From Streptomyces sp. NBC_01276 (GTDB taxonomy: Bacteria > Actinomycetota > Actinomycetes > Streptomycetales > Streptomycetaceae), in NCBI RefSeq assembly GCF_041435355.1, contig NZ_CP108442.1, positions 6,942,501 to 7,006,500 of the forward strand: a stretch of DNA of 64,000 nucleotides, in the 5' to 3' direction. Positions 1 to 64,000 of the stretch are shown here, one piece after another (the first letter of the stretch is position 1; the number at the start of each line of letters is the position of its first letter). The position numbers and the translations under genes are program-made. The notes beneath the pieces were generated by a model. The model made no database searches, was not told the origin of the DNA, and saw only the letters and a list, made by a program, of their open reading frames with translations.

Positions 1-428
1 GGCGCGGTCAACGGAGCCAGGATCTCCTCTGCGGCGTCGGTCCGCGCGCTGCGCAGACGGCGCAGCGTGGCGCGACCGGTTTCGGTGAGCTCGATCCGGA
101 TGACGCGGCGGTTGGCCGGGTCGGGGGCGCGGCGCACGCAGTCGGCCGCCTCCAGGCCGTCCACGAGGGTGGTCACGGCCCGGGGCACGACCTCCAGGCG
201 CGTGGCCAGATCGGCCATACGGGGCGGCCGGTCACCTCCGTAGTGGGCGACGAGCCGCAGCAGCCGGCCCTGGGCCGGGGTGATCCCGAGCGGCTCCATG
301 TGGCGCTTCTGGATGCGGTGGAGCCGCCGCGTGAGGCGCAGCAGCTGCTCGGCGAGTACGCCGTCGGTGGAGTCGGGGGCGGGGTCGGCGGCGGAGTCGC
401 GGATGTCGGTCTCGGAACCGGTGCTCAT
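1..428 (-). CDS. MarR-family transcriptional regulator, 3' end off the left edge
   Basis: Reading leftward from ATG at 428 gives an open frame to the window edge (about 142 residues, stop not seen). After a disordered acidic N-terminus comes a MarR winged helix: the segment RLHRIQKRHMEPLGITPAQG, then PPRMADLATRLEVVPRAVTT (recognition helix region, about residues 70-90), then the wing with DPANRRVIRIELTETGR. Such proteins are dimeric repressors that release DNA on binding small phenolic or antibiotic ligands. It is divergent from the ABC exporter starting at 515, with inverted repeats in between, so repression of itself and the exporter is the simple inference. The ligand is unknown. Confidence 0.88.
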   Translation of the reverse strand, partial: MSTGSETDIRDSAADPAPDSTDGVLAEQLLRLTRRLHRIQKRHMEPLGITPAQGRLLRLVAHYGGDRPPRMADLATRLEVVPRAVTTLVDGLEAADCVRRAPDPANRRVIRIELTETGRATLRRLRSARTDAAEEILAPLTA

Positions 429-456
429 ACTGGGAAACAGTACCAGGACCGGATTC

Positions 457-490
457 ATTGTGAGCATAGGTAACAATGAGCTATGCTCAT
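457..490. promoter_or_regulatory. Nested inverted repeats, candidate MarR operator
   Basis: Two inverted repeats are nested in the 86-nt divergent region. The outer one pairs GTGAGCATAG (460-469) with CTATGCTCAT (481-490), 9 of 10 positions matching across an 11-nt spacer. The inner one pairs ATTGT (457-461) with ACAAT (473-477). The position, between the MarR start at 428 and the ABC gene RBS at 503-510, suits a site for a dimeric repressor acting on both genes. That MarR is the binder is inference. Confidence 0.55.
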
Positions 491-514
491 CGGAGTCTCG
501 TCAGAAGGAGGCCC

Positions 515-2509
515 ATGCGCCCCGAAGAACCGAAGTGGACCCCATCGAACGAATCCCTCGACCCCACCCGTCCGGCTCCGGCGGACCGGCCTCGCGAGCT
601 GCGGCGGATCCTCGCCCTGTTCCGGCCCTATCGCGGGCGCCTGGCCGTGGTCGGCGCCCTGGTCGGCGCCTCCTCGCTGGTCGGCGTCGCCTCGCCGTTC
701 CTGCTCAAGGCGATCCTGGACGTCGCGATCCCCGAGGGGCGTACGGGCCTGTTGAGCCTGCTCGCGCTGGGCATGATCCTCACGGCCGTCGTCACCAGCG
801 TGTTCGGTGTGCTCCAGACCCTGATCTCCACCACCGTCGGCCAGCGCGTCATGCACGACCTGCGCACCGCCGTCTACGCCCAGCTCCAGCGGATGCCACT
901 GGCCTTCTTCACCCGCACCCGCACCGGCGAGGTGCAGTCACGGATAGCCAACGACATCGGCGGCATGCAGGCGACGGTCACCTCGACGGCGACCTCGCTC
1001 GTGTCGAACCTGACCGCCGTCATCGCCACGGTCGTCGCCATGCTCGCGCTCGACTGGCGGCTCACGCTGGTCTCCCTGCTCCTGCTGCCGCTCTTCGTGT
1101 GGATCAGCCGCCGCGTGGGCCGCGAGCGCAAGAAGATCACCACGCAGCGTCAGAAGCAGATGGCGGCCATGGCGGCCACCGTCACCGAATCCCTCTCCGT
1201 GAGCGGCATCCTCCTCGGCCGCACCATGGGCCGGTCCGATTCCCTGACCAAGGCCTTCTCCGAGGAGTCCGAGAAGCTCGTCGGGCTGGAGGTGCGCTCC
1301 AGCATGGCCGGGCGCTGGCGGATGTCGACCATCGGCATCGTCATGGCCGCCATGCCCGCGCTCATCTACTGGGCTGCGGGCATAGCCCTGCAGACCGGTG
1401 CCCCCTCGCTCTCCGTCGGCACCCTCGTCGCCTTCGTCACGCTCCAGCAGGGCCTGTTCCGGCCCGCCGTGAGCCTCCTTTCGACGGGTGTGCAGATCCA
1501 GACCTCGCTCGCCCTGTTCGCCCGGATCTTCGAGTACCTCGACCTGCCGGTGGACATCACCGAGCGCGAGGCTCCCGTGAAGCTGGACCGGGCGAAGGGT
1601 GAGATCCGCCTGGAGGACGTGCACTTCTCCTACGAGGCCAAGGACGGCCCGACCCTCACCGGCATCGACATCACCGTCCCGGCCGGCGGCTCCCTCGCCG
1701 TCGTGGGCCCGACCGGTTCGGGCAAGAGCACCCTCAGCTACCTGGTGCCCCGGCTCTACGACGTGACCGGCGGCCGGGTCGCCCTCGACGGGGTGGACGT
1801 GCGCGACCTCGACTTCGACTCGCTGGCCCGCTCCATAGGCGTGGTCTCCCAGGAGACCTACCTCTTCCACGCCTCCGTGGGGGACAACCTGCGCTTCGCC
1901 AAACCGGACGCCACCGATGAGGAGATCGCCGAGGCGGCGCGGGCGGCCCAGATCCACGACCACATCGAATCCCTGCCCGACGGGTACGACACCCTGGTCG
2001 GCGAGCGCGGCTACCGCTTCTCCGGAGGTGAGAAGCAGCGCCTGGCCATCGCCCGTACGATCCTGCGCGATCCGCCAGTGCTCATCCTCGACGAGGCGAC
2101 CAGCGCCCTCGACACCCGCACCGAGCACGCCGTGCAGCGGGCCATCGACAACCTGTCCCGGGGTCGCACCACCATCACCATCGCGCACCGGCTCTCCACC
2201 GTCCGGGACGCCGACCAGATCGTGGTCCTGGACGCGGGCAGGATCGCCGAGCGTGGCACGCACGAGGAACTGCTGGGGGCCGGAGGCCGCTACGCCGCCC
2301 TGGTCCGCCGGGATCGCGACGCAGCGCAGGCGACGCCCGGAGTGCGCGAGCCTGTCGCGGGCACGACCGAGGGCACGACCGAGGGCACGACCGAGGGCGC
2401 AACCGAAAGCACGACCGAAAGCGCGACCGAAAGTACGGCCGTGGACCCGGCCGAAGGCGCGGGCCGGGGAATGCCGGGGGAGCCCATGCCGACTCCGGTG
2501 AACGTGTGA
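515..2509 (+). CDS. ABC exporter, fused membrane and ATPase domains
   Basis: A 664-residue half-transporter of the MsbA/multidrug type: an N-terminal membrane domain of about six helices (residues 40-330) followed by an ATPase domain (about 360-600). Walker A GPTGSGKST lies near residue 397, the signature FSGGEKQR near 502 and Walker B VLILDEATSALD near 522, with the H-loop IAHRLST after it, so the ATPase looks intact. It probably homodimerises in the cytoplasmic membrane and exports a hydrophobic compound. The ATG at 515 is chosen because GAAGGAG sits 5 nt upstream; an in-frame ATG at 476 lies inside the operator-like repeats. The C-terminal tail carries Thr-Glu repeats. The divergent MarR gene suggests substrate-induced expression. 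Confidence 0.9.
   Translation: MRPEEPKWTPSNESLDPTRPAPADRPRELRRILALFRPYRGRLAVVGALVGASSLVGVASPFLLKAILDVAIPEGRTGLLSLLALGMILTAVVTSVFGVLQTLISTTVGQRVMHDLRTAVYAQLQRMPLAFFTRTRTGEVQSRIANDIGGMQATVTSTATSLVSNLTAVIATVVAMLALDWRLTLVSLLLLPLFVWISRRVGRERKKITTQRQKQMAAMAATVTESLSVSGILLGRTMGRSDSLTKAFSEESEKLVGLEVRSSMAGRWRMSTIGIVMAAMPALIYWAAGIALQTGAPSLSVGTLVAFVTLQQGLFRPAVSLLSTGVQIQTSLALFARIFEYLDLPVDITEREAPVKLDRAKGEIRLEDVHFSYEAKDGPTLTGIDITVPAGGSLAVVGPTGSGKSTLSYLVPRLYDVTGGRVALDGVDVRDLDFDSLARSIGVVSQETYLFHASVGDNLRFAKPDATDEEIAEAARAAQIHDHIESLPDGYDTLVGERGYRFSGGEKQRLAIARTILRDPPVLILDEATSALDTRTEHAVQRAIDNLSRGRTTITIAHRLSTVRDADQIVVLDAGRIAERGTHEELLGAGGRYAALVRRDRDAAQATPGVREPVAGTTEGTTEGTTEGATESTTESATESTAVDPAEGAGRGMPGEPMPTPVNV
2360..2440 (+). 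repeat. 12-bp tandem repeats inside the ABC gene
   Basis: Three exact copies of GGCACGACCGAG are followed by about four degenerate 12-bp copies. The unit is in frame and encodes TEGT/TEST repeats in the acidic C-terminal tail after the ATPase domain. Copy number is likely to vary between strains; the tail is probably disordered. Confidence 0.8.
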
Positions 2510-2572
2510 TCGTATGACTTGCTTGGGTGGGTAATGCCGCAAAGGCGGCGGTATGCGGTTTAGCGTGCCCGT

Positions 2573-3424
2573 ATGCATGATGAGTCCCGGCCGCCACCAC
2601 GCCGTTCCCGGCTCACCCGCCGGGGCCGCCTGGCGCTCTTCCTCGGCATGCTGCTCGGGCTCGGGGCGGCCGTCCTGATCCCGCTGCTGCCCCGTGAGGA
2701 ACCGCCGGAGAAACCGCGCCAGTTGCTGATCCCCGAAGGCTGGCGGGCCCCGCAGGTCTACGCCGCCATCGACCGCGAGCTCCGGCTCCCCCTCGGTGCC
2801 ACGAAGAAGGCCGTCGCCACGGCCGCACTGGCCCTGCCGGCGGAGGCCAAGGGCAACCCGGAGGGCTACCTCTTCCCGGCCACCTACCCGGTGACCTCGA
2901 AGTCCACCCCGACCGCGCTGCTCGCGTACATGGTGGAGACGGCGAACCGGAACCTCGCCACGAAAGCCGTCGCCGACGGCGGCAAGGCGCACGGGATGAC
3001 CCCGTACCAGACGGCCACCCTCGCCAGCATCATCGAGGCGGAGGCCCAGACCCCGGCGGACATGGGCAAGGTCGCGCGCGTCGTGCACAACCGGCTGGCG
3101 AAGTCGATGCCGCTGCAGATGGACTCCACCCTCAACTACGCGCTCAACCGCAGCACCCTCGACACCAAGCTGAGCGACACCCGGATCGACCACCCGTTCA
3201 ACACCTACGAACGCCAGGGTCTGCCCCCCACCCCGATCGACAGCCCCGGGCTGCGCGCCATGGCGGCGGCGGTCGCGCCGACCCCCGGCGACTGGCTGTT
3301 CTTCGTCACGGTGAAACCGGGCGACACCCGCTTCTCGGCCACCTATGAGGAGCACAAGAAGCACGTGGCGGAGTTCAACCGTCTCCGGGCGGCGGCGGGG
3401 GCGCCCGCGCCCCGGGGTTCCTGA
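2573..3424 (+). CDS. mltG: MltG-like endolytic murein transglycosylase (YceG family)
   Basis: The 283-residue protein has a short basic cytoplasmic N-terminus (RRSRLTRRGR), one membrane helix (about residues 22-42) and an extracytoplasmic YceG domain. Family motifs are clear: ASIIEAEAQ with the conserved glutamate at residue 155, KVARVVHNRL, MPLQMDSTLNYAL, and the C-terminal NTYERQGLPPTPIDSPG plus GDWLFFV. MltG enzymes cleave nascent glycan strands next to the membrane and end peptidoglycan polymerisation. It is shorter than many homologues, with little N-terminal LysM-like region. It is 63 nt downstream of the ABC gene on the same strand but has no evident functional link to it. Confidence 0.85.
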   Translation: MHDESRPPPRRSRLTRRGRLALFLGMLLGLGAAVLIPLLPREEPPEKPRQLLIPEGWRAPQVYAAIDRELRLPLGATKKAVATAALALPAEAKGNPEGYLFPATYPVTSKSTPTALLAYMVETANRNLATKAVADGGKAHGMTPYQTATLASIIEAEAQTPADMGKVARVVHNRLAKSMPLQMDSTLNYALNRSTLDTKLSDTRIDHPFNTYERQGLPPTPIDSPGLRAMAAAVAPTPGDWLFFVTVKPGDTRFSATYEEHKKHVAEFNRLRAAAGAPAPRGS

Positions 3425-3491
3425 GCCCCGGGGCCGGGTCAGGGGCCGGAGCCCCGGCCCCGGCGGACGTTCCGTGCATCCGCGCGGGTTC

Positions 3492-4595
3492 TCAGTCGGC
3501 GCCGCCGACCCGTGCGGCGGCCGGCTCCCGGTCCAGCAGGCGACGGATCTCGCGGACGGCGGTGGCGCCCGCGCGGTTGGCGCCGATCGTCGAGGCCGAC
3601 GGGCCGTAGCCGACCAGGTGGACGCGCTCGTCCCGTACGGCCCTGGTGCCCTCGACCCGGATGCCGCCGCCCGGCTCGCGCAGCCGCAGCGGGGCCAGGT
3701 GGTCGACGGCGGCCCGGAAGCCGGTGGCCCAGAGGATCACGTCGGCCTCCACCCGGCCGCCGTCCGCCCAGGCGGCCCCGGAGGCGGTGAGGTGGTCGAA
3801 GACGGGCCGTCGCTCCAGGACCCCGGAGGCGAGCCCCGCCCGGACGGCCTCGTTGAGGGGCAGGCCGGTCACGCTGACCACGCTCTGCGGGGGCAGACCG
3901 CGCCGGACCCGTTCCTCCACGAGTGCCACCGCCGCCCGGCCCTCGGCCTCCCCGAAGGTCCCCTCGCGGAACACGGGGGGCCTGCGCGTGACCCACGTGG
4001 TCTCCGCCGCCACCTCGGCGATCTCCAGCAGGTGCTGCACCGCCGAGGTGCCGCCGCCGACCACGATGACGCGGGCCCCGGCGAACTCCCGCGGGCCGGG
4101 GTAGTTCGCCGTGTGCAGCTGCCGGCCCCGGAACAGTTCCTGGCCCGGGTAACGCGGCCAGAACGGCCGGTCCCAGGTGCCGGTGGCGTTGACCAGCGCC
4201 CGCGCCGACCAGGTGCCCGCCGTCGATTCGACGAGCAGCCGGCCGGCCGGGCCGTCGCCGGCGTCGCGCACCGCCGTCACGTCCACGGGCCGGCGGACGC
4301 GCAGGCCGAAGCGCTCCTCGTACGCCGCGAAGTACGCGCCGATCACCTCGGACGAGGGCCGCAGCGGATCGGCGTCGACCAGTTCCATGCCGGGCAGGGC
4401 GTGCATGCCGTGGACCTTGCCGTAGGTGAGCGAGGGCCAGCGGAACTGCCAGGCGCCGCCCGGCCGCGGGGCGTGGTCCAGGACCACGTGTTCGATCCCC
4501 GCCCTGGCCAGGTGGTAGGCGCCGGACAGGCCCGCCTGTCCGGCCCCGACGACCACCACGTCCACCTCTGCGGCGTCCCGCACCATTTCGTTCAC
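3492..4595 (-). CDS. FAD/NAD(P)-dependent flavin monooxygenase
   Basis: The 367-residue protein has the FAD Rossmann motif VVVGAGQAGLSGAYHLA near residue 15, WQFRWPSLTYGKVHGM near 50, and a second dinucleotide motif VVVGGGTSAVQHLLEIAEV near 160 for NADPH. C-terminal VILWATGFRAAVDHL is typical of flavin-containing and Baeyer-Villiger type monooxygenases. The substrate cannot be told. The first start is GTG at 4595; ATG at 4586 is an alternative and neither has a strong ribosome binding site. The gene is monocistronic, converging on mltG across a 67-nt gap. Confidence 0.8.
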   Translation of the reverse strand: MNEMVRDAAEVDVVVVGAGQAGLSGAYHLARAGIEHVVLDHAPRPGGAWQFRWPSLTYGKVHGMHALPGMELVDADPLRPSSEVIGAYFAAYEERFGLRVRRPVDVTAVRDAGDGPAGRLLVESTAGTWSARALVNATGTWDRPFWPRYPGQELFRGRQLHTANYPGPREFAGARVIVVGGGTSAVQHLLEIAEVAAETTWVTRRPPVFREGTFGEAEGRAAVALVEERVRRGLPPQSVVSVTGLPLNEAVRAGLASGVLERRPVFDHLTASGAAWADGGRVEADVILWATGFRAAVDHLAPLRLREPGGGIRVEGTRAVRDERVHLVGYGPSASTIGANRAGATAVREIRRLLDREPAAARVGGAD

Positions 4596-4690
4596 AGTTC
4601 TACTAACTCGGGGCGGCCCCCCGCTCTTCCCCGCCCGCCGGCAGGCCGCCCCACGGACGCCCCGTCTCCGCCGCCGGAACGGGGCGTGCC

Positions 4691-4744
4691 GCGCGAAGCC
4701 CCCGTGCGGCGGCGGGGGAACGTCGCCGCACGGGGGCTTCGCGC
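4691..4744 (-). terminator. Strong hairpin terminator after the cysteine-rich gene
   Basis: A 21-bp perfect stem (4691-4711 pairing with 4724-4744) encloses a 12-nt loop. It lies 48 nt beyond the stop codon of the leftward gene ending at 4792 and ahead of the monooxygenase start, as expected of an intrinsic terminator. As usual for high-GC actinobacteria there is no clear U-tract. Confidence 0.8.
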
Positions 4745-4791
4745 CACGTCGCGCGCGGTGCGCCGGCGTGCCGTTTCGGGTGCGCCGGAGG

Positions 4792-5277
4792 TCAGGCGGA
4801 ATCCGCTATCCAGGCGGCCAGTTGCTCCGGTGTCGTGGACGGGTCCGCCACCAGGGTGGCGAGTTCGTCCTCCCGGAAGGTGGCCGTGGTGACGGCCGGG
4901 CAGCGGTGGCAGGCGGCCACCCCCGACTGCTGCCACCACTGGCACCGCGTACGCAGGTGGCACCGCGGGACCGCACGGGTGTCCGCCGTGGCCGAGGGCA
5001 GGGTCAGGACCCGCTCCACCAGGGAGCAGTCGTCGCCCCGCCGGTTGGCGCAGGCGGAGACGCAGTGCGAGGCGAAGCGCAGGACCCGGGTCGGCTCGAT
5101 CCCCTCGGGGAGGGTGCCGAGCACCTCGGACGCCGGGACCGGATCGGCGAGGTAGACCACCTGGCCGTCAGCCGCCGAACGCACGCCGAGGACCACGGAC
5201 TCGGGGGCCCGTGCCTCGCCGCTGGGGCACCAGGTCGCCGGTGCCGTCGCCGTCTGGTCGCTTCCCACGGTGCTCAC
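4792..5277 (-). CDS. Cysteine-rich protein of unknown function, possible metal or Fe-S site
   Basis: A 161-residue soluble protein not confidently recognised. Nine cysteines are spaced in two groups: Cys72-x3-Cys76-x7-Cys84 (inside HCVSACANRRGDDCS) and Cys106-x5-Cys112-x10-Cys123-x2-Cys126 (ending in ACHRCP), plus Cys17. Spacing of this kind fits a metal or iron-sulfur site, which is inference. The C-terminus ends in a helical segment, TTPEQLAAWIADSA. GTG at 5277 is the start; the gene is 8 nt downstream of a small exported protein gene and is followed by a strong terminator, so the two form an operon. I have a weak memory of similar proteins labelled nitrogen-fixation related in sequence records, but cannot support that. 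Confidence 0.7.
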   Translation of the reverse strand: MSTVGSDQTATAPATWCPSGEARAPESVVLGVRSAADGQVVYLADPVPASEVLGTLPEGIEPTRVLRFASHCVSACANRRGDDCSLVERVLTLPSATADTRAVPRCHLRTRCQWWQQSGVAACHRCPAVTTATFREDELATLVADPSTTPEQLAAWIADSA

Positions 5278-5285
5278 CCGGCCCG

Positions 5286-5531
5286 TCAGCCGTCGACGGC
5301 GTCGCTCGACGCCAGGACCTCACGGCCGACGGGGTCGCCGAGGGTGCCCTGGAGTCCGAGGGCCTGCTCCCGCTCCACCGCCTGCGCGAGGTTCTGGTGC
5401 AGCTGCTCCACCGAGGTGATGCGGGCGCCGCCCGGAGCCGCGTTCGCCGTGCCGACCGCGGTCATCGCGATACCCGCCGCCATCACGACCGCGGCGCCGC
5501 CGGCCGCCAGTTTGTTCCGGTTCATTTCCAT
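5286..5531 (-). CDS. Small exported protein of unknown function
   Basis: An 81-residue product starting at ATG 5531, with AGGAGAGGG ahead of it; ATG 5525 is a second possible start. A short charged N-region (MEMNRNK) leads into a hydrophobic stretch (residues 9-28) and a signal peptidase I-like site TANA/APGG near residue 32. The predicted mature chain is about 49 residues, helical in appearance (SVEQLHQNLAQAVEREQALG) and ends DPVGREVLASSDAVDG. It has no cysteine and no recognised domain. It is the first gene of a two-gene unit with the cysteine-rich protein 8 nt downstream, so the two may act together. Confidence 0.7.
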   Translation of the reverse strand: MEMNRNKLAAGGAAVVMAAGIAMTAVGTANAAPGGARITSVEQLHQNLAQAVEREQALGLQGTLGDPVGREVLASSDAVDG

Positions 5532-5680
5532 CGAGCCCTCTCCTGGTCCGGGCGGCGTGCTCTCCCGCCGCCGAGGGCCCGAGCGTAGGAGCGGCGGGCG
5601 GGCCGAGGGGGCAGTTCCCTGGGGCAGTTCAAGCCGTTCTTCGACCCCGGCGGCGGGGCCCGGGAGGGCTGGGGAGGGGC

Positions 5681-6358
5681 TCAGGTGGACGTGCGGGAGA
5701 ACAGCCACGCGCGGGCCTTCTCCGCGCTGAACTCCCGCTGCCCGCCCGCGAAGAGCAGGCCCGCGCCGGCGAAGGCCGGATCGCCGGCGGTGTCCGGAAC
5801 GTAGGGGACCGCCAGGCAGTCCATGCCGGCGGCGTGCGCGGCGCGGGCGCCCGGAGCCGCGTCCTCCACGACCACGCAGTCGGCCGGCGCGGCGCCGAGC
5901 CGGCGGGCCGCCTCCAGGAACACGTCCGGGGCGGGTTTGCCCCGCGCGACCTCCTCGGCCGAGACCACCGTGGTCAGCAGTGCGTCCAGCCCGGTGCCCG
6001 CCAGTACCGCGTCGATCGCCTCGCGCGAGGAGCCGGAGGCCACCGCCATCGGAACGCCCCGCGCGTGCAGCAGCTCCACGAACCTCCGCATCTCCGGGTA
6101 CGCCTCGGTGCGGGCGCGGGCCAGCTCCAGGTAGGCGGCGTTCTGCTCCGCGAGCAGCTGCTCCACCGGGGCGTCGAGCCCGTGGCGTTCCTTGAGGACC
6201 TCCAGTGTCTCCAGGGTGCCGATGCCGATGAAGCGGGAGTGCTGCTCCCAGGTGAAATCGGGGACCCCGTGACGTTCCAGCGTGAGGCGGCCCGATTCGT
6301 AGTAGTTCGGCTCGCTGTCCACGAGGGTGCCATCGAGATCGAATATGACGGAAATCAT
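5681..6358 (-). CDS. HAD-family hydrolase, beta-phosphoglucomutase-like
   Basis: The 225-residue chain has all four HAD motifs: FDLDGTLVDSE at residues 6-16 (nucleophile Asp and acid/base Asp), VASGSS in the middle (motif II Ser), GKPAPDVF (motif III Lys) and VVEDAAPG (motif IV acidic pair), with a helical cap between motifs I and II. It is expected to dephosphorylate, or act as a mutase on, a small phosphorylated sugar or nucleotide. ATG 6358 places the motif at the usual distance from the N-terminus; an in-frame ATG at 6400, 4 nt after the Lrp stop codon, would add 14 residues and couple it to that gene. Confidence 0.85.
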   Translation of the reverse strand: MISVIFDLDGTLVDSEPNYYESGRLTLERHGVPDFTWEQHSRFIGIGTLETLEVLKERHGLDAPVEQLLAEQNAAYLELARARTEAYPEMRRFVELLHARGVPMAVASGSSREAIDAVLAGTGLDALLTTVVSAEEVARGKPAPDVFLEAARRLGAAPADCVVVEDAAPGARAAHAAGMDCLAVPYVPDTAGDPAFAGAGLLFAGGQREFSAEKARAWLFSRTST

Positions 6359-6404
6359 CCGTTCTGCCTGTCCTGTCCGTCGCGTACCTGTCCACGCCAT
6401 CCTG

Positions 6405-6899
6405 TCAGGGTTTGCGGACCGCTCGCCCCGCCGCTTCCCGGCCCACGGACTCGACCAGCGGCAGCAGTCGGTGGGCCACCCGCTCGCGCAGGGCCACCTC
6501 GGTACGGGTGCGGACCACCCCCGGCAGCCGGATCAGCTGCTGGATCACGTCCTCCAGATGGGCGTTGTCCCGGGCCGCCACACGGGTCAGCAGGTCCCCG
6601 CCGCCGGTGATCGAGAAGGCCTCGATGATCTCCGGGACGGCGGCGAGCGCGTCGCCGACCTCGTCCAGGTCCCCCTGGGTGACCTCGATGTGCACGAAGG
6701 CCAGGACGGGGTGGCCCAGTGCGGCGGGCGAGAGGGCGGGGCCGGTTCCGGTGATCACCCCGGTCCGCTCCAGCCGGTCCAGCCGGGCCTGGAGGGTGCC
6801 GCGGGCCACGCCGAGGATCCGGGCGTACTCGCGGACGCTGGTGCGCGGCTGCTCGATCAGCAGGCGCAGGATCAGGGTGTCGAGTTCGTCCACCGCCAT
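6405..6899 (-). CDS. Lrp/AsnC-family transcriptional regulator
   Basis: A 164-residue protein with N-terminal helix-turn-helix (LDTLILRLLIEQPRTSVREYARILGVARGTLQARLDRLERTGVI) and a C-terminal RAM ligand/oligomerisation domain (AFVHIEVTQGD to SITGGGDLLTRVAARDNAHLEDVIQQLIRLPGVVRTRT). The family forms octamers and usually senses amino acids. It lies between the HAD gene and the DUF1295 gene, all leftward; the 26-nt gap to the DUF1295 stop codon means it could be read from the fatty-acid operon or from its own promoter. Confidence 0.9.
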   Translation of the reverse strand: MAVDELDTLILRLLIEQPRTSVREYARILGVARGTLQARLDRLERTGVITGTGPALSPAALGHPVLAFVHIEVTQGDLDEVGDALAAVPEIIEAFSITGGGDLLTRVAARDNAHLEDVIQQLIRLPGVVRTRTEVALRERVAHRLLPLVESVGREAAGRAVRKP

Positions 6900-6925
6900 G
6901 CCAGGACTGTACCAATGGCCCGGGA

Positions 6926-7828
6926 TCACCCCTTTCCGGCGCGACCGGGACCCCGGATGTCGCCCCGCTTCGGCGGCCACGGCAGGAACCCGCTGGTCCG
7001 GGCCCGGTACGCGGCGTAGCCCGGCCGGTCTGCCATGTGCCGCTCCAGCAGCCGCTTCCCGCTTCCCGCGATCAGCAGGTACGACATCACCAGCGGGGAC
7101 ACGACGGACACCGCGGCCGCCTGCGCCGACCCGCACGCGATCAGGAAGAGCCCCCACCAGACGCAGAAGTCGCCGAAGTAGTTCGGATGCCGGGTCCACG
7201 ACCACAGCCCCCGGTCCATGATCCTGCCCCGGTTCGTGGGATCCGCGGTGAACCGGGCCAGCTGGTGGTCGCCCACCGCCTCGAAGACGATCCCGCAGAG
7301 CCACAGCAGGCTCCCCGCCACCGCGAGCCCGACCGGGCCACCCGGACCGCCGGCCCCACCCGGGCCACCGGTCCCACCCGGACCGCCGTACCCGCCCGGA
7401 CCGCCGGCCCCGCCCCACCCGTGGTCCACGTACGCACCCGCCTGCACCGGCAGCGACACCAGCCACACCAGCGCCGCCTGAAGCAGGTACACCATCCGCA
7501 GCGCGTACAGGTTCCGGCTCCCCGGGGCCCGCGCCAGCATCCGCTCGTACCGGGGGTCCTCCCCGCGCCCCCGTCCCCGCCACGCGATGTGCCCGGCCAG
7601 CCGCAGCCCCCACACCACCGTGAGCACGGTCAGCAGCAGTCCGCGCCCGCCGCCCCCGCCCGACATCCCGTACGTGGCCACCGCGACGGCGGCGAAGCCC
7701 AGGCCCCACGCCACGTCCACCACCCGGTGGGTGCCCCTGCGCACCCCCACCGCGAACGCGAGCAGCATGACGCCCACGGCCGCGCCGGCCGCCACGGCCA
7801 GGTTGACCCCGAAGGGACCCCAGTTCAC
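6926..7828 (-). CDS. DUF1295 membrane protein (steroid 5-alpha-reductase-like fold)
   Basis: A 300-residue polytopic membrane protein. The family signature is near the C-terminus: WSWTRHPNYFGDFCVWWGLFLIACG followed by KRLLERHMADRPGYAAYRARTSGFLPWPP. DUF1295 proteins resemble steroid reductases and isoprenylcysteine methyltransferases and are thought to act on lipids. A glycine-rich insert of about 30 residues sits in a loop before the membrane segment VGLAVAGSLLWLCGIVFEAVG. The start is GTG 7828, overlapping the stop codon of the upstream methyltransferase by 4 nt (GTGA), so it is the last gene of a tightly coupled operon of amine oxidase-like, DUF1365 and methyltransferase genes. A role in membrane fatty acid or lipid reduction is inferred. 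Confidence 0.85.
   Translation of the reverse strand: MNWGPFGVNLAVAAGAAVGVMLLAFAVGVRRGTHRVVDVAWGLGFAAVAVATYGMSGGGGGRGLLLTVLTVVWGLRLAGHIAWRGRGRGEDPRYERMLARAPGSRNLYALRMVYLLQAALVWLVSLPVQAGAYVDHGWGGAGGPGGYGGPGGTGGPGGAGGPGGPVGLAVAGSLLWLCGIVFEAVGDHQLARFTADPTNRGRIMDRGLWSWTRHPNYFGDFCVWWGLFLIACGSAQAAAVSVVSPLVMSYLLIAGSGKRLLERHMADRPGYAAYRARTSGFLPWPPKRGDIRGPGRAGKG
7331..7420 (-). repeat. Gly-Gly-X repeat region inside the DUF1295 gene
   Basis: Low-complexity DNA reading about nine successive GG-x triplets (GGP, GGY, GGT, GGA variants) in the protein. It is in frame and lies in a predicted loop between membrane helices. It looks like a repeat expansion and is likely to vary in length between relatives. 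Confidence 0.7.
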
Positions 7829-9042
7829 CGTCCGCCGCCTTCTCCGCCGGTGAGCAGGAACTGGTGCACGTCCAGGTACCCGGAGGCGAACCCGGCCTCG
7901 CAGTAGGCGAGGTAGAAGGTCCACATCCGCCGGAACCGCTCGTCGAAGCCGAGCTCCGCCACCCGCTCGGACCGCTCCGCGAACCGTTCCCGCCACAGCC
8001 GCAGGGTCTGCGCGTAGTGGGCCCCGTAGCCCTCGCACCGTACGACCCGCAGCCCGGTGTGCGCCCGCGCCATCTCCTCCACCGCCCGCACCGAGGGCAG
8101 CATCCCGCCGGGGAAGATGTACTTCTGGATCCAGGTGTACGTGTCCTTCGTGGCCAGCATCCGTTCGTGCGGCATGGTGATCGCCTGGAGGGCCACCCGT
8201 CCGCCCGGCTCCAGCAGCCGGTCCAGCGCGCGGAAGTACGCCGGCCAGTACTCGACGCCGACCGCCTCGATCATCTCCACACTGACGATCGCGTCGTACC
8301 AGCCGTGCGCGTCCCGGTAGTCGCACAGCCGCACCTCCACCCGGTCCGCCACACCCGCCGCCGCGATCCGCCGCAGCGCCAGCTCGCGCTGCTCCCGCGA
8401 GAGCGTCAGGGTCACCACGCGGGCACCGCGCCGGGCCGCCCGGACCGCGAGTTCGCCCCAGCCCGTGCCGATCTCCAGCAGCCGGGTGTCCGGGCCCACC
8501 CCGGCCAGGTCCAGCAGCATGTCGATCTTCCGGTGCTGGGCGGCGGGGAGTTCGGCCTCCGTGGCGGGCAGGGCGCGGAACACCGCCGAGGAGTACGTCA
8601 TCGTCGGGTCGAGGAACTGGGCGAACAGTTCGTTGGACAGGTCGTAGTGCCACTCGACGTTGGTACGGGAACCGGTCCGGGTGTTGCGCCGCTCCACCGG
8701 CTGCCGGGCCGCCCACAGCCCCCGCAGCCGCTGGAGCGGAGCCGGGACCAGCGCGGAGACGTGCCCGGCCAGGACGGTCAGCACCGCCACCGGGTCGCGG
8801 GCGTCCCACTCCCCGGCGACGTACGACTCGCCGAACCCGATCAGTCCCTCCGCGGTGATCCGGCGCTCGAAGGCGGCCGGGTCGTGGACCGCCATCGCCG
8901 GCCCGCCCCGCCCCAGGAGGCCCTCGGGTCCCATGTTCACCTGGAGCGGGAGCCGGTCCAGCGCCCGGCGGATGATCAGCCGGCCCACCGCCGCCCTCGT
9001 CCGGGAACAGGGCGGCACGTCCGGAAGCGTCGTCAGCGTCAC
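7825..9042 (-). CDS. Cyclopropane-fatty-acid-synthase-like SAM methyltransferase
   Basis: The 405-residue protein has the CFA synthase architecture: an N-terminal lipid-binding region (GFGESYVAGEWDARDPVAVL), the motif HYDLSNELFAQFLDPTMTYSSAVF, the SAM site LLEIGTGWGELAVRAA and the catalytic region VSVEMIEAVG. These enzymes transfer a methyl group from SAM to the double bond of acyl chains in membrane phospholipids. With an FAD amine-oxidase-like partner two genes upstream, it resembles the methyltransferase of furan fatty acid synthesis in Rhodobacter (UfaM, from memory) as much as a true cyclopropane synthase. GTG 9042 overlaps the DUF1365 stop codon by 4 nt. Confidence 0.88.
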   Translation of the reverse strand: MTLTTLPDVPPCSRTRAAVGRLIIRRALDRLPLQVNMGPEGLLGRGGPAMAVHDPAAFERRITAEGLIGFGESYVAGEWDARDPVAVLTVLAGHVSALVPAPLQRLRGLWAARQPVERRNTRTGSRTNVEWHYDLSNELFAQFLDPTMTYSSAVFRALPATEAELPAAQHRKIDMLLDLAGVGPDTRLLEIGTGWGELAVRAARRGARVVTLTLSREQRELALRRIAAAGVADRVEVRLCDYRDAHGWYDAIVSVEMIEAVGVEYWPAYFRALDRLLEPGGRVALQAITMPHERMLATKDTYTWIQKYIFPGGMLPSVRAVEEMARAHTGLRVVRCEGYGAHYAQTLRLWRERFAERSERVAELGFDERFRRMWTFYLAYCEAGFASGYLDVHQFLLTGGEGGGR

Positions 9043-9800
9043 TTCACACCCTCCTGGGGCACGTGGCGGGGCCGCGGCAGCACGGGCAGCCCGCGCAGCC
9101 GCAGCCGGACGCCGTGGAAACGGATGCCCACCGCCACCGCGGCCGTGGGCCAGGGGCGGCGCACCAGGGCGCGCAGCAGGCCGCGCGCACCCGCGCGGCG
9201 GCGCCGGCCGCGCACGGTCGCCGTCAGCCGGGCGCCGTCGGCCCCGCCCGCCAGCCGGACCGTCAGGTCGAGGCGTTCGCCCGGCTCGGGCAGCCGCATC
9301 CGGTAGTCCCCGTCCACCTCCAGGAAGGGGGAGACGTGGAACTCCTTGGGGACGCGGGCCTCCCGGGAGGCCTCCGGGCCGAGGAGGTAGCAGTGCCGCT
9401 CCCCGTACGTGTTGTGCACCTCGGCGACGATCTGCCGCAGCGCCCCGTCCGGGCCGTGGCACCAGTACACCGAGAGCGGGTTGAAGACGTACCCGAACAC
9501 CCGGGCGTGCGCCAGCATCAGCACCCTCGACCCCGGCGGCAGAGCGGCCCCGCGCGCCGCGAGGAAGCCGTCCAGGCCGGCCCGGATCGAGGGGAGGCCG
9601 CCGCCGAAGTGGTCCCGCGCGTCGAACCGGGCCAGCGCCCGCAGCGGCGGGGGCAGCACGGGCAGCGCGTCCAGGTCCACGAGCCACAGGAAGGTGCGGT
9701 GGCGCAGGGCGTAGCGGTGCCCGCCGGTGCGCACGTGCCGGACGTCGGCCTCGTACAGCGCGCCGCCCGCCGCCCGGGGCCCGCCCGGCCCGCCCCTCAC
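9039..9800 (-). CDS. DUF1365 protein
   Basis: A 253-residue soluble protein with DUF1365 hallmarks: HRTFLWLVDLDALP near the N-terminus, ARVFGYVFNPLSVYWCHG, AEVHNTYGERHCYLL and KEFHVSPFLEV. The biochemical role of the family is not established; it is repeatedly found between FAD amine-oxidase-like and cyclopropane-synthase-like genes. That arrangement holds here, with 4-nt GTGA overlaps on both sides (start GTG 9800). A part in transferring or modifying acyl chains is inferred from context only. Confidence 0.88.
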   Translation of the reverse strand: MRGGPGGPRAAGGALYEADVRHVRTGGHRYALRHRTFLWLVDLDALPVLPPPLRALARFDARDHFGGGLPSIRAGLDGFLAARGAALPPGSRVLMLAHARVFGYVFNPLSVYWCHGPDGALRQIVAEVHNTYGERHCYLLGPEASREARVPKEFHVSPFLEVDGDYRMRLPEPGERLDLTVRLAGGADGARLTATVRGRRRRAGARGLLRALVRRPWPTAAVAVGIRFHGVRLRLRGLPVLPRPRHVPQEGVK

Positions 9801-11086
9801 CAGTCCACCCCCAGCGCGGCGGCCGCCGCCACGCCAGAACGGCAGCCGTCCTCGTGGAAGCCCCAGCCGTGGTAGGCCCCCGCGTAGGCCGTCACCGGCC
9901 CCGACAGCTCGGGCAGCCGCCGCTGCGCCGCCACCGAGTCCGGCGTGTACAGCGGGTGTTCGTAGTCCATCTCCGCCACCACCCGGTCCGGCCGCACCCG
10001 CCCGGTCCCGGCGTTCAGGGTGACCACGTACGGTTCCGGAGCCGCCAGCCCCTGGAGCCGGTCCATGTCGTAGCTGACCTGCACCGGCACCTCTTCGGCC
10101 GGCCGGCATCCGGACAGCCGGTAGTTCCAGCAGCCCCGCGCCCCCGCGGCACCCGGCAGCACGGAGCCGTCGGTGTGCAGCACCGTGCGGTTGCGGGAGT
10201 AGCGGAAGGCCCCGAGCACCGCCAGCTCGGCGTCGGTGGGGTCGGCCAGCATGCGCAGCGCCTGGTCGGCGTGGACGGCGACCACCACCGAGTCGTACGC
10301 GGCCGACGCCCCGTCGGCGGTGGTGAGCCAGACCCCGCCCGGGGTGCGGGCCAGGGACCGCACCCGGACGCCGGAACGGACCGCGCCCGGACCCAGCGCC
10401 TCGCGGACCCGCTCCACGTACCGCGCCGAACCGCCCTCGACCGTACGCCAGCTCGGGGAGCCGCCGACCGACAGCATGCCGTGGTGGGAGAGGAACCGGA
10501 ACAGGTAGCGGGCCGGATGCGCGAGCGCCCCGCCCGGCGGGCAGGACCACACCGAGGCCACCAGCGGTATCGCGAAGTGCCCGGTGAAGTACGGTCCGAA
10601 GCCGCCCCGCTCCAGGAACTCGCCCAGCGTCGGCTCCGGTCCGGCCCCGGGCGGCGTGGCCAGCAGCCGCCGGGCCCGCCGGTGGAAGACCGGCACCTGG
10701 GCGAGCATCCGCAGGTAGGCGGGCCGCAGCGCGCTCCCGGGCCGGGCGAACAGCCCCCTCGGCCCGCGCGCCCCCGCGTACTCCAGCCCGCAGCCCTCGC
10801 AGTGCACCGACAGGCTCATGGTCGTGGGACGGGTGGCCACTCCCAGCTCACCGAAGAGCCGCAGCAGGTGCGGGTAGGTGCGGTCGTTGTGGACGATGAA
10901 ACCGGAATCGACACCCCGGACCAGGCCGTCGGGGCCCTTCACCGGATGGGTGTGGGCGTGCCCGCCCAGCCGGTCGTCGGCCTCGTACAGGGTCACCGCA
11001 TGGCTCCTGGCCAGCACGTACGCCGCCGTCAGCCCGGACACGCCCCCGCCGATCACGGCCGTGCGCGGTCGTCCTCGCTCGGTCAT
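9797..11086 (-). CDS. FAD-dependent amine-oxidase-like desaturase (COG2907 type)
   Basis: A 429-residue flavoprotein with an N-terminal FAD motif AVIGGGVSGLTAAYVLA (residues 10-26) and the DDRLGGHAHTHPV segment typical of the COG2907 group, then VDSGFIVHNDRTYPHL. The C-terminus (TPDSVAAQRRLPELSGPVTAYAGAYHGWGFHEDGCRSG) closes the FAD site. Relatives include carotenoid and phytoene desaturase-like oxidases. In Rhodobacter sphaeroides, as I recall, such a protein (UfaD) and a CFA-like methyltransferase convert 18:1 acyl chains to methylated diene precursors of furan fatty acids. It is the first gene of the leftward operon; ATG 11086 is preceded by GAAGGAGGG. Confidence 0.85.
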   Translation of the reverse strand: MTERGRPRTAVIGGGVSGLTAAYVLARSHAVTLYEADDRLGGHAHTHPVKGPDGLVRGVDSGFIVHNDRTYPHLLRLFGELGVATRPTTMSLSVHCEGCGLEYAGARGPRGLFARPGSALRPAYLRMLAQVPVFHRRARRLLATPPGAGPEPTLGEFLERGGFGPYFTGHFAIPLVASVWSCPPGGALAHPARYLFRFLSHHGMLSVGGSPSWRTVEGGSARYVERVREALGPGAVRSGVRVRSLARTPGGVWLTTADGASAAYDSVVVAVHADQALRMLADPTDAELAVLGAFRYSRNRTVLHTDGSVLPGAAGARGCWNYRLSGCRPAEEVPVQVSYDMDRLQGLAAPEPYVVTLNAGTGRVRPDRVVAEMDYEHPLYTPDSVAAQRRLPELSGPVTAYAGAYHGWGFHEDGCRSGVAAAAALGVDW

Positions 11087-11212
11087 CTCGCTCCCTCCTT
11101 CACGCTCACTTCGGAGCCGGAGGGGGTGTCGGATGTGTCGTGGGGCGAAACCGTACGGAGGAAGGCAGGCTGGGTCCCGTACACGCCGCCCCCGGTGCGC
11201 CGGAGCGTCACC

Positions 11213-11233
11213 GACGCCTCACCGTGAGGCGTC
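11213..11233. promoter_or_regulatory. Perfect palindrome in the divergent promoter region
   Basis: Arms GACGCCTCAC and GTGAGGCGTC flank one central C, giving a 21-nt perfect inverted repeat. It lies near the middle of the 277-nt region between the divergent operons starting at 11086 and 11364, where a shared operator is expected. The LitR-like regulator or another dimeric factor could bind; the binder is not known. Confidence 0.5.
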
Positions 11234-11363
11234 ACCGTCCGGGAGGGCCGCGCCGGGTCCGGCCCCGCCGCATCCGAAAGCGCCGCTCCACCCGAATTCC
11301 CTACGGGCCCGTGAGGGGCCCGGGGGCGGCCGACGGCGGGGGAACGACGAGCGGAGACAGCCC

Positions 11364-13034
11364 ATGACAGGCGCGCACTGCCTGGTCACCGGGGCCACCG
11401 GATACATCGGAGGCCGCCTGGTGCCCGAACTCCTCGACTCCGGACACCGCGTCCGCTGCCTGGCCCGCTCCCCGGAGCGGCTGCGCGACCACCCCTGGGC
11501 CGGCCGCGCCGAGGTGGTGCGCGGGGACGTCACCGACCCCGCGTCGCTGGCGGCGGCCCTGCGCGGCATCGACGTCGCCTACTACCTCGTCCACGCCCTC
11601 GGCACCGGCCACGGCTTCGAGGACCGCGACCGCGCCGCCGCCCGGACCTTCGCCGAAGAGGCCCGCGCGGCCGGAGTCCGCCGGATCGTCTACCTCGGCG
11701 GCCTCGTTCCCGCGGACGTACCCCGCGACGCGCTCTCCCCGCACCTGCGCTCGCGCGCCGAGGTCGGTGAGATCCTCCTCGCCTCCGGGGTGCCCACCAC
11801 CGTCCTGCGCGCCGCCGTCATCATCGGCTCCGGCTCCGCCTCCTTCGAGATGCTGCGCTACCTCACCGAGCGGCTGCCCGTCATGGTCACCCCCAGCTGG
11901 GTCGGCACCCGCATCCAGCCCATCGCCGTCCGCGACGTCCTGCGCTACCTCGTCGGCAGCGCCGCCATGCCCCCCGAGGTCAGCCGGACCTTCGACATCG
12001 GCGGACCGGACGTGGTCACGTACGAGGAGATGATGCGCCGCTACGCCGTCGTGGCCGAGCTTCCCAAACGGCTCATCGTGCGCGTCCCCATGCTGACGCC
12101 GCGGCTCTCCAGCCACTGGATCGGTCTCGTCACGCCCGTCCCGCGCTCGCTCGCCCGGCCGCTCGCCGAATCCCTGCGCCACGAGGTGGTCTGCGACGAG
12201 CACGACATCGCCGCCTACGTCCCCGACCCGCCCGGCTCCCCGATCGGCTTCGACCAGGCCCTCGCACTGGCCCTCCAGCGGGTGCGCGAGGCCAAGGTCA
12301 CCACCCGCTGGTCCTCCGCCTCCCTGCCCGGCGCGCCCAGCGACCCGCTGCCCACCGACCCCGACTGGGCGGGCGGCAGCCTCTACACCGACGAGCGGGA
12401 ACTGCCCGTCGACGCCCCGCCGGACGCGCTGTGGCGGGTGGTGGAGGGCATCGGCGGGGAGAACGGCTGGTACTCCTTCCCCCTGGCCTGGGCCGTACGG
12501 GGCTGGCTGGACCGGCTCGTCGGAGGGGCCGGCATCCGGCGCGGCCGCCGCGACGCCGCCCGGCTCCGGGTGGGCGACTCCCTCGACTTCTGGCGGGTCG
12601 AGGAGATCGAAGCGGGCCGTCTGCTGCGGCTGCGCGCCGAGATGCGGCTGCCGGGGCTGGCCTGGCTGGAGCTGTACGCCGACCCGCGCGCGTCCGGCTC
12701 CGCCGCGGCCCCGGGCCCTTCCCCGGCCCCGGGCCCGTCCGCGGCCCCCGCCCCGCCGCGCGCCCTGTACCGGCAGCGGGCCCTGTTCCACCCGCACGGG
12801 CTGCTCGGACACCTGTACTGGTGGAGCGTCTCCCCCTTCCACGCCGTCGTCTTCGGCGGCATGGCCCGCAACATCGCCGGCGCCGCCGAACGGGCCGCGT
12901 CGGGATCCGGGCCCGCGCCGTCCCCCGCCCCCGGGCCCGCTTCACCCCCCGCAGCCGCATCCGGAACGGCCCCCCGCGCAGAAGAACCCCCGACAACCGA
13001 TGCCCACAGCCCTGACGCGGAGCCGAGAGCATGA
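11364..13034 (+). CDS. NAD(P)-binding epimerase with C-terminal DUF2867 (SRPBCC-like) domain
   Basis: A 556-residue two-domain protein. The first half is an atypical short-chain dehydrogenase/NmrA-like fold with VTGATGYIGGRLVPELLDSG at residues 6-25 and AYYLVHALGTG near 75. The second half (DERELPVDAPPDALWRVVEG to YWWSVSPFHAVVFGGMARNIA) matches the DUF2867 lipid-binding-like domain. A proline/alanine-rich low-complexity stretch interrupts the second domain and another forms the tail. The ATG at 11364 has GGAG about 8 nt upstream. It heads the rightward operon, overlapping the photolyase start by 4 nt (ATGA). Function is unproved; context suggests lipid or pigment modification. Confidence 0.83.
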   Translation: MTGAHCLVTGATGYIGGRLVPELLDSGHRVRCLARSPERLRDHPWAGRAEVVRGDVTDPASLAAALRGIDVAYYLVHALGTGHGFEDRDRAAARTFAEEARAAGVRRIVYLGGLVPADVPRDALSPHLRSRAEVGEILLASGVPTTVLRAAVIIGSGSASFEMLRYLTERLPVMVTPSWVGTRIQPIAVRDVLRYLVGSAAMPPEVSRTFDIGGPDVVTYEEMMRRYAVVAELPKRLIVRVPMLTPRLSSHWIGLVTPVPRSLARPLAESLRHEVVCDEHDIAAYVPDPPGSPIGFDQALALALQRVREAKVTTRWSSASLPGAPSDPLPTDPDWAGGSLYTDERELPVDAPPDALWRVVEGIGGENGWYSFPLAWAVRGWLDRLVGGAGIRRGRRDAARLRVGDSLDFWRVEEIEAGRLLRLRAEMRLPGLAWLELYADPRASGSAAAPGPSPAPGPSAAPAPPRALYRQRALFHPHGLLGHLYWWSVSPFHAVVFGGMARNIAGAAERAASGSGPAPSPAPGPASPPAAASGTAPRAEEPPTTDAHSPDAEPRA

Positions 13035-14416
13035 ACACCGCCGTGGTCCTGTACACCTCCGACCTGCGCCTGCACGACCATCCACCCCTGCGGGCCGCCC
13101 TCTCCTCCGGCGACCGGGTCGTCCCGCTCTTCGTCCGCGACCGCGTCATCGAGGACTCCGCCTTCGCCGCGCCCAACCGGCTGGCCTTCCTCGCCGACTG
13201 CCTCGCCGACCTCGACGCCGCCCTGCGCGAGCGCGGAGGCCGCCTCCTGCTGCGCTCCGGGGACGTCGTCGCCGAGGTCTGCGCCCTGGTCCAGGAAGCC
13301 GACGCCGACGAGGTGCACATGGCCGCCGGGGTCAGCGGCTACGCCCACGCCCGCGAGGAACGCCTGCGCGAGGCCCTCGAAGCCCAGGGCCGACGGCTCT
13401 ACGTCCACGACACCGTGGTCACCGCGGTGGCCCCGGGGACGGTGCTGCCGTCGGGCTCCCGAGCCGACCACTTCGCCGTCTTCACCCCGTACCTGCGCCG
13501 CTGGACGGAACTGCCCCTCAGGCCGGTCGAGCCCGCGCCCCGCACCGTACGGGTCCCCGAAGACCTGGGCTCCGAGCCGCTGCCCCGCCGCTCCGCCGTC
13601 ACCGGCACCTCCCCGGGCCTCGCCCGCGGCGGCGAGACCGAGGCCCGCCGGCTGCTGACCAACTGGCTCCGCTCGGGCATCACCCGGTACGAGGACACCC
13701 ACGACGACCTCGCCGGCGACGCCACTTCGAAGCTCTCCCCGCACCTGCACTTCGGCACCCTCTCGCCCACCGAGGCCGTCCACCGCGCCCGCGCCGCGGG
13801 CGGCCCCGGCGCCGAGGCCTTCGTCCGCCAGCTGTGCTGGCGCGACTTCCACCACCAGGTCCTCGCCGCCCGCCCCGACACCGCGAACGAGGACTACCGG
13901 GCCCGCCAGGACCGCTGGCGCACCGGACCCGACGCCGAGGAAGAGGTCCAGGCCTGGAAGGACGGCCGCACCGGCTACCCGGTCGTCGACGCCGCCATGC
14001 GCCAGCTGCGCCACGAGGGCTGGATGCACAACCGGGGCCGCCTGCTGGCCGCCAGCTTCCTCGCCAAGACCCTCTACGTGGACTGGCGCACCGGCGCCCG
14101 CCACTTCATGGACCTCCTCGTCGACGGGGACGTGGCCAACAACCAGCTCAACTGGCAGTGGGTGGCCGGCACCGGCACCGACGCCCGCCCCAACCGCGTC
14201 CTCAACCCCGTCCGCCAGGGCCTGCGCTACGACCCCGAGGGCCGCTACGTCCACCGCTGGGTGCCCGAACTCGCCGACCTGCCCGCGCCCCGCGTCCACG
14301 AGCCCTGGCGGCTGCCCGGCCTGGAACGGGCCCGCTTCGACTACCCGGACCCCGTCGTGGACCTCGCCGACGGCCTCGGCCGCTTCCGCGAGGGGCGGCC
14401 CGGCACCGTATCGTGA
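13031..14416 (+). CDS. phr: Class I CPD photolyase/cryptochrome family
   Basis: The 461-residue protein has an N-terminal antenna-binding domain (VVLYTSDLRLHDHPPL) and a C-terminal FAD domain with TSKLSPHLHFGTLSPTEAVHR, FVRQLCWRDFHHQVL, WKDGRTGYPVVDAAMRQLRHEGWMHNR and the block VANNQLNWQWVAGTGTDARP. These residues bind FAD and the pyrimidine dimer in DNA-repair photolyases, so light-driven repair of UV lesions is the likely activity. Its stop codon overlaps the LitR-like start by 4 nt and its own start overlaps the DUF2867 gene, so it is expected to be induced with them, by light. Confidence 0.92.
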   Translation: MNTAVVLYTSDLRLHDHPPLRAALSSGDRVVPLFVRDRVIEDSAFAAPNRLAFLADCLADLDAALRERGGRLLLRSGDVVAEVCALVQEADADEVHMAAGVSGYAHAREERLREALEAQGRRLYVHDTVVTAVAPGTVLPSGSRADHFAVFTPYLRRWTELPLRPVEPAPRTVRVPEDLGSEPLPRRSAVTGTSPGLARGGETEARRLLTNWLRSGITRYEDTHDDLAGDATSKLSPHLHFGTLSPTEAVHRARAAGGPGAEAFVRQLCWRDFHHQVLAARPDTANEDYRARQDRWRTGPDAEEEVQAWKDGRTGYPVVDAAMRQLRHEGWMHNRGRLLAASFLAKTLYVDWRTGARHFMDLLVDGDVANNQLNWQWVAGTGTDARPNRVLNPVRQGLRYDPEGRYVHRWVPELADLPAPRVHEPWRLPGLERARFDYPDPVVDLADGLGRFREGRPGTVS

Positions 14417-15459
14417 GCCGGGTGGACCCCGTGCCGGCCCCCGTGCCGCCGCCCCCCGAACCCGCCCTGAGCACGGGCGCCGTCGCCCGCCGCCTGGGGG
14501 TCTCGCCGACCACCCTGCGCTCCTGGGAACGCCGCTACGCCATCGGCCCGGCCCGCCGCGAGGACGGCCGGCACCGCCGCTGGACCCCCGAGGACATCGC
14601 CCGCCTCGACGAGATGTGCCGGCTCACCGCGCGGGGCGTGCCCCCGTCCGAGGCGGCGCGGGCCGCGCTCGGCGAAGCACCCGCCGCCCGCGCGGGGGAG
14701 GAGGCGGCGGCCGTGACGCCGGGCGGGCCCGGGGCCCTCCCCCTCGGGGAGGTGCGGCCGGAGGCCAGGGGGCTCGCGCGGGCCGCCGTACGCCTGGACG
14801 CGCCGGCGGTGGCGGACCTGCTGGAGGCCGCTGTCGCGGAACACGGCCCGGTCACCGCGTGGGAGGAGATCATCGCGCCGACCCTGCACGCCGTGGGCCG
14901 CAAATGGGCCTCGGCGGGGGAGCGGTACGTCGAGGTGGAGCACCTGCTGTCCTGGCACGTCTCCGCCGCCCTGCACCGGGTGCGTCCCGCCCCCGAGCGG
15001 GCGCACACACCCCCGGTGCTCCTCGCCTGCGCGCCCGGAGAGCTGCACAGCCTGCCGATCGAGGCACTGGCCGCCGCGCTCGGGGAACTGGGCGTGCCGG
15101 TACGGATGTTCGGCCCGGCCCTGCCCGCCGAGGCGCTGCGGGACGCGGTACGGCGTACCGGGCCCTGCGCGGCCGTGCTCTGGTCGCAGTCCCGTACGAC
15201 GGCGGACCGGACCCTGGCCCGTTCGGTGGCCGGCATCGCGTGGGGGCCGCCCGGGGCGCGGGGCCAGTCGGCGCTGCTGCTGGCCGGACCCGGCTGGGAC
15301 GGGCCGCATCCGCAGCCGCGCACCGAGCGGCTGTTCGGGCTGCGGTCGGGCGTCGCCGTCATCGCGGCGCTGGCAGCCGGGCCGGGACCGGGGCAGCGGG
15401 CCGGTCGGGGTCCAGCGCCTGCCGCAGGACGCGCAGCGCCCGCCGCATGTGGCTCTTGA
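14413..15459 (+). CDS. litR: LitR/CarH-type MerR regulator with B12-binding domain
   Basis: A 348-residue protein. The N-terminal MerR helix-turn-helix is STGAVARRLGVSPTTLRSWERRYAIGPARREDGRHRRW (about residues 18-58). After a linker, a helical cap contains Trp165 and Glu176-His177 in KWASAGERYVEVEHLLSWH, and a Rossmann-like cobalamin domain contains Glu210-x-His212 in CAPGELHSLPIEAL; His212 would be the lower axial ligand of cobalamin. LitR/CarH proteins bind DNA as oligomers in the dark with adenosylcobalamin and release it when light breaks the Co-C bond. Its GTG start overlaps the photolyase stop. The last 101 nt overlap the converging ECF sigma gene. Confidence 0.87.
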   Translation: MSRVDPVPAPVPPPPEPALSTGAVARRLGVSPTTLRSWERRYAIGPARREDGRHRRWTPEDIARLDEMCRLTARGVPPSEAARAALGEAPAARAGEEAAAVTPGGPGALPLGEVRPEARGLARAAVRLDAPAVADLLEAAVAEHGPVTAWEEIIAPTLHAVGRKWASAGERYVEVEHLLSWHVSAALHRVRPAPERAHTPPVLLACAPGELHSLPIEALAAALGELGVPVRMFGPALPAEALRDAVRRTGPCAAVLWSQSRTTADRTLARSVAGIAWGPPGARGQSALLLAGPGWDGPHPQPRTERLFGLRSGVAVIAALAAGPGPGQRAGRGPAPAAGRAAPAACGS

Positions 15460-15994
15460 CGGTGCCCAGCGGGAGCCCGGTGCGGGCGGCGATCTGGCTC
15501 TGGCTCAGGTCGGCGTAGAACGCCAGCCACAGCACGTGCCGCTGCGCCGACGGCAGCCGGGCCAGCTCCCCGGCCACCAGCAGCCGGTCCAGGGCCTGTT
15601 CCGGGCCGGGCCATCCGGCCGCGCCGTGCGTGCCGGGGTGCGGGCCGGGCGGGTGCGGCCCGTCGGCGAGGGCGACGGCGGCGGCCGCAACCGTACGGGC
15701 CCGCCGGGCACGGGCCTCCAGGGCGTCGGCCACCTTGTGCCGGGTGATCCCGGTGAGCCAGGCGCCGAGCCCGCCCGGACCGGGCCGGTAGCCGTCGCGG
15801 CCGCGCCAGGCTGCCAGGAACACCTGCTGGGTCACGTCCTCGGCCTCGCGGTCGTCGCCCAGGGAACGCCGGGCCAGGGAGTGCACCAGGGGCCGCCAGC
15901 GCCGGTAGACCGCCTCCACGGCGCCCTCGTCCCCCGCCGCGAACCCGGCGGAGAGGGCGGTGTCCCGTTCGATGGTGCGGGGAGGGTCGTCCAT
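15359..15994 (-). CDS. ECF RNA polymerase sigma factor, LitS-like by position
   Basis: A 211-residue ECF sigma factor. Sigma region 2 covers AAGDEGAVEAVYRRWRPLVHSLARRSLGDDREAEDVTQQVFLAAWR, and region 4 covers LARLPSAQRHVLWLAFYADLSQSQIAARTGLPLGTVKSHMRRALRVLRQAL. No anti-sigma gene is next to it. Light-induced carotenogenesis in Streptomyces coelicolor uses a LitR-LitS pair, so this factor is a good candidate to read the photolyase and fatty-acid operons; that is inference from position. ATG 15994 is used. The 3' end overlaps the LitR-like gene tail to tail. Confidence 0.88.
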   Translation of the reverse strand: MDDPPRTIERDTALSAGFAAGDEGAVEAVYRRWRPLVHSLARRSLGDDREAEDVTQQVFLAAWRGRDGYRPGPGGLGAWLTGITRHKVADALEARARRARTVAAAAVALADGPHPPGPHPGTHGAAGWPGPEQALDRLLVAGELARLPSAQRHVLWLAFYADLSQSQIAARTGLPLGTVKSHMRRALRVLRQALDPDRPAAPVPARLPAPR

Positions 15995-16018
15995 GCCACG
16001 AGCGTCGCCACCACCGGG

Positions 16019-16043
16019 GACGGAGGAAAGTTGCAGCGTTTTC
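16019..16043 (-). promoter_or_regulatory. Candidate ECF-type promoter for the sigma factor gene
   Basis: On the minus strand GAAAAC (16043-16038) is followed after 15 nt by CGTC (16022-16019), close to the GGAAC/CGTC pattern of ECF-dependent promoters, about 25 nt ahead of the sigma gene start at 15994. It would allow autoregulation. The match is short and could be chance. Confidence 0.35.
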
Positions 16044-16122
16044 GCAGCGAATGACGGCAGGGGCGCGAACGGGCCGCAGGGGCCGACGGTGCGCGCACGG
16101 CCGCAGGGGCGCGGTCGCCGGG

Positions 16123-16830
16123 CTACCGGGTGTGCAGCAGCGGCAACAAGGACCGGTGCACCACCGTCACCCCCGCCACCACCACCGCCGCCGGGAGCAG
16201 CACCTCGCCCACGCTCCATCCGGCCCGCACCAGCAGCGCCCCCGCCAGTCCGCCCGAGAACATGGCCAGTACCGCCAGTCCCCGCCGCGCCCAGGCCCCG
16301 CTCCCGTATCCGAAGGCACTGTCGCGCCCCAGCGCCGAGCCGGCCATCAGGCCGGTCATGGACCGGGTCACCAGCGTGGTCGGCACACCGGGCACGTTCA
16401 CCCGCATGCTCGTCACGTTCCGGATGCCCATGGCCACCGACAGCAGCCCGGCCTCCACCAGGTGCGGCGCCCCCGGATCGCCGAACCGCGGGGTCACCCG
16501 CCACCCGGCGACGGCCGCGGCGACGATCAGCGCCGTCTCGGCGTACAGCCCCAGGCACATCCAGCGCCAGCCCCGGCCCTCCGCGGCCGACTCCATCCGC
16601 GCCCCGCACACCGCGCCCAGCGCGAAGGCCACCAGAGAGACGGCCGCCGGCAGCGAGGGCAGGTTCCCCTGATGGGCCGCCCCGAAGGCCAGAAAGAGGA
16701 CGTTGCCGGTCTGCATCGCCGTGAACACCGGTCCCAGGGCGAGCAGGCTCACCGCCTCGATCAGTCCGGTGACCGCGGTCAGAGCGAGCATGAGCGCCGT
16801 CAGGGAGGGCCGCAGCGCCCGCGCGTCCAC
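16123..16830 (-). CDS. DUF1275 (YoaK-like) membrane protein
   Basis: A 235-residue protein with six or seven hydrophobic segments. The family motif is near the N-terminus: AVTGLIEAVSLLALGPVFTAMQTGNVLFLAFG; IRNVTSMRVNVPGVPTTLVTRSMTGLMA follows in the second half. DUF1275 proteins are inner-membrane proteins, probably transporters, of unknown substrate. GTG 16830 is used, with GAGGG immediately upstream. The gene reads toward the ECF sigma gene and is separated from it by 128 nt containing two copies of CGGCCGCAGGGGC-like sequence. Confidence 0.82.
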   Translation of the reverse strand: MDARALRPSLTALMLALTAVTGLIEAVSLLALGPVFTAMQTGNVLFLAFGAAHQGNLPSLPAAVSLVAFALGAVCGARMESAAEGRGWRWMCLGLYAETALIVAAAVAGWRVTPRFGDPGAPHLVEAGLLSVAMGIRNVTSMRVNVPGVPTTLVTRSMTGLMAGSALGRDSAFGYGSGAWARRGLAVLAMFSGGLAGALLVRAGWSVGEVLLPAAVVVAGVTVVHRSLLPLLHTR

Positions 16831-16979
16831 CCCTCAGCCCCCGGCCCGGGCGGCACGCGGGAGGGGCCGGCGGGGGTTCACGTCCATGACGCCCGACGGT
16901 GGCACGGCCCCCGCCCCGACAGAAGACGACATGCGGGAGCGGGTCGGGGACTTCGCGGAGATGCCCTAGGGTCCGGAGC

Positions 16980-17573
16980 ATGAGTGATCTTCTGCTGGTG
17001 CGTCACGGGGAGACGGCCTGGAGCGCCAACGGGCGGCACACGGGCCTCACCGACGTGCCGCTGACCGCGCGCGGGGTCGAGGAGGCCATCTCGCTGGCGC
17101 CCTTCTTCCGCGACCGGCAACCCGCCCTGGTGCTGACCAGCCCGCTGAGCCGGGCCGTGGCCACCGCCCGGCTCGCCGGGCTCCACGACGGGGTCCCCGA
17201 CCCGGACCTCCACGAATGGGACTACGGCGGCTACGAGGGCGTCACCACCGCCGAGATCCAACGCACCGTGCCCCACTGGTCGCTGTGGACCGACGGGGTC
17301 CCGCAGGGCGACGCCCACCACCCCGGGGAGAGCGCCGCCCAGGTCGGCGCCCGCGCGGACCGGGTGCTGGCGCGGGCCGGCACGGTGCTGACCGAGGACC
17401 GGGGCGACGTGGTGCTCGTCGCCCACGGACACTTCCTGCGCGTCCTGACAGCCCGCTACCTCGGTCTCTCCCCGCAGGACGGCCGGCTCTTCCTGCTGCG
17501 CACCGGCACGGTCAGCGTGCTGTCCACGGAACACGGACTTCCGGTCGTGGCCGGGTGGAACACCCGCCCCTGA
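16980..17573 (+). CDS. Histidine phosphatase family protein (phosphoglycerate-mutase-like)
   Basis: A 197-residue protein with the catalytic LLVRHGETAW motif at the N-terminus (His9), SPLSRAVATARLAG, the acidic LHEWDYGGYEG and the second catalytic histidine in LVAHGHFLRVLTARYLG. These residues form the phosphohistidine pocket. It is probably a small-molecule phosphatase of the acid phosphatase/phosphoglycerate mutase group; the substrate is unknown. ATG 16980 puts the motif at the usual position. Confidence 0.88.
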   Translation: MSDLLLVRHGETAWSANGRHTGLTDVPLTARGVEEAISLAPFFRDRQPALVLTSPLSRAVATARLAGLHDGVPDPDLHEWDYGGYEGVTTAEIQRTVPHWSLWTDGVPQGDAHHPGESAAQVGARADRVLARAGTVLTEDRGDVVLVAHGHFLRVLTARYLGLSPQDGRLFLLRTGTVSVLSTEHGLPVVAGWNTRP

Positions 17574-17646
17574 ACCGCGGCACCGCGCGTCCCCGGCCCG
17601 GCCCGTCCGCCTCGCGCGGCCGGGCCGGGTGCGTGACGATGCGTAC

Positions 17647-19158
17647 ATGGACGACGGCGACCACGGCGCACCGGGCAGCACCCTCCCCGACGCCGACGCG
17701 AGCCTGAAGGCCAACGCCATCGGCTTCCTCGACGCCCTCGTCATCGGTCTGAACTCCACCTCGCCGGCCTACTCCCTGGCCGCCGTCATCGGACCGATCG
17801 TGGCCCTGGTGGGGGTCTACGCGCCGGGCGTGATGCTCGCGTCCTTCGTCCCGATGCTGCTGATCGCCGCCGCCTTCTACTACCTCAACAAGGTCGACCA
17901 GGACTGCGGCACGACCTTCTCCTGGGTGACCCGCGCCATGGGCCCCTGGGCGGGCTGGCTCGGCGGCTGGGCCATCACCATGACCGGCGTACTCGTCATC
18001 GGCTCCCTCGCGGACGTCGCCGTCCACTTCGGCCTGCTCGCCGCCGGGCTCGACGGCCTCGCCGCGAACCAGCTGGTCCGGCAGGGCCTGAGCGTCCTGG
18101 TGATCCTCGCGATGACCGCCATCTGCGTCATCGGCACCGAGATGTCCGCCCGGCTCCAGGACGTCCTGATCCTCGCCCAGGTCTTCTTCCTGCTCGCGTT
18201 CGCCGTGGTCGCCCTCTACCGCGTCTACGCCGGCACCAGCACCCTCGGCGGCACCCCGCCCTCCCTGAGCTGGCTCAACCCATTCGGCGCCGGCGGCACC
18301 GCGCTCACCGCGGGGCTGCTGCTCGGTGTCTTCATCTACTGGGGCTGGGAGTCGGCCGTGAACCTCACCGAGGAGGTCGAGGACTCCGCCACCGCGCCCG
18401 GCAAGGCGGGCATCTGGTCCACCATCGTCCTCCTGGTGACCTACCTGTCCGTCGGCTACGCCGTCGTCGCCTACGCCGGTACGCAGTTCCTCGCCCAGAA
18501 CGCCGGCGAGGAAGAGGCCGTCTTCGCCGTCCTCGCGCACGAGGTGATGGGCGGCTGGGACTGGATGGTGCTCCTCGCCGTCTGCACCTCCGCCCTCGCC
18601 TCCACCCAGACGACGATCATCCCCGCCTCCCGGACCGCCCTGTCGATGGCCCGCCGGCACGCCCTCCCACCGCACCTCGCGCACATCCACCCCCGCTTCC
18701 GCACCCCCGACGTGAGCACCTGGTGGGTGGCCGCCATCGCCATCGTCTGGTACCTCGCCGTCAACCAGATCAGCGAGAACGCCCTCCTCGACTCCCTCAC
18801 CGCGCTCTCCCTGCTCATCGCCTTCTACTACGGCCTCACCGGTGTGGCCTGCGCCGTCTACTACCGCCGCCACCTGCTGGAGAACGCGCACAACTTCCTC
18901 CTCATCGGCCTCGGCCCGCTGGTCGGCGCGGGCCTGCTGACCTGGCTGCTGGTGGAGTCCGTGGGAGACATGTCGAACCCGGCGAACTCCGCGGGCGGGG
19001 TCTCCTGGTTCGGCCTCGGCCCGCCCCTCGTCATCGGCATCGGGATCGCCGTCGCCGGCTTCCTCCTCATGTGCTTCTGGCGGATCCGCGACGGCCGGTT
19101 CTGGCAGGAGCGCCGGGGCGTGGTCGACCCGGCCCTCGTACGCGGCAGGAAGTCCTGA
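17647..19158 (+). CDS. APC-superfamily amino acid/polyamine permease
   Basis: About 503 residues with 12 predicted membrane helices. The N-terminal LNSTSPAYSLAAVIGPIVALVG resembles the substrate-binding helix 1 of APC permeases, and FIYWGWESAVNLTEEVEDS (helix 6 region) is a strong family marker. It would import an amino acid or related amine; specificity cannot be read. ATG 17647 is preferred; GTG 17629 is an in-frame alternative and neither has a clear RBS. A universal stress protein gene follows after 9 nt, suggesting co-regulation under stress. Confidence 0.87.
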   Translation: MDDGDHGAPGSTLPDADASLKANAIGFLDALVIGLNSTSPAYSLAAVIGPIVALVGVYAPGVMLASFVPMLLIAAAFYYLNKVDQDCGTTFSWVTRAMGPWAGWLGGWAITMTGVLVIGSLADVAVHFGLLAAGLDGLAANQLVRQGLSVLVILAMTAICVIGTEMSARLQDVLILAQVFFLLAFAVVALYRVYAGTSTLGGTPPSLSWLNPFGAGGTALTAGLLLGVFIYWGWESAVNLTEEVEDSATAPGKAGIWSTIVLLVTYLSVGYAVVAYAGTQFLAQNAGEEEAVFAVLAHEVMGGWDWMVLLAVCTSALASTQTTIIPASRTALSMARRHALPPHLAHIHPRFRTPDVSTWWVAAIAIVWYLAVNQISENALLDSLTALSLLIAFYYGLTGVACAVYYRRHLLENAHNFLLIGLGPLVGAGLLTWLLVESVGDMSNPANSAGGVSWFGLGPPLVIGIGIAVAGFLLMCFWRIRDGRFWQERRGVVDPALVRGRKS

Positions 19159-19167
19159 GGAGGCCGG

Positions 19168-19590
19168 ATGTCCGTGGTCCTGGGTTACGACGAGTCCCCC
19201 GGCGCCGAACGTGCCCTGCGCGTCGCGCTGGAGGTCGCCACCGCCTTCGGGGAACCGCTGGTCCTCGTCTACGGAGCCGCCGCGCCCGGAGCCACCGGCG
19301 AGGAGTACCGGGCCCACCGCGAGGCCCTCCTCCAGGCCGGCCGCAGCGCCCTGGCGCGGGCCGTCGAGGCCGCCGACGAGGCCGGGGTCCCCTCCACCGT
19401 CGAGGTGGTCGACGACAAGCCCGCCCAGGCGCTGCTGGACGCCGCCGCACGCCACGACGCCCGGGTCATCATCGTCGGCACCTGGGGCGACAGCCCGATC
19501 CGCGGCGCCCTCCTCGGCTCCACCCCGCACAAGCTGCTGCACCTCTCGCCCGTCCCGGTGCTCTGCGTGCCGACGGCGGACGAAGCGTAG
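19168..19590 (+). CDS. Universal stress protein (UspA family)
   Basis: A single-domain 140-residue UspA protein. It begins VVLGYDESPGAERALRVALE and ends with the nucleotide-binding loop GTWGDSPIRGALLGSTPHKLLHLSPVPVLCVP (the G-x2-G-x9-G-S pattern), so ATP binding is likely. GAGGAGG precedes ATG 19168. It lies 9 nt after the permease and 16 nt before a DHA2-type exporter, so all three are probably one transcript. Confidence 0.9.
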   Translation: MSVVLGYDESPGAERALRVALEVATAFGEPLVLVYGAAAPGATGEEYRAHREALLQAGRSALARAVEAADEAGVPSTVEVVDDKPAQALLDAAARHDARVIIVGTWGDSPIRGALLGSTPHKLLHLSPVPVLCVPTADEA

Positions 19591-19606
19591 GCCGGGGGAG
19601 GGCGCG

Positions 19607-21031
19607 ATGGCGAAGCCGGCGGGGGCGAGCGGGAGGCGCGGGCTCTTCCACGGCCGGGACCGGGCGGTGATCGCGGCCGCCGCGATCTCGATGCTGCTGG
19701 TCCAGATGGACTGGTTCGCCCTCAACCTGATGCTCCCCGTCATCGGGCGCGAGTTCGACACCCCCACCACCAACCTCCAATGGCTGGTCAGCGGCTACAT
19801 GCTCACCCTCGGCGCCCTGATGGTCACCGGCGGCCGGTCCGCCGACCTCTTCGGCAGGCGGCGGGTACTCGTCTGCGGGCTCACCGGCTTCGCCCTCGTC
19901 TCGGTGGTGTGCGCCGCCGCGCAGAACACCGCCTGGCTCACCGCAGGACGCTTCGTGCAGGGGTGCACCGCCGCACTGATCCTTCCCGTGTCCGTCGCCG
20001 TGGTCACCGCGTACTTCCGCGACGAACGGCAGGGCCGCGCCGTCGGCACCGTCCTCGCCTTCAGTGCCATCGGCACCGCCCTGGGACCCTTCGTCGGCGG
20101 GGCCTTCGCCGAACACGTCAGCTGGCGCGCCGTGTTCCTGCTCAACGTGCCCTTCGCCCTCGCCGCGGCCCTGCTCCTGCTGCGCTTCGTTCCCGAGACG
20201 CGGGACGAGGAGGCCGGACGCGGCCTGGACCTGCCCGGCGTGGTGACGCTCGCGGGCGGCCTGACGGCCCTGATGACCGGCGTGGACCAGGGCGCGCACT
20301 GGGGGTGGGGCTCCCCGGCGACCCTGTGCTGCCTCGTGGGCGGTGCGGTCCTGCTGGCCGTGTTCGTCCTGGTCGAGCGGCGCAGTCCGCAGCCCCTGCT
20401 GGACCTGGAACTCCTGCACAACGGCCCCTTCGTCGCCGTCACCCTCGCCGGATCCCTGTCCAACGTCGTGTACTGCCTCGTCGCCGTGTTCTCGGCCCTC
20501 TACCTCCAGCAGGCGCGCGGGCTCTCGCCCCTGGACTCCGGGCTGATCTTCCTGGCCCTGTCCGTCGGCGCCGGAGCCGCCAGCTACTGGTCCGGCCACC
20601 TCGCCCTGCGCGTGCGCCCCGAGCGGCTGATGGCCGCCGGGATGCTGCTGAGCGGAGTCAGCCTGTTCGTCCTGACGCTGGTCACCTCGCTCGTCGTCTA
20701 CACGGCCGTGTTCGCGGTGGTCGGCGTCGGCGTCGGGCTCGCCTGGGCACTGACCAACGTCGCCACCCAGTCCTACGTCCCGCCCGGTCGCCTCGCGGCC
20801 GCCTCCGGGCTCGTGCTGACCTCCCTCGTCCTGCTGGGGGCCGTCGCGGTGGCCGTCGCCTCCACCGTCCTGGAGGTGATCAGCGGCTCCGTCGCGGGGG
20901 CCGCCTCGGACGGCCCCGCCATCGAGACCGTCCTGCGCGCGGCCGCCCTGCTGGCCGTGCTGGGCGCAGCCGGGATGGCCGCCGTCGTCCGCCGGGTTGC
21001 GGCCCCGGCCGTGGTCCCGGAGAGTTCCTAG
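19607..21031 (+). CDS. MFS exporter, DHA2 (14-helix drug:H+ antiporter) type
   Basis: A 474-residue major facilitator protein. Motif A is GGRSADLFGRRRVL after helix 2, and motif C-like ALGPFVGGAFAE lies in helix 5; the length and hydropathy fit 14 helices. Substrates of such proteins are usually toxic hydrophobic cations or antibiotics. ATG 19607 has a GGGGGAG box 6 nt upstream. It follows the permease and universal stress protein genes closely. Confidence 0.87.
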   Translation: MAKPAGASGRRGLFHGRDRAVIAAAAISMLLVQMDWFALNLMLPVIGREFDTPTTNLQWLVSGYMLTLGALMVTGGRSADLFGRRRVLVCGLTGFALVSVVCAAAQNTAWLTAGRFVQGCTAALILPVSVAVVTAYFRDERQGRAVGTVLAFSAIGTALGPFVGGAFAEHVSWRAVFLLNVPFALAAALLLLRFVPETRDEEAGRGLDLPGVVTLAGGLTALMTGVDQGAHWGWGSPATLCCLVGGAVLLAVFVLVERRSPQPLLDLELLHNGPFVAVTLAGSLSNVVYCLVAVFSALYLQQARGLSPLDSGLIFLALSVGAGAASYWSGHLALRVRPERLMAAGMLLSGVSLFVLTLVTSLVVYTAVFAVVGVGVGLAWALTNVATQSYVPPGRLAAASGLVLTSLVLLGAVAVAVASTVLEVISGSVAGAASDGPAIETVLRAAALLAVLGAAGMAAVVRRVAAPAVVPESS

Positions 21032-21042
21032 GACCGCCACCG

Positions 21043-21083
21043 GGTGACACGGCTCCGGTGACACGGCTCCGGTGACACGGCCC
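21043..21083. repeat. 14-bp tandem repeat in a convergent intergenic gap
   Basis: Two exact copies of GGTGACACGGCTCC (21043-21056 and 21057-21070) are followed by a third that diverges at the end. More degenerate copies of TGACACGGCCCGG continue to about 21125. The array fills the 101-nt gap between converging genes and has no coding sense; it may mark replication slippage or a termination region. Confidence 0.7.
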
Positions 21084-21132
21084 GGGTGGCCCGGCCCCGC
21101 TGACACGGCCCGGACGGCCCGGCCCCGGAAGC

Positions 21133-22773
21133 TCAGCCCCCGGTGGCTCGGCTTCCGAACACCCCCGACAGGTACGCCGACAGCTCCCCGGCCGTCGGCG
21201 GGCACAGCCGGGCCCCGAGGTGGCCGTCCGGCCGGACCACGAAGGCGGTCGGCTCCCGGACCCCGTAGACCCGGCGGAACTCGCCGAGCCCGTCGAGGTA
21301 CACCGGCATCGGGGCCCAGGCGGGCGCGGTCCCGCCCTCGGTGAGGACCGCGTACGCCGTGAGCCGTCCCGCGGGCAACCCGCCGGTCAGTGCGGCGAGT
21401 CCGGGGACGCAAGGGGCCTGCGGGCCGTCGGCGCAGACCAGCAGCACGTGCTCGCTGCCGCGCAACAGCTCGTACAGGCGCAAGGGCCCGCTCTCGATGC
21501 GCCCGATCAGCCCGGCGCAGTCGGGGGCGCGATCGCCGGGGCGCGGTCCGGGGCCGGCGCCGTCCGGATCCGGCGGGCGCACGAGCGGGCTGTCCGGGTA
21601 GCTGACGAGCAGCTGCGCCTCGCGCATCAGTACGGTGGTCAGGTCCTCGCCACCGGCCCGCACGCCCTGGCCGGCGTGCCGAACGGTCCGCCCGACGACC
21701 TCCTCGCCGACCGGCCGGCGCTCGGCGTCGTAACTGGCCGTCAACCGCGGGTGCGCGGCCCCGTCGACGGCCAGGGCCAGCTTCCAGGCCAGGTTCCAGG
21801 CGTCCTGGATACCGGTGTTCATGCCCTGCGCGCCGGTCGGCGGGTGGATGTGCGCCGCGTCCCCGGCGACGAAGACCCGCCCGTCCCCGTACCGGTCGAC
21901 GATCCGGTGGCTGATCCGGAAGATCGAGGACCAGCGCAGGCCGGAGGCGGTCACCGGCTGCGGCGAGAGACGGTCCAGGACCGCCTGCACGTGGGACAGC
22001 CCGGGAGCCCGGCCGCCCTCCAGACCGTGAGCCACCCCGTCCTCGCCGACCGACGGGGAGGACAGCTCCGGCGGCACCAGCATCGACGCCCGGTACCGGC
22101 CCGGACCCGGCAGCGGAATGCACACCAGCAGGTCGTCCAGGGCGCCGCCGGCATCGTGGTGCAGGGACCGGACCCCGTACGCGTGGGGCAGGTCCCAGTC
22201 CACCACCACGTCGGCCAGCATGTACTCCTCGGGGAACGCCGCGCCCTCGAAGGTGAGTCCGAGCCCCTTGCGGACCGTGCTGTGGGCCCCGTCGCACCCC
22301 ACCAGGAACCGGGTGCGCACCTCCTCCTCGCCGTCCGGTCCGACGAGCCGGCAGGTCACCCCGTCGGCGTCCTGCGCGAAGGAGACCAGTTCGGTGCGCC
22401 GCTCGATGCGGGTGTCGAAACGGGCGAGGAACTCCTCCAGGATCCGCTCGGTCTCGTTCTGCGGCAGCGCGGCGAAACCGAAGGGGACGTCGGCCGGCAG
22501 CGCCAACTCCAGCCGGTCCTGCTCGCGGCCGTCGACGTACACCAGCTGTCCGCGCATCGGGATCGCGGCGTCCAGCACGGTCCGCACCAGCCCCATCCGG
22601 TCCCACAGTTCCAGCGTGCGCGGCTGGATGCCCACCGCCTTCGCGTACGGCATCCGCTCCGGCAGCCGGTCCACGAGCCGGCAGCCGACCCCGCGCCGGC
22701 GCAACTCGATCGCCGCGGTCAGCCCCACCGGGCCCGCGCCCGCGACCAGAACGTCCACCGGTGCGCCGTGCAC
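21133..22773 (-). CDS. FAD-dependent aromatic-type monooxygenase
   Basis: A 546-residue class A flavoprotein hydroxylase. FAD motif VLVAGAGPVGLTAAIELRRRG is at residues 8-28; the second FAD motif FVAGDAAHIHPPTGAQGMNTGIQDAWNLAWKLAL lies near residue 295. A C-terminal thioredoxin-like domain (TEGGTAPAWAPMPVYLDGLGE) is typical of the PheA/TfdB and polyketide hydroxylase group. It hydroxylates aromatic or polyketide substrates using NAD(P)H; the actual substrate is unknown and no biosynthetic cluster surrounds it. ATG 22773 is used. Confidence 0.85.
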   Translation of the reverse strand: MHGAPVDVLVAGAGPVGLTAAIELRRRGVGCRLVDRLPERMPYAKAVGIQPRTLELWDRMGLVRTVLDAAIPMRGQLVYVDGREQDRLELALPADVPFGFAALPQNETERILEEFLARFDTRIERRTELVSFAQDADGVTCRLVGPDGEEEVRTRFLVGCDGAHSTVRKGLGLTFEGAAFPEEYMLADVVVDWDLPHAYGVRSLHHDAGGALDDLLVCIPLPGPGRYRASMLVPPELSSPSVGEDGVAHGLEGGRAPGLSHVQAVLDRLSPQPVTASGLRWSSIFRISHRIVDRYGDGRVFVAGDAAHIHPPTGAQGMNTGIQDAWNLAWKLALAVDGAAHPRLTASYDAERRPVGEEVVGRTVRHAGQGVRAGGEDLTTVLMREAQLLVSYPDSPLVRPPDPDGAGPGPRPGDRAPDCAGLIGRIESGPLRLYELLRGSEHVLLVCADGPQAPCVPGLAALTGGLPAGRLTAYAVLTEGGTAPAWAPMPVYLDGLGEFRRVYGVREPTAFVVRPDGHLGARLCPPTAGELSAYLSGVFGSRATGG

Positions 22774-22846
22774 CCTCTCATGGTCGCCGCAGCTGCGGCC
22801 CCCGGCGACCGGGGCGGCGTCCGGCCTCCTGGAGTCCGGGTCGCGT

Positions 22847-23218
22847 TCAGACCTCGTCCTGTGTGCGGATGGCCTCCCGGAGCCGGCGGGCCGCCCGACC
22901 CGGCTCGCCGCGCTGCTGCTCCAGCAGCGCGGCGGCGATCGCGTCGAGCTTCTGCTGGATCGCGTGTTCGGCGCGGCGTTCGGCGTTCTTCAGCAGGGCC
23001 AGCAGCAGCAGCGACACGGCCGCCATCGTGTCCCCGGCGAACAGCTGCCAGCTCAGCGGCAGGCCCGCGAGGTGCACCGCCACGAATCCGCCGACCAGCA
23101 CCAGGCACACGGCGGAGAACGCCGCCGAGCTCGTGAAATTGGAGGCGAGCTCGGCCATCTTCCCGAAACGGCCGATCCGCCCGTCGCCGTGCCTCTCCGC
23201 CGGATGCTCGAAGCTCAT
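22847..23218 (-). CDS. Low-affinity iron permease family membrane protein
   Basis: A 123-residue protein with two membrane helices (FTSSAAFSAVCLVLVGGFVAVHLA and FAGDTMAAVSLLLLALL) and a long charged C-terminal helix (NAERRAEHAIQQKLDAIAAALLEQQ). This short two-helix layout matches the bacterial proteins grouped with the Fet4-like low-affinity iron permease family. Whether such short versions carry iron is doubtful. It is 73 nt upstream of the monooxygenase start in the same direction. Confidence 0.75.
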   Translation of the reverse strand: MSFEHPAERHGDGRIGRFGKMAELASNFTSSAAFSAVCLVLVGGFVAVHLAGLPLSWQLFAGDTMAAVSLLLLALLKNAERRAEHAIQQKLDAIAAALLEQQRGEPGRAARRLREAIRTQDEV

Positions 23219-23388
23219 ACCCGGCGGCTGCCCGCGGCGGAGCCCGGTACACCTCGCACGGGCCCCGGGGGCGATCGCGGCCCGGCGGGGGCGGGCCGCG
23301 GGACCGCGAGCGCCTCCGGCCCGGTTGCCGGGAGCCGCGCCGGGTAGCCGCGGACCAGGGGCGAAACCGCCGACCGAGGGGTGGCGCC

Positions 23389-23877
23389 GTGACGGGGCTG
23401 GATGCCTTCACCGACGCGCTGGACGGCCCGATGTACGTGGTCACGGCCGCGGCCGACGGCGCGAGGGCGGGCTGCCTGGTCGGCTTCGCCTCCCAGTGCT
23501 CCATCGCCCCGCCGCGCTTCGTCGTCTGGCTGTCCACGGCGAACCACACGTACCGGGTCGCGCGCGGGGCGGCGTACCTGACCGTGCACCTGCTGTCGCG
23601 GGACCAACGGGCACCGGCGGAGCTCTTCGGCGGGCGGACGGGGGACCGGGAGGACAAGTTCGTCCGGACCGGCTGGCGGCCGGGACGGGAGGGAAGCCCG
23701 GTGCTGACCGAGGTGCGCCCCTGGTTCACCGGCCGTGTCGAGCGGTGCGTCGGGGGCGGGGACCACGTGGGCTTCGTCCTGTCGCCCGTCGAGGAGTGCC
23801 CGCCTGGGCAGGGTGCGCCGCCCCCGGTGCTGCGCTACCGGGACGTCCGTGACCTGCGTCCCGGTCACCCCGCCTGA
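23389..23877 (+). CDS. Flavin reductase-like domain protein
   Basis: A 162-residue protein starting at GTG 23389. It resembles the FMN-binding flavin reductase fold: PMYVVTAAADGARAGCLVGFASQCSIAPPRFVVWLSTANHTYRVARG covers the family's flavin-binding region, and FGGRTGDREDKF follows. Related proteins supply reduced FMN to a partner monooxygenase or act as oxidoreductases themselves. No obvious partner is next to it. Its stop codon lies in the first unit of a 24-bp-period repeat array. Confidence 0.8.
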   Translation: MTGLDAFTDALDGPMYVVTAAADGARAGCLVGFASQCSIAPPRFVVWLSTANHTYRVARGAAYLTVHLLSRDQRAPAELFGGRTGDREDKFVRTGWRPGREGSPVLTEVRPWFTGRVERCVGGGDHVGFVLSPVEECPPGQGAPPPVLRYRDVRDLRPGHPA

Positions 23878-23927
23878 CCACGGTTCGGTCACCCCGCCTG
23901 ACCCCGTCCCGGTCACCCCGCCTGACC
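23863..23927. repeat. Three 17-bp palindromic units at an exact 24-bp period
   Basis: GGTCACCCCGCCTGACC occurs at 23863-23879, 23887-23903 and 23911-23927. Each unit is an inverted repeat GGTCA/TGACC with a 7-nt spacer. The first contains the flavin reductase stop codon and the last ends 44 nt before the start of the ANTAR-phosphatase gene. It could be an operator array or a set of transcriptional hairpins. Confidence 0.8.
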
Positions 23928-23971
23928 GGCGGGCCTCTCCACCGGGGCGCCACACGTGCCATGCTCGTCGC

Positions 23972-26413
23972 ATGGACAGCGATGCTGCGTCCGTCGGCAG
24001 CGGCACGGCACCCGAGGTCCTCGCACTGGCCAGGACCGTCGCCAGGCTGCGCTCGGAGGTCGTGGACCTGAAGGGCGCCATCGCGACCGCGGTGGTCGTG
24101 GAGCGGGCCGAAGGCGTGCTCATGGGCAGGCTGGGGATCTCCGCCGAGGCCGCCCACGAGCGGCTCGTCGAGCATGCCGCGCTGCGCGGCCGGAGCGTCC
24201 TGGAAGAGTGCTGGATCACCCTGGCACGGGCGGGCGCGGACTCCCCGCCGCCGTCCCCGCCGTCCCCGCCGGATCGGCCCGCGCCGGTGCCCGTGCCGAC
24301 GCCGGCCACGTCGTCCCGCCGTGACCGCGCAGCCCCCGGCCCGGCAGCCGCCGCCACGCTCCTGGCCCGGCTGGCCGAAGGGCTGGTGGGCGCGCGCACC
24401 GGCGACGACGTCGCCGAGCTGCTCCGCGGGGAGCTGGCCCCGGCGGAGGTCCCGGACCTGGACGGGGTGATGATCTACGTGACGGACCCCGGCGGCGCCC
24501 TGGAGCTGGTGGGCCACGCCGGCGTGGGCGACGCGGTGGCCGGTCAATGGCGCCACCTCCCGCCGATCGGAGGGCTCGCGGCCCTCCAGGCCCTCACCAC
24601 GGGCGAGCCGGTGTGGCTGCAGGATCCTGTCCGCGACGCCCGGAGCCACCTGCTGATAGGCCCACCGGACCGCTGGCCCGCGCGCGCCTGGCTGCCCGTG
24701 TCCCGAGACGGTGCGCCCGGAGCCGTCATCGGCTTCCTGCTGACCGGACCGGGGCCCTTCGACCCGTCCACCAGGGACCTGCTGCGGCGTGCCGTACGGC
24801 TCTGCGGCGGCCCGCTCCGCGCGTTCGGGCACTCCGGCCCCGCCGCGGCCGACGGCACGGCGGAGCCCGCCGGGGCCCCTGCCGACACGGACGCCGTCCA
24901 GCGGATCCTGGACGCCCTGTCCGGGCCCGCCGTCCTGCTCACCCCCCTGCGCGGGGCCTCCGGCGAAGTGGAGGACTACCGGATCGACGCGGCCGCCCCC
25001 GGCTCGGTCGACGTGGCCGGACGCCGGGGCCGGGAACTCGTGGGCCTGCGCGTCCTGGAGACGTATCCCACCGTGGCGGGCACCGCCGTGTGGGACGGCT
25101 ACCTGGACGTGCTGACGACGGGGAGTCCCTACGAGGGAGAACCGTTCACCTACGAGGAGGTGCTCGCCGGGGTGCAGAAGCGGTCCGTGTACTCGGTCCG
25201 GGCGACCGCGCTGGGCGAGCGGCTGGTCGTGTCCTGGGTCCGCCACGACGTCGACGAGCGGGAAGTCCGGCGCCTGGCGGACATGCAGCGGCTGGGCAAC
25301 CTCGGCTGGGCCGGCTGGAACCCGGTGACGGGCACCGCCGTCTGGTCCGACCAGGTCTACGCGATCTTCGACCGCGACCCCGCCCTGGGCCCCGTACGGC
25401 TGGAGGACCTGTCCCGGCACCTGCCGACCGCGGACCGGCCCGCGGTGAGCGCGGCCCTCGCCCGGCTGCTGGGCCGGGGGGAGCCCGTGGACGAGGTCTT
25501 CCGCATCACCACCGCCCACGGCGTGCGCCACGTCCGGATGGTCGCCGAGGCACAGGCGGACGCCCACGGTCACCCGGTCGAGGTCCACGGACTCCTCCAG
25601 GACGTCACGGCCCGGCAGGACGCCGAACGCGCCCTGGTCGAGAGCGAACGCGACGTCCTCGTCCAACGCGGCAGGTTCGAGGCGGAGCGCGCGCTCGCCG
25701 CCAGCCTCCAGAACACCCTGCTGCCGATCCCCGAACAGTCCCTGGAACTCGCCGGTCTCTGCGTCGATGTCGCCTACGCGCCCGCCGACAGCGGCATCAA
25801 CGTCGGCGGGGACTGGTACAGCGCCATCGAACTCCCCGACCGCAGCGCCCTGTTCGTCGTCGGGGACGTGGCCGGCCACGGGCTGCCCGCCGTCGGCACC
25901 ATGGCCCAGCTGCGGTTCACCGCCAAGGGAATGACCGTCACGGGGTCGGCGCTGCCCGACGTCCTGGCCAGGCTCAACCGGCTGCTGCTCCACACCGCCG
26001 CCGACCCGTCCGGGGGCGCCACCGCCACCATGGTGATGGGCCGCTACCGGCCCTCGGACGGGCGCCTGACCTGGGTGCGGGCCGGGCATCTGCCGCCCCT
26101 GCTGATCCGCGGCGACGAGGCGGGCTTCCTCCCGCAGCCCAGGGGCGTCCTCCTCGGCGCCGCCTTCGGGTCCGAGTACGGGCAGTCCGTGACCGATCTG
26201 CTGCCCGGGGACCACCTGCTGCTGTACACCGACGGCCTCGTGGAGGATCCGGGGGAGGACATCGAAACCGGCCTCGCCCGGCTCGCCGACACCGCCCTGC
26301 GCCTCGTGCGCGAGGGCCGGGGCGAAACCCTGGCCCGGACCCTCGCCGCCCTGCGGCCGCCCCACCGCGACGACATGTGCGTACTGCACCTCCACGTCCC
26401 CGACGACGCCTGA
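23972..26413 (+). CDS. ANTAR-GAF-PAS-PP2C (SpoIIE-type) phosphatase
   Basis: An 813-residue multidomain protein. Residues about 20-75 form an ANTAR RNA-binding domain (AIATAVVVERAEGVLMGRLGISAEAAHERLVEHA). A GAF-like sensor follows (about 130-270, LLARLAEGLVGARTGDDVAELL onward), then PAS-like segments (about 310-560; LGNLGWAGWNPVTGTAVWSDQVYAIFDRDP is typical PAS). The C-terminal PP2C/SpoIIE domain (about 570-810) has INVGGDWYSAIELPDRSALFVVGDVAGHGLPA with the metal-binding aspartates and LLLYTDGLVEDPGEDIE. It probably dephosphorylates anti-sigma-factor antagonists in response to a signal. ATG 23972 is chosen because ANTAR begins soon after it. Confidence 0.88.
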   Translation: MDSDAASVGSGTAPEVLALARTVARLRSEVVDLKGAIATAVVVERAEGVLMGRLGISAEAAHERLVEHAALRGRSVLEECWITLARAGADSPPPSPPSPPDRPAPVPVPTPATSSRRDRAAPGPAAAATLLARLAEGLVGARTGDDVAELLRGELAPAEVPDLDGVMIYVTDPGGALELVGHAGVGDAVAGQWRHLPPIGGLAALQALTTGEPVWLQDPVRDARSHLLIGPPDRWPARAWLPVSRDGAPGAVIGFLLTGPGPFDPSTRDLLRRAVRLCGGPLRAFGHSGPAAADGTAEPAGAPADTDAVQRILDALSGPAVLLTPLRGASGEVEDYRIDAAAPGSVDVAGRRGRELVGLRVLETYPTVAGTAVWDGYLDVLTTGSPYEGEPFTYEEVLAGVQKRSVYSVRATALGERLVVSWVRHDVDEREVRRLADMQRLGNLGWAGWNPVTGTAVWSDQVYAIFDRDPALGPVRLEDLSRHLPTADRPAVSAALARLLGRGEPVDEVFRITTAHGVRHVRMVAEAQADAHGHPVEVHGLLQDVTARQDAERALVESERDVLVQRGRFEAERALAASLQNTLLPIPEQSLELAGLCVDVAYAPADSGINVGGDWYSAIELPDRSALFVVGDVAGHGLPAVGTMAQLRFTAKGMTVTGSALPDVLARLNRLLLHTAADPSGGATATMVMGRYRPSDGRLTWVRAGHLPPLLIRGDEAGFLPQPRGVLLGAAFGSEYGQSVTDLLPGDHLLLYTDGLVEDPGEDIETGLARLADTALRLVREGRGETLARTLAALRPPHRDDMCVLHLHVPDDA

Positions 26414-26428
26414 ACGGGCTGCCGGGGG

Positions 26429-26965
26429 TCAGGTCTTGAGCAGGCGGTTGAAGAAGGAGCGGTAGCGCTGCAGCGCCAGGCGCAGGTCCTCGGTCGGCAC
26501 CCGCTCGCCGCGGTCCCACTGCCCCTCCAGCTCCCGCTTGTGCGTGGAGAAGCTGCTCGCCAGGGTCCGCATGACCTCCGCCACCAGGTTGTCCGCCGAT
26601 TCGACGGCCTCCTTCGGGTCGTCGACGAAGCGGCCCTGGATCTCGCTCCACGACGTGCGGTAGGCGTCCGCGTCCGCGGGGGAGAGCAGCGGCTCGTCGG
26701 CGGTGCCGGGCTCGTGGGCCTCCTCGGCGGCGGTCCCTTCCACCGCGTCACCCGCCTCGGCCCCGTCCGTCCCGCCGGTGCCCGCCGGCCCGTCCGCCCT
26801 GTCCTTCCCGTCCGCCCCGTCCGGTCCCACCGACGTGGCCTCGCCCGGGTAGACGGCTGCCTTCCGCTCCTCCGTTTCCGCGCCCGTCTCCGGACGGGCC
26901 AGGTCCTCGGTCGTCAGCGCTCCCGGTTCGGGAGCCCGGATCTGCTTGCCTTCGTTCGTGTGCAT
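26429..26965 (-). CDS. Hypothetical protein, acidic N-terminus, paralogue of its neighbour
   Basis: A 178-residue protein of unknown function. Residues 1-95 are low-complexity and acidic. The C-terminal region YRTSWSEIQGRFVDDPKEAV to LQRYRSFFNRLLKT parallels the C-terminal region of the upstream gene product (YTDSWGSVQEHFVDRPEGSV to MVHYRALFDDLLTD), so the two share a domain. It lacks the neighbour's membrane helix. ATG 26965 begins 1 nt after the neighbour's stop codon, implying translational coupling. Confidence 0.75.
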   Translation of the reverse strand: MHTNEGKQIRAPEPGALTTEDLARPETGAETEERKAAVYPGEATSVGPDGADGKDRADGPAGTGGTDGAEAGDAVEGTAAEEAHEPGTADEPLLSPADADAYRTSWSEIQGRFVDDPKEAVESADNLVAEVMRTLASSFSTHKRELEGQWDRGERVPTEDLRLALQRYRSFFNRLLKT

Positions 26966-26966
26966 G

Positions 26967-27509
26967 TCATCGACTCCTCTGGTCCGTCAGGAGGTCGTCG
27001 AACAGGGCGCGGTAGTGCACCATCGCCCCGCGCAGCTCCTCCGTCGTCGCCCCGTCCGTCCCGCTGCGCACCTTGACGTCGTGCGCGGCGCGGTAGTGGT
27101 CGAGGGTGCGTCCGTGCTCCACCGACAGGTCGCGCAGCTGTCCGTCGTACCCCTCCGTGGGGTAGCCGCGCTCGCGCATCAGCCGGGAGACCAGCGCGTC
27201 GGCCTCGGCGACCGAACCCTCGGGGCGGTCCACGAAGTGCTCCTGGACACTGCCCCACGAGTCGGTGTACTCACGGCGCCGCTCGGCGGGCAACTCCCTG
27301 ATGTCGAGCCGGTCGTGGCGTTGCTCGCGGGCGTGCAGGTCGCGTTCGGCGGCCAGCGCGCCACCCTTCTCCTCGACGGTGCGTTCGTACTCCGGCCCGA
27401 ACCGGTCGCGCAGGTGCCGCCGTCGGGCCAGCACCCACATCGTCGCGGTCACCGCGATCACCAGGACCGCCGCGACGACGATCACCACTGTCAACGTGCT
27501 CGTGGACAT
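26967..27509 (-). CDS. Single-pass membrane protein, paralogue of its neighbour
   Basis: A 180-residue protein starting at ATG 27509 with GGAGGCCGGAG upstream. One N-terminal membrane helix (LTVVIVVAAVLVIAVTATMWVLA) is followed by a charged region (RRRHLRDRFGPEYERTVEEKGGALAAERDLHAREQRH) and a domain with DSWGSVQEHFVDRPEGSVAEADALVSRLMRERGY. The domain is shared with the downstream gene. Such actinobacterial proteins are common but uncharacterised. Confidence 0.78.
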   Translation of the reverse strand: MSTSTLTVVIVVAAVLVIAVTATMWVLARRRHLRDRFGPEYERTVEEKGGALAAERDLHAREQRHDRLDIRELPAERRREYTDSWGSVQEHFVDRPEGSVAEADALVSRLMRERGYPTEGYDGQLRDLSVEHGRTLDHYRAAHDVKVRSGTDGATTEELRGAMVHYRALFDDLLTDQRSR

Positions 27510-27690
27510 CTCCGGCCTCCGATCCGGGGCCCCCGCGCAGGGTGCGTGCCCCACGTGCGTGTGATGGTTCGGCTGCCCGCGTTGCCGCCCGGCAAACCCG
27601 GGAGGGGCAACCGGGACGGGCCGGAAGGCGGCGGGAAGGTGCCGTCGGGAGCCCCCGTCGGGGCGTCTCGCCGGGGACGGCGCACGCAGG

Positions 27691-27726
27691 GGGCCCGGAC
27701 ACCGGGGACCTCCGGTGTCCGGGCCC
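27691..27726 (-). terminator. Hairpin terminator after the small zinc-ribbon-like gene
   Basis: A perfect 15-bp stem (27691-27705 with 27712-27726) closes a 6-nt loop. It lies 42 nt beyond the stop codon of the leftward gene ending at 27769 and would stop its transcript before the next leftward gene pair. Confidence 0.75.
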
Positions 27727-27768
27727 GTGGGGGCTCGACGGCTGCGGCGGACGCGCCGGGCAGGCCGG

Positions 27769-28002
27769 CTACGCGGCTTCGGGGCTCAGGGCCTTGTCGC
27801 CATGGGCCTGCACCGCGGAGCGGAAGGCCGTCATGCAGGGAGCGCAGTAGCGTTCGCCGGTCGTCTCGACGGATATGGCGGGGACGGCGGGCGGTGGCGG
27901 GGCGTGTCGGCCGCAGAGGGTGCCGGAGGAGGGTTCCTTGGCGAGGACGTGCCACAGGAGCTCACCTCGGCCGTCCGGGGATTCAGCGCGCATTTCGTAC
28001 AT
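27769..28002 (-). CDS. Small protein with CxxH...CxxC zinc-ribbon-like motif
   Basis: A 77-residue protein read from ATG 28002, which has AAAGG about 9 nt upstream; a longer in-frame start at 28056 is possible. Cys30-x2-His33 and Cys53-x2-Cys56 (GTLCGRH and ERYCAPC) could form one zinc site. The intervening linker is proline-rich. No known family recognised. A terminator hairpin follows the gene. Confidence 0.65.
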   Translation of the reverse strand: MYEMRAESPDGRGELLWHVLAKEPSSGTLCGRHAPPPPAVPAISVETTGERYCAPCMTAFRSAVQAHGDKALSPEAA

Positions 28003-28191
28003 GAGGACGCCTTTCCGCGCTTGCGTGGGTGGGCGGAAAACCGCCCGCTGTCCCATGAGAGCCCCCGATCGGCCGAGCGGCCACCGGACTTCGGCCGACC
28101 GGGGGAATCCGTCACGCGGGAGGTTTGACGCCGGTCCGGGGCGTCCCGGTCCGGAGGCCCCGCTCCGCCGTCCGGCCCCCCGGTCCGGGGG

Positions 28192-28731
28192 TCAGACGGC
28201 GAGGCCGGTCCCGTCCATTCCCCGCGGAGCGTGGTGGGCGCCGTCCGCGAGGCGGAGTTCCGCGGCGCGGAGGGCCTCGTGCGCCGTGGGGCGGCCCATC
28301 AGCACGCACAGCGTGTACGTGGCGTCGTCCATCGCCCGGCGGGCACCCGCGTCCGCCGGGTCGGCCCACAGCCACGCCCGGCATCCCCGGAAGCGGCCGA
28401 GGGCCTCCTGCGTCCGCTCCCGGCTGGGCACCAGCGGCCGGGCCGGAACGGTCCCCGCCCCCTCGGCCCCCGCCGTCCTGGCCGCCTCGACGGCCCGCCG
28501 CAGGGCCCGCTCCACTCCCTTGGGAGCCTTCACCCCCCACGCCGCGGCGGCCATCGCCGCCGCCAGCCCCTCGACGCCGATGTGCGCCGCCGCGGCCGCG
28601 GCGGCCAGTACGCGGTGCGCCTCCCGTGCCGGACAGGGAGTCACCACCATCACCACGCCCACCGCCCACGCGGTTGCGCACGGGGCGGAGGCTTCGCGTC
28701 CGCCGATCTGAGGAATGTGAGGAAACGCCAC
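28192..28731 (-). CDS. DUF5133-like hypothetical protein
   Basis: A 179-residue protein starting at GTG 28731 with AAGGG about 9 nt upstream. The C-terminal segment ARRAMDDATYTLCVLMGRPTAHEALRAAELRL resembles the DUF5133 region seen in small Streptomyces proteins, from memory. The middle segment AREAHRVLAAAAAAAHIGVEGLAAAMAAAAWG is alanine-rich and helical and may be a degenerate ANTAR-like domain. Function unknown; it stands alone and is divergent from the VOC gene. Confidence 0.6.
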   Translation of the reverse strand: MAFPHIPQIGGREASAPCATAWAVGVVMVVTPCPAREAHRVLAAAAAAAHIGVEGLAAAMAAAAWGVKAPKGVERALRRAVEAARTAGAEGAGTVPARPLVPSRERTQEALGRFRGCRAWLWADPADAGARRAMDDATYTLCVLMGRPTAHEALRAAELRLADGAHHAPRGMDGTGLAV

Positions 28732-28982
28732 CGGATGATCCCTTCAACCCAAGGCCGAGCGCGCACATGTCCGCACGTATGAAAGGTATGCCCGCCTTGA
28801 AACCGGTCGGCACCCACACGTCGCCCCGGCTCCCCCCGGGCGGCGTTCCCCGCCGCCCCGGCCGTCGTACGGCGCGCTGCGTCCGATCGGGCGGGTGCTG
28901 CCGAGCCTCACCGTCCGTACGGTCCGGCAGGGCTACGGTGGGCCGGTTCCGTACGCCGCGCGGCAGAGGAGACGTGGGACCG

Positions 28983-29759
28983 GTGTCGACATCCAGCCAT
29001 GAGCTCGCGGGCGTGCCCTGCTGGGTCAGCCTGATGACCCGGGACCTTCCGGCGGCCCAGGAGTTCTACGCCGCCGTGATGGGGTGGGAGTTCCGCGACA
29101 CCGGGGACGGCCTCTCGGTCGCCTTCCGGAACGGGACGCCCGTCGCGGGCATCGGCGCGCCGGCCCCCTCGCCCGGTCTCCCCGTGGGCTGGACCCCCTA
29201 CTTCGCCGTCGACGACGCCGACGTGACCGCCGCGCGCGTGCGCGAACGCGGCGCGACCGTGGCCGTCGGCCCGCTCCCCTTCGGTACAGGCCGCGCCGCG
29301 CTGGCGGCCGACCCCGACGGCGCCGTCTTCGGCTTCTGGCAGGGCGGGGTCATCCCCGACTGGAGCGTCGGACGGGGCTCCGCCCCCGCCTGGCTCGAAC
29401 TGCGCACCCGCGACGCCTTCGCCGCCGCGATCTTCTACGGCCAGGTCCTCGACTGGGCCGACGACAGTCCCGGCTGCTGCACCGTCTCCTACGAGCACGA
29501 CCGCGTGGTCCTGCGGCACGGCCGGGACACCGTCGCCCGGATCACCGGCGGCGCCGTCGAGGAGGACCCCGACCCGCACGTACGCCCCCGCTGGCACACC
29601 CACTTCCACGTCCCCGACCTCGAAGCCGCCGTCGAGCGCGCGACGGCCCTCGGCGGGACCGTCGCCTCCCCGGTCCACACCACGAGCACCAGCCGCTCCG
29701 TCACCCTGCGCGACCCCGACGGAGCCCTCTTCACGGCGGTGGCCCCCAATACCGCCTGA
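28983..29759 (+). CDS. Two-domain VOC (glyoxalase/bleomycin-resistance fold) protein
   Basis: A 258-residue protein with two tandem VOC modules: PCWVSLMTRDLPAAQEFYAAVMGWEF onward (residues 10-125) and PAWLELRTRDAFAAAIFYGQVLDWADD onward (about 138-255). Both contain the ADPDGAVFGFWQ/RDPDGALFTAV type ending. Such duplicated VOC proteins in Streptomyces are usually annotated as hydroxylase or glyoxalase-like without proof. GTG 28983 is chosen; GTG 28974 is too close to the AGAGGAG box. Confidence 0.83.
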   Translation: MSTSSHELAGVPCWVSLMTRDLPAAQEFYAAVMGWEFRDTGDGLSVAFRNGTPVAGIGAPAPSPGLPVGWTPYFAVDDADVTAARVRERGATVAVGPLPFGTGRAALAADPDGAVFGFWQGGVIPDWSVGRGSAPAWLELRTRDAFAAAIFYGQVLDWADDSPGCCTVSYEHDRVVLRHGRDTVARITGGAVEEDPDPHVRPRWHTHFHVPDLEAAVERATALGGTVASPVHTTSTSRSVTLRDPDGALFTAVAPNTA

Positions 29760-30114
29760 CGCCCCCGCGCGGCCCGCCGGAGTGCGGCCCCCGTCGCAGC
29801 CTCGGTGGCCAGAGCCGCACCCCGTACGGCCGAACGTACCCGCCCTCGGGCCGTCCTGGTCCGCCGGCCGGATCCCGGTCGATTTCCGGCCGCTGCGGCT
29901 GTACCAATGGCCCAGTGGCACGGGGCCCGCTTGAGCCAGTGGGCCTCCGGATGGTTATCTGTGGCGTATCCATGTACTTACGGCGCCACGCAGCGCCGGA
30001 CGGCAACGAGGCCGGTCCGGACCGTGGCGCCTTCGCCGTGCCCCCACACCGCCCACCACCCCCGGGCGGCGGGCGGCCCGGCGTGCTCCATCGCAAGGGG
30101 GGCGGCACACCGCC
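29760..30114. other. 355-nt intergenic region ahead of the FUSC exporter gene
   Basis: No established gene. A possible sigma-70-like promoter is TTGAGC (29931-29936), 18-nt spacer, TTATCT (29955-29960). Downstream of it is a 48-codon reading frame, listed separately. The start of the region is G/C-rich with no clear hairpin. Confidence 0.4.
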
Positions 30115-30118
30115 GTGA
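29972..30118 (+). CDS. Candidate small ORF coupled to the FUSC gene
   Basis: A 48-codon frame starts MYLRRHAAPDG, contains one TTA codon (third position, a possible bldA target) and ends in a TGA that overlaps the exporter's GTG start by 4 nt. Third positions are G/C-rich, but the proline/glycine-rich product has no known relatives and no RBS is evident. It may be a leader frame or chance. Confidence 0.25.
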   Translation: MYLRRHAAPDGNEAGPDRGAFAVPPHRPPPPGGGRPGVLHRKGGGTPP

Positions 30119-31623
30119 AGAGAATGTTCGTGGCTCCGGACCCGGGGCGCACCAGACTCAGGAACTCACTGCGCGCGGTCGTCGGCGTGGGACTCGCCGT
30201 CGTCGCGGCCGAACTGGCGGGCCTCTCCCTGACCGCCTCCATCACCGGCGGACTCGCCGCCCTGCTCGCGCTGTTCACCGTCCTCGACGCGGACGTGCGC
30301 GCCCAGCGGGTGACCACCGCCCTGCTGCCCGCCGCCGGTTTCCCGGTCCTGGCGCTGGCCACCACCCTGCACGGGATGCCGCAGGCCCGGGACGCGGGCT
30401 TCCTCGCCGTGGTCTTCGCCGGGGTGTACGCCCGCCGCTGGGGACCGCGCGGCCACGCCCTCGGCGTCTTCGCCTTCATGATGTTCTTCGTCACCCAGTT
30501 CCTGCACGCCGTGCCCGCCCAGCTCCCGGAACTGTTCGCGGCCGTCGGGCTGGCGCTCCTGTCCGCGGGGGCCGCGCGCTTCGTCCTGTGGCCCATCGAG
30601 CGCCGCACCCCGCCCCCGGCCGCCCCGCCGGGCCTGCCCGGCACCGGTCTGGCCCGGCCCACCACCCGGCAGGCCTTCCAGGCCACCGCCGCCTGCGGCT
30701 TCGCGCTCGCCGTCGGCCAGGCGCTGTCCGAGGACCGCTGGTACTGGGCCGTCGGCACCGCCTGGTGGATCTTCGTCAACACCGCCTCGCGCGGCGAGAC
30801 CCTGGTCCGCGGTTTCCGCCGGGTGCTGGGCACCGTCATCGGCATCGCGGCCGGACTGCTGATCGCCGTACCGCTGCACGGAGCGCCCGCGCCCACCGCC
30901 GCCCTCGTCGCGGTGTGCGTCTTCGGCATCTTCTACACGGCCGCGCCCTCGTACTCCTGGATGATGTTCTTCGTCACCGTCATGGCGGGCCTCCTCTACG
31001 GGCTCCTCGGCGTGCTGCACCCCGGCCTGCTGCTGCTCCGCTTCCAGGAGACGGCCGTCGGCGCCCTGGGCGCGTCGCTCGCCGTGATCCTGGTCCTCCC
31101 GGTCACCACGCACGCCGCCAACGACGCCTGGATCCAGCGCGCGCTGCACTGCGTACGGGCGTCCACCGCCGCCTCCCTCGACCGGCTCGCGGGCGATCCG
31201 GACGCCGATCCGGCCCCCCACGCCGCCGAGCTGGAGCTGCTGCTGGGCCGGGTGCGGATGGCCCTCGCGCCGCTGGTCCACCCGCTGAGCCCGCTGCGCG
31301 CCCGCAAGGCCCGCGCCCGGCAGGTGCTGGCGCTGCTCGACGACTGCGCCCGCGAGGTGCGCGGGCTCGTGGCCGTCGCCGCCGACCCGCAGGCCTCGCA
31401 CGACGCGCGGCTCGCCGCCGCCTGCTGGCGCGTGGAGGCGGCCGTCGAGGCGCTCACCGCCCCGCAGGGCACCGCCGGGCCCGCCGCCCCGCGGACCGCG
31501 CCCCGTCCGGCCGCAGCGGAGCCCGCGCTGGCGCACCTGCACGGCCTGGAGGAGGCCCTGACGGCCCTCGCCGCGCCCCTGCGCACCGACCCCCGCGCCC
31601 CGCTGGCTACCGTCGGGGCATGA
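30115..31623 (+). CDS. FUSC/aromatic-acid-exporter-like membrane protein
   Basis: A 502-residue protein with two blocks of membrane helices: LRAVVGVGLAVVAAELAGLSL to LALLSAGAARFVLWPIERR (residues 20-165) and QAFQATAACGFALAVGQALSEDRWYWAVGTAWWIFVNTASRGETLVRGFRRVLGTVIGIAAGLLI (185-240) through to residue 330, then a soluble helical C-terminus. The second block carries the FUSC-family DRWYWA...TVIGIAAG signature. These proteins export aromatic acids such as fusaric acid. It overlaps the acetyltransferase gene by 4 nt (ATGA), so the pair may form a resistance unit. GTG 30115 is the start. Confidence 0.82.
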   Translation: MKRMFVAPDPGRTRLRNSLRAVVGVGLAVVAAELAGLSLTASITGGLAALLALFTVLDADVRAQRVTTALLPAAGFPVLALATTLHGMPQARDAGFLAVVFAGVYARRWGPRGHALGVFAFMMFFVTQFLHAVPAQLPELFAAVGLALLSAGAARFVLWPIERRTPPPAAPPGLPGTGLARPTTRQAFQATAACGFALAVGQALSEDRWYWAVGTAWWIFVNTASRGETLVRGFRRVLGTVIGIAAGLLIAVPLHGAPAPTAALVAVCVFGIFYTAAPSYSWMMFFVTVMAGLLYGLLGVLHPGLLLLRFQETAVGALGASLAVILVLPVTTHAANDAWIQRALHCVRASTAASLDRLAGDPDADPAPHAAELELLLGRVRMALAPLVHPLSPLRARKARARQVLALLDDCAREVRGLVAVAADPQASHDARLAAACWRVEAAVEALTAPQGTAGPAAPRTAPRPAAAEPALAHLHGLEEALTALAAPLRTDPRAPLATVGA

Positions 31624-32174
31624 CGCTCCAGTACCGCACCGCCAGGCCCGGGGACCGGAAGGCGATGGAGGCCCTCGACGGGTCCTTCCACACGGACACC
31701 GTGTTCGAGGTGACCCGTTCCGAGGACGGCTTCGCCGTGCGGGAGGTTCCCGTCGATCCGCCGCTGCACAAGGTGTTCCCGCCCGAAGAGGGCGGCGTCG
31801 ACCTCCCGGACGGCGGCGGCGGGGACGCGGAGGAGGACGCCCGGACCTTCGTCGCCCTGGACGGCGGGGTCCTGTGCGGTTTCGCGGCCGTCGGCTACGC
31901 CTCCTGGAACCGGCGGCTCACGGTCGAGGACATCGAGGTCGCCCCCGGCCACCGGGGCCGGGGGATCGGCCGGGCCCTCATGGACCTCGCCGCCGGCTTC
32001 GCCCGCGAACGGGGTGCCGCGCACCTCTGGCTGGAGGTCAGCAGCGTCAACACGCCCGCCGTGCACGCCTACCGGCGCATGGGCTTCACCCTCTGCGGCC
32101 TGGACACGGCCCTCTACGACGGCACGCCCGCGGCGGGGGAGCGCGCCCTGTTCATGAGCCGTCCCTGCGACTGA
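31620..32174 (+). CDS. GNAT acetyltransferase, streptothricin-acetyltransferase-like
   Basis: A 184-residue GNAT protein. The acetyl-CoA site is VEDIEVAPGHRGRGIGRALMDLAAGFARERG, followed by HLWLEVSSVNTPAVHAYRRMGFTLCGLDTALYDGT and ERALFMSRPC. These segments, with the N-terminal DTVFEVTRSEDGFAVREVPVDPPLHKVFP, closely match my memory of streptothricin N-acetyltransferases, which inactivate the antibiotic by acetylating its beta-lysine. The acidic linker after residue 60 is variable in that group. Coupled by overlap to an exporter gene. Substrate is inferred. Confidence 0.8.
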   Translation: MTLQYRTARPGDRKAMEALDGSFHTDTVFEVTRSEDGFAVREVPVDPPLHKVFPPEEGGVDLPDGGGGDAEEDARTFVALDGGVLCGFAAVGYASWNRRLTVEDIEVAPGHRGRGIGRALMDLAAGFARERGAAHLWLEVSSVNTPAVHAYRRMGFTLCGLDTALYDGTPAAGERALFMSRPCD

Positions 32175-32409
32175 CGGCCGGCCGCCGGCCGCCCCGGCCC
32201 ACGGCCCGCCCGGCTCCCGGGCTGCGGCGGATAATACGACCGCTGGAGCCCTCACCGCACGACAACGGGCGAAGACCACTCGGACGAGTGTTCCGCGCTC
32301 GCCCCGCTCACGGCATTGACCTGCGACATGTACAACGGGTGATTGTTCATTGCACATTCATCCGGCACGTACAGGGTGGATCTGGTCGGACAGGGGGTAA
32401 CCGGTCGGA

Positions 32410-33549
32410 ATGGAAATTCTCCAGCAGTACGCGAGCGCCGCGCAGGTGTGGGAAGAAGCCGAGGAGTTCATCCGGCTCTTCCACCGGGAGAATCCGGAGG
32501 CGGGCGATCCGCGGGCCCGCCTCGCCGAGGTGCGGGGGGAGCTCGCGGACACCGGCACCTACCGGCACACCCCTCAGGAACTGGTCCACGGTGCCCGCGT
32601 GGCCTGGCGCAACAGCAACCGCTGCATAGGCCGGCTCTACTGGAACTCGCTGCGCGTGCGCGACCGCCGCGCGCTCACCGAGGCCGAGGACATAGCCGAC
32701 GAGTGCTTCGAGCACCTGCGCGAGGCCACCAACGGCGGCCGGGTCCGCCCCACGATCACGGTCTTCGCCCCGGACGCCCCGGACCGCCCCGGCCCGCTGA
32801 TCTGGAACGAGCAGCTGGTGCGCTACGCCGGCTACGGCGACCACCACTCCATAACCGTCGGGGACGCCCGCAACGCCCCGCTCACCGAGGCCCTCCTGCG
32901 GCACGGCTGGGCGGGCGGGGCCGGCACCCCCTTCGATCTCCTCCCGCTGGTGGTCCAGGGCGTCGACGACAAGCCCCGCTGGTTCGACACCCCCGCCGAC
33001 GCCGTGCTGGAGGTGCCGATCCGGCATCCGGACGGGCAGGACGACTGGGGCGACTGGGACCTGCGCTGGCACGCCGTTCCCGCCATCTCCAACATGTGCC
33101 TGGAGATCGGCGGGGTGCACTATCCGGCCGCCCCCTTCAACGGCTGGTACATGGGCACCGAGATCGGTGCCCGCAACCTGGCCGACACCGACCGCTACAA
33201 CCTCCTGCCGGCCGTGGCCCGCAGGCTCGGCCTGGCCACCACCAGCGACCGCTCGCTGTGGAAGGACCGCGCTCTGGTCGAACTCAACCGGGCCGTGCTG
33301 CACTCCTTCGACGAGGCCGGGGTCACCATCGCCGACCACCACACCGAGTCCCGGAGGTTCCTCTCCCACCTGGAGAGGGAGGAGCGCAAGGGGCGCGAGG
33401 TGGGCGCGGACTGGTCCTGGATCGTCCCGCCGATCTCCGGTGCGGCGACCCCGGTCTTCCACCGGACCTACGAGGACCGGCCGAGCGCCACCGCGTACGT
33501 GCACCACGCCGGTGCCCAGGAACGCGCCAGAGGCGAGGACTTGGTCTAG
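32410..33549 (+). CDS. nos: Bacterial nitric oxide synthase oxygenase
   Basis: A 379-residue NOS oxygenase without a reductase domain. The haem thiolate is Cys72 in WRNSNRCIGRLYW. The arginine-binding glutamate is Glu251 in FNGWYMGTEIGARNL, preceded by AISNMCLEIGGVHYPAAP, and the pterin-side segment WSWIVPPISGAATPVFHRTY is present near residue 335. Such enzymes oxidise arginine to citrulline and NO using electrons from general reductases. In plant-pathogenic Streptomyces a NOS (TxtD) serves thaxtomin nitration, but no txtE-like P450 or synthetase lies here. ATG 32410 is used; the 235-nt upstream gap holds no clear operator. Confidence 0.95.
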   Translation: MEILQQYASAAQVWEEAEEFIRLFHRENPEAGDPRARLAEVRGELADTGTYRHTPQELVHGARVAWRNSNRCIGRLYWNSLRVRDRRALTEAEDIADECFEHLREATNGGRVRPTITVFAPDAPDRPGPLIWNEQLVRYAGYGDHHSITVGDARNAPLTEALLRHGWAGGAGTPFDLLPLVVQGVDDKPRWFDTPADAVLEVPIRHPDGQDDWGDWDLRWHAVPAISNMCLEIGGVHYPAAPFNGWYMGTEIGARNLADTDRYNLLPAVARRLGLATTSDRSLWKDRALVELNRAVLHSFDEAGVTIADHHTESRRFLSHLEREERKGREVGADWSWIVPPISGAATPVFHRTYEDRPSATAYVHHAGAQERARGEDLV

Positions 33550-33604
33550 ACCCTTCTGTTACGGTCGGCGCGTACGGATCGGGAACGGCGGAGAAGGGGC
33601 ACCC

Positions 33605-34672
33605 GTGGACGACGCGGACAGTACGGACCACAGCGGCGGACACCGGGCCTACATCGGCTCGTTCACCTCGGGGGGCGGCCGCGGCATCACCACCGCGGCC
33701 GTGGATCCGGCCACCGGGGCGCTGACCCCGCTGGCGGCCGAGGGCTCCCTGCCGGACCCCTCCTACCTCGCGCTCGACCGCGGCACCGGCGTGCTCTACG
33801 CGGTCGGCGAGAGCGAACAGGGCGCGGCGGCCGCCTTCCGCCCCGTGGCCGGGGGGCTGGCACCCCTGGGCGCGCCCGTCCGCGTCGGCGGCTCGGGACC
33901 CACCCACCTCGCCCCGGCCGGGCGCCGGCTGCTCACCGCCAACTACGGCTCGGGCAGCGTCAGCAGCCTGGCCCTCACCCCGGACGGCGCCCTGCGCGGG
34001 CCCGCCTCCGTCCTCACCCACCGGGGCACCGGCCCCGACGCCGACCGGCAGGAGGCGCCCCACGCCCACCAGGTGCTCCCCGACCCCACCGGCCGGTGGG
34101 TGCTCAGCGTGGACCTGGGCACCGACTCGGTACGGATCTGCGCGCTCGACCCGGCCACCGGCGCGCTGCGCGTGCACGGGGAGACCGTGCTGCGCGCCGG
34201 CACCGGGCCGCGCCACCTCGCCTTCCACCCGTCGGGGGAGGTGGTCTACGTACTGCACGAGCTGGAGCCGCAGCTGACCGTCTGCCGCTGGAACGCGCTC
34301 TCCGGGCACCTGGAACCGGTCGGCGAGGTTCCGGTCGCCTCAGCGGGCGCCTCGGGGGCCGCACGGGCCTGCCCCTCCGCGATCGTGGCCTCGTCCGACG
34401 GGCGCTTCGTATGGGCCGCCGTCCGCGGCGCCGACACCCTCGTGACCTTCTCGCTCGCCGGAGACCCGGAAAAGCCGCAGCTCACCGGCACGGTCGCCTG
34501 TGGCGGCCACTGGCCGCGCGATCTCGCGGCCGATCCTTCGGGGCGCCGGCTCTACGCGGCCAACGAGCGCTCCGGCGACGTCACCTGGTTCGAGATCGAC
34601 CCGTTGACCGGGCATCCGCGCCGCGCCGGTTCCGTCGCCGTACCGGCCGCCTCCTGCGTGGTCTTCGGCTGA
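33605..34672 (+). CDS. Lactonase-family beta-propeller protein (YbhE/6-phosphogluconolactonase-like)
   Basis: A 355-residue seven-bladed propeller. Typical blades: AYIGSFTSGGGRGITTAAVDPATGALT, PSYLALDRGTGVLYAVGE, DRQEAPHAHQVLPDPTGRWVLSVDLGTDSVRICALDPATGAL, GPRHLAFHPSGEVVYVLHELEPQLTVCRW and HWPRDLAADPSGRRLYAANERSGDVTWFEID. Enzymes of the family hydrolyse 6-phosphogluconolactone, but many members have unknown substrates. GTG 33605 has GGAGAAGGGG upstream. It is 55 nt after nos; both may be co-transcribed and end at the palindrome at 34713. Confidence 0.85.
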   Translation: MDDADSTDHSGGHRAYIGSFTSGGGRGITTAAVDPATGALTPLAAEGSLPDPSYLALDRGTGVLYAVGESEQGAAAAFRPVAGGLAPLGAPVRVGGSGPTHLAPAGRRLLTANYGSGSVSSLALTPDGALRGPASVLTHRGTGPDADRQEAPHAHQVLPDPTGRWVLSVDLGTDSVRICALDPATGALRVHGETVLRAGTGPRHLAFHPSGEVVYVLHELEPQLTVCRWNALSGHLEPVGEVPVASAGASGAARACPSAIVASSDGRFVWAAVRGADTLVTFSLAGDPEKPQLTGTVACGGHWPRDLAADPSGRRLYAANERSGDVTWFEIDPLTGHPRRAGSVAVPAASCVVFG

Positions 34673-34712
34673 CCCGCGGAGCCGGAGCCGTGGGCCCCGG
34701 CGACGGTCCACG

Positions 34713-34760
34713 GACGCGGCGAGGGCCCGCCCCGGATCCGGGGCGGGCCCTCGCCGCGTC
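34713..34760. terminator. 48-nt perfect palindrome, bidirectional terminator
   Basis: Two 24-nt arms are exact reverse complements with GGATCC at the centre and no unpaired loop. It lies 40 nt after the lactonase stop codon and 10 nt before the end of the converging CbiX-like gene, so it can end both transcripts. Confidence 0.85.
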
Positions 34761-34770
34761 GTACGGGACC

Positions 34771-35691
34771 TCAGTGCGCGGCGGCGCCCAGCGTGATCCC
34801 GAGGGCGGCGCTGTACTGGGCGACGGCGAGCTTGCCGAGCGCCGGGTAGGCGCCGAGCACCTCGGCGGCGGCGCAGTCGGCCTCCTTGCCGGCGGTGTCC
34901 AGCAGCCCCTCGGCGGCCTCGGGGCCGATCAGGTAGGGCGCCAGGGCCAGCTGGCCGGATCCGGAGCCGCGGAGCTCGGCGGCGACGGCGGCCACCGAGC
35001 CCTCCTGGTCCAGGGCGGCGGCGATCACGGGCACCGCGAGGCGGGCGGCCAGCAGCATGCCGGTGATCCCGGCGGCCTGGACGGCCTCCTCGCCGCCGGT
35101 GGTGGCCAGGATGATGCCGTCGGCCGCGGTGGCCACGGTGAACAGGCGGGCCCGGTCGGCGCGGGCCAGGCCGGCCTCGGAGAGCCGTACGTGCAGGCCC
35201 TCGGCGAGCAACGGGTGCGGACCGAGTACGTCGGCCAGCTCGGCGGCGGCGGAGGAGTCCATCAGCGCCTGGCGGACCCGGCGCAGCAGGTCGCCGTCGG
35301 GGCCGGCCAGCAGGGGCACGACCACGGCGTCGGGGCCGGTCGGCGCGGGCACTTCGTGCCCGGCGGCGCGGGCGAACTCGGCGCGCGCGGTCCGCTCGTT
35401 CGCGACGGCGGTCAGCACGCCGGAGAGCGAGGGGAACTCGGCCCCCTCGGCGTCGTCGCCTTCGAGGTACCCGATCCGGGCGTCCAGGCCGGGCAGCTCG
35501 GAGCGGCCGATGCTGATGATCTCTTCCGCGAGACCGCGCGAGGCGGCGGAGGGGGCACCGGGCACGGCGAGCACCAGCGCGGGCGCGCCCTCGGGCGCCA
35601 CCGCGGGCTCGGGCCGGCGGTGCCGCCCGGTCTGGCGGGGTCGCGGCATTCGTACGGGCAGGCCGTTGGCGGGCCCAGTGGGGGAGCTCAT
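34771..35691 (-). CDS. CbiX/SirB-like chelatase family protein lacking the usual N-terminal histidine
   Basis: A 306-residue protein with two chelatase-like halves: ALVLAVPGAPSAASRGLAEEIISIGRSELPGLDARIGYLEGD and PDAVVVPLLAGPDGDLLRRVRQALMDSS, then LADVLGPHPLLAEGLHVRLSEAG. In CbiX and SirB the first strand ends in HGSR with a metal-binding His; here the equivalent reads VPGAPS. It may have lost metal chelation or use other residues such as the His in LGPHPLL. GTG/ATG context favours 35691; an AT-rich promoter-like sequence precedes it. Function therefore uncertain. Confidence 0.7.
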   Translation of the reverse strand: MSSPTGPANGLPVRMPRPRQTGRHRRPEPAVAPEGAPALVLAVPGAPSAASRGLAEEIISIGRSELPGLDARIGYLEGDDAEGAEFPSLSGVLTAVANERTARAEFARAAGHEVPAPTGPDAVVVPLLAGPDGDLLRRVRQALMDSSAAAELADVLGPHPLLAEGLHVRLSEAGLARADRARLFTVATAADGIILATTGGEEAVQAAGITGMLLAARLAVPVIAAALDQEGSVAAVAAELRGSGSGQLALAPYLIGPEAAEGLLDTAGKEADCAAAEVLGAYPALGKLAVAQYSAALGITLGAAAH

Positions 35692-35760
35692 GGCGCCGCA
35701 TGCTACTGGTTTATCGGAACGAGGTGTTCGGGCAGGGCCTCTTCGGGCGGCTTCTGTCCG

Positions 35761-35788
35761 TATTTATCCGTGGAATGTCGTAGCTCAA
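35761..35788 (-). promoter_or_regulatory. Candidate promoter for the CbiX-like gene
   Basis: On the minus strand TTGAGC (35788-35783) is followed after 16 nt by TAAATA (35766-35761), in an AT-rich island unusual for this DNA, about 70 nt ahead of the start at 35691. This fits a housekeeping-type promoter. Confidence 0.4.
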
Positions 35789-35801
35789 TGTCATATAAGG
35801 T

Positions 35802-36488
35802 TCAACTGACCGCCGGAAGGTGCCAGTCGACGGGCTCCGCACCCTGGCGGACCAGCAGCTCATTGGTCTTGCTGAAGGGCCGGGAGCCGAAGAAGCCGTT
35901 GGCCGCGGACATCGGGGAGGGGTGGACCGACTCCACGGCGGGCAGCTCGCCCAGCAGCGGCCGGAGATTGCGGGCGTCACGCCCCCACAGCACGGACACC
36001 AGCGGCTTGCCGCGCGCCGCCAGAGCGCGGATCGCCTGCTCGGTGACCGCCTCCCAGCCCTTGCCGCGGTGACCGCCGGTCTTGCGGGGGGCGGTGGTGA
36101 GCGCGCGGTTCAGCAGCAGGACGCCCTGCCGGGTCCACGGGGTCAGGTCGCCGTTCAGCGGCCGGCCGGTGCCGAGGTCCGCGTGCAGCTCGCGGAAGAT
36201 GTTGTCCAGGCTGGGCGGCCACGGGCTCACCTCGGGCGCCACGGAGAAGGACAGGCCCATCGCGTGCCCCGGGGTGGGGTACGGGTCCTGCCCGACGATG
36301 AGCACCTTCACCTCGTCGAAGGGCTGCTGGAAGGCGCGCAGGACGTTCGCGCCGGAGGGGACGTACGTCCTCCCGGCCGCGATCTCCCCGCGCAGGAAGT
36401 CGCCCATCGCGGCGATCTGACCCGCCACCGGCTCCAGGGCCCGGGCCCAGCCCGGCTCGACGATCTCGTTCAACGGTCTTGCTGCCAT
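35802..36488 (-). CDS. ung: Uracil-DNA glycosylase, family 1
   Basis: A 228-residue protein with the family 1 water-activating motif [19 protein letters not shown] (catalytic Asp68), the uracil-binding region [27 protein letters not shown] and the DNA-intercalating/catalytic loop [24 protein letters not shown]. It removes uracil from DNA to start base-excision repair. Size is usual for the family. ATG 36488; the gene is leftward and its stop is 110 nt upstream of the CbiX-like gene. Confidence 0.95.
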
Positions 36489-36529
36489 GGGTGATCACTC
36501 TACTGGCCCACACCGACAGCCGGTCCCGT

Positions 36530-37618
36530 TCAGTGCAGTACGGCGGCCCGGACGCACAGGACGTCGGGGAGGTGGGCGGCCAGCTGCCGCCAGCTGTCTC
36601 CGTCGTCGTGGCTGGCGTACAGCTCGCCGTTGCGGTTGCCGAAGTAGATGCCGGCCGGGTCGGCGTCGTCGGTGCACAGGGCGTCGCGCAGCACCGTGCC
36701 GTAGTGGTCCCCGGACGGCAGCCCTTTCGAGAGCGGCTCCCAGTGGGTTCCCGCGTCCTCGGTGCGGAAGACCCGGCACCGGTGCTGTGCCGGGACCCGG
36801 TCGGAGTCGGCGTTGAGCGGGAAGACGTAGGCGGTGTCGGGGCGGTGGGGGTGGGCGGCCACGGCGAAGCCGAAGTCGGAGGGCAGTCCGGCGCCGATGT
36901 CGGTCCACTCGGCGCCGGCGTCGTCGCTGCGGTACACGCCCCAGTGGTTCTGGAGGTAGAGCCGGCCGGAGGTCCCGGCGTCCCGGGCGATCTTGTGGAC
37001 GCACTGGCCGAACTCGGGGTGCTGGTCGGGCAGGAACACCGCCGAGACCCCGTGGTTGGACGGCTGCCAGCGGGCCCCGCCGTCGCGGGTGCGGAAGACC
37101 CCGGCGGTGGAGACGGCCACCGTCACCGCCGCCGGATCGGCCGGGTCGGTGATCACCGTGTGCAGGCCCTCGCCCCCGCCGCCCGGAACCCAGGCGGAGC
37201 GGGTCGGGTGCTCCCACAGTGGCCGCACCAGCTCGAACGAGGCGCCGCGGTCGGTGGAGCGGAACAGGGCGGCCGGCTCGGTCCCGGCGTAGACCACGTC
37301 CGGGGCCTCGGGGCCCGCGGGGTGCAGCTGCCAGATCCGCTCCAGGGAGGCGCCCGTGTCCTTGGGGAACCTCACGGCGGGTGCGGCCGGCTCCTGCCAG
37401 GTGGCTCCCAGGTCGTCGGAGGTGAAGACGGACGGCCCCCAGTGCGAGCTGTCCCCGCCGGCCAGGAGCCGGGGCGCGGGCCCCCGTCCGTCGATGGCCA
37501 CGGCGGACACGGCCTGGGCGTTGAAGAGGGGCCCTTCGAGCTCCCAGGGGCCGGCGTCCCGGCGGCGGCCGATGAACAGCCCCTTGCGCGTTCCCGCGAG
37601 CAACAGCACGTCGGTCAT
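36530..37618 (-). CDS. BNR/sortilin-like beta-propeller protein
   Basis: A 362-residue protein made of repeats of the type FTSDDLGATWQEPA, FRSTDRGASFELVR, FRTRDGGARWQPS, YRSDDAGAEWTDI, FRTEDAGTHWEPLS and YASHDDGDSWRQLA, i.e. Asp-box (SxDxGxTW) blades. This is a six- or seven-bladed propeller as in sialidases and plant-type HCF136, but no catalytic residues are recognised and there is no signal peptide, so it may be a cytoplasmic propeller of unknown role. ATG 37618 has GGAGG 8 nt upstream and is preferred to GTG 37627. Confidence 0.8.
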   Translation of the reverse strand: MTDVLLLAGTRKGLFIGRRRDAGPWELEGPLFNAQAVSAVAIDGRGPAPRLLAGGDSSHWGPSVFTSDDLGATWQEPAAPAVRFPKDTGASLERIWQLHPAGPEAPDVVYAGTEPAALFRSTDRGASFELVRPLWEHPTRSAWVPGGGGEGLHTVITDPADPAAVTVAVSTAGVFRTRDGGARWQPSNHGVSAVFLPDQHPEFGQCVHKIARDAGTSGRLYLQNHWGVYRSDDAGAEWTDIGAGLPSDFGFAVAAHPHRPDTAYVFPLNADSDRVPAQHRCRVFRTEDAGTHWEPLSKGLPSGDHYGTVLRDALCTDDADPAGIYFGNRNGELYASHDDGDSWRQLAAHLPDVLCVRAAVLH

Positions 37619-37737
37619 GGCCGGCACCTCCGGACGCCCTCGTCCACCGCTGTGGCTTTCCCGCCAGTCTGCACCCGTCCGCCGGCACCGGCCGGACGGC
37701 GCGCGGCGCCCCGGCGCACTGCTTGTACGTGAAGTCT

Positions 37738-37763
37738 CGTACTACGAGGGATTTCGTAGTACG
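37738..37763. promoter_or_regulatory. Inverted repeat, candidate ArsR operator before the OYE gene
   Basis: Arms CGTACTACGA (37738-37747) and TCGTAGTACG (37754-37763) are exact reverse complements around a 6-nt spacer. The core TACGA-N6-TCGTA recurs ahead of the nearby ArsR gene. It sits about 60 nt before the OYE start, a usual repressor position. Confidence 0.6.
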
Positions 37764-37823
37764 GTGTTTCTCGTACTTAGCGCCGGCCCCCGGCGCGCGT
37801 CCGGTGACATCTGGAGAGCCCCC

Positions 37824-38924
37824 ATGAGTGCTGCACCCGCCGCCTTCGCCGCCCTTTTCCAGCCCTACACCCTGCGGTCGGTGACCGTGCCGAACCGCGT
37901 CTGGATGGCGCCGATGTGCCAGTACAGCGCCGAGCCCTCCGGTCCCGACGCCGGTGTGGCCCACGACTGGCACTTCACGCACTACGCGGCCCGCGCCACC
38001 GGCGGCACCGGACTGATCGTCCAGGAGGCCACGGCCGTCTCTCCCGAGGGCCGGATCAGCCCCTACGACCTGGGCATCTGGAACGACACCCAGGTCGCGG
38101 CCCTGCGCCGGATCACCGACTTCGTGAAGTCCCAGGGCGCCGTTCCCGGTATCCAGATCGGTCATGCCGGCCGCAAGGCGTCCACCGAGCGGCCCTGGAA
38201 GGGCGGCCGCCCCGTCGGGCCCGAAGCGCACGGCTGGACGCCGGTCGCGCCGAGCGCCGTGCCGTTCGGCGACGGCGACCCGGAGCCGCGGGCCCTCACC
38301 GTGGAGGAGATCCGCGAGATCACCGAGCAGTTCGCCGCCGCCGCCGGGCGCGCGCTGGCCGCCGGGTACCAGGTGCTGGAGATCCACGGCGCCCACGGCT
38401 ACCTGATCGGACAGTTCCTCTCCCCGCACAGCAACCGGCGCACCGACTCCTACGGCGGCTCCTTCGAGAACCGCACCCGCTTCGCCCTCGAAGTCGTCGA
38501 CGCCGTACGGGAGGTGTGGCCCGGGGAGCTGCCGCTGCTCTTCCGCATCTCCGCCACCGACTGGCTGGACGGGGACGGCTGGACCGCCGACGACACCGTC
38601 CGGCTGTCCGCCCTGCTCCTGGAGCACGGGGTGGACCTGCTCGACGTCTCCACGGGCGGCCTCGCCCCGCACGCGAAGATCCCCGTCGGCCCCGACTACC
38701 AGGTGCCCTTCGCGGCCCGCGTCAAGAACGAGACGGCGCTCCCCGTGGCCGCCGTCGGCCTGATCACCGAGCCGGAACAGGCCGAGAAGATCCTGGCCAA
38801 CGGAGAGGCGGACGCCGTCCTCCTCGGCCGCGAGCTGCTGCGCGACCCCTACTGGGCCCGCCGCGCGGCCGCCGAACTCGGCGGGGAACTGCGCATGCCC
38901 GCCCAGTACCACCGCTCCTGGTGA
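37824..38924 (+). CDS. Old yellow enzyme family oxidoreductase, YqjM class
   Basis: A 366-residue FMN ene-reductase. Motifs: VPNRVWMAPMCQYSAEPSG (N-terminal FMN site with the conserved Cys), QIGHAGRKAS (substrate/FMN His region), EIHGAHGYLIGQFLSPHSNRRTDSYGGSFENRTRF and the C-terminal AVGLITEPEQAEKILANGEADAVLLGRELLRDPYW that binds FMN phosphate. It reduces activated double bonds with NADPH and is typical of thermophilic-like class II OYEs acting on xenobiotics or oxidative-stress products. ATG 37824 has CTGGAGAG upstream. An ArsR gene follows in the same direction and probably controls it. Confidence 0.92.
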   Translation: MSAAPAAFAALFQPYTLRSVTVPNRVWMAPMCQYSAEPSGPDAGVAHDWHFTHYAARATGGTGLIVQEATAVSPEGRISPYDLGIWNDTQVAALRRITDFVKSQGAVPGIQIGHAGRKASTERPWKGGRPVGPEAHGWTPVAPSAVPFGDGDPEPRALTVEEIREITEQFAAAAGRALAAGYQVLEIHGAHGYLIGQFLSPHSNRRTDSYGGSFENRTRFALEVVDAVREVWPGELPLLFRISATDWLDGDGWTADDTVRLSALLLEHGVDLLDVSTGGLAPHAKIPVGPDYQVPFAARVKNETALPVAAVGLITEPEQAEKILANGEADAVLLGRELLRDPYWARRAAAELGGELRMPAQYHRSW

Positions 38925-38976
38925 ACCGGGTGCGGCGCGGGAGTTCCCCACGCCCGCGCCGCACCCCCACCCGTCC

Positions 38977-38992
38977 TACGACGGTTCTCGTA
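38977..38992. promoter_or_regulatory. Second TACGA-N6-TCGTA motif, before the ArsR gene
   Basis: TACGA (38977-38981) and TCGTA (38988-38992) are separated by 6 nt, the same core and spacing as in the repeat at 37738-37763. It lies 55 nt before the ArsR start, suggesting autoregulation. Confidence 0.5.
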
Positions 38993-39046
38993 CGATGGGG
39001 TCCGCCGCCGCCCGGCGGAGGCCGATCCGAACGAGAGGAGCCGGAC

Positions 39047-39424
39047 ATGACGGAACGGGACACCGCCCGCACCCTGGCCCACCCCGAGCCGGACGAGATC
39101 CGCCTCGAAGGCGTCCTGCACGCCCTGTCCGACCCGGTGAGGCTGTCCATCGTGCGCGATCTCGCGGCCACCGGAGCCGAACTCTCCTGCTCGCACTTCG
39201 ACCTGCCGGTCACCAAGTCCACGACCACCCACCACTTCCGCGTCCTGCGCGAGAGCGGGGTCGTGCGCCAGACCTACCGCGGCACGGCCAAGATGAACGG
39301 TCTGCGCCGCACGGAACTCCACGCGCTCTTCCCCGGTCTCCTGGACGGCGTCCTGCTGGCCGCCGCCGCCGAAGAGGCCCGGCTCGGCCACCGGGCCTCC
39401 GCCCCGGGCGCGTCCTCGGCGTAG
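39047..39424 (+). CDS. ArsR-family winged-helix regulator
   Basis: A 125-residue protein with an ArsR/SmtB winged helix: RLEGVLHALSDPVRLSIVRDLAATGAELSC, recognition region DLPVTKSTTTHHFRVLRESGVVRQTYRGTAKMNGLRRTELHALFPGLLD. A single Cys (LSCSH) does not make a classic metal site, so a non-metal ligand is likely. GAGAGGAG precedes ATG 39047. Downstream of the OYE gene by 122 nt, with a shared inverted-repeat motif at both promoters. Confidence 0.88.
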   Translation: MTERDTARTLAHPEPDEIRLEGVLHALSDPVRLSIVRDLAATGAELSCSHFDLPVTKSTTTHHFRVLRESGVVRQTYRGTAKMNGLRRTELHALFPGLLDGVLLAAAAEEARLGHRASAPGASSA

Positions 39425-39458
39425 GGGCATCGGGTCGGGGAGATCCGTGTAGGAGGGC

Positions 39459-40823
39459 TCAGGCGATGCCCGCCGCGGCGCGCAGGCCCGGCCAGTCGGG
39501 GATCTTGACCGAGCGGCGGCCCAGCGAGCGGCCCAGGTCCTCCTCGGCCGCCTCGATGGCCAGCCAGCCCGGCCATTCCACGGGGTGCAGGCCGGCCGCG
39601 CGCAGGGCGGTGAGCGGATCGGCCGGCAGCTCGCGCCGGGCCAGCGGGCCCGCGTCCTGGAGCAGCGAGGACACCGTCTCCTTGGCGCACGGCCGGTTGG
39701 TGCCGATGACCCCGGTCGGCCCCCGCTTGATCCAGCCCGCCACGTACTCGCCGACCGAGGCCCGGCCCGCGCGCAGCACCCGGCCCGCCGCGTGCGGCAC
39801 CGTCCCGGTGGCGGCGTCGAAGGGCAGCCCGGCCGGCGGCACGCCCAGGTAGCCCACCGAGCGCAGCACCAGTTCGGCGTCGAGGTCCTCGTACGCGCCC
39901 GTGCCCCGCACCCCGCCCCGGCCGTCCGGGGCGGTCCGCTCGAAGCGGACCGCGCGCACCCGGTCCCCGGGGCCGCCGAGCAGCTCGACCGGGCGCAGGT
40001 AGAAGCGCAGCGAGATCGACCGCCGTGCGCCGGGGTCCGGCGCCGCCCGGGCCCATCCGCGCAGCACCTCCACGTTCCGCCGGGCCACGGCGGGCAGGGC
40101 GGCCGCCGCGGCCGGTTCGGCCGGTTCGGCGCAGGCCGGGTCGAGGGCCAGCTCGGCCGGGTCCACCCGGGTGTCCACCTCCGCCAGCGTGCCCAGTTCG
40201 CGGAGTTCCTTGGTGGTGAACCTGCCCTGCGACGGGCCGCGCCGGGCCACCATCGTCACCGTCCGCAGCCCGCTGTCGGCCAGCACGCCCAGGGCCGGCT
40301 GCGGCATGTCGGTCGGCCGCAGCTCGGGCACGCCCCGGGCCAGGATCCGGGTCACGTCCACCGCGACGTTCCCGGCCCCGACCACCACCGCCGAGCGGAC
40401 CCCGGCCAGGTCGAAGGGCCGGGCGTCGGGGTGTCCGCTGTACCAGGACACGAACTCCGTCGCGGAGTGCACCCCGGCCAGTTCCTCGCCGGGGATGCCC
40501 AGCGTCCGGTCGCGCGCCGCGCCCACGCAGTACACCACCGCGTGGTACAGCTCCAACAGCCGGGCGGTGGAGAGGAGTCCACCGCCGACCTCCACGTTCC
40601 CGAGGAAGCGGATCCGCTCGTCCTCCAGCACCGACCGCAGGCTTCCGGTCAGCGACTTGATCTTCTCGTGGTCGGGGGCCACCCCGTACCGTACGAGGCC
40701 GTACGGCGCCGGCAGCCGGTCCAGCACGTCGACGCGGACGCCCGGTACCTCCCGCTGCTGGACCAGTGCCTGAGCGGCGTAGACCCCACTGGGACCCGAA
40801 CCGACGACGGCGACACGAAGCAC
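39459..40823 (-). CDS. NADPH-ferredoxin reductase, FprA/adrenodoxin-reductase type
   Basis: A 454-residue flavoprotein with the FAD motif VAVVGSGPSGVYAAQALVQ (residues 4-22), VRYGVAPDHEKIKSLTGSL, the NADPH motif VVGAGNVAVDVTRILARG near 145 and the C-terminal WIKRGPTGVIGTNRPCAKETVSSLL. This is the actinobacterial FprA group, which passes electrons from NADPH to ferredoxins serving P450s or other oxidases. It starts at ATG 40823. It might also supply the NOS, but nothing in position shows this. Confidence 0.9.
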   Translation of the reverse strand: MLRVAVVGSGPSGVYAAQALVQQREVPGVRVDVLDRLPAPYGLVRYGVAPDHEKIKSLTGSLRSVLEDERIRFLGNVEVGGGLLSTARLLELYHAVVYCVGAARDRTLGIPGEELAGVHSATEFVSWYSGHPDARPFDLAGVRSAVVVGAGNVAVDVTRILARGVPELRPTDMPQPALGVLADSGLRTVTMVARRGPSQGRFTTKELRELGTLAEVDTRVDPAELALDPACAEPAEPAAAAALPAVARRNVEVLRGWARAAPDPGARRSISLRFYLRPVELLGGPGDRVRAVRFERTAPDGRGGVRGTGAYEDLDAELVLRSVGYLGVPPAGLPFDAATGTVPHAAGRVLRAGRASVGEYVAGWIKRGPTGVIGTNRPCAKETVSSLLQDAGPLARRELPADPLTALRAAGLHPVEWPGWLAIEAAEEDLGRSLGRRSVKIPDWPGLRAAAGIA

Positions 40824-40875
40824 GGCGGAGCTCCTCCCGCAGGTGCTCCCAGCATGACACCGGGGCCCCGGCCCG

Positions 40876-41532
40876 TCAGCCCATCGCGCGCATCCGGTGG
40901 ATCTCGGCGGTCTGGGTGGCCACCACCTCGTTCGCCATCTCCTCGACGGCCCCGTTGTTGCCCCCGGCCAGCGCCTCGCCGGCCATCTTCACGGCGCCCT
41001 CGTGGTGGGCGGTCATCAGCTTCAGGAAGAGCCGGTCGAAGTCGGTGCCCCTGGCCCCGGTCAGCTCCTCGATCTGCTGCTCCGTGGCCATGCCGGGCAT
41101 CGCGCCGTGGTCGTGGGCCGCGGCGCCGGAGCCGGGTGACGGGTAACGGGAGAGCCATTTCTCCATGGCCCCGATCTCGGGCCGCTGTGCGGCCGTGATG
41201 CGCTCGGCGAGGCGTTTGACGGCGTCCGAGGAGGCCCGGTCGGGGGCGAGGGCGCTCATCGTCAGGGCCTGGCGGTGGTGTTCGGTCATGTGGCGCACGT
41301 AGGTCTGGTCGGCGGCGTTGGGGGTGTCGTCGGGGCGTTCCCTCGCGGCCTGTTCGGGGGAGAGGGTGCGGGACTTCTCGCCCGGTTTGCCGGGGGCCAC
41401 GACCACCGCGGCGTCTTCGCCGGCCCGTCCGCCGCCGCCGTCGTCGTCCTGGCAGCCGGTGAGTGTGAGGAGGAGTGCGGCGGCCAGAGCCGCCCCCAGG
41501 AATCGGCCGAGTAATGCGTTTGCCATGTCCAT
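40876..41532 (-). CDS. DUF305 lipoprotein
   Basis: A 218-residue protein with a lipoprotein signal (ANALLGRFLGAALAAALLLTLTGC; lipobox LTGC, modified Cys near residue 26). The DUF305 domain has two ferritin-like half repeats with YVRHMTEHHRQALTMSALA and FLKLMTAHHEGAVKMAGEALAGG, histidines that may bind metal. Start at ATG 41532 (41526 alternative). It is divergent from the LVIVD-repeat protein, a neighbour often seen beside it in related genomes, from memory. Confidence 0.85.
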   Translation of the reverse strand: MDMANALLGRFLGAALAAALLLTLTGCQDDDGGGGRAGEDAAVVVAPGKPGEKSRTLSPEQAARERPDDTPNAADQTYVRHMTEHHRQALTMSALAPDRASSDAVKRLAERITAAQRPEIGAMEKWLSRYPSPGSGAAAHDHGAMPGMATEQQIEELTGARGTDFDRLFLKLMTAHHEGAVKMAGEALAGGNNGAVEEMANEVVATQTAEIHRMRAMG

Positions 41533-41608
41533 GGAAAGGAAGATACTGCCGGGGTCCAGGTTCCGTTCCCAGGAGGAGCGAAACGTTCGGGCCCCCACGG
41601 GAGGCACA

Positions 41609-43096
41609 GTGACCACGCTGCACACCGTCAGAGTGCGCCACCGGAGTCTGGGGGTGGCCCTGGCCGCCGCCGGACTCCTCACCACGCTCCTGGCCACCGC
41701 CGGACCGGCGGCCGCCACCCCCGACCCCGGCGACCTCACACCGGGAGCGGGTTCCCGGCAGAGCGCCGGCCCCGCGCAGGACCGCGAACTCGCACCCGGA
41801 GAGATCCCCGGCAAGGACGAGATCGTGCACAGCCGCAACGTCAAGCCCTTGGCCAACATCCCGAGCGCCAACCCCAACACCATCAACTCAGACCTGGCGT
41901 TCCAGGGGAACTACGCCTACGCCGGCAACTACGACGGCTTCACGATCTACGACATCGCCGATCCCAAGTCCCCGAAGGTGGTCACCCGGGTCCTGTGCCC
42001 CGGCGGCCAGAACGACGTCTCCGTCTCCGGCGACCTGCTCTTCCTCTCCACCGACTCCTCGCGCAGCGACGACTCGTGCAACAGCGTCTCGCAGCCCGCC
42101 ACGGAGAAGTCGTCGTGGGAGGGCATCAAGATCTTCGACATCAAGGACAAGAAGAACCCCAAGTACATCAAGTCCGTCGAGACCGCCTGCGGTTCCCACA
42201 CCCACACCCTGGTGCCGGGGGGCCGCGACATCTACCTCTACGTCGCCTCCTACTCGCCCAGCGAGGCCTTCCCGGACTGCCGGCCGCCGCACGACGGCAT
42301 CTCGGTCGTCAAGGTCCCGAAGAAGGCGCCGACCCAGGCCGCCGTCGTCGCCTTCCCGGTGCTCTTCCCGGACGGCGGAAACCCCGGCGCGCCCACCAAC
42401 CCCGGAGTCTCCAAGACCACCGGCTGCCACGACATCACCGTGCTGCCGTCCCAGGACCTGGCCGCCGGAGCCTGCATGGGCGACGGCATCCTCTTCGACA
42501 TCAGCGAGCCCGAGCGGCCCCGCGTCATCGACAGGGTGCAGGACAACGTCAACTTCTCGTTCTGGCACTCCGCGACCTTCAACGAGCGCGCGGACAAGGT
42601 GGTGTTCACCGACGAGCTGGGCGGCGGGGGCGGCGCCACCTGCAACGCGGCCACCGGGCCCAACCGGGGCGCCGACGGCATCTACGACATCACCGGCCGC
42701 GGAGACCAGCGCAAACTGGTCTTCAAGGGCTACTTCAAGATCCCGCGCGCCCAGGCCGACACCGAGAACTGCGTGGCCCACAACGGCTCGCTGATCCCGG
42801 TCGGCGGAGGCCGCGACATCATGGTCCAGGCCTGGTACCAGGGCGGTGTGTCCGTCTGGGACTTCACCGACTCCACCAGCCCCAAGGAGATCGGCTACTT
42901 CGAGCGCGGCCCGCTGAGCACCGACCAGCTCGGCATCGGCGGTTCCTGGTCGGCGTACTACTACAACGGCCACATCTACTCGAACGACATAGCCAAGGGC
43001 CTGGACGTGCTGCGGCTCGACGACTGGCGCACCGAGAGCGCCAAGTGGGTCCGGATGGACCGGCTCAACGTGCAGAGCCAGCCCGAGTACCACTGA
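41609..43096 (+). CDS. Secreted LVIVD-repeat beta-propeller protein
   Basis: A 495-residue exported protein. The signal peptide VRHRSLGVALAAAGLLTTLLATAGPAAA ends near residue 33. The mature chain holds LVIVD-like blades: GFTIYDIADPKSPKVVTRVLCPGGQNDVSVSGDLLFLSTDS, IKIFDIKDKKNPKYIKSVETACGSHTHTLVP, ILFDISEPERPRVIDRVQ and GVSVWDFTDSTSPKEIGYFERGP. Cysteines and the HTHT histidines suggest disulfides or metal. Role unknown. GTG 41609 is preceded by GGGAGG. The gene diverges from the DUF305 lipoprotein by 76 nt. Confidence 0.85.
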   Translation: MTTLHTVRVRHRSLGVALAAAGLLTTLLATAGPAAATPDPGDLTPGAGSRQSAGPAQDRELAPGEIPGKDEIVHSRNVKPLANIPSANPNTINSDLAFQGNYAYAGNYDGFTIYDIADPKSPKVVTRVLCPGGQNDVSVSGDLLFLSTDSSRSDDSCNSVSQPATEKSSWEGIKIFDIKDKKNPKYIKSVETACGSHTHTLVPGGRDIYLYVASYSPSEAFPDCRPPHDGISVVKVPKKAPTQAAVVAFPVLFPDGGNPGAPTNPGVSKTTGCHDITVLPSQDLAAGACMGDGILFDISEPERPRVIDRVQDNVNFSFWHSATFNERADKVVFTDELGGGGGATCNAATGPNRGADGIYDITGRGDQRKLVFKGYFKIPRAQADTENCVAHNGSLIPVGGGRDIMVQAWYQGGVSVWDFTDSTSPKEIGYFERGPLSTDQLGIGGSWSAYYYNGHIYSNDIAKGLDVLRLDDWRTESAKWVRMDRLNVQSQPEYH

Positions 43097-43112
43097 CGGG
43101 CCCCGCCCGGAA

Positions 43113-43736
43113 CTACCGGGAGAACGTTCCGCCGGGCGGTCCGCCGTCCGGCGGAACGCCCAGCTCCCAGTCCAGCCCGTACCGCTGGAACAGCTCCGCC
43201 CGCAGCCGGGACGCGGGCATCGGCGCCCCCGGCAGCAGCACCGCCACCACCGCCCCCATCAGCAGCGCCCGCAGCAGCGGATAGTCCGTGTCCACGTCCT
43301 GCGAGCCGTACCGGACCACGGTGTCGCGCAGCAGCGCCGCGAGCCGCTGCTGCTCGGGGCACTGGATGAACCCGTCCGCCTGGAGGATCCCCGCCATGTG
43401 CGTCCGCATCAGCCGCGGCTGGTCGCGGGCCAGCCCCAGGATCGCGTCGACGGCACGGGCGAGCCGCTCGCGGCCGTCGTCGCTGCGCGGCTCGCGCTCC
43501 AGCCCCGCCTCCAGCGTCAGGTGCATCAGCCGGTGCACGGCCGACTGCAGCAGCTGCCGCTTGCCGGGGAAGTAGTACGAGACCAGGCCGCGGGCCGCGC
43601 CCGCCCGGTCGGCGATGTCGCCGAGCTTGGTCGCCTCGTAGCCGCGCTCGGCGACCAGTTCGACCGTCGCCTGCAGCAGCCGCTCCCGGGAACGTCTGCG
43701 CAATTCTTCATTGACCGATGCGCTGCGCGGGGACAT
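43113..43736 (-). CDS. TetR-family transcriptional regulator
   Basis: A 207-residue protein with an N-terminal HTH: RERLLQATVELVAERGYEATKLGDIADRAGAARGLVSYYFPGKRQLLQSAVHRL, and a helical C-terminal ligand domain ending with DWELGVPPDGGPPGG. AGGAG precedes ATG 43736. A 13-nt palindrome lies 19 nt upstream, consistent with autorepression. It is divergent from an SDR gene (start 44003), which is the likely target. Its 3' end contains the hairpin thought to end the converging LVIVD gene transcript. Confidence 0.88.
   Translation of the reverse strand: MSPRSASVNEELRRRSRERLLQATVELVAERGYEATKLGDIADRAGAARGLVSYYFPGKRQLLQSAVHRLMHLTLEAGLEREPRSDDGRERLARAVDAILGLARDQPRLMRTHMAGILQADGFIQCPEQQRLAALLRDTVVRYGSQDVDTDYPLLRALLMGAVVAVLLPGAPMPASRLRAELFQRYGLDWELGVPPDGGPPGGTFSR
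43125..43158 (+). terminator. Hairpin after the LVIVD gene, inside the TetR 3' end
   Basis: Arms CGTTCCGCCGG (43125-43135) and CCGGCGGAACG (43148-43158) form an 11-bp stem with a 12-nt loop. It lies 29 nt after the LVIVD stop codon. It is within the TetR coding sequence, so it serves as a terminator for the rightward transcript only by inference. Confidence 0.5.
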
Positions 43737-43754
43737 GCTTACTCCTGCGTTGAC

Positions 43755-43767
43755 TGGCTCCGAGCCA
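43755..43767. promoter_or_regulatory. 13-nt palindrome, candidate TetR operator
   Basis: TGGCTC and GAGCCA flank one central C, in an AT-containing patch (AATATACTC) just upstream of the TetR RBS. Position suits autorepression and control of the divergent SDR. Confidence 0.45.
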
Positions 43768-44002
43768 ATATACTCAGCGCGCGGGACCGTCTGCCCGGGG
43801 TGACGCGGGGGATCACCCCGGGCAGGCACCCCTTCCCCCCTTCCTTGCGTTCCCTCCTCTCCGCGCTCCGGCCGTCCTCCACCACGGCTCCAGCGGAACC
43901 CTTCCTTCCATGCCGCCGTGCCACCGCCGCCGGGCGGGCGACCGCGCACGGGCGCATTCTGGCCAGGTGGAGCGCTCTGCCGAGCCGGAGGAGGAAAGCG
44001 AC

Positions 44003-44764
44003 GTGGACGCGGTACTCGAAGGAACGGTCGCCCTGGTCACGGGCGCCTCCAGCGGCATCGGCGCCGCCACGGCCGAGGTCCTGACGGCCCACGGCGCGGC
44101 CGTGGCGCTCGTCGCCCGGCGCGCCGACCGGCTGGACGAACTCTCCGCGCGCCTGCGCGCCGCCGGGGGGACCGCGCTCGTCATCGCCGCCGACATGGCG
44201 TTCGAGGCCCAGGTGCGCGAGGCCGTCGAGCGGACGGTCACGGAACTGGGCCGGCTCGACACCCTCGTCAACAACGCGGGCCTGATGATCCTCGGGCCGG
44301 CCGCCGCCGCCACGACCGACGAGTGGCGGCGCATGATCGACATCAACCTGACCGGACTGATGAACACCACCCACGCGGCCCTGCCCCACCTGGCCGCGGC
44401 CGCCGCCGAGGGCTCCCGGCGGGTCGCCGACGTCGTCAACGTCTCCTCGGTCGCCGGCCGCGTCGCCTTCGCCGGCAGCAGCGCCTACTGCGCCACCAAG
44501 TACGGGGTCGTCGCCTTCAGCGAGGCCCTGCGCCAGGAGACCGCCGGCCGGCACGTCCGGGTGTCCGTGGTGGAGCCGGGCAGCGTGGACACCGAGCTGC
44601 GCGACCACAACAGCCCCGAGGTCCAGGAGGCGCTCACGCGCCGGTTCGGCGCGATCGAACGGCTCCAGGCCCGGGACGTCGCCGACACGATCGGCTACGT
44701 CGTCACCCGCCCCCGGCACGTGGCGGTGGCCGAGCTGCTGGTGCGCCCCACCGAGCAGGTCTGA
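44003..44764 (+). CDS. Short-chain dehydrogenase/reductase
   Basis: A 253-residue classical SDR. Cofactor motif VTGASSGIGAATAEVL (residues 11-26), LVNNAG near 88, catalytic Ser in NVSSVAGRVAF and the YCATKYG Tyr-x3-Lys pair near 160. The cofactor loop (ARRADR) suggests NADP. The sequence is close to actinobacterial oxidoreductases of unknown substrate. GTG 44003 with GGAGGAAAG upstream is chosen. Divergent from the TetR gene, its likely regulator. Confidence 0.9.
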   Translation: MDAVLEGTVALVTGASSGIGAATAEVLTAHGAAVALVARRADRLDELSARLRAAGGTALVIAADMAFEAQVREAVERTVTELGRLDTLVNNAGLMILGPAAAATTDEWRRMIDINLTGLMNTTHAALPHLAAAAAEGSRRVADVVNVSSVAGRVAFAGSSAYCATKYGVVAFSEALRQETAGRHVRVSVVEPGSVDTELRDHNSPEVQEALTRRFGAIERLQARDVADTIGYVVTRPRHVAVAELLVRPTEQV

Positions 44765-44787
44765 CCCGGCCCGCCCCGGGCGCCGTC

Positions 44788-45723
44788 CTACGCCAGCGCG
44801 CTGAGCCCCGGTACGAAGGCCACCAGCAGCGGCACCGCGGGCGCCAGGGTGGCCAGGGCCGTCAGCCGCAGCCTGCGGCCCGCGGAGAGACGGGGTGCGG
44901 GGGTCAGCAGCCGGCGCACCCGCTGCGGTACGTGGGCCTGCGTCGGGCAGGGGCCGAAGACGCCCCGGTCCTCGTTCAGCCCGACCAGCGCCAGGGCCAC
45001 CGTCAGCCGCCCGTAACGCCGCGAGGCCATGTCGTCGGCGGCCAGCTCCACCAGCCGGTGCATCTCCGCCTCGAACGCCGCGAACACCGGCACCTGGGGG
45101 AACCCCTGGGACAGCGCCCGCGAGCAGTGCAGCAGCCAGTCGTGCCGCGCCGTCACGTGGCCCTGCTCGTGCGCGAGCACCGCGTCCAGCTGGCTGCCCT
45201 TGAGCCGGCCCAGCGCCGCGGTGGTCACCACCAGCCGGGGAGCGGCTCCCGGCTGCCACCAGGCTTCCGGACGCGGGCCCTCCAAGACCACCAGCTTCGT
45301 CCCCGCGGGGTCCTCGCCGGGCAACAGCGGGGCGCGCAGCTCCAGTTCGGCCCCGCTCGTGCGCCGCCGGGCCCGTGCCCGCAGCACCTCCCGGGTCAGC
45401 ATCGCCCCGGTCCACAGCCCTCCGCAGGCCAGTGCGAGGGCCGTCCCGGTGGCCCACCGTCCGCCTCCGGCCCCCAGCCCGTACGCGTCGACCACCCCGT
45501 GGGGCGCCGCCGCGAAGAGCCGGCCGCGCACCGCCTGCCAGGCGGCGGCCGCGCTGAGCAGCATGGACAGCGCCAGGCACAACAGGGTGGCACCCACCAC
45601 GCACTGCCACGCCCACAGCGCGACGACGGGTTCACGCTCGGGCCATCGGGCCCGGGCCAGCAGGCGGGGCGCGAGGAACGCGGTCAGAGCGCCGAGCAGC
45701 AGAAGGGCGGCGGGGACCATCAT
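44788..45723 (-). CDS. M56-family membrane metallopeptidase (BlaR1-like)
   Basis: A 311-residue protein with several membrane helices and a cytoplasmic zinc protease site AVLAHEQGHVTARHDWLLH (HExxH). ELAADDMASRRYG supplies the third ligand region. It resembles BlaR1/MecR1-type M56 peptidases but lacks a penicillin-binding sensor domain; the usual BlaI repressor partner is not adjacent. Start at ATG 45723 (45720 alternative). The DUF5134 gene is 92 nt upstream on the same strand. Confidence 0.85.
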   Translation of the reverse strand: MMVPAALLLLGALTAFLAPRLLARARWPEREPVVALWAWQCVVGATLLCLALSMLLSAAAAWQAVRGRLFAAAPHGVVDAYGLGAGGGRWATGTALALACGGLWTGAMLTREVLRARARRRTSGAELELRAPLLPGEDPAGTKLVVLEGPRPEAWWQPGAAPRLVVTTAALGRLKGSQLDAVLAHEQGHVTARHDWLLHCSRALSQGFPQVPVFAAFEAEMHRLVELAADDMASRRYGRLTVALALVGLNEDRGVFGPCPTQAHVPQRVRRLLTPAPRLSAGRRLRLTALATLAPAVPLLVAFVPGLSALA

Positions 45724-45815
45724 GTCCGCCAGCCTATGAGTGGCGCACTTCCCGCGGGTACGCTCCCGGGACATTGGTGACGCAGGACACGTTCGGCTCC
45801 CGGTCCGGCGGGGCC

Positions 45816-46457
45816 TCACATGGTCAGCAGCATCGCCAACATCCCCGTCCCCATGGCGAGTCGGCAGGCCCGCGCGAGGTCGTCCACGCCGCTTTCCGCG
45901 TCCACCCCGCTTTCCGTGTCCGCCCCGCTTCCCCCGGCCGCGCGGATCCCGGCCCCCGCCCCCGCCGCGCTCCCCGCCCCCGCCGCGGCGGGCAGGGCGC
46001 CGGCGCCCGCCGTCACCAGCCGCGCCCCGCCGAGCAGCACGTACCCGGCGTAGTAGACGAGGAGCGCACCCGTCACCGATGGCAGCCCCGCCCGGACGTG
46101 CCCGTGCTCAGGCCCGCCGCCGAGCGTCAGCGCCATGTAGGCCATCGCGAGCGAGCCGACCAGGTGGTGCGCGTGGTGCACCCCGTCGCGCAGCAGCCAC
46201 AGGGCGTGGACCGAGGCCGCGCAGAAGACCGCCAGCAGGACCGGCGGCCCCCAGGATCCCGTCCCCACCGGCACGGCCATCACCGCCATCCCCAGGCCCA
46301 TCACCGCCTCGCCCCCCGCCGCCCCGCGCGCCCGTCGCTCCGCTCTGCGCGCCCGCAGCAGACAGTACGTACCGCTCACGGCGCACAGCAGGACCAGCAG
46401 CCAGGCGGAGACGGCGGAGGCGGAGAAGGGGGAGAGGGGCATCGCGGGACCGTGCAC
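45816..46457 (-). CDS. DUF5134 membrane protein
   Basis: A 213-residue protein with about six membrane segments (VSAWLLVLLCAVSGTYCLL, VMGLGMAVMAVPVG, PPVLLAVFCAASVHALWLL, HHLVGSLAMAYMALTLG, ALLVYYAGYVLLGGARLV and a C-terminal one). HHAHH and other histidines face the helices. A low-complexity Ala/Gly-rich stretch (AAAGAGSAAGAGAG) precedes an acidic repeat. GTG 46457 with GGGAGG 8 nt upstream. Function unknown; it lies upstream of the M56 peptidase gene. Confidence 0.75.
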   Translation of the reverse strand: MHGPAMPLSPFSASAVSAWLLVLLCAVSGTYCLLRARRAERRARGAAGGEAVMGLGMAVMAVPVGTGSWGPPVLLAVFCAASVHALWLLRDGVHHAHHLVGSLAMAYMALTLGGGPEHGHVRAGLPSVTGALLVYYAGYVLLGGARLVTAGAGALPAAAGAGSAAGAGAGIRAAGGSGADTESGVDAESGVDDLARACRLAMGTGMLAMLLTM

Positions 46458-46604
46458 GGCGGAACCTCCCGGTTCGTCGGCGTCACCGGAAGGGATGCCC
46501 GCCCGGCGGCCCTCTCACGCAGCGCTCACGGGGCCCCGCGTTAGGCTCTCCCTGCCGCACCCGGCGCGCCCGTGCGCGCCGCCGCACCGAACGGAGCCCT
46601 CCCG

Positions 46605-47144
46605 ATGCCGACCGCCCCCTCCGCAGCCCTGAGTTTCCGCGGCGCCGTGGACGCCGACGTACCGGAGCTGGTGGCTCTCGTCGAGTCCGCCTACCGGGGG
46701 GACGCGAGCCGGGCCGGCTGGACCACCGAGGCCGACTTCCTCGACGGGCAGCGCACCGACCCCGACGGAGTCCGCGCGGTCATCGCCAACGCGGACGCCG
46801 TCCTCCTCGTCGTCGAGCGGGCCGGCGAGCTGATCGCCTGCTGCCAGCTCGAACACCGTGGTGACCACGTCTACTTCGGCATGTTCGCCGTCCGCCCCGG
46901 GCTCCAGGGCGGCGGCCTAGGCAAGGAGATCATGGCGGAGGCCGAGCGCCGCGCCCGCGAGACGTGGGACGCCAAGGAGATGCGGATGACGGTGGTCAAC
47001 GTACGGGAGGAGCTCATCGCCTACTACGTGCGCCGCGGCTACGAGCGCACCGGCGAACTGAGCCCCTTCCCCTACGGTGACGAGCGCTTCGGCGTGCCGC
47101 TCCGCGACGACCTGGCCTTCGAGCTGCTCGTCAAGGCCCTCTGA
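46605..47144 (+). CDS. GNAT-family N-acetyltransferase
   Basis: A 179-residue GNAT protein. ALSFRGAVDADVPELVALVESAYRGDASRAGWTTEADFLDGQRTDP forms the N-terminal part; the acetyl-CoA loop is VRPGLQGGGLGKEIMAEAERRA, then MTVVNVREELIAYYVRRGYERTGE. The group is typical of a conserved, uncharacterised acetyltransferase. ATG 46605 with GGAG 8 nt upstream. Its substrate is unknown. Confidence 0.85.
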   Translation: MPTAPSAALSFRGAVDADVPELVALVESAYRGDASRAGWTTEADFLDGQRTDPDGVRAVIANADAVLLVVERAGELIACCQLEHRGDHVYFGMFAVRPGLQGGGLGKEIMAEAERRARETWDAKEMRMTVVNVREELIAYYVRRGYERTGELSPFPYGDERFGVPLRDDLAFELLVKAL

Positions 47145-47198
47145 GGACCGCTGCCGGGACCGCTCCGGAGGTTCCGGCGTTCCGGCGATTCCGGCCGC

Positions 47199-47882
47199 TC
47201 ACGCCGTGAAGCGGCCCGTGCTGCGGATCTCCGGGAAGTCGGTGGCGGCGCCGTCCAGTTGCAGGGCCCGCGCCAGCCGCAGCTGGTCCAGCGTGTTGAC
47301 CGTCCAGCCCGTCACCCGCAGTCCGGCCGCGTGCGCCGCCTCCACCGTCTCCAGGGAGATCCGGCGGATGTCGAGCGCGAGGGTCCGTGCCCCCGCCGCC
47401 CGGCCCAGGTCCACGACGTCCTCCCGGTGCCCGGCGACCCGCAGGACGGTGCGGACGCCCGGGGCCCGGTCGGCGACGGAGGTGAGGAGGCCGCCGTCAC
47501 CGGAGGCCACCTCCACCCGTGAGGTCAGGTCCCGGCGCACGACCAGCTCCGCGAGCGCCCGGGCGGCGCCCCGGTCGTGCACCGCCACCAGGAGCGGGGG
47601 CTGCACGGCGTCGAGCACCTCGTCCAGGAGCGGTACGCGTTCGCCGTCGCCGGCGTCCAGTCCGCGCAGTTCGGCCAGGGTCAGGTCGGCGACGGCGCCC
47701 GCGCCGTCGGTGGTGCGGTCGACCTCGGCGTCGTGCAGGACGACGAGGGCGCCGTCCTTGCTGAGACGGACGTCCAGCGCGATCACGTCCATCCCGCAGC
47801 GTTCCGCGCGGACGAACGACCGCACGGTGTTCTCCGGTTCGACGCCCATGACCCCGCGGTGACCGATGGTGAGGAAAGTCAA
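47199..47882 (-). CDS. Glycerophosphodiester phosphodiesterase homologue lacking key acidic residues
   Basis: A 227-residue GDPD-fold protein. HRGVMGVEPENTVRSF (His8, Arg9, Glu17) and LVVLHDAEVDRTTDGAG (His50) match the family. But the usual E-x-D metal motif reads Ala35-Leu-Asp37 (VIALDVRLSKDG), and the usual E-x-K strand reads Ala100-Val-His102 (LLVAVHDRGA). Loss of two ligands suggests a weak or inactive enzyme, or a changed role. The C-terminal LDGAATDFPEIRSTGRFTA is intact, so it is not a decaying pseudogene. The likely start is TTG 47882, where homologues begin; longer starts exist upstream. Confidence 0.78.
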   Translation of the reverse strand: MTFLTIGHRGVMGVEPENTVRSFVRAERCGMDVIALDVRLSKDGALVVLHDAEVDRTTDGAGAVADLTLAELRGLDAGDGERVPLLDEVLDAVQPPLLVAVHDRGAARALAELVVRRDLTSRVEVASGDGGLLTSVADRAPGVRTVLRVAGHREDVVDLGRAAGARTLALDIRRISLETVEAAHAAGLRVTGWTVNTLDQLRLARALQLDGAATDFPEIRSTGRFTA

Positions 47883-48074
47883 GGTTCTCTCGCTTCCGTC
47901 GACGGCGGCTCGGCGCGCGTTCGCGGTGTCCCTTCCGGCCGCGCGCGCGGTGAGGTCGCATGCTAGTGCGCCGCGGTCACGAGGGGACCGGCCGTGCAAG
48001 GCCTCGCGGAAGCCCCCCGGCCGCTTCCCGACAGGGCCGTGCGCGCCGGGCGGCGCCGGGGAGCCCCTGCCGCG

Positions 48075-48719
48075 TCACCCGGGCGTGGGCGAGTCCCCGT
48101 CGGCTTGACGGCCGGGGTCCGCGAGGGCCCCGGCGGCCGGGTCGGCGGGCCCGGCCTGCGCGAGGTCCGCCAGCAGGGCCTCGGCGAGTTCCAGTTCGGC
48201 CAGGTGCTGGCGCTCGCTCCAGCGCAGGGCCAGCGCGGGGAAGGCCCACTCCGGGACCTCCGTCGCGTGCGCCATGGCCTCCCGTACGGCGGCCAGCTCG
48301 GCCAGCGTCCGGTCCATGTGCTCCTCCACCATCGCGCGCAGCCGCTCCGGCTCCGACAGGTGCCCGAGCCAGACGCGCAGCAGCAGCCCGTGCTTGAGCA
48401 CCGGCGGGCCCGCCTCGGCCGTGTCCGAGGCCCAGCCGGCCAGGGCGGCGCGCCCCGCGTCGGTGATGGCGTAGCGGCGCTTGGCGCGGACCTCCTCGGG
48501 TCCCGAGCGCACGGAGGCCGCGTAGCCGAGCTCCTCCAGCCGCCGCAGTTCCGCGTAGATCTGGCTGATGGCCGGAGACCAGTAGAAGAAGCGCAGGGAG
48601 GAGTCCGCCCACTTCTTCAGTTCGTACCCGGTGCGCTCCCCGGGGAACGACAGCAGGCCGAGGACGGCCCACGCGGTCGGCGGGAGCTCTTGCTTGTTCG
48701 AGGTCTGACTACTAGTCAT
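48075..48719 (-). CDS. PadR-family transcriptional regulator
   Basis: A 214-residue PadR protein: ELPPTAWAVLGLLSFPGERTGYELKKWADSSLRFFYWSPAISQIYAELRRLEELGYAASVRSGPEEVRAKRRYAITDAGRAAL is the winged helix, followed by a dimerisation helix region. It begins at ATG 48719 with no RBS, so it may be leaderless. It is divergent from the LLM flavoprotein 50 nt away; the intervening DNA holds GACT-ACT-AGTC and an AT-rich TTCGAA, likely its operator. The C-terminal 40 residues are low-complexity. Confidence 0.85.
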   Translation of the reverse strand: MTSSQTSNKQELPPTAWAVLGLLSFPGERTGYELKKWADSSLRFFYWSPAISQIYAELRRLEELGYAASVRSGPEEVRAKRRYAITDAGRAALAGWASDTAEAGPPVLKHGLLLRVWLGHLSEPERLRAMVEEHMDRTLAELAAVREAMAHATEVPEWAFPALALRWSERQHLAELELAEALLADLAQAGPADPAAGALADPGRQADGDSPTPG

Positions 48720-48768
48720 ATTTCGAATAGAAGTGAGTCCGGGCAGTGGACGCGATCCTGGAGGCACC

Positions 48769-49923
48769 GTGATTTTCTCCGTCATCTTCGAAGCTCAGCT
48801 CGCCGACCCGACCGTGGAACGGGAGCACCAGGTGATCCGCGACTGCGTCGAGCAGGCGGTGCTCGCCGAACGCATGGGATTCGACCGGATCTGGGCCGTG
48901 GAACACCACTCCTTGAAGTGGTACTCCCACCTGTCCGCCCCGGAGGTCTTCCTGAGCTACGTCGCGGCCCGGACGCACACCATACGCATCGGGCACGGCG
49001 TCGTGTGCATGCCCTTCAACTTCAACCACCCGGTCCGGGTCGCCGAGCGCGCCGCCATGCTCGACCTGCTCTCCGGCGGCCGCCTCGACCTGGGCGCCGG
49101 GCGCGGTGGCACCGCGCAGGAGACCTCGCTCTGCGGGGTCGACCCGCTGCGCACCACCGCCGAGGTGGAGGAGGCGCTGCGGATCATCGGCAAGGCCTGG
49201 CAGGAGGACGAGCTGGAGTACCACGGCCCGCTCGTGGACATCGACCCGCACCCGATCCTGCCGCGCCCGGCCCAGAGGCCGCACCCGCCGCTCTTCCTCG
49301 CGTGCAGCCGGGGCGAGACCCTGGTGCGGGCCGCCGAGCTGGGGGTCGGGGCGCTGGTGATGGGCTTCGCCGGGCCGGAGGCGGTCGCGGGGATGCGGGC
49401 CGTGTACGACGGGGCGCGCGAGGCCCGGGACGGCGGCGCGTTCGTCTCGACGGTCGTCAACGACCACTTCTCCGTGCTCTGCCCGACGATCGTGCTCGAC
49501 GATCCCGAGGAGGCCCGGCGGATCGGGGTGCGGGGCCAGCGCTTCTTCGCGCAGTCCATCGGCCACTGGTACGGGGGAGCCGGCGTCCCGGACGAGGCGG
49601 TGGAGGAGGGGGGTGACGAGGAGGCCCGGATGCGCGGGGCCGCCGAGCAGGTCGTGGCCCGGCTGCACGAGCTGGACATCCCGGTCCGGCCCACCGCCAC
49701 CGCCACCTTCAACGCCGATCACGCCTACGGGAGCGCGGAGGAGGCCATCGCGTACGTGGAGCGCCTGCGGCGGGCGGGCGCCGACGAGGTGATGTGCCTG
49801 ATCCAGATGGGCACGGTGCCGCAGGAGGCCTGCCTGGAGACCATTCGGCAGTGGGGGGAGAAGGTGATCCCGCACTTCACGGGCAAAACGGGCGCTCGGG
49901 GTCCCTCTGTCAGCGGTGTGTGA
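48769..49923 (+). CDS. LLM-class flavin-dependent monooxygenase
   Basis: A 384-residue bacterial-luciferase-like protein: VIFSVIFEAQLADPTVEREHQVIRDCVEQAVLAERMGFDRIWAVEHHSLKWYSHLSAPEVFLSYVAARTHTIRIGHGVVCMPFNFNHPVRVAERAAMLDLLSGGRLDLGAGRGG in segments typical of the family. It uses reduced FMN for oxygenation of an unknown organic compound. GTG 48769 with GGAGGCACC upstream. Divergent from the PadR gene, its likely repressor. Confidence 0.87.
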   Translation: MIFSVIFEAQLADPTVEREHQVIRDCVEQAVLAERMGFDRIWAVEHHSLKWYSHLSAPEVFLSYVAARTHTIRIGHGVVCMPFNFNHPVRVAERAAMLDLLSGGRLDLGAGRGGTAQETSLCGVDPLRTTAEVEEALRIIGKAWQEDELEYHGPLVDIDPHPILPRPAQRPHPPLFLACSRGETLVRAAELGVGALVMGFAGPEAVAGMRAVYDGAREARDGGAFVSTVVNDHFSVLCPTIVLDDPEEARRIGVRGQRFFAQSIGHWYGGAGVPDEAVEEGGDEEARMRGAAEQVVARLHELDIPVRPTATATFNADHAYGSAEEAIAYVERLRRAGADEVMCLIQMGTVPQEACLETIRQWGEKVIPHFTGKTGARGPSVSGV

Positions 49924-50133
49924 GGTATTCCACCGACGGCGCTCCAGGCACCCCGGATACCCCTTCGAGTCTTGGAGCGTCTAGGCGGAGTGGTGGCCTC
50001 CACCCATACGGACAGGAAGAATTTCGGTGGAGAAGGGGGTCGGGCAGGATAATTTCCCGCATTCCCTCTTGAGTGGGAGAGCCACGCATGCATACGCTGT
50101 CTTGACGTGAGGTTCTCCTGTGGAGGAAGTGAC

Positions 50134-51540
50134 ATGACGGAAACTCTTGTGCCGGGTGCCGGCGGTGCCGTGATAACCGCTGGGACGCGGGTGGTCGACC
50201 ACCCTGCGTGGCTCGCGCTCAAGGCCGCCGTGGAGGAGATCCGCCCCTGGCAGTCCAAGGACGGTTCGATCGACTTCGAGGCGGCCGGAGCCCCCGCCCC
50301 GGTCGACGTCGAGGCCGCCGTGGAGCGGGCCGTCGACGCCGTGGAGACGCTGTCCCCGCTGCTGCCGCACGCCGCCGTGTACCACCGTGCGCTCGTCGCC
50401 GACCTGCGCAAGTGGGTCGCGGACGGCTTCAGGGTGCCGGACTTCCTGGACTCCCTGCTGGCCTTCCACCCGGCCGCCGAGCGCGCCGACGGGCTCCAGC
50501 ACCTCGTCGTCTTCCCCATGTACACGCAGAACGGCAACCTCGACCGCAACTTCGAGGCCGTCGTCCTGAAGATGGTGTGGCCCGAGTGGCTCTCCGAGCT
50601 GGAGCGCACCCGGTACGACAACCCGCTGTTCCTCGGCATCACCTTCGAGGACTTCACCCCGGGCTACGACACCCACTCCGCCGTGCTCTTCCCGGAGACC
50701 ATCGCCGTCCGCGAGGCCCCCGAGCGCTTCACCTGGGGCGGCATCTTCTGCGACCGCGAGGCCGCCCGCTACCGCAAGGTGACCGAGGCCGCCGTCGACA
50801 TCCTCGGCATCGAGCTGCCCGAGGACATCGCCCGCATGGTCGAGGACCAGGAGCGCTGCGAGAAGGCCTTCGTCCTGTGGGACATGGTCCACGACCGCAC
50901 GCACAGCCACGGCGACCTGCCGTTCGACCCCTTCATGATCAAGCAGCGCCAGCCGTTCTGGATGTACGGCCTGGAAGAGCTGCGCTGCGACCTCACCGCC
51001 TTCAAGGAGGCCGTGAAGCTGGAGTCCGAGGGCAACGAGCACGGCCGTGACGTCCAGTACGCCGTCCTCTTCGACCGGATGTTCCGCTTCCCGGTCTCGG
51101 GCGACCGCAACCGCAACTACGACGGCCTCGGCGGCCAGCTGCTCTTCGCGTACCTCCACAAGCACGACGTCGTGCGCTGGACGGACAACAAGCTGAAGAT
51201 CGACTGGATGCGGGCCCCACAGGTCACCAACCAGCTGTGCGCCGAGATCGAGGACCTCTACCGGGCCGGCATCGACCGCCCGAAGCTCGTCCACTGGTTC
51301 AAGGCGTACGAGCTCGTCTCCACCTACCTCGCCCCGCACCCGGGCTCCAAGTGGGCCAAGGGTCCCGACGCCCTCGACCTGACGCAGCCGCCGCGCAAGC
51401 TCGTCGACGACGTGCTCGCGGACGAGTTTCCGCTCAGCATGTTCTATGAGGCCCTCGCCAAGAAGCTCAAGGGTGTGATCGCCTCGACCAAGGGCATCAC
51501 CGCCCTGAACGCCGCAACGGCCGAGCGGGCCGACGCGTGA
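50134..51540 (+). CDS. DUF6421 family protein
   Basis: A 468-residue protein of unknown function. It contains FPMYTQNGNLDRNFEAVVLKMVWPEW, FLGITFEDFTPGYDTHSAVLFPETIAV, WDMVHDRTHSHGDLPFDPFMIKQRQPFWMYGLEELRCDLTAF and HWFKAYELVSTYLAPHPGSKWAK. The HDRTHSHGDLPFDP segment looks like a metal site. ATG 50134 has GGAGGAAG upstream. It heads a three-gene unit with an SDR and a threonine-aldolase-like gene; a joint catabolic step is plausible. Confidence 0.8.
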   Translation: MTETLVPGAGGAVITAGTRVVDHPAWLALKAAVEEIRPWQSKDGSIDFEAAGAPAPVDVEAAVERAVDAVETLSPLLPHAAVYHRALVADLRKWVADGFRVPDFLDSLLAFHPAAERADGLQHLVVFPMYTQNGNLDRNFEAVVLKMVWPEWLSELERTRYDNPLFLGITFEDFTPGYDTHSAVLFPETIAVREAPERFTWGGIFCDREAARYRKVTEAAVDILGIELPEDIARMVEDQERCEKAFVLWDMVHDRTHSHGDLPFDPFMIKQRQPFWMYGLEELRCDLTAFKEAVKLESEGNEHGRDVQYAVLFDRMFRFPVSGDRNRNYDGLGGQLLFAYLHKHDVVRWTDNKLKIDWMRAPQVTNQLCAEIEDLYRAGIDRPKLVHWFKAYELVSTYLAPHPGSKWAKGPDALDLTQPPRKLVDDVLADEFPLSMFYEALAKKLKGVIASTKGITALNAATAERADA

Positions 51541-51566
51541 GCACTCGCCCTCAGGAGGCTGCACAG

Positions 51567-52328
51567 ATGAACGGCTCCGGGAACGGCAACGGCGCGCTCC
51601 GTGGAGCGGTGGTGGCGGTGGCCGGGGCCGCCGGCCCCGCCGGCCGCGCCACCCTGCTCCGCCTGGCCGAGGCGGGCGCCACCGTGGTCGCCGCCGACGC
51701 GGACGCGGCACGGCTCGCGGAGGCCGTCGACGCGGCCCGCTACGCCCACGGCGGCGCGACCGTCACCGGCGACACCGTCGACCTGCTCGACCTGGAGGCC
51801 ACCAAGGCCTGGGCCGAGCGCACGGAGAAGGAGTTCGGCCGGATCGACGGCGTCGTCCACTTGGTCGGCGGCTGGCGCGGCAGCAAGACCTTCACCGACG
51901 TGGACCTCGCGGACTGGGGCTTCCTGGAGAAGCTCCTCATCCGCACCGTCCAGCACACCTCGCTCGCCTTCCACGACGGCCTGCTGCGCAGCGACCGTGG
52001 ACGCTACGTGCTGATCAGCCAGTCCGGCGCGCACAAGCCGGTCGCCAACAACGCCGCGTACAACGCGGGCAAGGCGGCCGCCGAGGCCTGGACCCTGGCC
52101 ATGGCGGATTCCTTCCGCAAGGCCGGGGGCGAGGACGGTCCGAGCGCCGCGGCTGCGATCCTGGTCATCAAGGCACTGGTGCACGACGCGATGCGCGCCG
52201 AGCGTCCCAATGCGAAGTTCGCGGGCTTCACCGACGTCAAGGAGCTGGCCGAGGCCATCGCCGGCGTGTGGGAGCGGCCCGCCTCCGAAGTGAACGGACA
52301 GCGTCTGTGGCTCACCCCGCAACCGTGA
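51567..52328 (+). CDS. SDR-family oxidoreductase, atypical
   Basis: A 253-residue SDR with an altered cofactor motif (VAVAGAAGPAGRATLLRLAEAGA), VHLVGGWRGSKTF in place of NNAG, ISQSGAHKPVANNAAYNAGKAAAEAW providing Ser, Tyr and Lys of the active site. It begins at ATG 51567, with AGGAGG 8 nt upstream, 26 nt after the DUF6421 stop; GTG 51537 would overlap that stop. Its own stop overlaps the aldolase start. Confidence 0.83.
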   Translation: MNGSGNGNGALRGAVVAVAGAAGPAGRATLLRLAEAGATVVAADADAARLAEAVDAARYAHGGATVTGDTVDLLDLEATKAWAERTEKEFGRIDGVVHLVGGWRGSKTFTDVDLADWGFLEKLLIRTVQHTSLAFHDGLLRSDRGRYVLISQSGAHKPVANNAAYNAGKAAAEAWTLAMADSFRKAGGEDGPSAAAAILVIKALVHDAMRAERPNAKFAGFTDVKELAEAIAGVWERPASEVNGQRLWLTPQP

Positions 52329-53401
52329 GGACCGAGACCGGCAAGACCGACGCCCGGCGTCACCACGACCCGGCCGTGCGCGGATTCGCCAGCGACAACT
52401 ACGCGGGCGTGCACCCCGAGGTGCTCGCCGCCGTCGCGCTCGCCAACGGTGGCCACCAGGTCTCCTACGGCGAGGACGAGTACACCGAACACCTGCAGAA
52501 GATCTTCCGCAGTCACTTCGGGCCGTCCGCGCAGGCCTTCCCGGTCTTCAACGGCACCGGCGCCAACGTCACGGCCCTCCAGGCCATGACCGACCGCTGG
52601 GGCGCGGTGATCTGCGCCAAGACCGCCCACATCAACGTGGACGAGGGCGGCGCGCCCGAGCGGATGGCGGGCATCAAGCTGCTCGCCGTACCGACGCCGG
52701 ACGGCAAGCTCACCCCGGAGCTGATCGACCAGGAGGCCTGGGGCTTCGAGGACGAGCACCGGGCGATGCCCCAGGTCGTCTCGATCACGCAGAACACCGA
52801 GCTCGGCACGGTCTACACCCCGGACGAGATCAGGGCGATCTGCGAGCACGCGCACGGCCTCGGCATGAAGGTGCACCTCGACGGTGCCCGGATAGCCAAC
52901 GCCGCGGCCTCGCTCGACGTGCCGATGCGCACCTTCACCAACGCGGTCGGCGTGGACGTGCTGTCGTACGGCGGCACGAAGAACGGCATGATGTTCGGCG
53001 AGGCCGTGGTGGTGCTGAACCCGGACGCGGTCCGGCAGATGAAGCACATCCGCAAGATGTCGATGCAGCTCGCCTCCAAGATGCGGTTCGTCTCGGTGCA
53101 GCTGGAAGCGCTGCTCGCGAAGGACCTGTGGCTGCGCAACGCCCGCCACGGCAACGCGATGGCGCAGCGGCTCGCGGCCGGTGTGCGCGAGACCGACGGG
53201 GTGGAGATCCTCTACCCGGTGCAGGCCAACGCCGTCTTCGCGCGGCTCCCGCACGAGGTCACGCGCCGGCTCCAGCAGCGCTACCGCTTCTACTTCTGGG
53301 ACGAGGCGGCCGGTGACGTCCGCTGGATGTGCGGCTTCGACACCCAGGAGGAGGACGTCGACGGCTTCCTCCAGGCGCTCAAGGAGGAGCTGGCCCGGTA
53401 G
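52325..53401 (+). CDS. ltaE: Low-specificity threonine aldolase / beta-eliminating lyase family
   Basis: A 358-residue PLP enzyme: ASDNYAGVHPEVLAAVALANGGHQVSYGEDEYTEHLQ, FPVFNGTGANVTALQAM, the Asp-bearing VHLDGARIANAAASL and the Schiff-base lysine in LSYGGTKNGMMFGEAVVV. It cleaves L-threonine/allo-threonine or a related beta-hydroxy amino acid to glycine and an aldehyde. GTG 52325 overlaps the SDR stop by 4 nt. The gene ends 29 nt before a strong hairpin. Confidence 0.88.
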   Translation: MRTETGKTDARRHHDPAVRGFASDNYAGVHPEVLAAVALANGGHQVSYGEDEYTEHLQKIFRSHFGPSAQAFPVFNGTGANVTALQAMTDRWGAVICAKTAHINVDEGGAPERMAGIKLLAVPTPDGKLTPELIDQEAWGFEDEHRAMPQVVSITQNTELGTVYTPDEIRAICEHAHGLGMKVHLDGARIANAAASLDVPMRTFTNAVGVDVLSYGGTKNGMMFGEAVVVLNPDAVRQMKHIRKMSMQLASKMRFVSVQLEALLAKDLWLRNARHGNAMAQRLAAGVRETDGVEILYPVQANAVFARLPHEVTRRLQQRYRFYFWDEAAGDVRWMCGFDTQEEDVDGFLQALKEELAR

Positions 53402-53429
53402 CCACCTCCCCGCACAAAACTGAATACAT

Positions 53430-53471
53430 ATGCCTCCGACCGCAAATCTATTGATCTGCGGTCGGAGGCAT
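53430..53471 (+). promoter_or_regulatory. 15-bp hairpin covering the RBS of the next gene
   Basis: Nucleotides 53430-53444 pair perfectly with 53457-53471 around a 12-nt AT-rich loop. The 3' arm contains GGTCGGAGG, the RBS of the transglutaminase-like gene starting at 53476. It may act as terminator of the upstream operon, as a block to translation, or both. Confidence 0.7.
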
Positions 53472-53475
53472 GCCT

Positions 53476-54087
53476 ATGCTGCGGATCATGGAACTCATCC
53501 AGCAGGACCCGGATATCCACGCCTATTTGGCGTCCGACGAAGCCATCGACCACTGGCATCCCCTGGTGCAAGAAACCGCCGACGTCCTCTGGATCGCCAC
53601 CGGCGACGCATATTCATACGCCGAAGCCGCCTTCGAATTCGTCCGCGACACGATCCCGCACTCCGCCGACTCCGGGGACACGCGGGTCTCCTGGCGCGCC
53701 TCCGACGTGCTGGGCACGCGCAACGGCATCTGCTACGCCAAATCCCACGCCCTCGTCGCCCTGCTGCGCGCCCAGGGGATCCCCGCGGGCCTCTGCTACC
53801 AGCTGCTCGCCGACGACGACGGCTCCCGTGCGGTGGTCCACGGCCTGGTGGCCCTGCGGCTGCCCGGCGGCGAACGCTGGGCCCGCGTCGACCCCCGGGG
53901 CAACAAGCCCGGTGTCGACGCCCGGTTCACCCTCGACCACGAGCGGCTCGCCTTCCCCGTGCGCCCGGAACTCGGCGAGGTCGACTACCCCGAGCTCCAC
54001 GCGGCCCCGCACCCCGCCGCGCTCAAGGCCCTCCGGGAGTCCGCCGACCGGCAGGAGCTGTGGCGGAAGCTGCCGGCCGCCCTGTAG
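53476..54087 (+). CDS. Transglutaminase-like cysteine protease-fold protein
   Basis: A 203-residue protein with the catalytic triad region of the transglutaminase core: Cys in LGTRNGICYAKSHALVALLRAQGIPAGLCYQLL, His in RAVVHGLVALRLPGGERW and Asp in ARVDPRGNKPGV. It may hydrolyse amide bonds or crosslink. ATG 53476 is 7 nt after GGAGG, so it is preferred over ATG 53470 and 53488. The RBS is within a strong hairpin. The 3' end overlaps the converging MFS gene by 65 nt. Confidence 0.8.
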   Translation: MLRIMELIQQDPDIHAYLASDEAIDHWHPLVQETADVLWIATGDAYSYAEAAFEFVRDTIPHSADSGDTRVSWRASDVLGTRNGICYAKSHALVALLRAQGIPAGLCYQLLADDDGSRAVVHGLVALRLPGGERWARVDPRGNKPGVDARFTLDHERLAFPVRPELGEVDYPELHAAPHPAALKALRESADRQELWRKLPAAL

Positions 54088-55297
54088 CCGGGACCCGTGC
54101 CACCCGCCCGCGCGCCGACACCAGCAGGTGCAGTGCGGCGGCCGCGAGCTGCAGCACGGCGATCCCGAGCAGCAGCGTCCACGGAGGCGCACCGGCGGCC
54201 AGCCCGACCAGGGCGGCACCCGACGAAGCCGCCGTCACCTTCAGCCCCGCCCCCAGGGTGAACACCTGGGCCCGCACCGCGCCCGGGGCGTGCTCCGAGC
54301 GGATCCGCAGCGTGGCCGTCAGAAGCGGCCCGTCGCACACCCCCGCCGCCGCGAACGCGGCCGCCGTCAGCGCGACCGACGGCGCGAACGCCGCCACCCC
54401 GAGAGCGGCCCCCGTCCCCGCCATGGCCCAGCGGGCCAGCCGGCCCGGCGCCACCGACGTCAGCCGGCCCAACGTCAGCGACCCGGCCAGCGCACCCACC
54501 GCGAAGGCCGTCATCAACACCCCGCCCGCGCCGGGCCGGCCGAGCCCGCGGGCCAGCAGCACCGAGGTGGTGGTCAGCGCCCCGACACCGACGAAGGCCA
54601 GTGTCGTCGCCGAGGTGATCGCCCGCAGCTCCCGGACCCGCCACAGCGTGGCCAGCCCCGCGCCCAGACCGGCCCTGGGCGCCTTGCCCGGCGGGCCCGC
54701 GCCCGGACCCTCGTACGCGTCCCCCCGGGGGCTCCCGTTCGGCCCCTCGTACGGCAGGGACGCGGCCAGGGCCGCCGCCAGTGCCGCGGAGACCGCCAGC
54801 ACCCCCATCGCGGGCCCCGCCGAGACCATCGCCCCGGCCAGGCCGACCGCCGCCGGGGCCGTGACCGAGGCCGCGTTGTACGTGGAGGCGTCCCAGCCGT
54901 ACGCCCGGTCGCGCCCCGGGCCCTGCGGGACCAGCCCCGCCACCAGGCTCGACAGCCCGCCCGTCACCACCGGCCCGCAGGAACCGCCCAGTACCGCCAC
55001 CGCGATCACCACCGGCACCGGGGCCCGGCCCAGCAGCGCCGCCAGGGCCGCCACGGCGGCCGTGAAACCGGCCAGCGCGCCCGCGTAGAACAGCCGGGGC
55101 CGGCGCGCCCGCGCCGCGGCGGCGCCCGCCAGCGGCGCGGCCAGCACGTGCGGGGCCATCCAGGCCGTCAGTACGAACGCCCCGTGCGCGGCGCTCCCCG
55201 TCCGCTCCAGGGCCAGCAGCACCACGCCCATGCCCATGCCCTCGGAGGCGAAGCGAGCGGCGAGTGCCCCTGCCAGATACCGCCCGAACCCGCCCAC
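54023..55297 (-). CDS. MFS transporter, 12-helix
   Basis: A 424-residue major facilitator. FGRYLAGALAARFASEGMGMGVVLLALERTGSAAHGAFVLTAWMAPHVLAAPLAGAAAARARRPRLFYAGALAGF leads, with about 12 hydrophobic segments and a proline-rich acidic loop in the middle. Substrate unknown. ATG 55297. It overlaps the transglutaminase-like gene tail to tail and is 184 nt downstream of the acyltransferase gene. Confidence 0.82.
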   Translation of the reverse strand: MGGFGRYLAGALAARFASEGMGMGVVLLALERTGSAAHGAFVLTAWMAPHVLAAPLAGAAAARARRPRLFYAGALAGFTAAVAALAALLGRAPVPVVIAVAVLGGSCGPVVTGGLSSLVAGLVPQGPGRDRAYGWDASTYNAASVTAPAAVGLAGAMVSAGPAMGVLAVSAALAAALAASLPYEGPNGSPRGDAYEGPGAGPPGKAPRAGLGAGLATLWRVRELRAITSATTLAFVGVGALTTTSVLLARGLGRPGAGGVLMTAFAVGALAGSLTLGRLTSVAPGRLARWAMAGTGAALGVAAFAPSVALTAAAFAAAGVCDGPLLTATLRIRSEHAPGAVRAQVFTLGAGLKVTAASSGAALVGLAAGAPPWTLLLGIAVLQLAAAALHLLVSARGRVARVPATGRPAASATAPAGRRTPGGP

Positions 55298-55481
55298 CGG
55301 CGAACCCCCTCCGCGTCCCGGTCACGTGCTGCGTGATCAGGACGTTACGCCGGACGGGTGAAGGGCGGAAGGATCCTCGGGGGGCGCCCGGTGGGCTCGA
55401 ACATCGGCACGGGGAGTGAGCCGGCCGACGGCGCGTGCGCGGCCGGAGCGCCCCGGTGGACCGCCCCCGCCGGGAGGTGGG

Positions 55482-56204
55482 TCAGCCGGCTTCCTTGACC
55501 TGCGCCGCCGTCGGGGCCGTGCCGCCGAGGTGCGCGGGCAGCCACCAGGAGTCCTCGGGACCCTTGGGCTTGGCCGGGTAGGCGGCCTGCGCGGCGTCCA
55601 GCAGCTCCTGCACGCGCTCGCGCAGACGGCGCGTGATGGCGCCCGCGTACTGGTCGGCCGGGGCCTCCAGGGGCTCGCCGACGCGCATCGTCACCGGGAT
55701 GTGGCTGCGCTTGAGGTCCTTGGGCCGGCCCTTGGTCCACAGCCGCTGGGTACCCCACAGCGCGACCGGGATCAGCGGGACACCGGCCTCCTGCGCCATG
55801 CGCGCGGCACCGGACTTGAAGCTCTTGAGGGTGAAGGACTGGGAGATCGTCGCCTCCGGGAACACCCCGATGATCTCGCCGGAGCGCAGCGAGTCCAGCG
55901 CGCGCTGGTAGGCGTCCTCACCCTGCTTGCGGTCCACCGGGATGTGCTTCATCGCGCGCATCAGGGGGCCGGACACCTTGTGCCGGAACACCGACTCCTT
56001 GGCCATGAAGCGGACCAGGCGCTTCTGCGGCCGCGCGGTCAGGCCCGCGAAGATGAAGTCGAGGTACCCGATGTGGTTCGACACCAGGACCGCCCCACCC
56101 TTGCGCGGGATGTTCTCGGTGCCCTTCATGTCGATGCGGATGTCCAGCGCACGGAAGAGGGTGTGCGCGGCGCCGATCACTGGGGGGTAGACGAGCTCAG
56201 CCAT
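55482..56204 (-). CDS. plsC: 1-acyl-sn-glycerol-3-phosphate acyltransferase
   Basis: A 240-residue PlsC-type enzyme. Catalytic motif NHIGYLDF (H-x4-D), the substrate-binding FPEATIS and VPLIPVALWGTQRLW. It esterifies lysophosphatidate in phospholipid synthesis, or acts on a related acceptor; Streptomyces encode several. It starts at ATG 56204 and is divergent from the thioredoxin gene. Confidence 0.88.
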   Translation of the reverse strand: MAELVYPPVIGAAHTLFRALDIRIDMKGTENIPRKGGAVLVSNHIGYLDFIFAGLTARPQKRLVRFMAKESVFRHKVSGPLMRAMKHIPVDRKQGEDAYQRALDSLRSGEIIGVFPEATISQSFTLKSFKSGAARMAQEAGVPLIPVALWGTQRLWTKGRPKDLKRSHIPVTMRVGEPLEAPADQYAGAITRRLRERVQELLDAAQAAYPAKPKGPEDSWWLPAHLGGTAPTAAQVKEAG

Positions 56205-56420
56205 GGTGGGGAGACCCCGCTTTCTGCCTGGGGAGGTGCTCCCGGCCGGAAGTTACGGAAGCGTAGGTACGCGACCATGGGGATGGTGCCCCAAACGCGG
56301 CGCGCTGGCCAGCCCAGACGCCCGCGCCCGGGGAGATTCTCGTCACGCGGGGAATGCGCGGCGACGGACGAGTGCTGCGATCAGCGTACGTACATACGGA
56401 CGGGGCGGACGGGAGCGGGC

Positions 56421-56768
56421 GTGCAGGGGCGCGAACAGGGTGGTCGGGGCGCGGGCGGACAGGGCCCGCTGGGCGCCGCCGAGCTGGGGGAGGAGCCGGG
56501 GGAGCGGGCGAGTCTGGTCCAGTTCTCCAGCGCCTTCTGCCAGCCCTGCCGGGCCACCCGGCGGATCCTCTCCGAGGTCGCCGCCATGGTCGACGGGGTC
56601 GCGCACATCGAGATCGACGCCGAGCGCAACCTCCCCCTGGTGCGGGCCCTCGGCATCGAGAAGACCCCGACCGTGCTCGTCCTGGACTCCGCCGGGCGGA
56701 TCGTCCGGCGTGCGGCGGGGATGCCGCGCAAGGCGGACGTGATCGCGGCCCTGGGGGCCGCGGTATGA
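56421..56768 (+). CDS. Thioredoxin-like protein
   Basis: A 115-residue thioredoxin fold with active site SAFCQPCRATRRIL (Cys-x2-Cys) and the cis-proline loop EKTPTVLVLDSAGRIVRR. The N-terminal 30 residues are a low-complexity extension. GTG 56421 with GGGAG upstream. It probably reduces or shuffles cytoplasmic disulfides. A leader-peptide/flavin-reductase unit follows. Confidence 0.85.
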   Translation: MQGREQGGRGAGGQGPLGAAELGEEPGERASLVQFSSAFCQPCRATRRILSEVAAMVDGVAHIEIDAERNLPLVRALGIEKTPTVLVLDSAGRIVRRAAGMPRKADVIAALGAAV

Positions 56769-56830
56769 CGGGCGCGCCGGTCCGTGCGCCCGCACGCAGC
56801 GTGACGCGCCTGACATCTGACCGTCGCGGC

Positions 56831-56860
56831 TTGACTGTGTACACGTGAGATCGCCAGGCT
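56831..56860 (+). promoter_or_regulatory. Candidate promoter for the leader peptide
   Basis: TTGACT (56831-56836) and a weak -10 (CAGGCT, 56855-56860) are 18 nt apart, just ahead of the leader ATG at 56867. TGTACACGTG lies in the spacer and could be a regulatory site. Confidence 0.35.
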
Positions 56861-56866
56861 GACGAC

Positions 56867-56947
56867 ATGCGGTATGAACTCCTGCTCCACGGGCGGGTCC
56901 ACGTGGACCTCGTCCGCCACGCGAGCGCGCGCTGTCGGGACCACTGA
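56867..56947 (+). CDS. Short leader peptide upstream of the flavin reductase
   Basis: A 26-residue frame beginning MRYELLLHGR and containing VHVDLVRHASARC near the end. This HVDL-R-x-S-x-x-C-like core matches my memory of the small actinobacterial leader peptides found ahead of sulfur and flavin-related genes, where Cys codons are thought to control downstream expression. The stop is 63 nt before the flavin reductase start. Confidence 0.55.
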   Translation: MRYELLLHGRVHVDLVRHASARCRDH

Positions 56948-57010
56948 ACGCCCCCGGCCCCCGATCCCTCGACTGCGCCCGCGATCCCCGCGGCAGAAGG
57001 AAGTCTTCCC

Positions 57011-57625
57011 ATGACGGCCCCGACGCTCCCGACGGCCTCGTACGCACCTTTCGCCCCTGACGCCTCCGACGCCACCGGCGGTGCGGACCGGGCGGCCCCC
57101 GCCGGGGCCCTCGACGGGTCCCCCGGCCCCCGGGGCGGCCCGGCCCGGCCCGGATCGCCGGAGCTGCTGCGCTCGGTCTTCCGCCGCCACGCCGCCGGTG
57201 TCGCCGTGATCACCGCGGAGTCCGGCGGCCGGCCCGCCGGATTCACCGCGACCTCGCTGAACTCCGTCTCGGCGGAACCCCCGCTGCTCTCGTTCACCAT
57301 CGGCACCGGCTCCTCCAGCTGGCCCGCCGTACGGGACTGCGAGTACATCGGCGTCCACATACTCGGTGAGCACCAGCGGGAGCTGGCCGGCCTCTTCGCG
57401 CGCAGCGGGGCGGACCGCTTCGGCCCGGGCACCGGCTGGGCCGCGGGGCCGCACGGCGTGCCGCTGCTCGACGGGGTGCTGGCGTGGCTGGTGTGCCGGG
57501 TGGTGGCCAGGGTGCCAGCCGGTGAGCATCGTGTGATCATCGCGGAAGCGGTGGCCGGGGACCCGGCGGGCGAGGGCCGGCCGCTGCTGTACCACCAGGG
57601 ACGCTTCAACGCGTTGCGCGACTGA
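57011..57625 (+). CDS. Flavin reductase family protein
   Basis: A 204-residue protein. After about 48 low-complexity residues, the FMN-binding flavin reductase domain has LRSVFRRHAAGVAVITAESGGRPAGFTATSLNSVSAEPPLLSFTIGTGSSSWPAVRDCEYIGVHILGEHQRELAGLFA. It supplies reduced flavin, or acts as a flavin-dependent oxidoreductase. ATG 57011 with AGAAGGAAG upstream. Preceded by the leader peptide. Confidence 0.87.
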   Translation: MTAPTLPTASYAPFAPDASDATGGADRAAPAGALDGSPGPRGGPARPGSPELLRSVFRRHAAGVAVITAESGGRPAGFTATSLNSVSAEPPLLSFTIGTGSSSWPAVRDCEYIGVHILGEHQRELAGLFARSGADRFGPGTGWAAGPHGVPLLDGVLAWLVCRVVARVPAGEHRVIIAEAVAGDPAGEGRPLLYHQGRFNALRD

Positions 57626-57827
57626 ATCGTCCCTGCTGGGGTGGGTTCGGGCGGCGTTGGCCAGATCACAGTTCAGTGGCCTTGCCTCCGGGGAGGACCC
57701 GTTGTGTACTGACGAGTAACATTCCCTTCGGAGCGCGGGCCGCCCCGACCGGGATCCGCCCCACAAGGCGCCTATGCTGCCTGCACAAGGCGGTACCAGT
57801 AAAAGACGATGCGGTAGGAGAGTCGGC

Positions 57828-58613
57828 GTGAGCCTGAGGATCGTTGTCTGTGTGAAGTACGTGCCCGACGCCACCGGTGACCGGCACTTCGCCGATGACC
57901 TGACCGTGGACCGCGACGACGTCGACGGCCTGCTGTCGGAGCTCGACGAGTACGCCGTCGAGCAGGCGCTGCAGATCGCCGACGAGGCGGACGACGCCGA
58001 GATCACCGTTCTGACGGTGGGCCCCGAGGACGCCAAGGACGCGCTGCGCAAGGCGCTGTCGATGGGCGCCGACAAGGCCATCCACGTCGAGGACGACGAC
58101 CTGCACGGCAGCGACGTCATGGGCACCTCCCTGGTGCTCGCCAAGGCGATCGAGAAGGCCGGCTACGACCTGGTCATCACCGGCATGGCGTCGACGGACG
58201 GCACCATGGGTGTCCTCCCGGCGATCCTGGCCGAGCGCCTGGGCGTCCCGCAGGTCACGCTGCTCTCCGAGGTCAAGGTCGAGGACGGCACCGTGACCGG
58301 CCGTCGCGACGGTGACTCCGCGAGCGAGCAGCTCGAGGCCTCCCTCCCCGCCGTCGTCTCCGTGACCGACCAGTCCGGTGAGGCCCGCTACCCGTCCTTC
58401 AAGGGCATCATGGCCGCCAAGAAGAAGCCGGTGGAGTCCTGGGACCTGGACGAGCTGGACATCGAGGCCGAAGAGGTCGGTCTCGAAGGCTCCTGGACCG
58501 CGGTCGACTCCGCGGCGCAGCGTCCGGCCCGCACCGCCGGCACGATCGTCAAGGACGAGGGCGAGGGCGGCAAGCAGCTGGCCGAGTTCCTGGCCGGCCA
58601 GAAGTTCATCTAA
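57828..58613 (+). CDS. etfB: Electron transfer flavoprotein beta subunit
   Basis: A 261-residue EtfB: SLRIVVCVKYVPDATGDRHF, EYAVEQALQIADEADDAEITVLTVGPEDAKDALRKALSMGADKAIHVEDDD, and the adenine nucleotide-binding VITGMASTDGTMGVLPAILAERLG. With EtfA it accepts electrons from acyl-CoA and other dehydrogenases and passes them to the ETF:quinone oxidoreductase. GTG 57828 with GTAGGAGAG upstream. etfA follows after 57 nt. Confidence 0.95.
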   Translation: MSLRIVVCVKYVPDATGDRHFADDLTVDRDDVDGLLSELDEYAVEQALQIADEADDAEITVLTVGPEDAKDALRKALSMGADKAIHVEDDDLHGSDVMGTSLVLAKAIEKAGYDLVITGMASTDGTMGVLPAILAERLGVPQVTLLSEVKVEDGTVTGRRDGDSASEQLEASLPAVVSVTDQSGEARYPSFKGIMAAKKKPVESWDLDELDIEAEEVGLEGSWTAVDSAAQRPARTAGTIVKDEGEGGKQLAEFLAGQKFI

Positions 58614-58670
58614 GAACTTCAGCCCCCTTAGTAGCCCCCAGACACTTCGCAATCGCAGGAGAGCAGTCCC

Positions 58671-59633
58671 ATGGCTGAAGTTCTCGTCTACGTCGACCAC
58701 GTGGACGGCGCCGTCCGCAAGCCCACCCTCGAGCTGCTGACGCTGGCCCGCCGCATCGGCGAGCCCGTCGCCGTCGCCCTCGGCGCCGGTGCCGAGGCCA
58801 CCGCCGCCGTGCTCGCCGAGCACGGTGCGGTCAAGGTCCTCACCGCCGACGCCCCCGAGTTCACCGAGTACCTCGTCGTACCGAAGGTGGACGCGCTCCA
58901 GGCCGCGTACGACGCCGTCTCCCCGGCCGCCGTGCTCGTCCCGTCCTCCGCCGAGGGCAAGGAGATCGCCGCCCGCCTCGCCGTGCGCATCGGCTCGGGC
59001 ATCATCACGGACGCCATCGACCTGGAGGCCGGTGACGAGGGTCCGGTCGCGACGCAGGCCGCCTTCGCCGCGTCGTTCACCACCAAGTCCCGCGTCTCCA
59101 AGGGCACCCCGGTCATCACCGTGAAGCCGAACTCGGCCCCGGTCGAGGCCGCTCCGGCCGCCGGCGCCGTCGAGGCGCTCGCCGTCACCTTCGGCGCCCT
59201 GGCCACCGGCACCAAGGTCACCTCGCGCACCCCGCGCGAGTCGACCGGCCGTCCGGAGCTGACCGAGGCCGCGATCGTCGTCTCCGGCGGCCGTGGCGTC
59301 AACGGCGCGGAGAACTTCCACATCATCGAGGACCTCGCGGACTCCCTCGGTGCGGCGGTCGGCGCCTCCCGCGCCGCCGTGGACGCCGGCTGGTACCCGC
59401 ACTCCAACCAGGTCGGCCAGACCGGCAAGTCGGTCTCCCCGCAGCTGTACATCGCCTCCGGCATCTCCGGCGCGATCCAGCACCGCGCCGGCATGCAGAC
59501 CTCGAAGACCATCGTGGCCATCAACAAGGACGCCGAGGCCCCGATCTTCGACCTGGTCGACTACGGCGTGGTCGGCGACCTCTTCGAGGTCGTCCCGCAG
59601 CTGACCGGCGAGATCAAGGCGCGCAAGGGCTAA
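58671..59633 (+). CDS. etfA: Electron transfer flavoprotein alpha subunit
   Basis: A 320-residue EtfA. N-terminal [42 protein letters not shown], and C-terminal FAD domain with [91 protein letters not shown] in conserved segments. Partner of EtfB, co-transcribed. ATG 58671 with GCAGGAGAG upstream. A terminator follows 39 nt after the stop. Confidence 0.95.
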
Positions 59634-59672
59634 CCCCCGGGTCACTCGCTGACCTGCGTACTCTCCGCCTCC

Positions 59673-59705
59673 GGGGCCGTGTGGTGATTGTCACCGCACG
59701 GCCCC
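59673..59705 (+). terminator. Hairpin terminator after etfBA
   Basis: GGGGCCGTG pairs with CACGGCCCC, and inside them GGTGA with TCACC, with one mismatched pair (T/G) and a TTG loop. It lies 39 nt after the etfA stop. Confidence 0.75.
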
Positions 59706-59784
59706 GAGTCGTTTGTCCAGGACGGCGGAGGCACCATTGACGGAGCGGAACCCCGTGGATAAATTCTGCTATGCGGATCTAAGC

Positions 59785-59799
59785 TTCCGTGAAGCGGAA
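59785..59799. promoter_or_regulatory. TTCCG-N5-CGGAA inverted repeat before the aldolase gene
   Basis: TTCCG (59785-59789) and CGGAA (59795-59799) flank TGAAG, just before the RBS of the gene starting at 59816. The form resembles IclR-type operators, from memory. An operator that would block transcription or initiation is possible. Confidence 0.35.
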
Positions 59800-59815
59800 A
59801 AGAGGAGAGTGCACG

Positions 59816-61114
59816 ATGGGTCAGCAGGAGAAGGTGGCGACGAGCCTCGCAGGCGCGGTCAGCGAGGGCATCAGCGCCTCCCTGGCGCCGGTGGACGCGG
59901 AACTCGCGCGTCACTACCCGGGCGACCCCGGCACCCGTCAGCCCATCCACACCGTCTACGTGCCCGGTGACGTCTTCGCCGCCGACACCATCCGCTCCTG
60001 GGGCGACCAGGCCCTGGCGGCCCTCGGCGAGCACGCCCCGGACGCCGCCACCTTCGCCAAGGTGCTCGGCATCTCCGACGAACTGGCCGTTCCCGTCTAC
60101 GACCGCGTCCGCGCCAAGCTCGCCTCCGAGCCCATCGAGGACCTCCGCGTGGACTTCGAGGACGGCTTCGGCGTCCGCTCCGACGAGGAGGAGGACCAGG
60201 CCGCGGCGCGCGCCGCCCGCCTCGTCTCGGAGGCCTTCGCCAACGGCACCAACGCCCCGTACATGGGCATCCGCATGAAGTGCATGGAGTCCAACGTCCG
60301 CGACCGCGGCATCCGCACCACGGACGTCTTCCTCTCCGGCCTCCTGGAGCACGGCGGCCTCCCCGAGGGCCTCGTGCTGACCCTCCCCAAGGTCACCTAC
60401 GCCGAGCAGGTCAGCGCCTTCGTCAAGCTGCTGGAGGCCTTCGAGACCAGCCGCGGCCTGCGCCCCGGCCGGATCGGCTTCGAGATCCAGATCGAGACCA
60501 GCCAGTCCATCCTGGCCTCGGACGGCACCGCCACCGTCGCCCGGATGATCGAGGCCGCCAAGGGCCGCGCAACCGGCCTGCACTACGGCACCTTCGACTA
60601 CAGCGCCTGCGTCGGTGTCTCGGCCGCGTACCAGGCCAGCGACCACCCGGCGGCCGACCACGCCAAGGCGATCATGCAGGTCGCGGCCGCCGGCACCGGC
60701 GTACGCGTGTCCGACGGCTCGACGAACGTCCTGCCGATCGGCACCACCGACAAGGTCCACGAGGCCTGGAAGCTCCACTACGGCCTCACCCGCCGCGCCC
60801 TGGCCCGCGCCTACTACCAGGGCTGGGACATGCACCCCGGCCACCTCCCGACCCGCTACGCCGCGGTGTTCACGTTCTACCGCGAGGGCCTGGAAGCCGC
60901 GGCGGCGCGCCTCAAGGCGTACGTGGCCAAGATCGAGGGCGACGTGATGGACGAGCCCGCCACCGCGAAGGCCCTGGCCGGCTACCTGGTCCGCGGCCTG
61001 GACTGCGGCGCGGTCGGCGCCGACGAGGTCACCGCCCTGACGGGCCTGACCCGCGCCGAACTCGACGCCTTCGCCATCCCCCGCCGCTCGGCCACCCTGA
61101 CGGCGACCGCCTGA
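59816..61114 (+). CDS. DUF6986 / HpcH-HpaI aldolase-like protein
   Basis: A 432-residue citrate-lyase/aldolase-fold protein. EPIEDLRVDFEDGFGVRSDEEEDQAAARAARLVSEAF, MGIRMKCMESNVRDRGIRTTDVFL, LVLTLPKVTYAEQVSAFVKLLEAFE and FEIQIETSQSIL line up with the TIM-barrel metal and phosphate-binding motifs, and GWDMHPGHLPTRYAAVFTFYREGLEAAAARL follows. It probably performs a retro-aldol or lyase reaction on a CoA ester or keto acid. ATG 59816 with AGAGGAGAG upstream. The LacI gene on the opposite strand converges. Confidence 0.82.
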   Translation: MGQQEKVATSLAGAVSEGISASLAPVDAELARHYPGDPGTRQPIHTVYVPGDVFAADTIRSWGDQALAALGEHAPDAATFAKVLGISDELAVPVYDRVRAKLASEPIEDLRVDFEDGFGVRSDEEEDQAAARAARLVSEAFANGTNAPYMGIRMKCMESNVRDRGIRTTDVFLSGLLEHGGLPEGLVLTLPKVTYAEQVSAFVKLLEAFETSRGLRPGRIGFEIQIETSQSILASDGTATVARMIEAAKGRATGLHYGTFDYSACVGVSAAYQASDHPAADHAKAIMQVAAAGTGVRVSDGSTNVLPIGTTDKVHEAWKLHYGLTRRALARAYYQGWDMHPGHLPTRYAAVFTFYREGLEAAAARLKAYVAKIEGDVMDEPATAKALAGYLVRGLDCGAVGADEVTALTGLTRAELDAFAIPRRSATLTATA

Positions 61115-61449
61115 CCGCCCGCCGCCGGGGATGCCGAGCGTGCGGGACAAGCCCCGCAGGCTCGCGGACATCGCGCAGAAGTGCGACCGCTTCGTCAACG
61201 CGGCCGGCGTTCCGACCTCGACGGGGCCGGCGGGACGCCCCTCCGGCAGGCGGAGCGGGTCGCCTGCGCCCGTTCCCTGCGCGACCGGCCCGGTGAGGGG
61301 AACGGCCGCAGCCGCCGGACGCGCCCGGTGCCGCACTCGCCCGGCGTCTGACGACGTTGCCGGACCTGGAGCCTCCAGGAGGCGCCCGCACTGGCCGGCC
61401 AGGCGGTCCTCCTGGGGATCGACCACGCCCTGGCGCCGCTGCTCGGGGC
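61115..61449. pseudogene. 335-nt gap with possible gene remnants
   Basis: No intact gene recognised. In shifting + frames the DNA gives protein-like fragments, notably TPLRQAERVACARSLRDRPG, then SLQEAPALAGQAVLLGIDHA ending in LAPLLGAQ and a TAG at 61454-61456, which overlaps the LacI 3' end. This pattern of in-frame segments broken by stops and shifts fits a decayed coding sequence, but chance in GC-rich DNA is not excluded. Confidence 0.3.
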
Positions 61450-62487
61450 TCAGTAGACCGGTGGGAGTTCGCCCGAGCCGCGGGGGATCAGGCGGGTGGG
61501 GAGTTCGAAGCGGGACGGGGGCAGGGTGGCGCCGGCCAGCCGCTGGAAGAGCCGGTCGGTGGCCACCCGGCCCAGGGCCGCCGCGTCCTGGGCCACCACC
61601 GTGACGCCCGGGCGCAGCAGGTCGGCCAGCTCGAAGTCGTCGAAGCCGACCAGCGCCACCGGGCGCGGGCGCTCGGCCAGGACGCGGACCACCGTCACGG
61701 TCACCCGGTTGTTGCCCGCGAAGACCGCCGTCACCGCATCGGGTCCCTCCAGCATCGACCGGGTCGCCGCCGTCACCCGGCCGGGGGCCGTCGCGCCGAG
61801 CGACACCCACGCCTCGGCCACCGGCAGGCCCGCCCGGCCCATGGCCTCGCGGTAGCCGCGCAGACGTTCCGTGGCGGTGTGGATGCGGGGGTTGTCGCCG
61901 ATGAACCCGATCCGCCGGTGCCCGCCGGCGATCAGGTGGGCCACCCCGCCCAGGGCGCCGCCGAAGTTGTCGGAGAGGACGACGTCCGCCTCGATCCGGC
62001 CGGCCGGACGGTCCACGAACACCGTGGCCACGCCCGCGCGGATCTCGGGCTCCAGGTAGCGGTGGTCCTCCCCGGCCGGGATCACGATCAGCCCGTCCAC
62101 GCGGCGGGCGCACAGCGCGAGCGCCAACTCCTTCTCGCGGTCCGGGTCCTCGGCGCTGGAGCCGTTGATGAGCAGGGCGCCGTGCGTCCGGGCCACCTCC
62201 TCCACGGCCCGGTTGAGGGGACCGTAGAAGGGGTCGGCGAGGTCCTCCAGGACCAGGCCCACGGTCGCGGTGCGGCCCTTGCGCAGCACGCGCGCGCTGT
62301 CGTTGCGGCGGAAGCCGAGGGCCTCGATGGCCTCCCGGACCCGCTGCTCCGTGTCGGGGGTGACCCCCGGCTCGCCGTTGACGACCCGTGAGACCGTCTT
62401 CAGGCCCACGCCCGCCCGGGCCGCCACGTCCTTCATGGTCGGCCGGTTGCCGTAGCGGGGCTCGGACGGCTGGCGGGTCTGCGGCAC
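61450..62487 (-). CDS. LacI-family transcriptional regulator
   Basis: A 345-residue LacI protein with the HTH MKDVAARAGVGLKTVSRVVNGEPGVTPDTEQRVREAIEALGFRRNDSARVLRKGRTATVGLVLEDLADPFYGPL in consecutive segments and a periplasmic-binding-like sugar-sensing domain. GTG 62487 has GGAGG 9 nt upstream and is preferred over ATG 62436. It is divergent from the P-loop/Nudix gene; target and inducer unknown. Confidence 0.88.
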   Translation of the reverse strand: MPQTRQPSEPRYGNRPTMKDVAARAGVGLKTVSRVVNGEPGVTPDTEQRVREAIEALGFRRNDSARVLRKGRTATVGLVLEDLADPFYGPLNRAVEEVARTHGALLINGSSAEDPDREKELALALCARRVDGLIVIPAGEDHRYLEPEIRAGVATVFVDRPAGRIEADVVLSDNFGGALGGVAHLIAGGHRRIGFIGDNPRIHTATERLRGYREAMGRAGLPVAEAWVSLGATAPGRVTAATRSMLEGPDAVTAVFAGNNRVTVTVVRVLAERPRPVALVGFDDFELADLLRPGVTVVAQDAAALGRVATDRLFQRLAGATLPPSRFELPTRLIPRGSGELPPVY

Positions 62488-62640
62488 GGCGGGGAACCTC
62501 CGGAAGTGACGGCGGCGGGGCTTCGATCCCGCAGCTGACCCTGAGGATAAGCACTCGGCCGGTGAGCGGGTTTCCGTGGCAGGGTGGTGCGGGCAAGCCT
62601 CAGGGGGCTTCGGAGGCGAGCCATGGGGAGAGGGGTAGAC

Positions 62641-63675
62641 GTGATTGTCTGGATCAACGGCACGTTCGGTGCCGGGAAGACCAGCACGGCGCGCGAACTG
62701 GCCGGGCTCCTGCCCGACGGCACCCTGTACGACCCGGAGGTCGTGGGCGACGCGCTGCGTCGGCTCCTGCCGCACAAACGCCTGGCCGAGGTCTGCGACT
62801 ACCAGGACCTGCCGAGCTGGCGACGGCTCGTCGTGGACGCGGCCGCGGCGATGCTCGCGGAGCTGGGCGGGGTGCTGGTGGTGCCGATGACACTGCTGCG
62901 CCAGGAGTACCGCGACGAGATCTTCGGTGGCCTGGCCGCGCGCCGGATACCGGTGCGACACGTGCTCCTGGCCCCGGCGGAAACGATCCTGCGGGAGCGC
63001 ATCGCGCGGCGTCAGGAGGCGGAGCCCGAACCGGCGGACCCCCGGGACAAGACCTGGGCGTACGACCACATCCCGGTGTACCGGCAGGCGCTGGGCTGGC
63101 TCACCGCCGACGCGCACGTCATCGACAACGGCCCGCTGACGGTACGGGAGACCGCCGAGCGGATCGCCGAGGCCGTCCGCAGCGACGCGGCGGGGATCTG
63201 CGACATCGTGCAGACCCCGGAGCCGACGCGGGAGACGGTGGCCGCGGGGGTGCTGCTCTTCGACGACCAGGACCGGGTGCTCCTGGTGGATCCGACGTAC
63301 AAGCCGGGCTGGGAGTTCCCCGGCGGCGTGGTCGAGGCGGGAGAGGCGCCGGCGTGCGGGGGCGTACGGGAGGTCGAGGAGGAGCTGGGCCTGACGCTGG
63401 ACCGGGTCCCGGGGCTGCTCGTGGTCGACTGGGAGCCGCCCCGCTCACCCGCCTACGGTGGCCTGCGGCTGCTGTTCGACGGCGGCCGGCTGACGGAGGC
63501 GGACACGGCGCGCCTGCGGCTGCCGGGACCGGAGCTGCGCGCTTGGCGGTTCGTCACCGAGACCGAGGCCGCCGGGCTGTTGCCTCCGCAGCGCTACGAG
63601 CGGCTGCGCTGGGCCCTGCGCGCCCGCGAGCGGGGCCACCCGCTGTACCTGGAAGCGGGCCGCCCGACACCGTGA
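62641..63675 (+). CDS. P-loop kinase-like domain fused to a Nudix hydrolase
   Basis: A 344-residue fusion. Residues 1-175 hold a P-loop (INGTFGAGKTSTARELAGLLPDG) and a helical nucleoside-kinase-like fold with a lid region PVRHVLLAPAETILRERIARRQEAEPEP. Residues 190-340 hold a Nudix domain with a full Nudix box (G-x5-E-x7-REVEEELGL in GVVEAGEAPACGGVREVEEELGL). The first part would phosphorylate, and the second hydrolyse, a nucleotide-like compound. GTG 62641 with GAGAGGGG upstream; ATG 62623 is an alternative. Divergent from LacI. Confidence 0.82.
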   Translation: MIVWINGTFGAGKTSTARELAGLLPDGTLYDPEVVGDALRRLLPHKRLAEVCDYQDLPSWRRLVVDAAAAMLAELGGVLVVPMTLLRQEYRDEIFGGLAARRIPVRHVLLAPAETILRERIARRQEAEPEPADPRDKTWAYDHIPVYRQALGWLTADAHVIDNGPLTVRETAERIAEAVRSDAAGICDIVQTPEPTRETVAAGVLLFDDQDRVLLVDPTYKPGWEFPGGVVEAGEAPACGGVREVEEELGLTLDRVPGLLVVDWEPPRSPAYGGLRLLFDGGRLTEADTARLRLPGPELRAWRFVTETEAAGLLPPQRYERLRWALRARERGHPLYLEAGRPTP

Positions 63676-63707
63676 CACCGGGCCGCCCGGCCCGGTCGGC
63701 GGGGCGT

Positions 63708-63767
63708 GAACCGCGGCCCCGGCGACCGGCGCCGGCGCGGATGGAGGTCCGTGCGCGGCCGCGGTTC
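63708..63767. repeat. Long-loop inverted repeat between converging genes
   Basis: GAACCGCGGCC (63708-63718) and GGCCGCGGTTC (63757-63767) are 11-bp arms 38 nt apart. Between the Nudix fusion gene and the converging membrane protein gene, it may act as a bidirectional terminator. Confidence 0.4.
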
Positions 63768-63775
63768 GGTCCCGT

Positions 63776-64000
63776 TCACCCGGTCAGGCCCGCTCCGTCC
63801 GGCACGCCCGCGGCCCGTCGGCCGGCGAGGGAGCGGCCGTACGCGGCGAGGGCGAGGGCGGTCGTGATCAGGGCGGTGGCGACCGCGAAGGTGGTCCGCG
63901 TTCCGGTGGCGACGGCTTCCGGGCCCGCCGTCGAGACGTCCGCCGCCGACGAGGCGAGGGCGAACACGGCGCCCATGACCGAGGCTCCGGTGACGAGCCC
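63776..64000 (-). CDS. Membrane protein, probably MFS transporter C-terminus (5' end off the right edge)
   Basis: A frame open from the window edge to a TGA at 63776. The 74 visible residues are hydrophobic: VTGASVMGAVFALASSAADVST, then TGTRTTFAVATALITTALALAAYGRSLAGRRAAG. Two helices and a charged end fit the last helices of an MFS exporter. Start not seen. Confidence 0.6.
   Translation of the reverse strand, partial: GLVTGASVMGAVFALASSAADVSTAGPEAVATGTRTTFAVATALITTALALAAYGRSLAGRRAAGVPDGAGLTG

Follow-up and report, generated by a model that had tools for sequence, protein, structure and literature searches.

In Streptomyces sp. NBC_01276, light is likely to switch on, via the regulator LitR and a LitS-type ECF σ factor, both a furan-lipid synthesis operon and a photolyase operon, which together would form a light-switched regulon for membrane lipids and DNA repair. 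The block concerned spans positions 6926-15994 of the window (the whole stretch of DNA analysed, 64 kb in length, in which no RNA family or tRNA was found) and, by the coordinates of the ORF calls, comprises five leftward and three rightward genes. The earlier note on this DNA had the leftward count right, but gave four rightward genes instead of three; the genes that it named (amine-oxidase-like, DUF1365, CFA-like, DUF1295, DUF2867, photolyase, LitR and ECF σ) were all found where it had put them, and the 4-nt overlaps that it saw at most junctions are present at each within-operon junction (5/5). The litR and ECF σ genes are convergent, with a tail-to-tail overlap of 101 nt. The features are as follows:

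6926..7828, minus strand: DUF1295 (steroid-reductase-like) protein, 300 aa; DUF1295 228 bits, weak Steroid_dh match; 4-nt overlap
7825..9042, minus strand: ufaM-like, predicted SAM-dependent acyl methyltransferase, 405 aa; Pfam CMAS; 4-nt overlap with ufaO
9039..9800, minus strand: ufaO-like, DUF1365 protein, 253 aa, GTG start; DUF1365 224 bits; 4-nt overlap with ufaD
9797..11086, minus strand: ufaD-like, predicted FAD amine-oxidase-like acyl desaturase, 429 aa; Pfam Amino_oxidase 93 bits
11087..11363, no strand: divergent promoter region, 277 bp, between the two operons; holds both CATCCR-N12-16-CCGAA matches of the 64 kb
11110..11135, minus strand: predicted LitS-type promoter of the ufa operon, 49 nt upstream of the ufaD ATG
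11271..11296, plus strand: predicted LitS-type promoter of the DUF2867-photolyase-litR operon, 93 nt upstream of its ATG
11364..13034, plus strand: NmrA/epimerase-like protein with C-terminal DUF2867, 556 aa; DUF2867 143 bits, NAD_binding_10 83 bits
13031..14416, plus strand: DNA photolyase (phr), 461 aa; FAD_binding_7 244 bits, DNA_photolyase 134 bits
14413..15459, plus strand: LitR, MerR-type with B12-binding domains, 348 aa; MerR_1, B12-binding_2; B12-binding below its cut-off
15359..15994, minus strand: LitS-like ECF σ factor, 211 aa; Sigma70_r2, Sigma70_r4
16032..16050, plus strand: candidate LitR operator, 11-bp direct repeat TGCAGCG-N4-CGCAGCG, ~40 nt upstream of the litS ATG

In the mechanism that we propose, LitR carrying adenosyl-B12 would repress litS in the dark at the 11-bp direct-repeat operator, while in the light the B12 complex would be broken and litS made. 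RNA polymerase with LitS would then read both divergent operons from the two matching ECF promoters of the 277-bp spacer. Rightward transcription would yield photolyase, the DUF2867 protein and further LitR. On the leftward side, UfaM would methylate an unsaturated phospholipid chain, shifting its double bond, UfaD would add a second double bond, and UfaO would introduce oxygen derived from O2, producing a methyl-furan fatty acid, a lipid expected to scavenge singlet oxygen and radicals. In other organisms, furan fatty acids guard cells against damage by light. DUF1295 might act on a side product, reducing or trimming it, or perhaps reduce the modified chain. The enzyme chemistry, the light sensing by LitR and the specificity of LitS are, in this scheme, those presumed from relatives. 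Streptomyces lipids are mostly made of saturated branched chains, so the unsaturated substrate may be scarce; the genome contains three desaturase-family genes.

Judging from sequence, the leftward operon is the ufaD-ufaO-ufaM furan-fatty-acid gene set plus DUF1295, and a furan is its predicted product. The ufaD-like protein aligns over its full length (40% identity, 271 bits) with the UfaD encoded beside rpoE-chrR in Cereibacter johrii, and its nearest PDB chain is LkcE (3e-40). The DUF1365 protein is 35% identical to C. johrii UfaO and its structure model is beta-rich (pLDDT 91.5); a comparison of its fold, for which a heme-binding calycin (nitrobindin-like) fold was considered, gave no clear relative. 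In the accessible part of PMC7380195, DUF1365 is contained in UfaO/RSP1090, and the ufaM, ufaD and ufaO genes of R. palustris (RPA2569, 2571, 2570) suffice for furan formation in R. sphaeroides; the window has the same gene order as R. palustris, taken by locus number. The link to lipid modification that had been drawn earlier from a UfaD/UfaM pair is supported, but the pair is not enough, since UfaO, the DUF1365 protein, is also needed according to that part of PMC7380195.

The third enzyme is, by its sequence, UfaM-like and not a cyclopropane synthase. It shares 45% identity with C. johrii UfaM versus 33% with E. coli Cfa, falls inside a 35-row UfaM clade (support 100/100), and has S/A/Q at E. 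coli Cfa positions 139/240/266, where E. coli Cfa, 5z9o, 7qos and CmaA1 carry C, H and H. Two of the replaced residues, C139 and H266 (E. coli Cfa numbering), are presumably bicarbonate ligands. Canonical cyclopropane synthesis was dropped on this residue signature and the tree placement; clade and residues place the enzyme, formerly labelled “CFA-like”, with UfaM. Plasmid records name furan-pathway methyltransferases and cyclopropane synthases alike. In C. johrii, the ufaM gene adjoins a photolyase gene, and no other full-length CMAS match was found in the genome. That RSP1089 might be another methyltransferase encoded in the Rhodobacter operon was considered and rejected, the positional equivalent of RSP1089 in C. 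johrii being an MFS transporter.

The same enzymes could nonetheless yield a different product if the pathway stopped once a methylated chain with one or two double bonds had formed, or if DUF1295 reduced that chain to a methyl-branched one, no furan being made in either case. In favour of this, DUF1295 accompanies the triad in 38/42 Streptomyces loci but is unmatched in the C. johrii locus (L089), and the DUF1295-linked CFAs of R. tropici and Cupriavidus (two examined) keep cyclopropane-type residues, which may place DUF1295 in a different branch. On the other side, furan formation is the sole UfaO activity in the accessible part of PMC7380195, where three R. palustris genes, in the order found here, are sufficient; we regard a different product as unlikely.

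Regarding the regulators, the presence of LitR and an ECF σ factor in the block, as recognised previously, is borne out by Pfam domains. LitR matches CarH (5c8d, 6e-17) and, in the alignment, retains the equivalents of W131, E141, H142 and H177. The equivalent of H132, which we take to be the cobalt ligand of the light state in Thermus CarH, is absent from it and from 24 other Streptomyces LitR rows (25/25 examined), and for this reason the protein was not filed as a Thermus-type CarH. Its MerR helix-turn-helix and its B12-binding domains and residues make it LitR-type, and by analogy with its relatives it would bind AdoB12 and respond to light; a cobalamin adenosyltransferase gene is present in the genome. 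The ECF σ factor is 54-58% identical to those encoded beside LitR at the crt loci L181, L182, L183 and L185, and this resemblance within the genus, together with the shared promoter type, points to a LitS-type protein. The tail overlap of litR and the σ gene also occurs in four relatives (68-77 nt), and litR and litS are divergent in 13 of the 20 loci with both, whereas they converge in the window. No ChrR-type anti-σ factor was found among the ten proteins of 6405-16830. For S. coelicolor, the accessible parts of PMC12705666 and PMC5401885 describe LitR as controlling litS and LitS as reading the crtE promoter.

The promoter and operator DNA fit the predicted control of the operons by LitR through LitS. 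The divergent spacer has one ECF-type promoter per direction, and these two sites, which resemble each other and each face one of the operons, are the only matches to CATCCR-N12-16-CCGAA in the 64 kb (0.32 expected). The predicted ufaD promoter is conserved in L067, L073 and L075, in which the motif precedes phr and was not seen before the DUF2867-type gene. In a wider set, [AC]ATCC...CGAA[TG] lies upstream of ufaD in 28/43 loci, the pattern being unmatched in 15/43 (8 of these among 14 LitS-linked stretches), and upstream of phr in 11/15 loci with a LitS-like σ factor versus 0/6 without. The same promoter type precedes crtE in 4/5 crt loci of the genus (it was unmatched before crtE in L185), and the pattern also occurs at six other places within these five loci. 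Genome-wide, the strict pattern gave 5 matches versus 4 for the reversed control; it was therefore rejected as uninformative for finding a regulon, and its weight comes from place and conservation. Among the three genome sites outside the spacer, one lies 76 nt before a cation-antiporter-like open frame, and no open frame follows closely on the other two. As for the operator, the exact motif TGCGNAANCGNTGCAA is also found upstream of litS in L067, L073 and L075, and a related repeat, GCRWCG-N5-GCRWCG, in 13/13 divergent litR-litS spacers (background, 27 per 1.6 million strand-bases).

Could the ufa operon be real but stand outside LitR and light control? LitR and the local σ factor would then serve just the photolyase and themselves, and ufa would answer singlet oxygen or envelope stress via another ECF σ factor. 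Such a σ factor, with 28-32% identity, is indeed encoded in 26/42 fetched Streptomyces ufa loci, an AATCC-type ufaD promoter is present in 17/29 loci without a LitS-like σ factor, and Rhodobacterales use RpoE-ChrR (in loci chosen by ChrR). Given the different σ factor in those 26 loci and the nearness of LitR in only 17/41 genomes, the ufa operon does not need LitR. However, LitS-linked ufaD promoters, where found, are of the CATCC type (8/15 LitS-linked loci versus 3/29 others), as before crtE, and the two window promoters match and face both operons, all of which makes an absence of light control quite improbable here.

The arrangement itself is widespread. DUF1365 is present in 52/396 genomes surveyed, all four genes of the leftward operon lie together in 38/42 fetched Streptomyces loci, and the search for the gene order in other actinobacteria that the earlier note had proposed recovered the FAD-DUF1365-CFA triad with its order kept in 36/40 fetched loci, which argues for more than chance. 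LitR lies within ~16 kb of DUF1365 in 17/41 DUF1365-bearing Streptomyces genomes, so the genes are neighbours well beyond one strain, and in 121 Streptomyces genomes LitR is present in 33/41 with ufa versus 29/80 without (p = 3.5e-6). At other Streptomyces loci, too, the DUF2867 gene has photolyase and LitR genes as neighbours. That light and lipid genes adjoin by accident, with no functional link, would suit the G034 genome, where the epimerase-photolyase-LitR block has crtI and a polyprenyl synthetase gene as neighbours in the place of ufa, and G077, which has retained the block despite losing most of ufa; but the recurrence of LitR near ufa, LitR-like matches (31-36% identity) in 3/40 loci of other actinobacteria, MerR-type regulators adjoining the triad in Azoarcus and Klebsiella, the shared promoter type and the light induction measured in Pseudomonas (accessible part of PMC9758184) leave very little room for it. 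An ordinary cyclopropane-fatty-acid operon for membrane hardening, to which the Pfam name CMAS would point, is hardly credible given the replaced C139, H240 and H266, the fully supported clade apart from canonical Cfa rows and a second, separate CMAS gene with canonical residues in the genome (L190).

The earlier claim that carotenoid genes are absent, drawn from the window, holds across the genome for crtI, for which no match over the TIGR02734 cut-off was found in the 9.4-Mb assembly (it exceeds the cut-off in 57/121 genomes of the genus); SQS_PSY (phytoene/squalene synthases) has three matches in the genome, all outside the window. Two of them are adjacent at 1.17 Mb (L078) and are probably hopanoid genes; the third lies at 0.59 Mb among open frames that, read by eye, look like genes for transport, signalling or unrelated functions. 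On these grounds, a carotenoid cluster outside the window was discarded, and the strain is probably unable to make carotenoids. The further suggestion that lipid replaces pigment agrees with the crtI counts among LitR genomes of the genus (6/17 versus 34/45, with statistics that ignore kinship), but not with those over all 121 genomes, in which ufa and crtI are unassociated (20/41 versus 37/80, p = 0.85); the genome lists for the ufa, LitR and crtI tests were compiled by hand from profile-search results. The furan lipid possibly stands in place of a carotenoid.

Among the matches listed from the open literature, no title or abstract ties furan fatty acids to Streptomyces or, for that genus, connects LitR with lipid genes. 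We tentatively propose, while considering it somewhat short of an even chance, that one Streptomyces lineage re-aimed the LitR-LitS switch from pigment to membrane chemistry: the crtE-type promoter would now precede a complete furan-fatty-acid operon, crtI would have been lost or never there, and the furan lipid would be the main light-induced quencher. On that reading, the C139S/H240A/H266Q exchange would convert a cyclopropane synthase to an enzyme that transfers a methyl group and shifts the double bond. Should the light-switched regulon be borne out, light-controlled furan-lipid synthesis, known from proteobacteria, would reach Streptomyces and actinobacteria at large, and lipid modification rather than pigment would prove to be a possible output of a B12 light switch. 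The three-residue signature separates furan-pathway methyltransferases from cyclopropane synthases, and each step is testable in a culturable, genetically tractable genus.

The closest known enzymes are those of the ufaD-ufaO-ufaM genes of Rhodobacter sphaeroides and Rhodopseudomonas palustris, which share with the window the three enzyme families, the R. palustris order, and the UfaM clade and residue signature, while C. johrii shares the photolyase beside UfaM. Unlike the R. sphaeroides genes, which belong to the RpoE-ChrR regulon, those of the window have predicted control by LitR and a LitS-type σ factor, with no ChrR among the ten proteins; they also add DUF1295 and an actinobacterial host, in which the system is known from its genes. 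Vibrio cholerae likewise has a light-linked CFA-type gene (VC1122) and phr, induced by blue light under MerR/ChrR according to the accessible part of PMC5241685; there, however, the former is read as cyclopropane synthesis, and that part names ChrR and MerR and no LitS, in contrast to the LitR and LitS-type σ factor of the window. The S. coelicolor LitR-LitS-crt system likewise pairs LitR with an ECF σ factor, and the promoter type of the window lies upstream of crtE at 4/5 crt loci of the genus, but in the window the predicted target is a lipid-modification operon, with no crtI over the cut-off and with convergent litR and litS. Finally, the class II LitR region of Pseudomonas (pmlR1/pplR1, with phrB, an FAD oxidoreductase and ufaM) also places a LitR-family regulator beside photolyase and furan-lipid genes and is light-induced, ufaM near class II LitR rising 25-33 fold in light in Pseudomonas mendocina (accessible part of PMC9758184); its class II LitR acts with a LOV photoreceptor, whereas the LitR of the window carries residues for B12 binding and is partnered by an ECF σ factor.

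The block at 6926..15994, which the earlier note had taken for a light-controlled lipid cluster, consists of eight genes, five of them leftward and three rightward (the earlier count of four rightward genes was one too many):

11086-9797, leftward operon, FAD amine-oxidase-like protein (ufaD)
9800-9039, leftward operon, DUF1365 protein (ufaO)
9042-7825, leftward operon, CFA-like protein (ufaM)
7828-6926, leftward operon, DUF1295 protein
11364-13034, rightward operon, NmrA/DUF2867 protein ("epimerase")
13031-14416, rightward operon, photolyase (phr)
14413-15459, rightward operon, MerR-type B12 light regulator (litR)
15994-15359, leftward, ECF sigma factor (litS)

All five within-operon junctions are 4-nt overlaps, and the convergent litR and litS genes share 101 nt at their 3' ends (15359-15459). 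An Lrp/AsnC-type regulator gene (6405-6899) lies 26 nt past the end of the leftward operon, and its product has identities of 91-94% in the fetched loci L067, L073 and L184.

The leftward operon corresponds to a known gene set. In R. sphaeroides, according to the available part of the report, the furan fatty acid requires UfaM, UfaD (RSP1091) and UfaO (RSP1090), the last containing the DUF1365 domain, and RPA2571, 2570 and 2569 of R. palustris (ufaD, ufaO and ufaM) are sufficient once placed in R. sphaeroides (PMC7380195). Since the 80 loci retained for comparison did not include R. sphaeroides, the reference used here was Cereibacter johrii, a near relative of R. sphaeroides (ChrR 96% identical), to whose UfaD and UfaO the window proteins are 40% and 35% identical, respectively. 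Its CMAS protein was taken as UfaM by elimination, because it is the sole full-length CMAS match in that genome (294 bits; the next above the cut-off is partial, at 34 bits) and its gene adjoins a photolyase gene; in R. sphaeroides, phrA and ufaM are neighbours. This UfaM and the window CFA share 45% identity, against 33% between the window CFA and E. coli Cfa. As for the other two proteins, the DUF1365 protein has its closest named relatives in Streptomyces, and its structure is predicted with confidence (pLDDT 91.5) to be rich in beta strands, structural comparison returning no clear relative. Among solved structures, LkcE, an amine oxidase of lankacidin synthesis, comes closest to the UfaD-like protein (9797-11086), which suggests that LkcE may derive from a UfaD-like lipid-desaturase family.

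The assignment of the CFA-like protein was followed in a tree of 50 proteins (a subsample of the 95 gathered), in which a clade of 35 rows with 100/100 support includes the window protein and C. johrii UfaM, together with the CFAs of ufa loci from Streptomyces (first paralogue), Rhodococcus, Rhodobacterales, Azospirillum, Rhizobium, Azoarcus, Klebsiella and Cupriavidus, the last encoded near the ufaD-ufaO operon and not inside it. Outside it, where long branches were flagged among the rows, fall E. coli Cfa, three cyclopropane-type enzymes from the PDB, the second CMAS of the window's own genome, the second Streptomyces paralogue and two DUF1295-linked CFAs. In cyclopropane enzymes, the catalytic bicarbonate is held by C139 and H266, and the residues at E. 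coli positions 139, 240 and 266 are C, H and H, which S, A and Q replace in both the window protein and C. johrii UfaM. The same SAQ signature is found in 31 of 42 first-paralogue actinobacterial rows (10 have AAQ, and one A139 with gaps at 240 and 266) and in 15 of 16 Rhodobacterales-type rows (AAQ in the other). Judging from these residues, loss of the bicarbonate/base site would go with a methyl branch and a shifted double bond, not a ring. The second paralogue, which precedes the DUF1295 gene in many Streptomyces ufa operons (L037, L044, L051 and others), carries a mixed signature, CHQ in 23/23 rows (C139 and H240, yet Q266). In the accessible portion of its report, Halomonas UfaM expressed in E. 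coli yields 11-methyloctadec-12-enoate, cyclic acids being also seen in that strain (PMC12089945). Three desaturase-family genes in the window's genome could be the source of the double bond for the ufa substrate.

Regarding regulation, the 64-kb window has two copies of the putative promoter motif CATCCR-N12-16-CCGAA, against 0.32 expected (two copies were reached in 4 of 100 shuffles), and both stand in the 277-bp divergent spacer, one toward each operon. Genome-wide (9.37 Mb), the strict promoter form has 5 matches, two of them in this spacer, against 4 for the reversed control. A looser form, [AC]ATCC...CGAA[TG], lies upstream of ufaD in 28/43 loci (background 0.022 per stretch). These 28 divide into 6 of the 14 loci whose sigma is LitS-like, every one of CATCC form, and 22 of the 29 others, among which 17 show the AATCC form. 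When the pattern is altered slightly, the CATCC form is found in 8/15 LitS-linked loci (window included) versus 3/29 others. Upstream of phr, the looser form is present in 11/15 loci with a LitS-like sigma versus 0/6 without. In four of five carotenoid (crt) loci, CATCCG-N13-16-C[CG]GAA lies upstream of crtE, 112 (L183), 166 (L182) and 235 nt (L181) from the first aligned codon and, in L180, 32 nt upstream of an open frame for which too early a start was probably called. Elsewhere in these five loci there are six more matches (background 40 per 1.6 million strand-bases). The available text of earlier work places litS under LitR control, derepressed by light, and has the crtE promoter read by LitS (PMC12705666, PMC5401885). 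The window sigma factor is 54-58% identical to those adjoining LitR at crt loci L181, L182, L183 and L185. A different ECF sigma (28-32% identity to it) is encoded in 26 of 42 Streptomyces ufa loci and in 19 of the 27 without LitR (e.g., L051:13466-14080), and in many of the LitR-less loci with this sigma the ufaD promoter is of AATCC type.

In Thermus, CarH binds to direct repeats of 11 bp, and an 11-bp direct repeat, a candidate operator, lies upstream of litS (16032-16050); three relatives have its motif TGCGNAANCGNTGCAA unchanged, and L184 has a variant of it. A related repeat, GCRWCG-N5-GCRWCG, is present in 13/13 divergent litR-litS spacers (background 27 per 1.6 million strand-bases); the window copy, GCAGCG, misses this stricter form. 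Of the 20 fetched loci that have litR as well as litS, 13 have them divergent; in the window and its nearest relatives L067, L073, L075 and L184 they converge and overlap by 68-101 nt (68-77 nt in these four), and antisense coupling is possible there.

Across the 121 surveyed genomes of the genus (window's own included), DUF1365 is found in 41 and LitR in 62; the two lie no more than about 16 kb apart in 17 of the 41. All four leftward genes are present in 38/42 fetched Streptomyces loci (window excluded); the others are two contig-end cuts (L049, L074), a degenerate copy (L077) and a short contig that carries just UfaD and UfaO (L076). Three other genomes share the gene arrangement of the window (L067, L073 and L075); in the last, no Lrp or DUF1275 gene was seen at the flanks. 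In the phylum, DUF1365 occurs in 52/396 genomes and 33/236 genera; outside the genus, 46 genomes had a match, and 36 of the 40 loci fetched keep the UfaD-UfaO-CFA order, a LitR-like match (31-36% identity) appearing in 3 of the 40. The triad is also present in 6/8 fetched plasmid regions (Azospirillum, Rhizobium tropici, Azoarcus, Rhodococcus, Streptomyces and Klebsiella), five of the six with sigma/cupin, sigma/ChrR or a MerR-type regulator in the stretch. The earlier note would have counted its reading as refuted had these genes proved to adjoin one another in this strain alone; given their recurrence in Streptomyces, other actinobacteria and plasmids, that condition does not refute it.

With respect to pigments, no crtI over the TIGR02734 cut-off was found in the window's genome or in the three sharing its architecture, while 57/121 genus genomes have one. 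Of the 62 genomes with LitR, those with LitR near ufa carry crtI in 6/17 cases and the others in 34/45 (p = 0.006, uncorrected for kinship); in the full set of 121, ufa and crtI show no association (p = 0.85). In genome G034 (L180), what comes after the same epimerase-photolyase-LitR block is not the ufa operon but a photolyase-related gene, a polyprenyl synthetase gene and crtI. G077 keeps the block and, between the epimerase and Lrp genes, a C-terminal ufaD remnant (residue 378 on; L184:14223-14378), the rest of the ufa operon being gone and crtI lying on another contig. Both arrangements have the appearance of gene swaps about a single regulatory block.

There are precedents in other organisms, as given in the accessible parts of the respective reports. 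In Pseudomonas mendocina, light raises ufaM 25-33 fold, phrB 27-33 fold and pmlR1 5.7-10 fold (PMC9758184), and in Chlamydomonas the singlet-oxygen induction of CFA1, CFA2 and a DUF1365 gene depends on SAK1 (PMC4067076). Among actinobacteria, a furan fatty acid was isolated from Agrococcus, the ufa genes not being named (PMC9323897), and light-induced loci of Mycobacterium kansasii include crt and photolyase genes, cyclopropane and DUF1365 terms being absent from the available text (PMC9861118). At the level of the regulator, the window LitR, whose genome has an adenosyltransferase gene, keeps the B12-binding residues W131, E141, H142 and H177 of Thermus CarH but, unlike it, lacks H132, and all 24 other Streptomyces LitR rows agree with the window LitR at these five positions. 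At the level of the operon, the window has the three ufa genes in their R. palustris order and adds DUF1295 to them.
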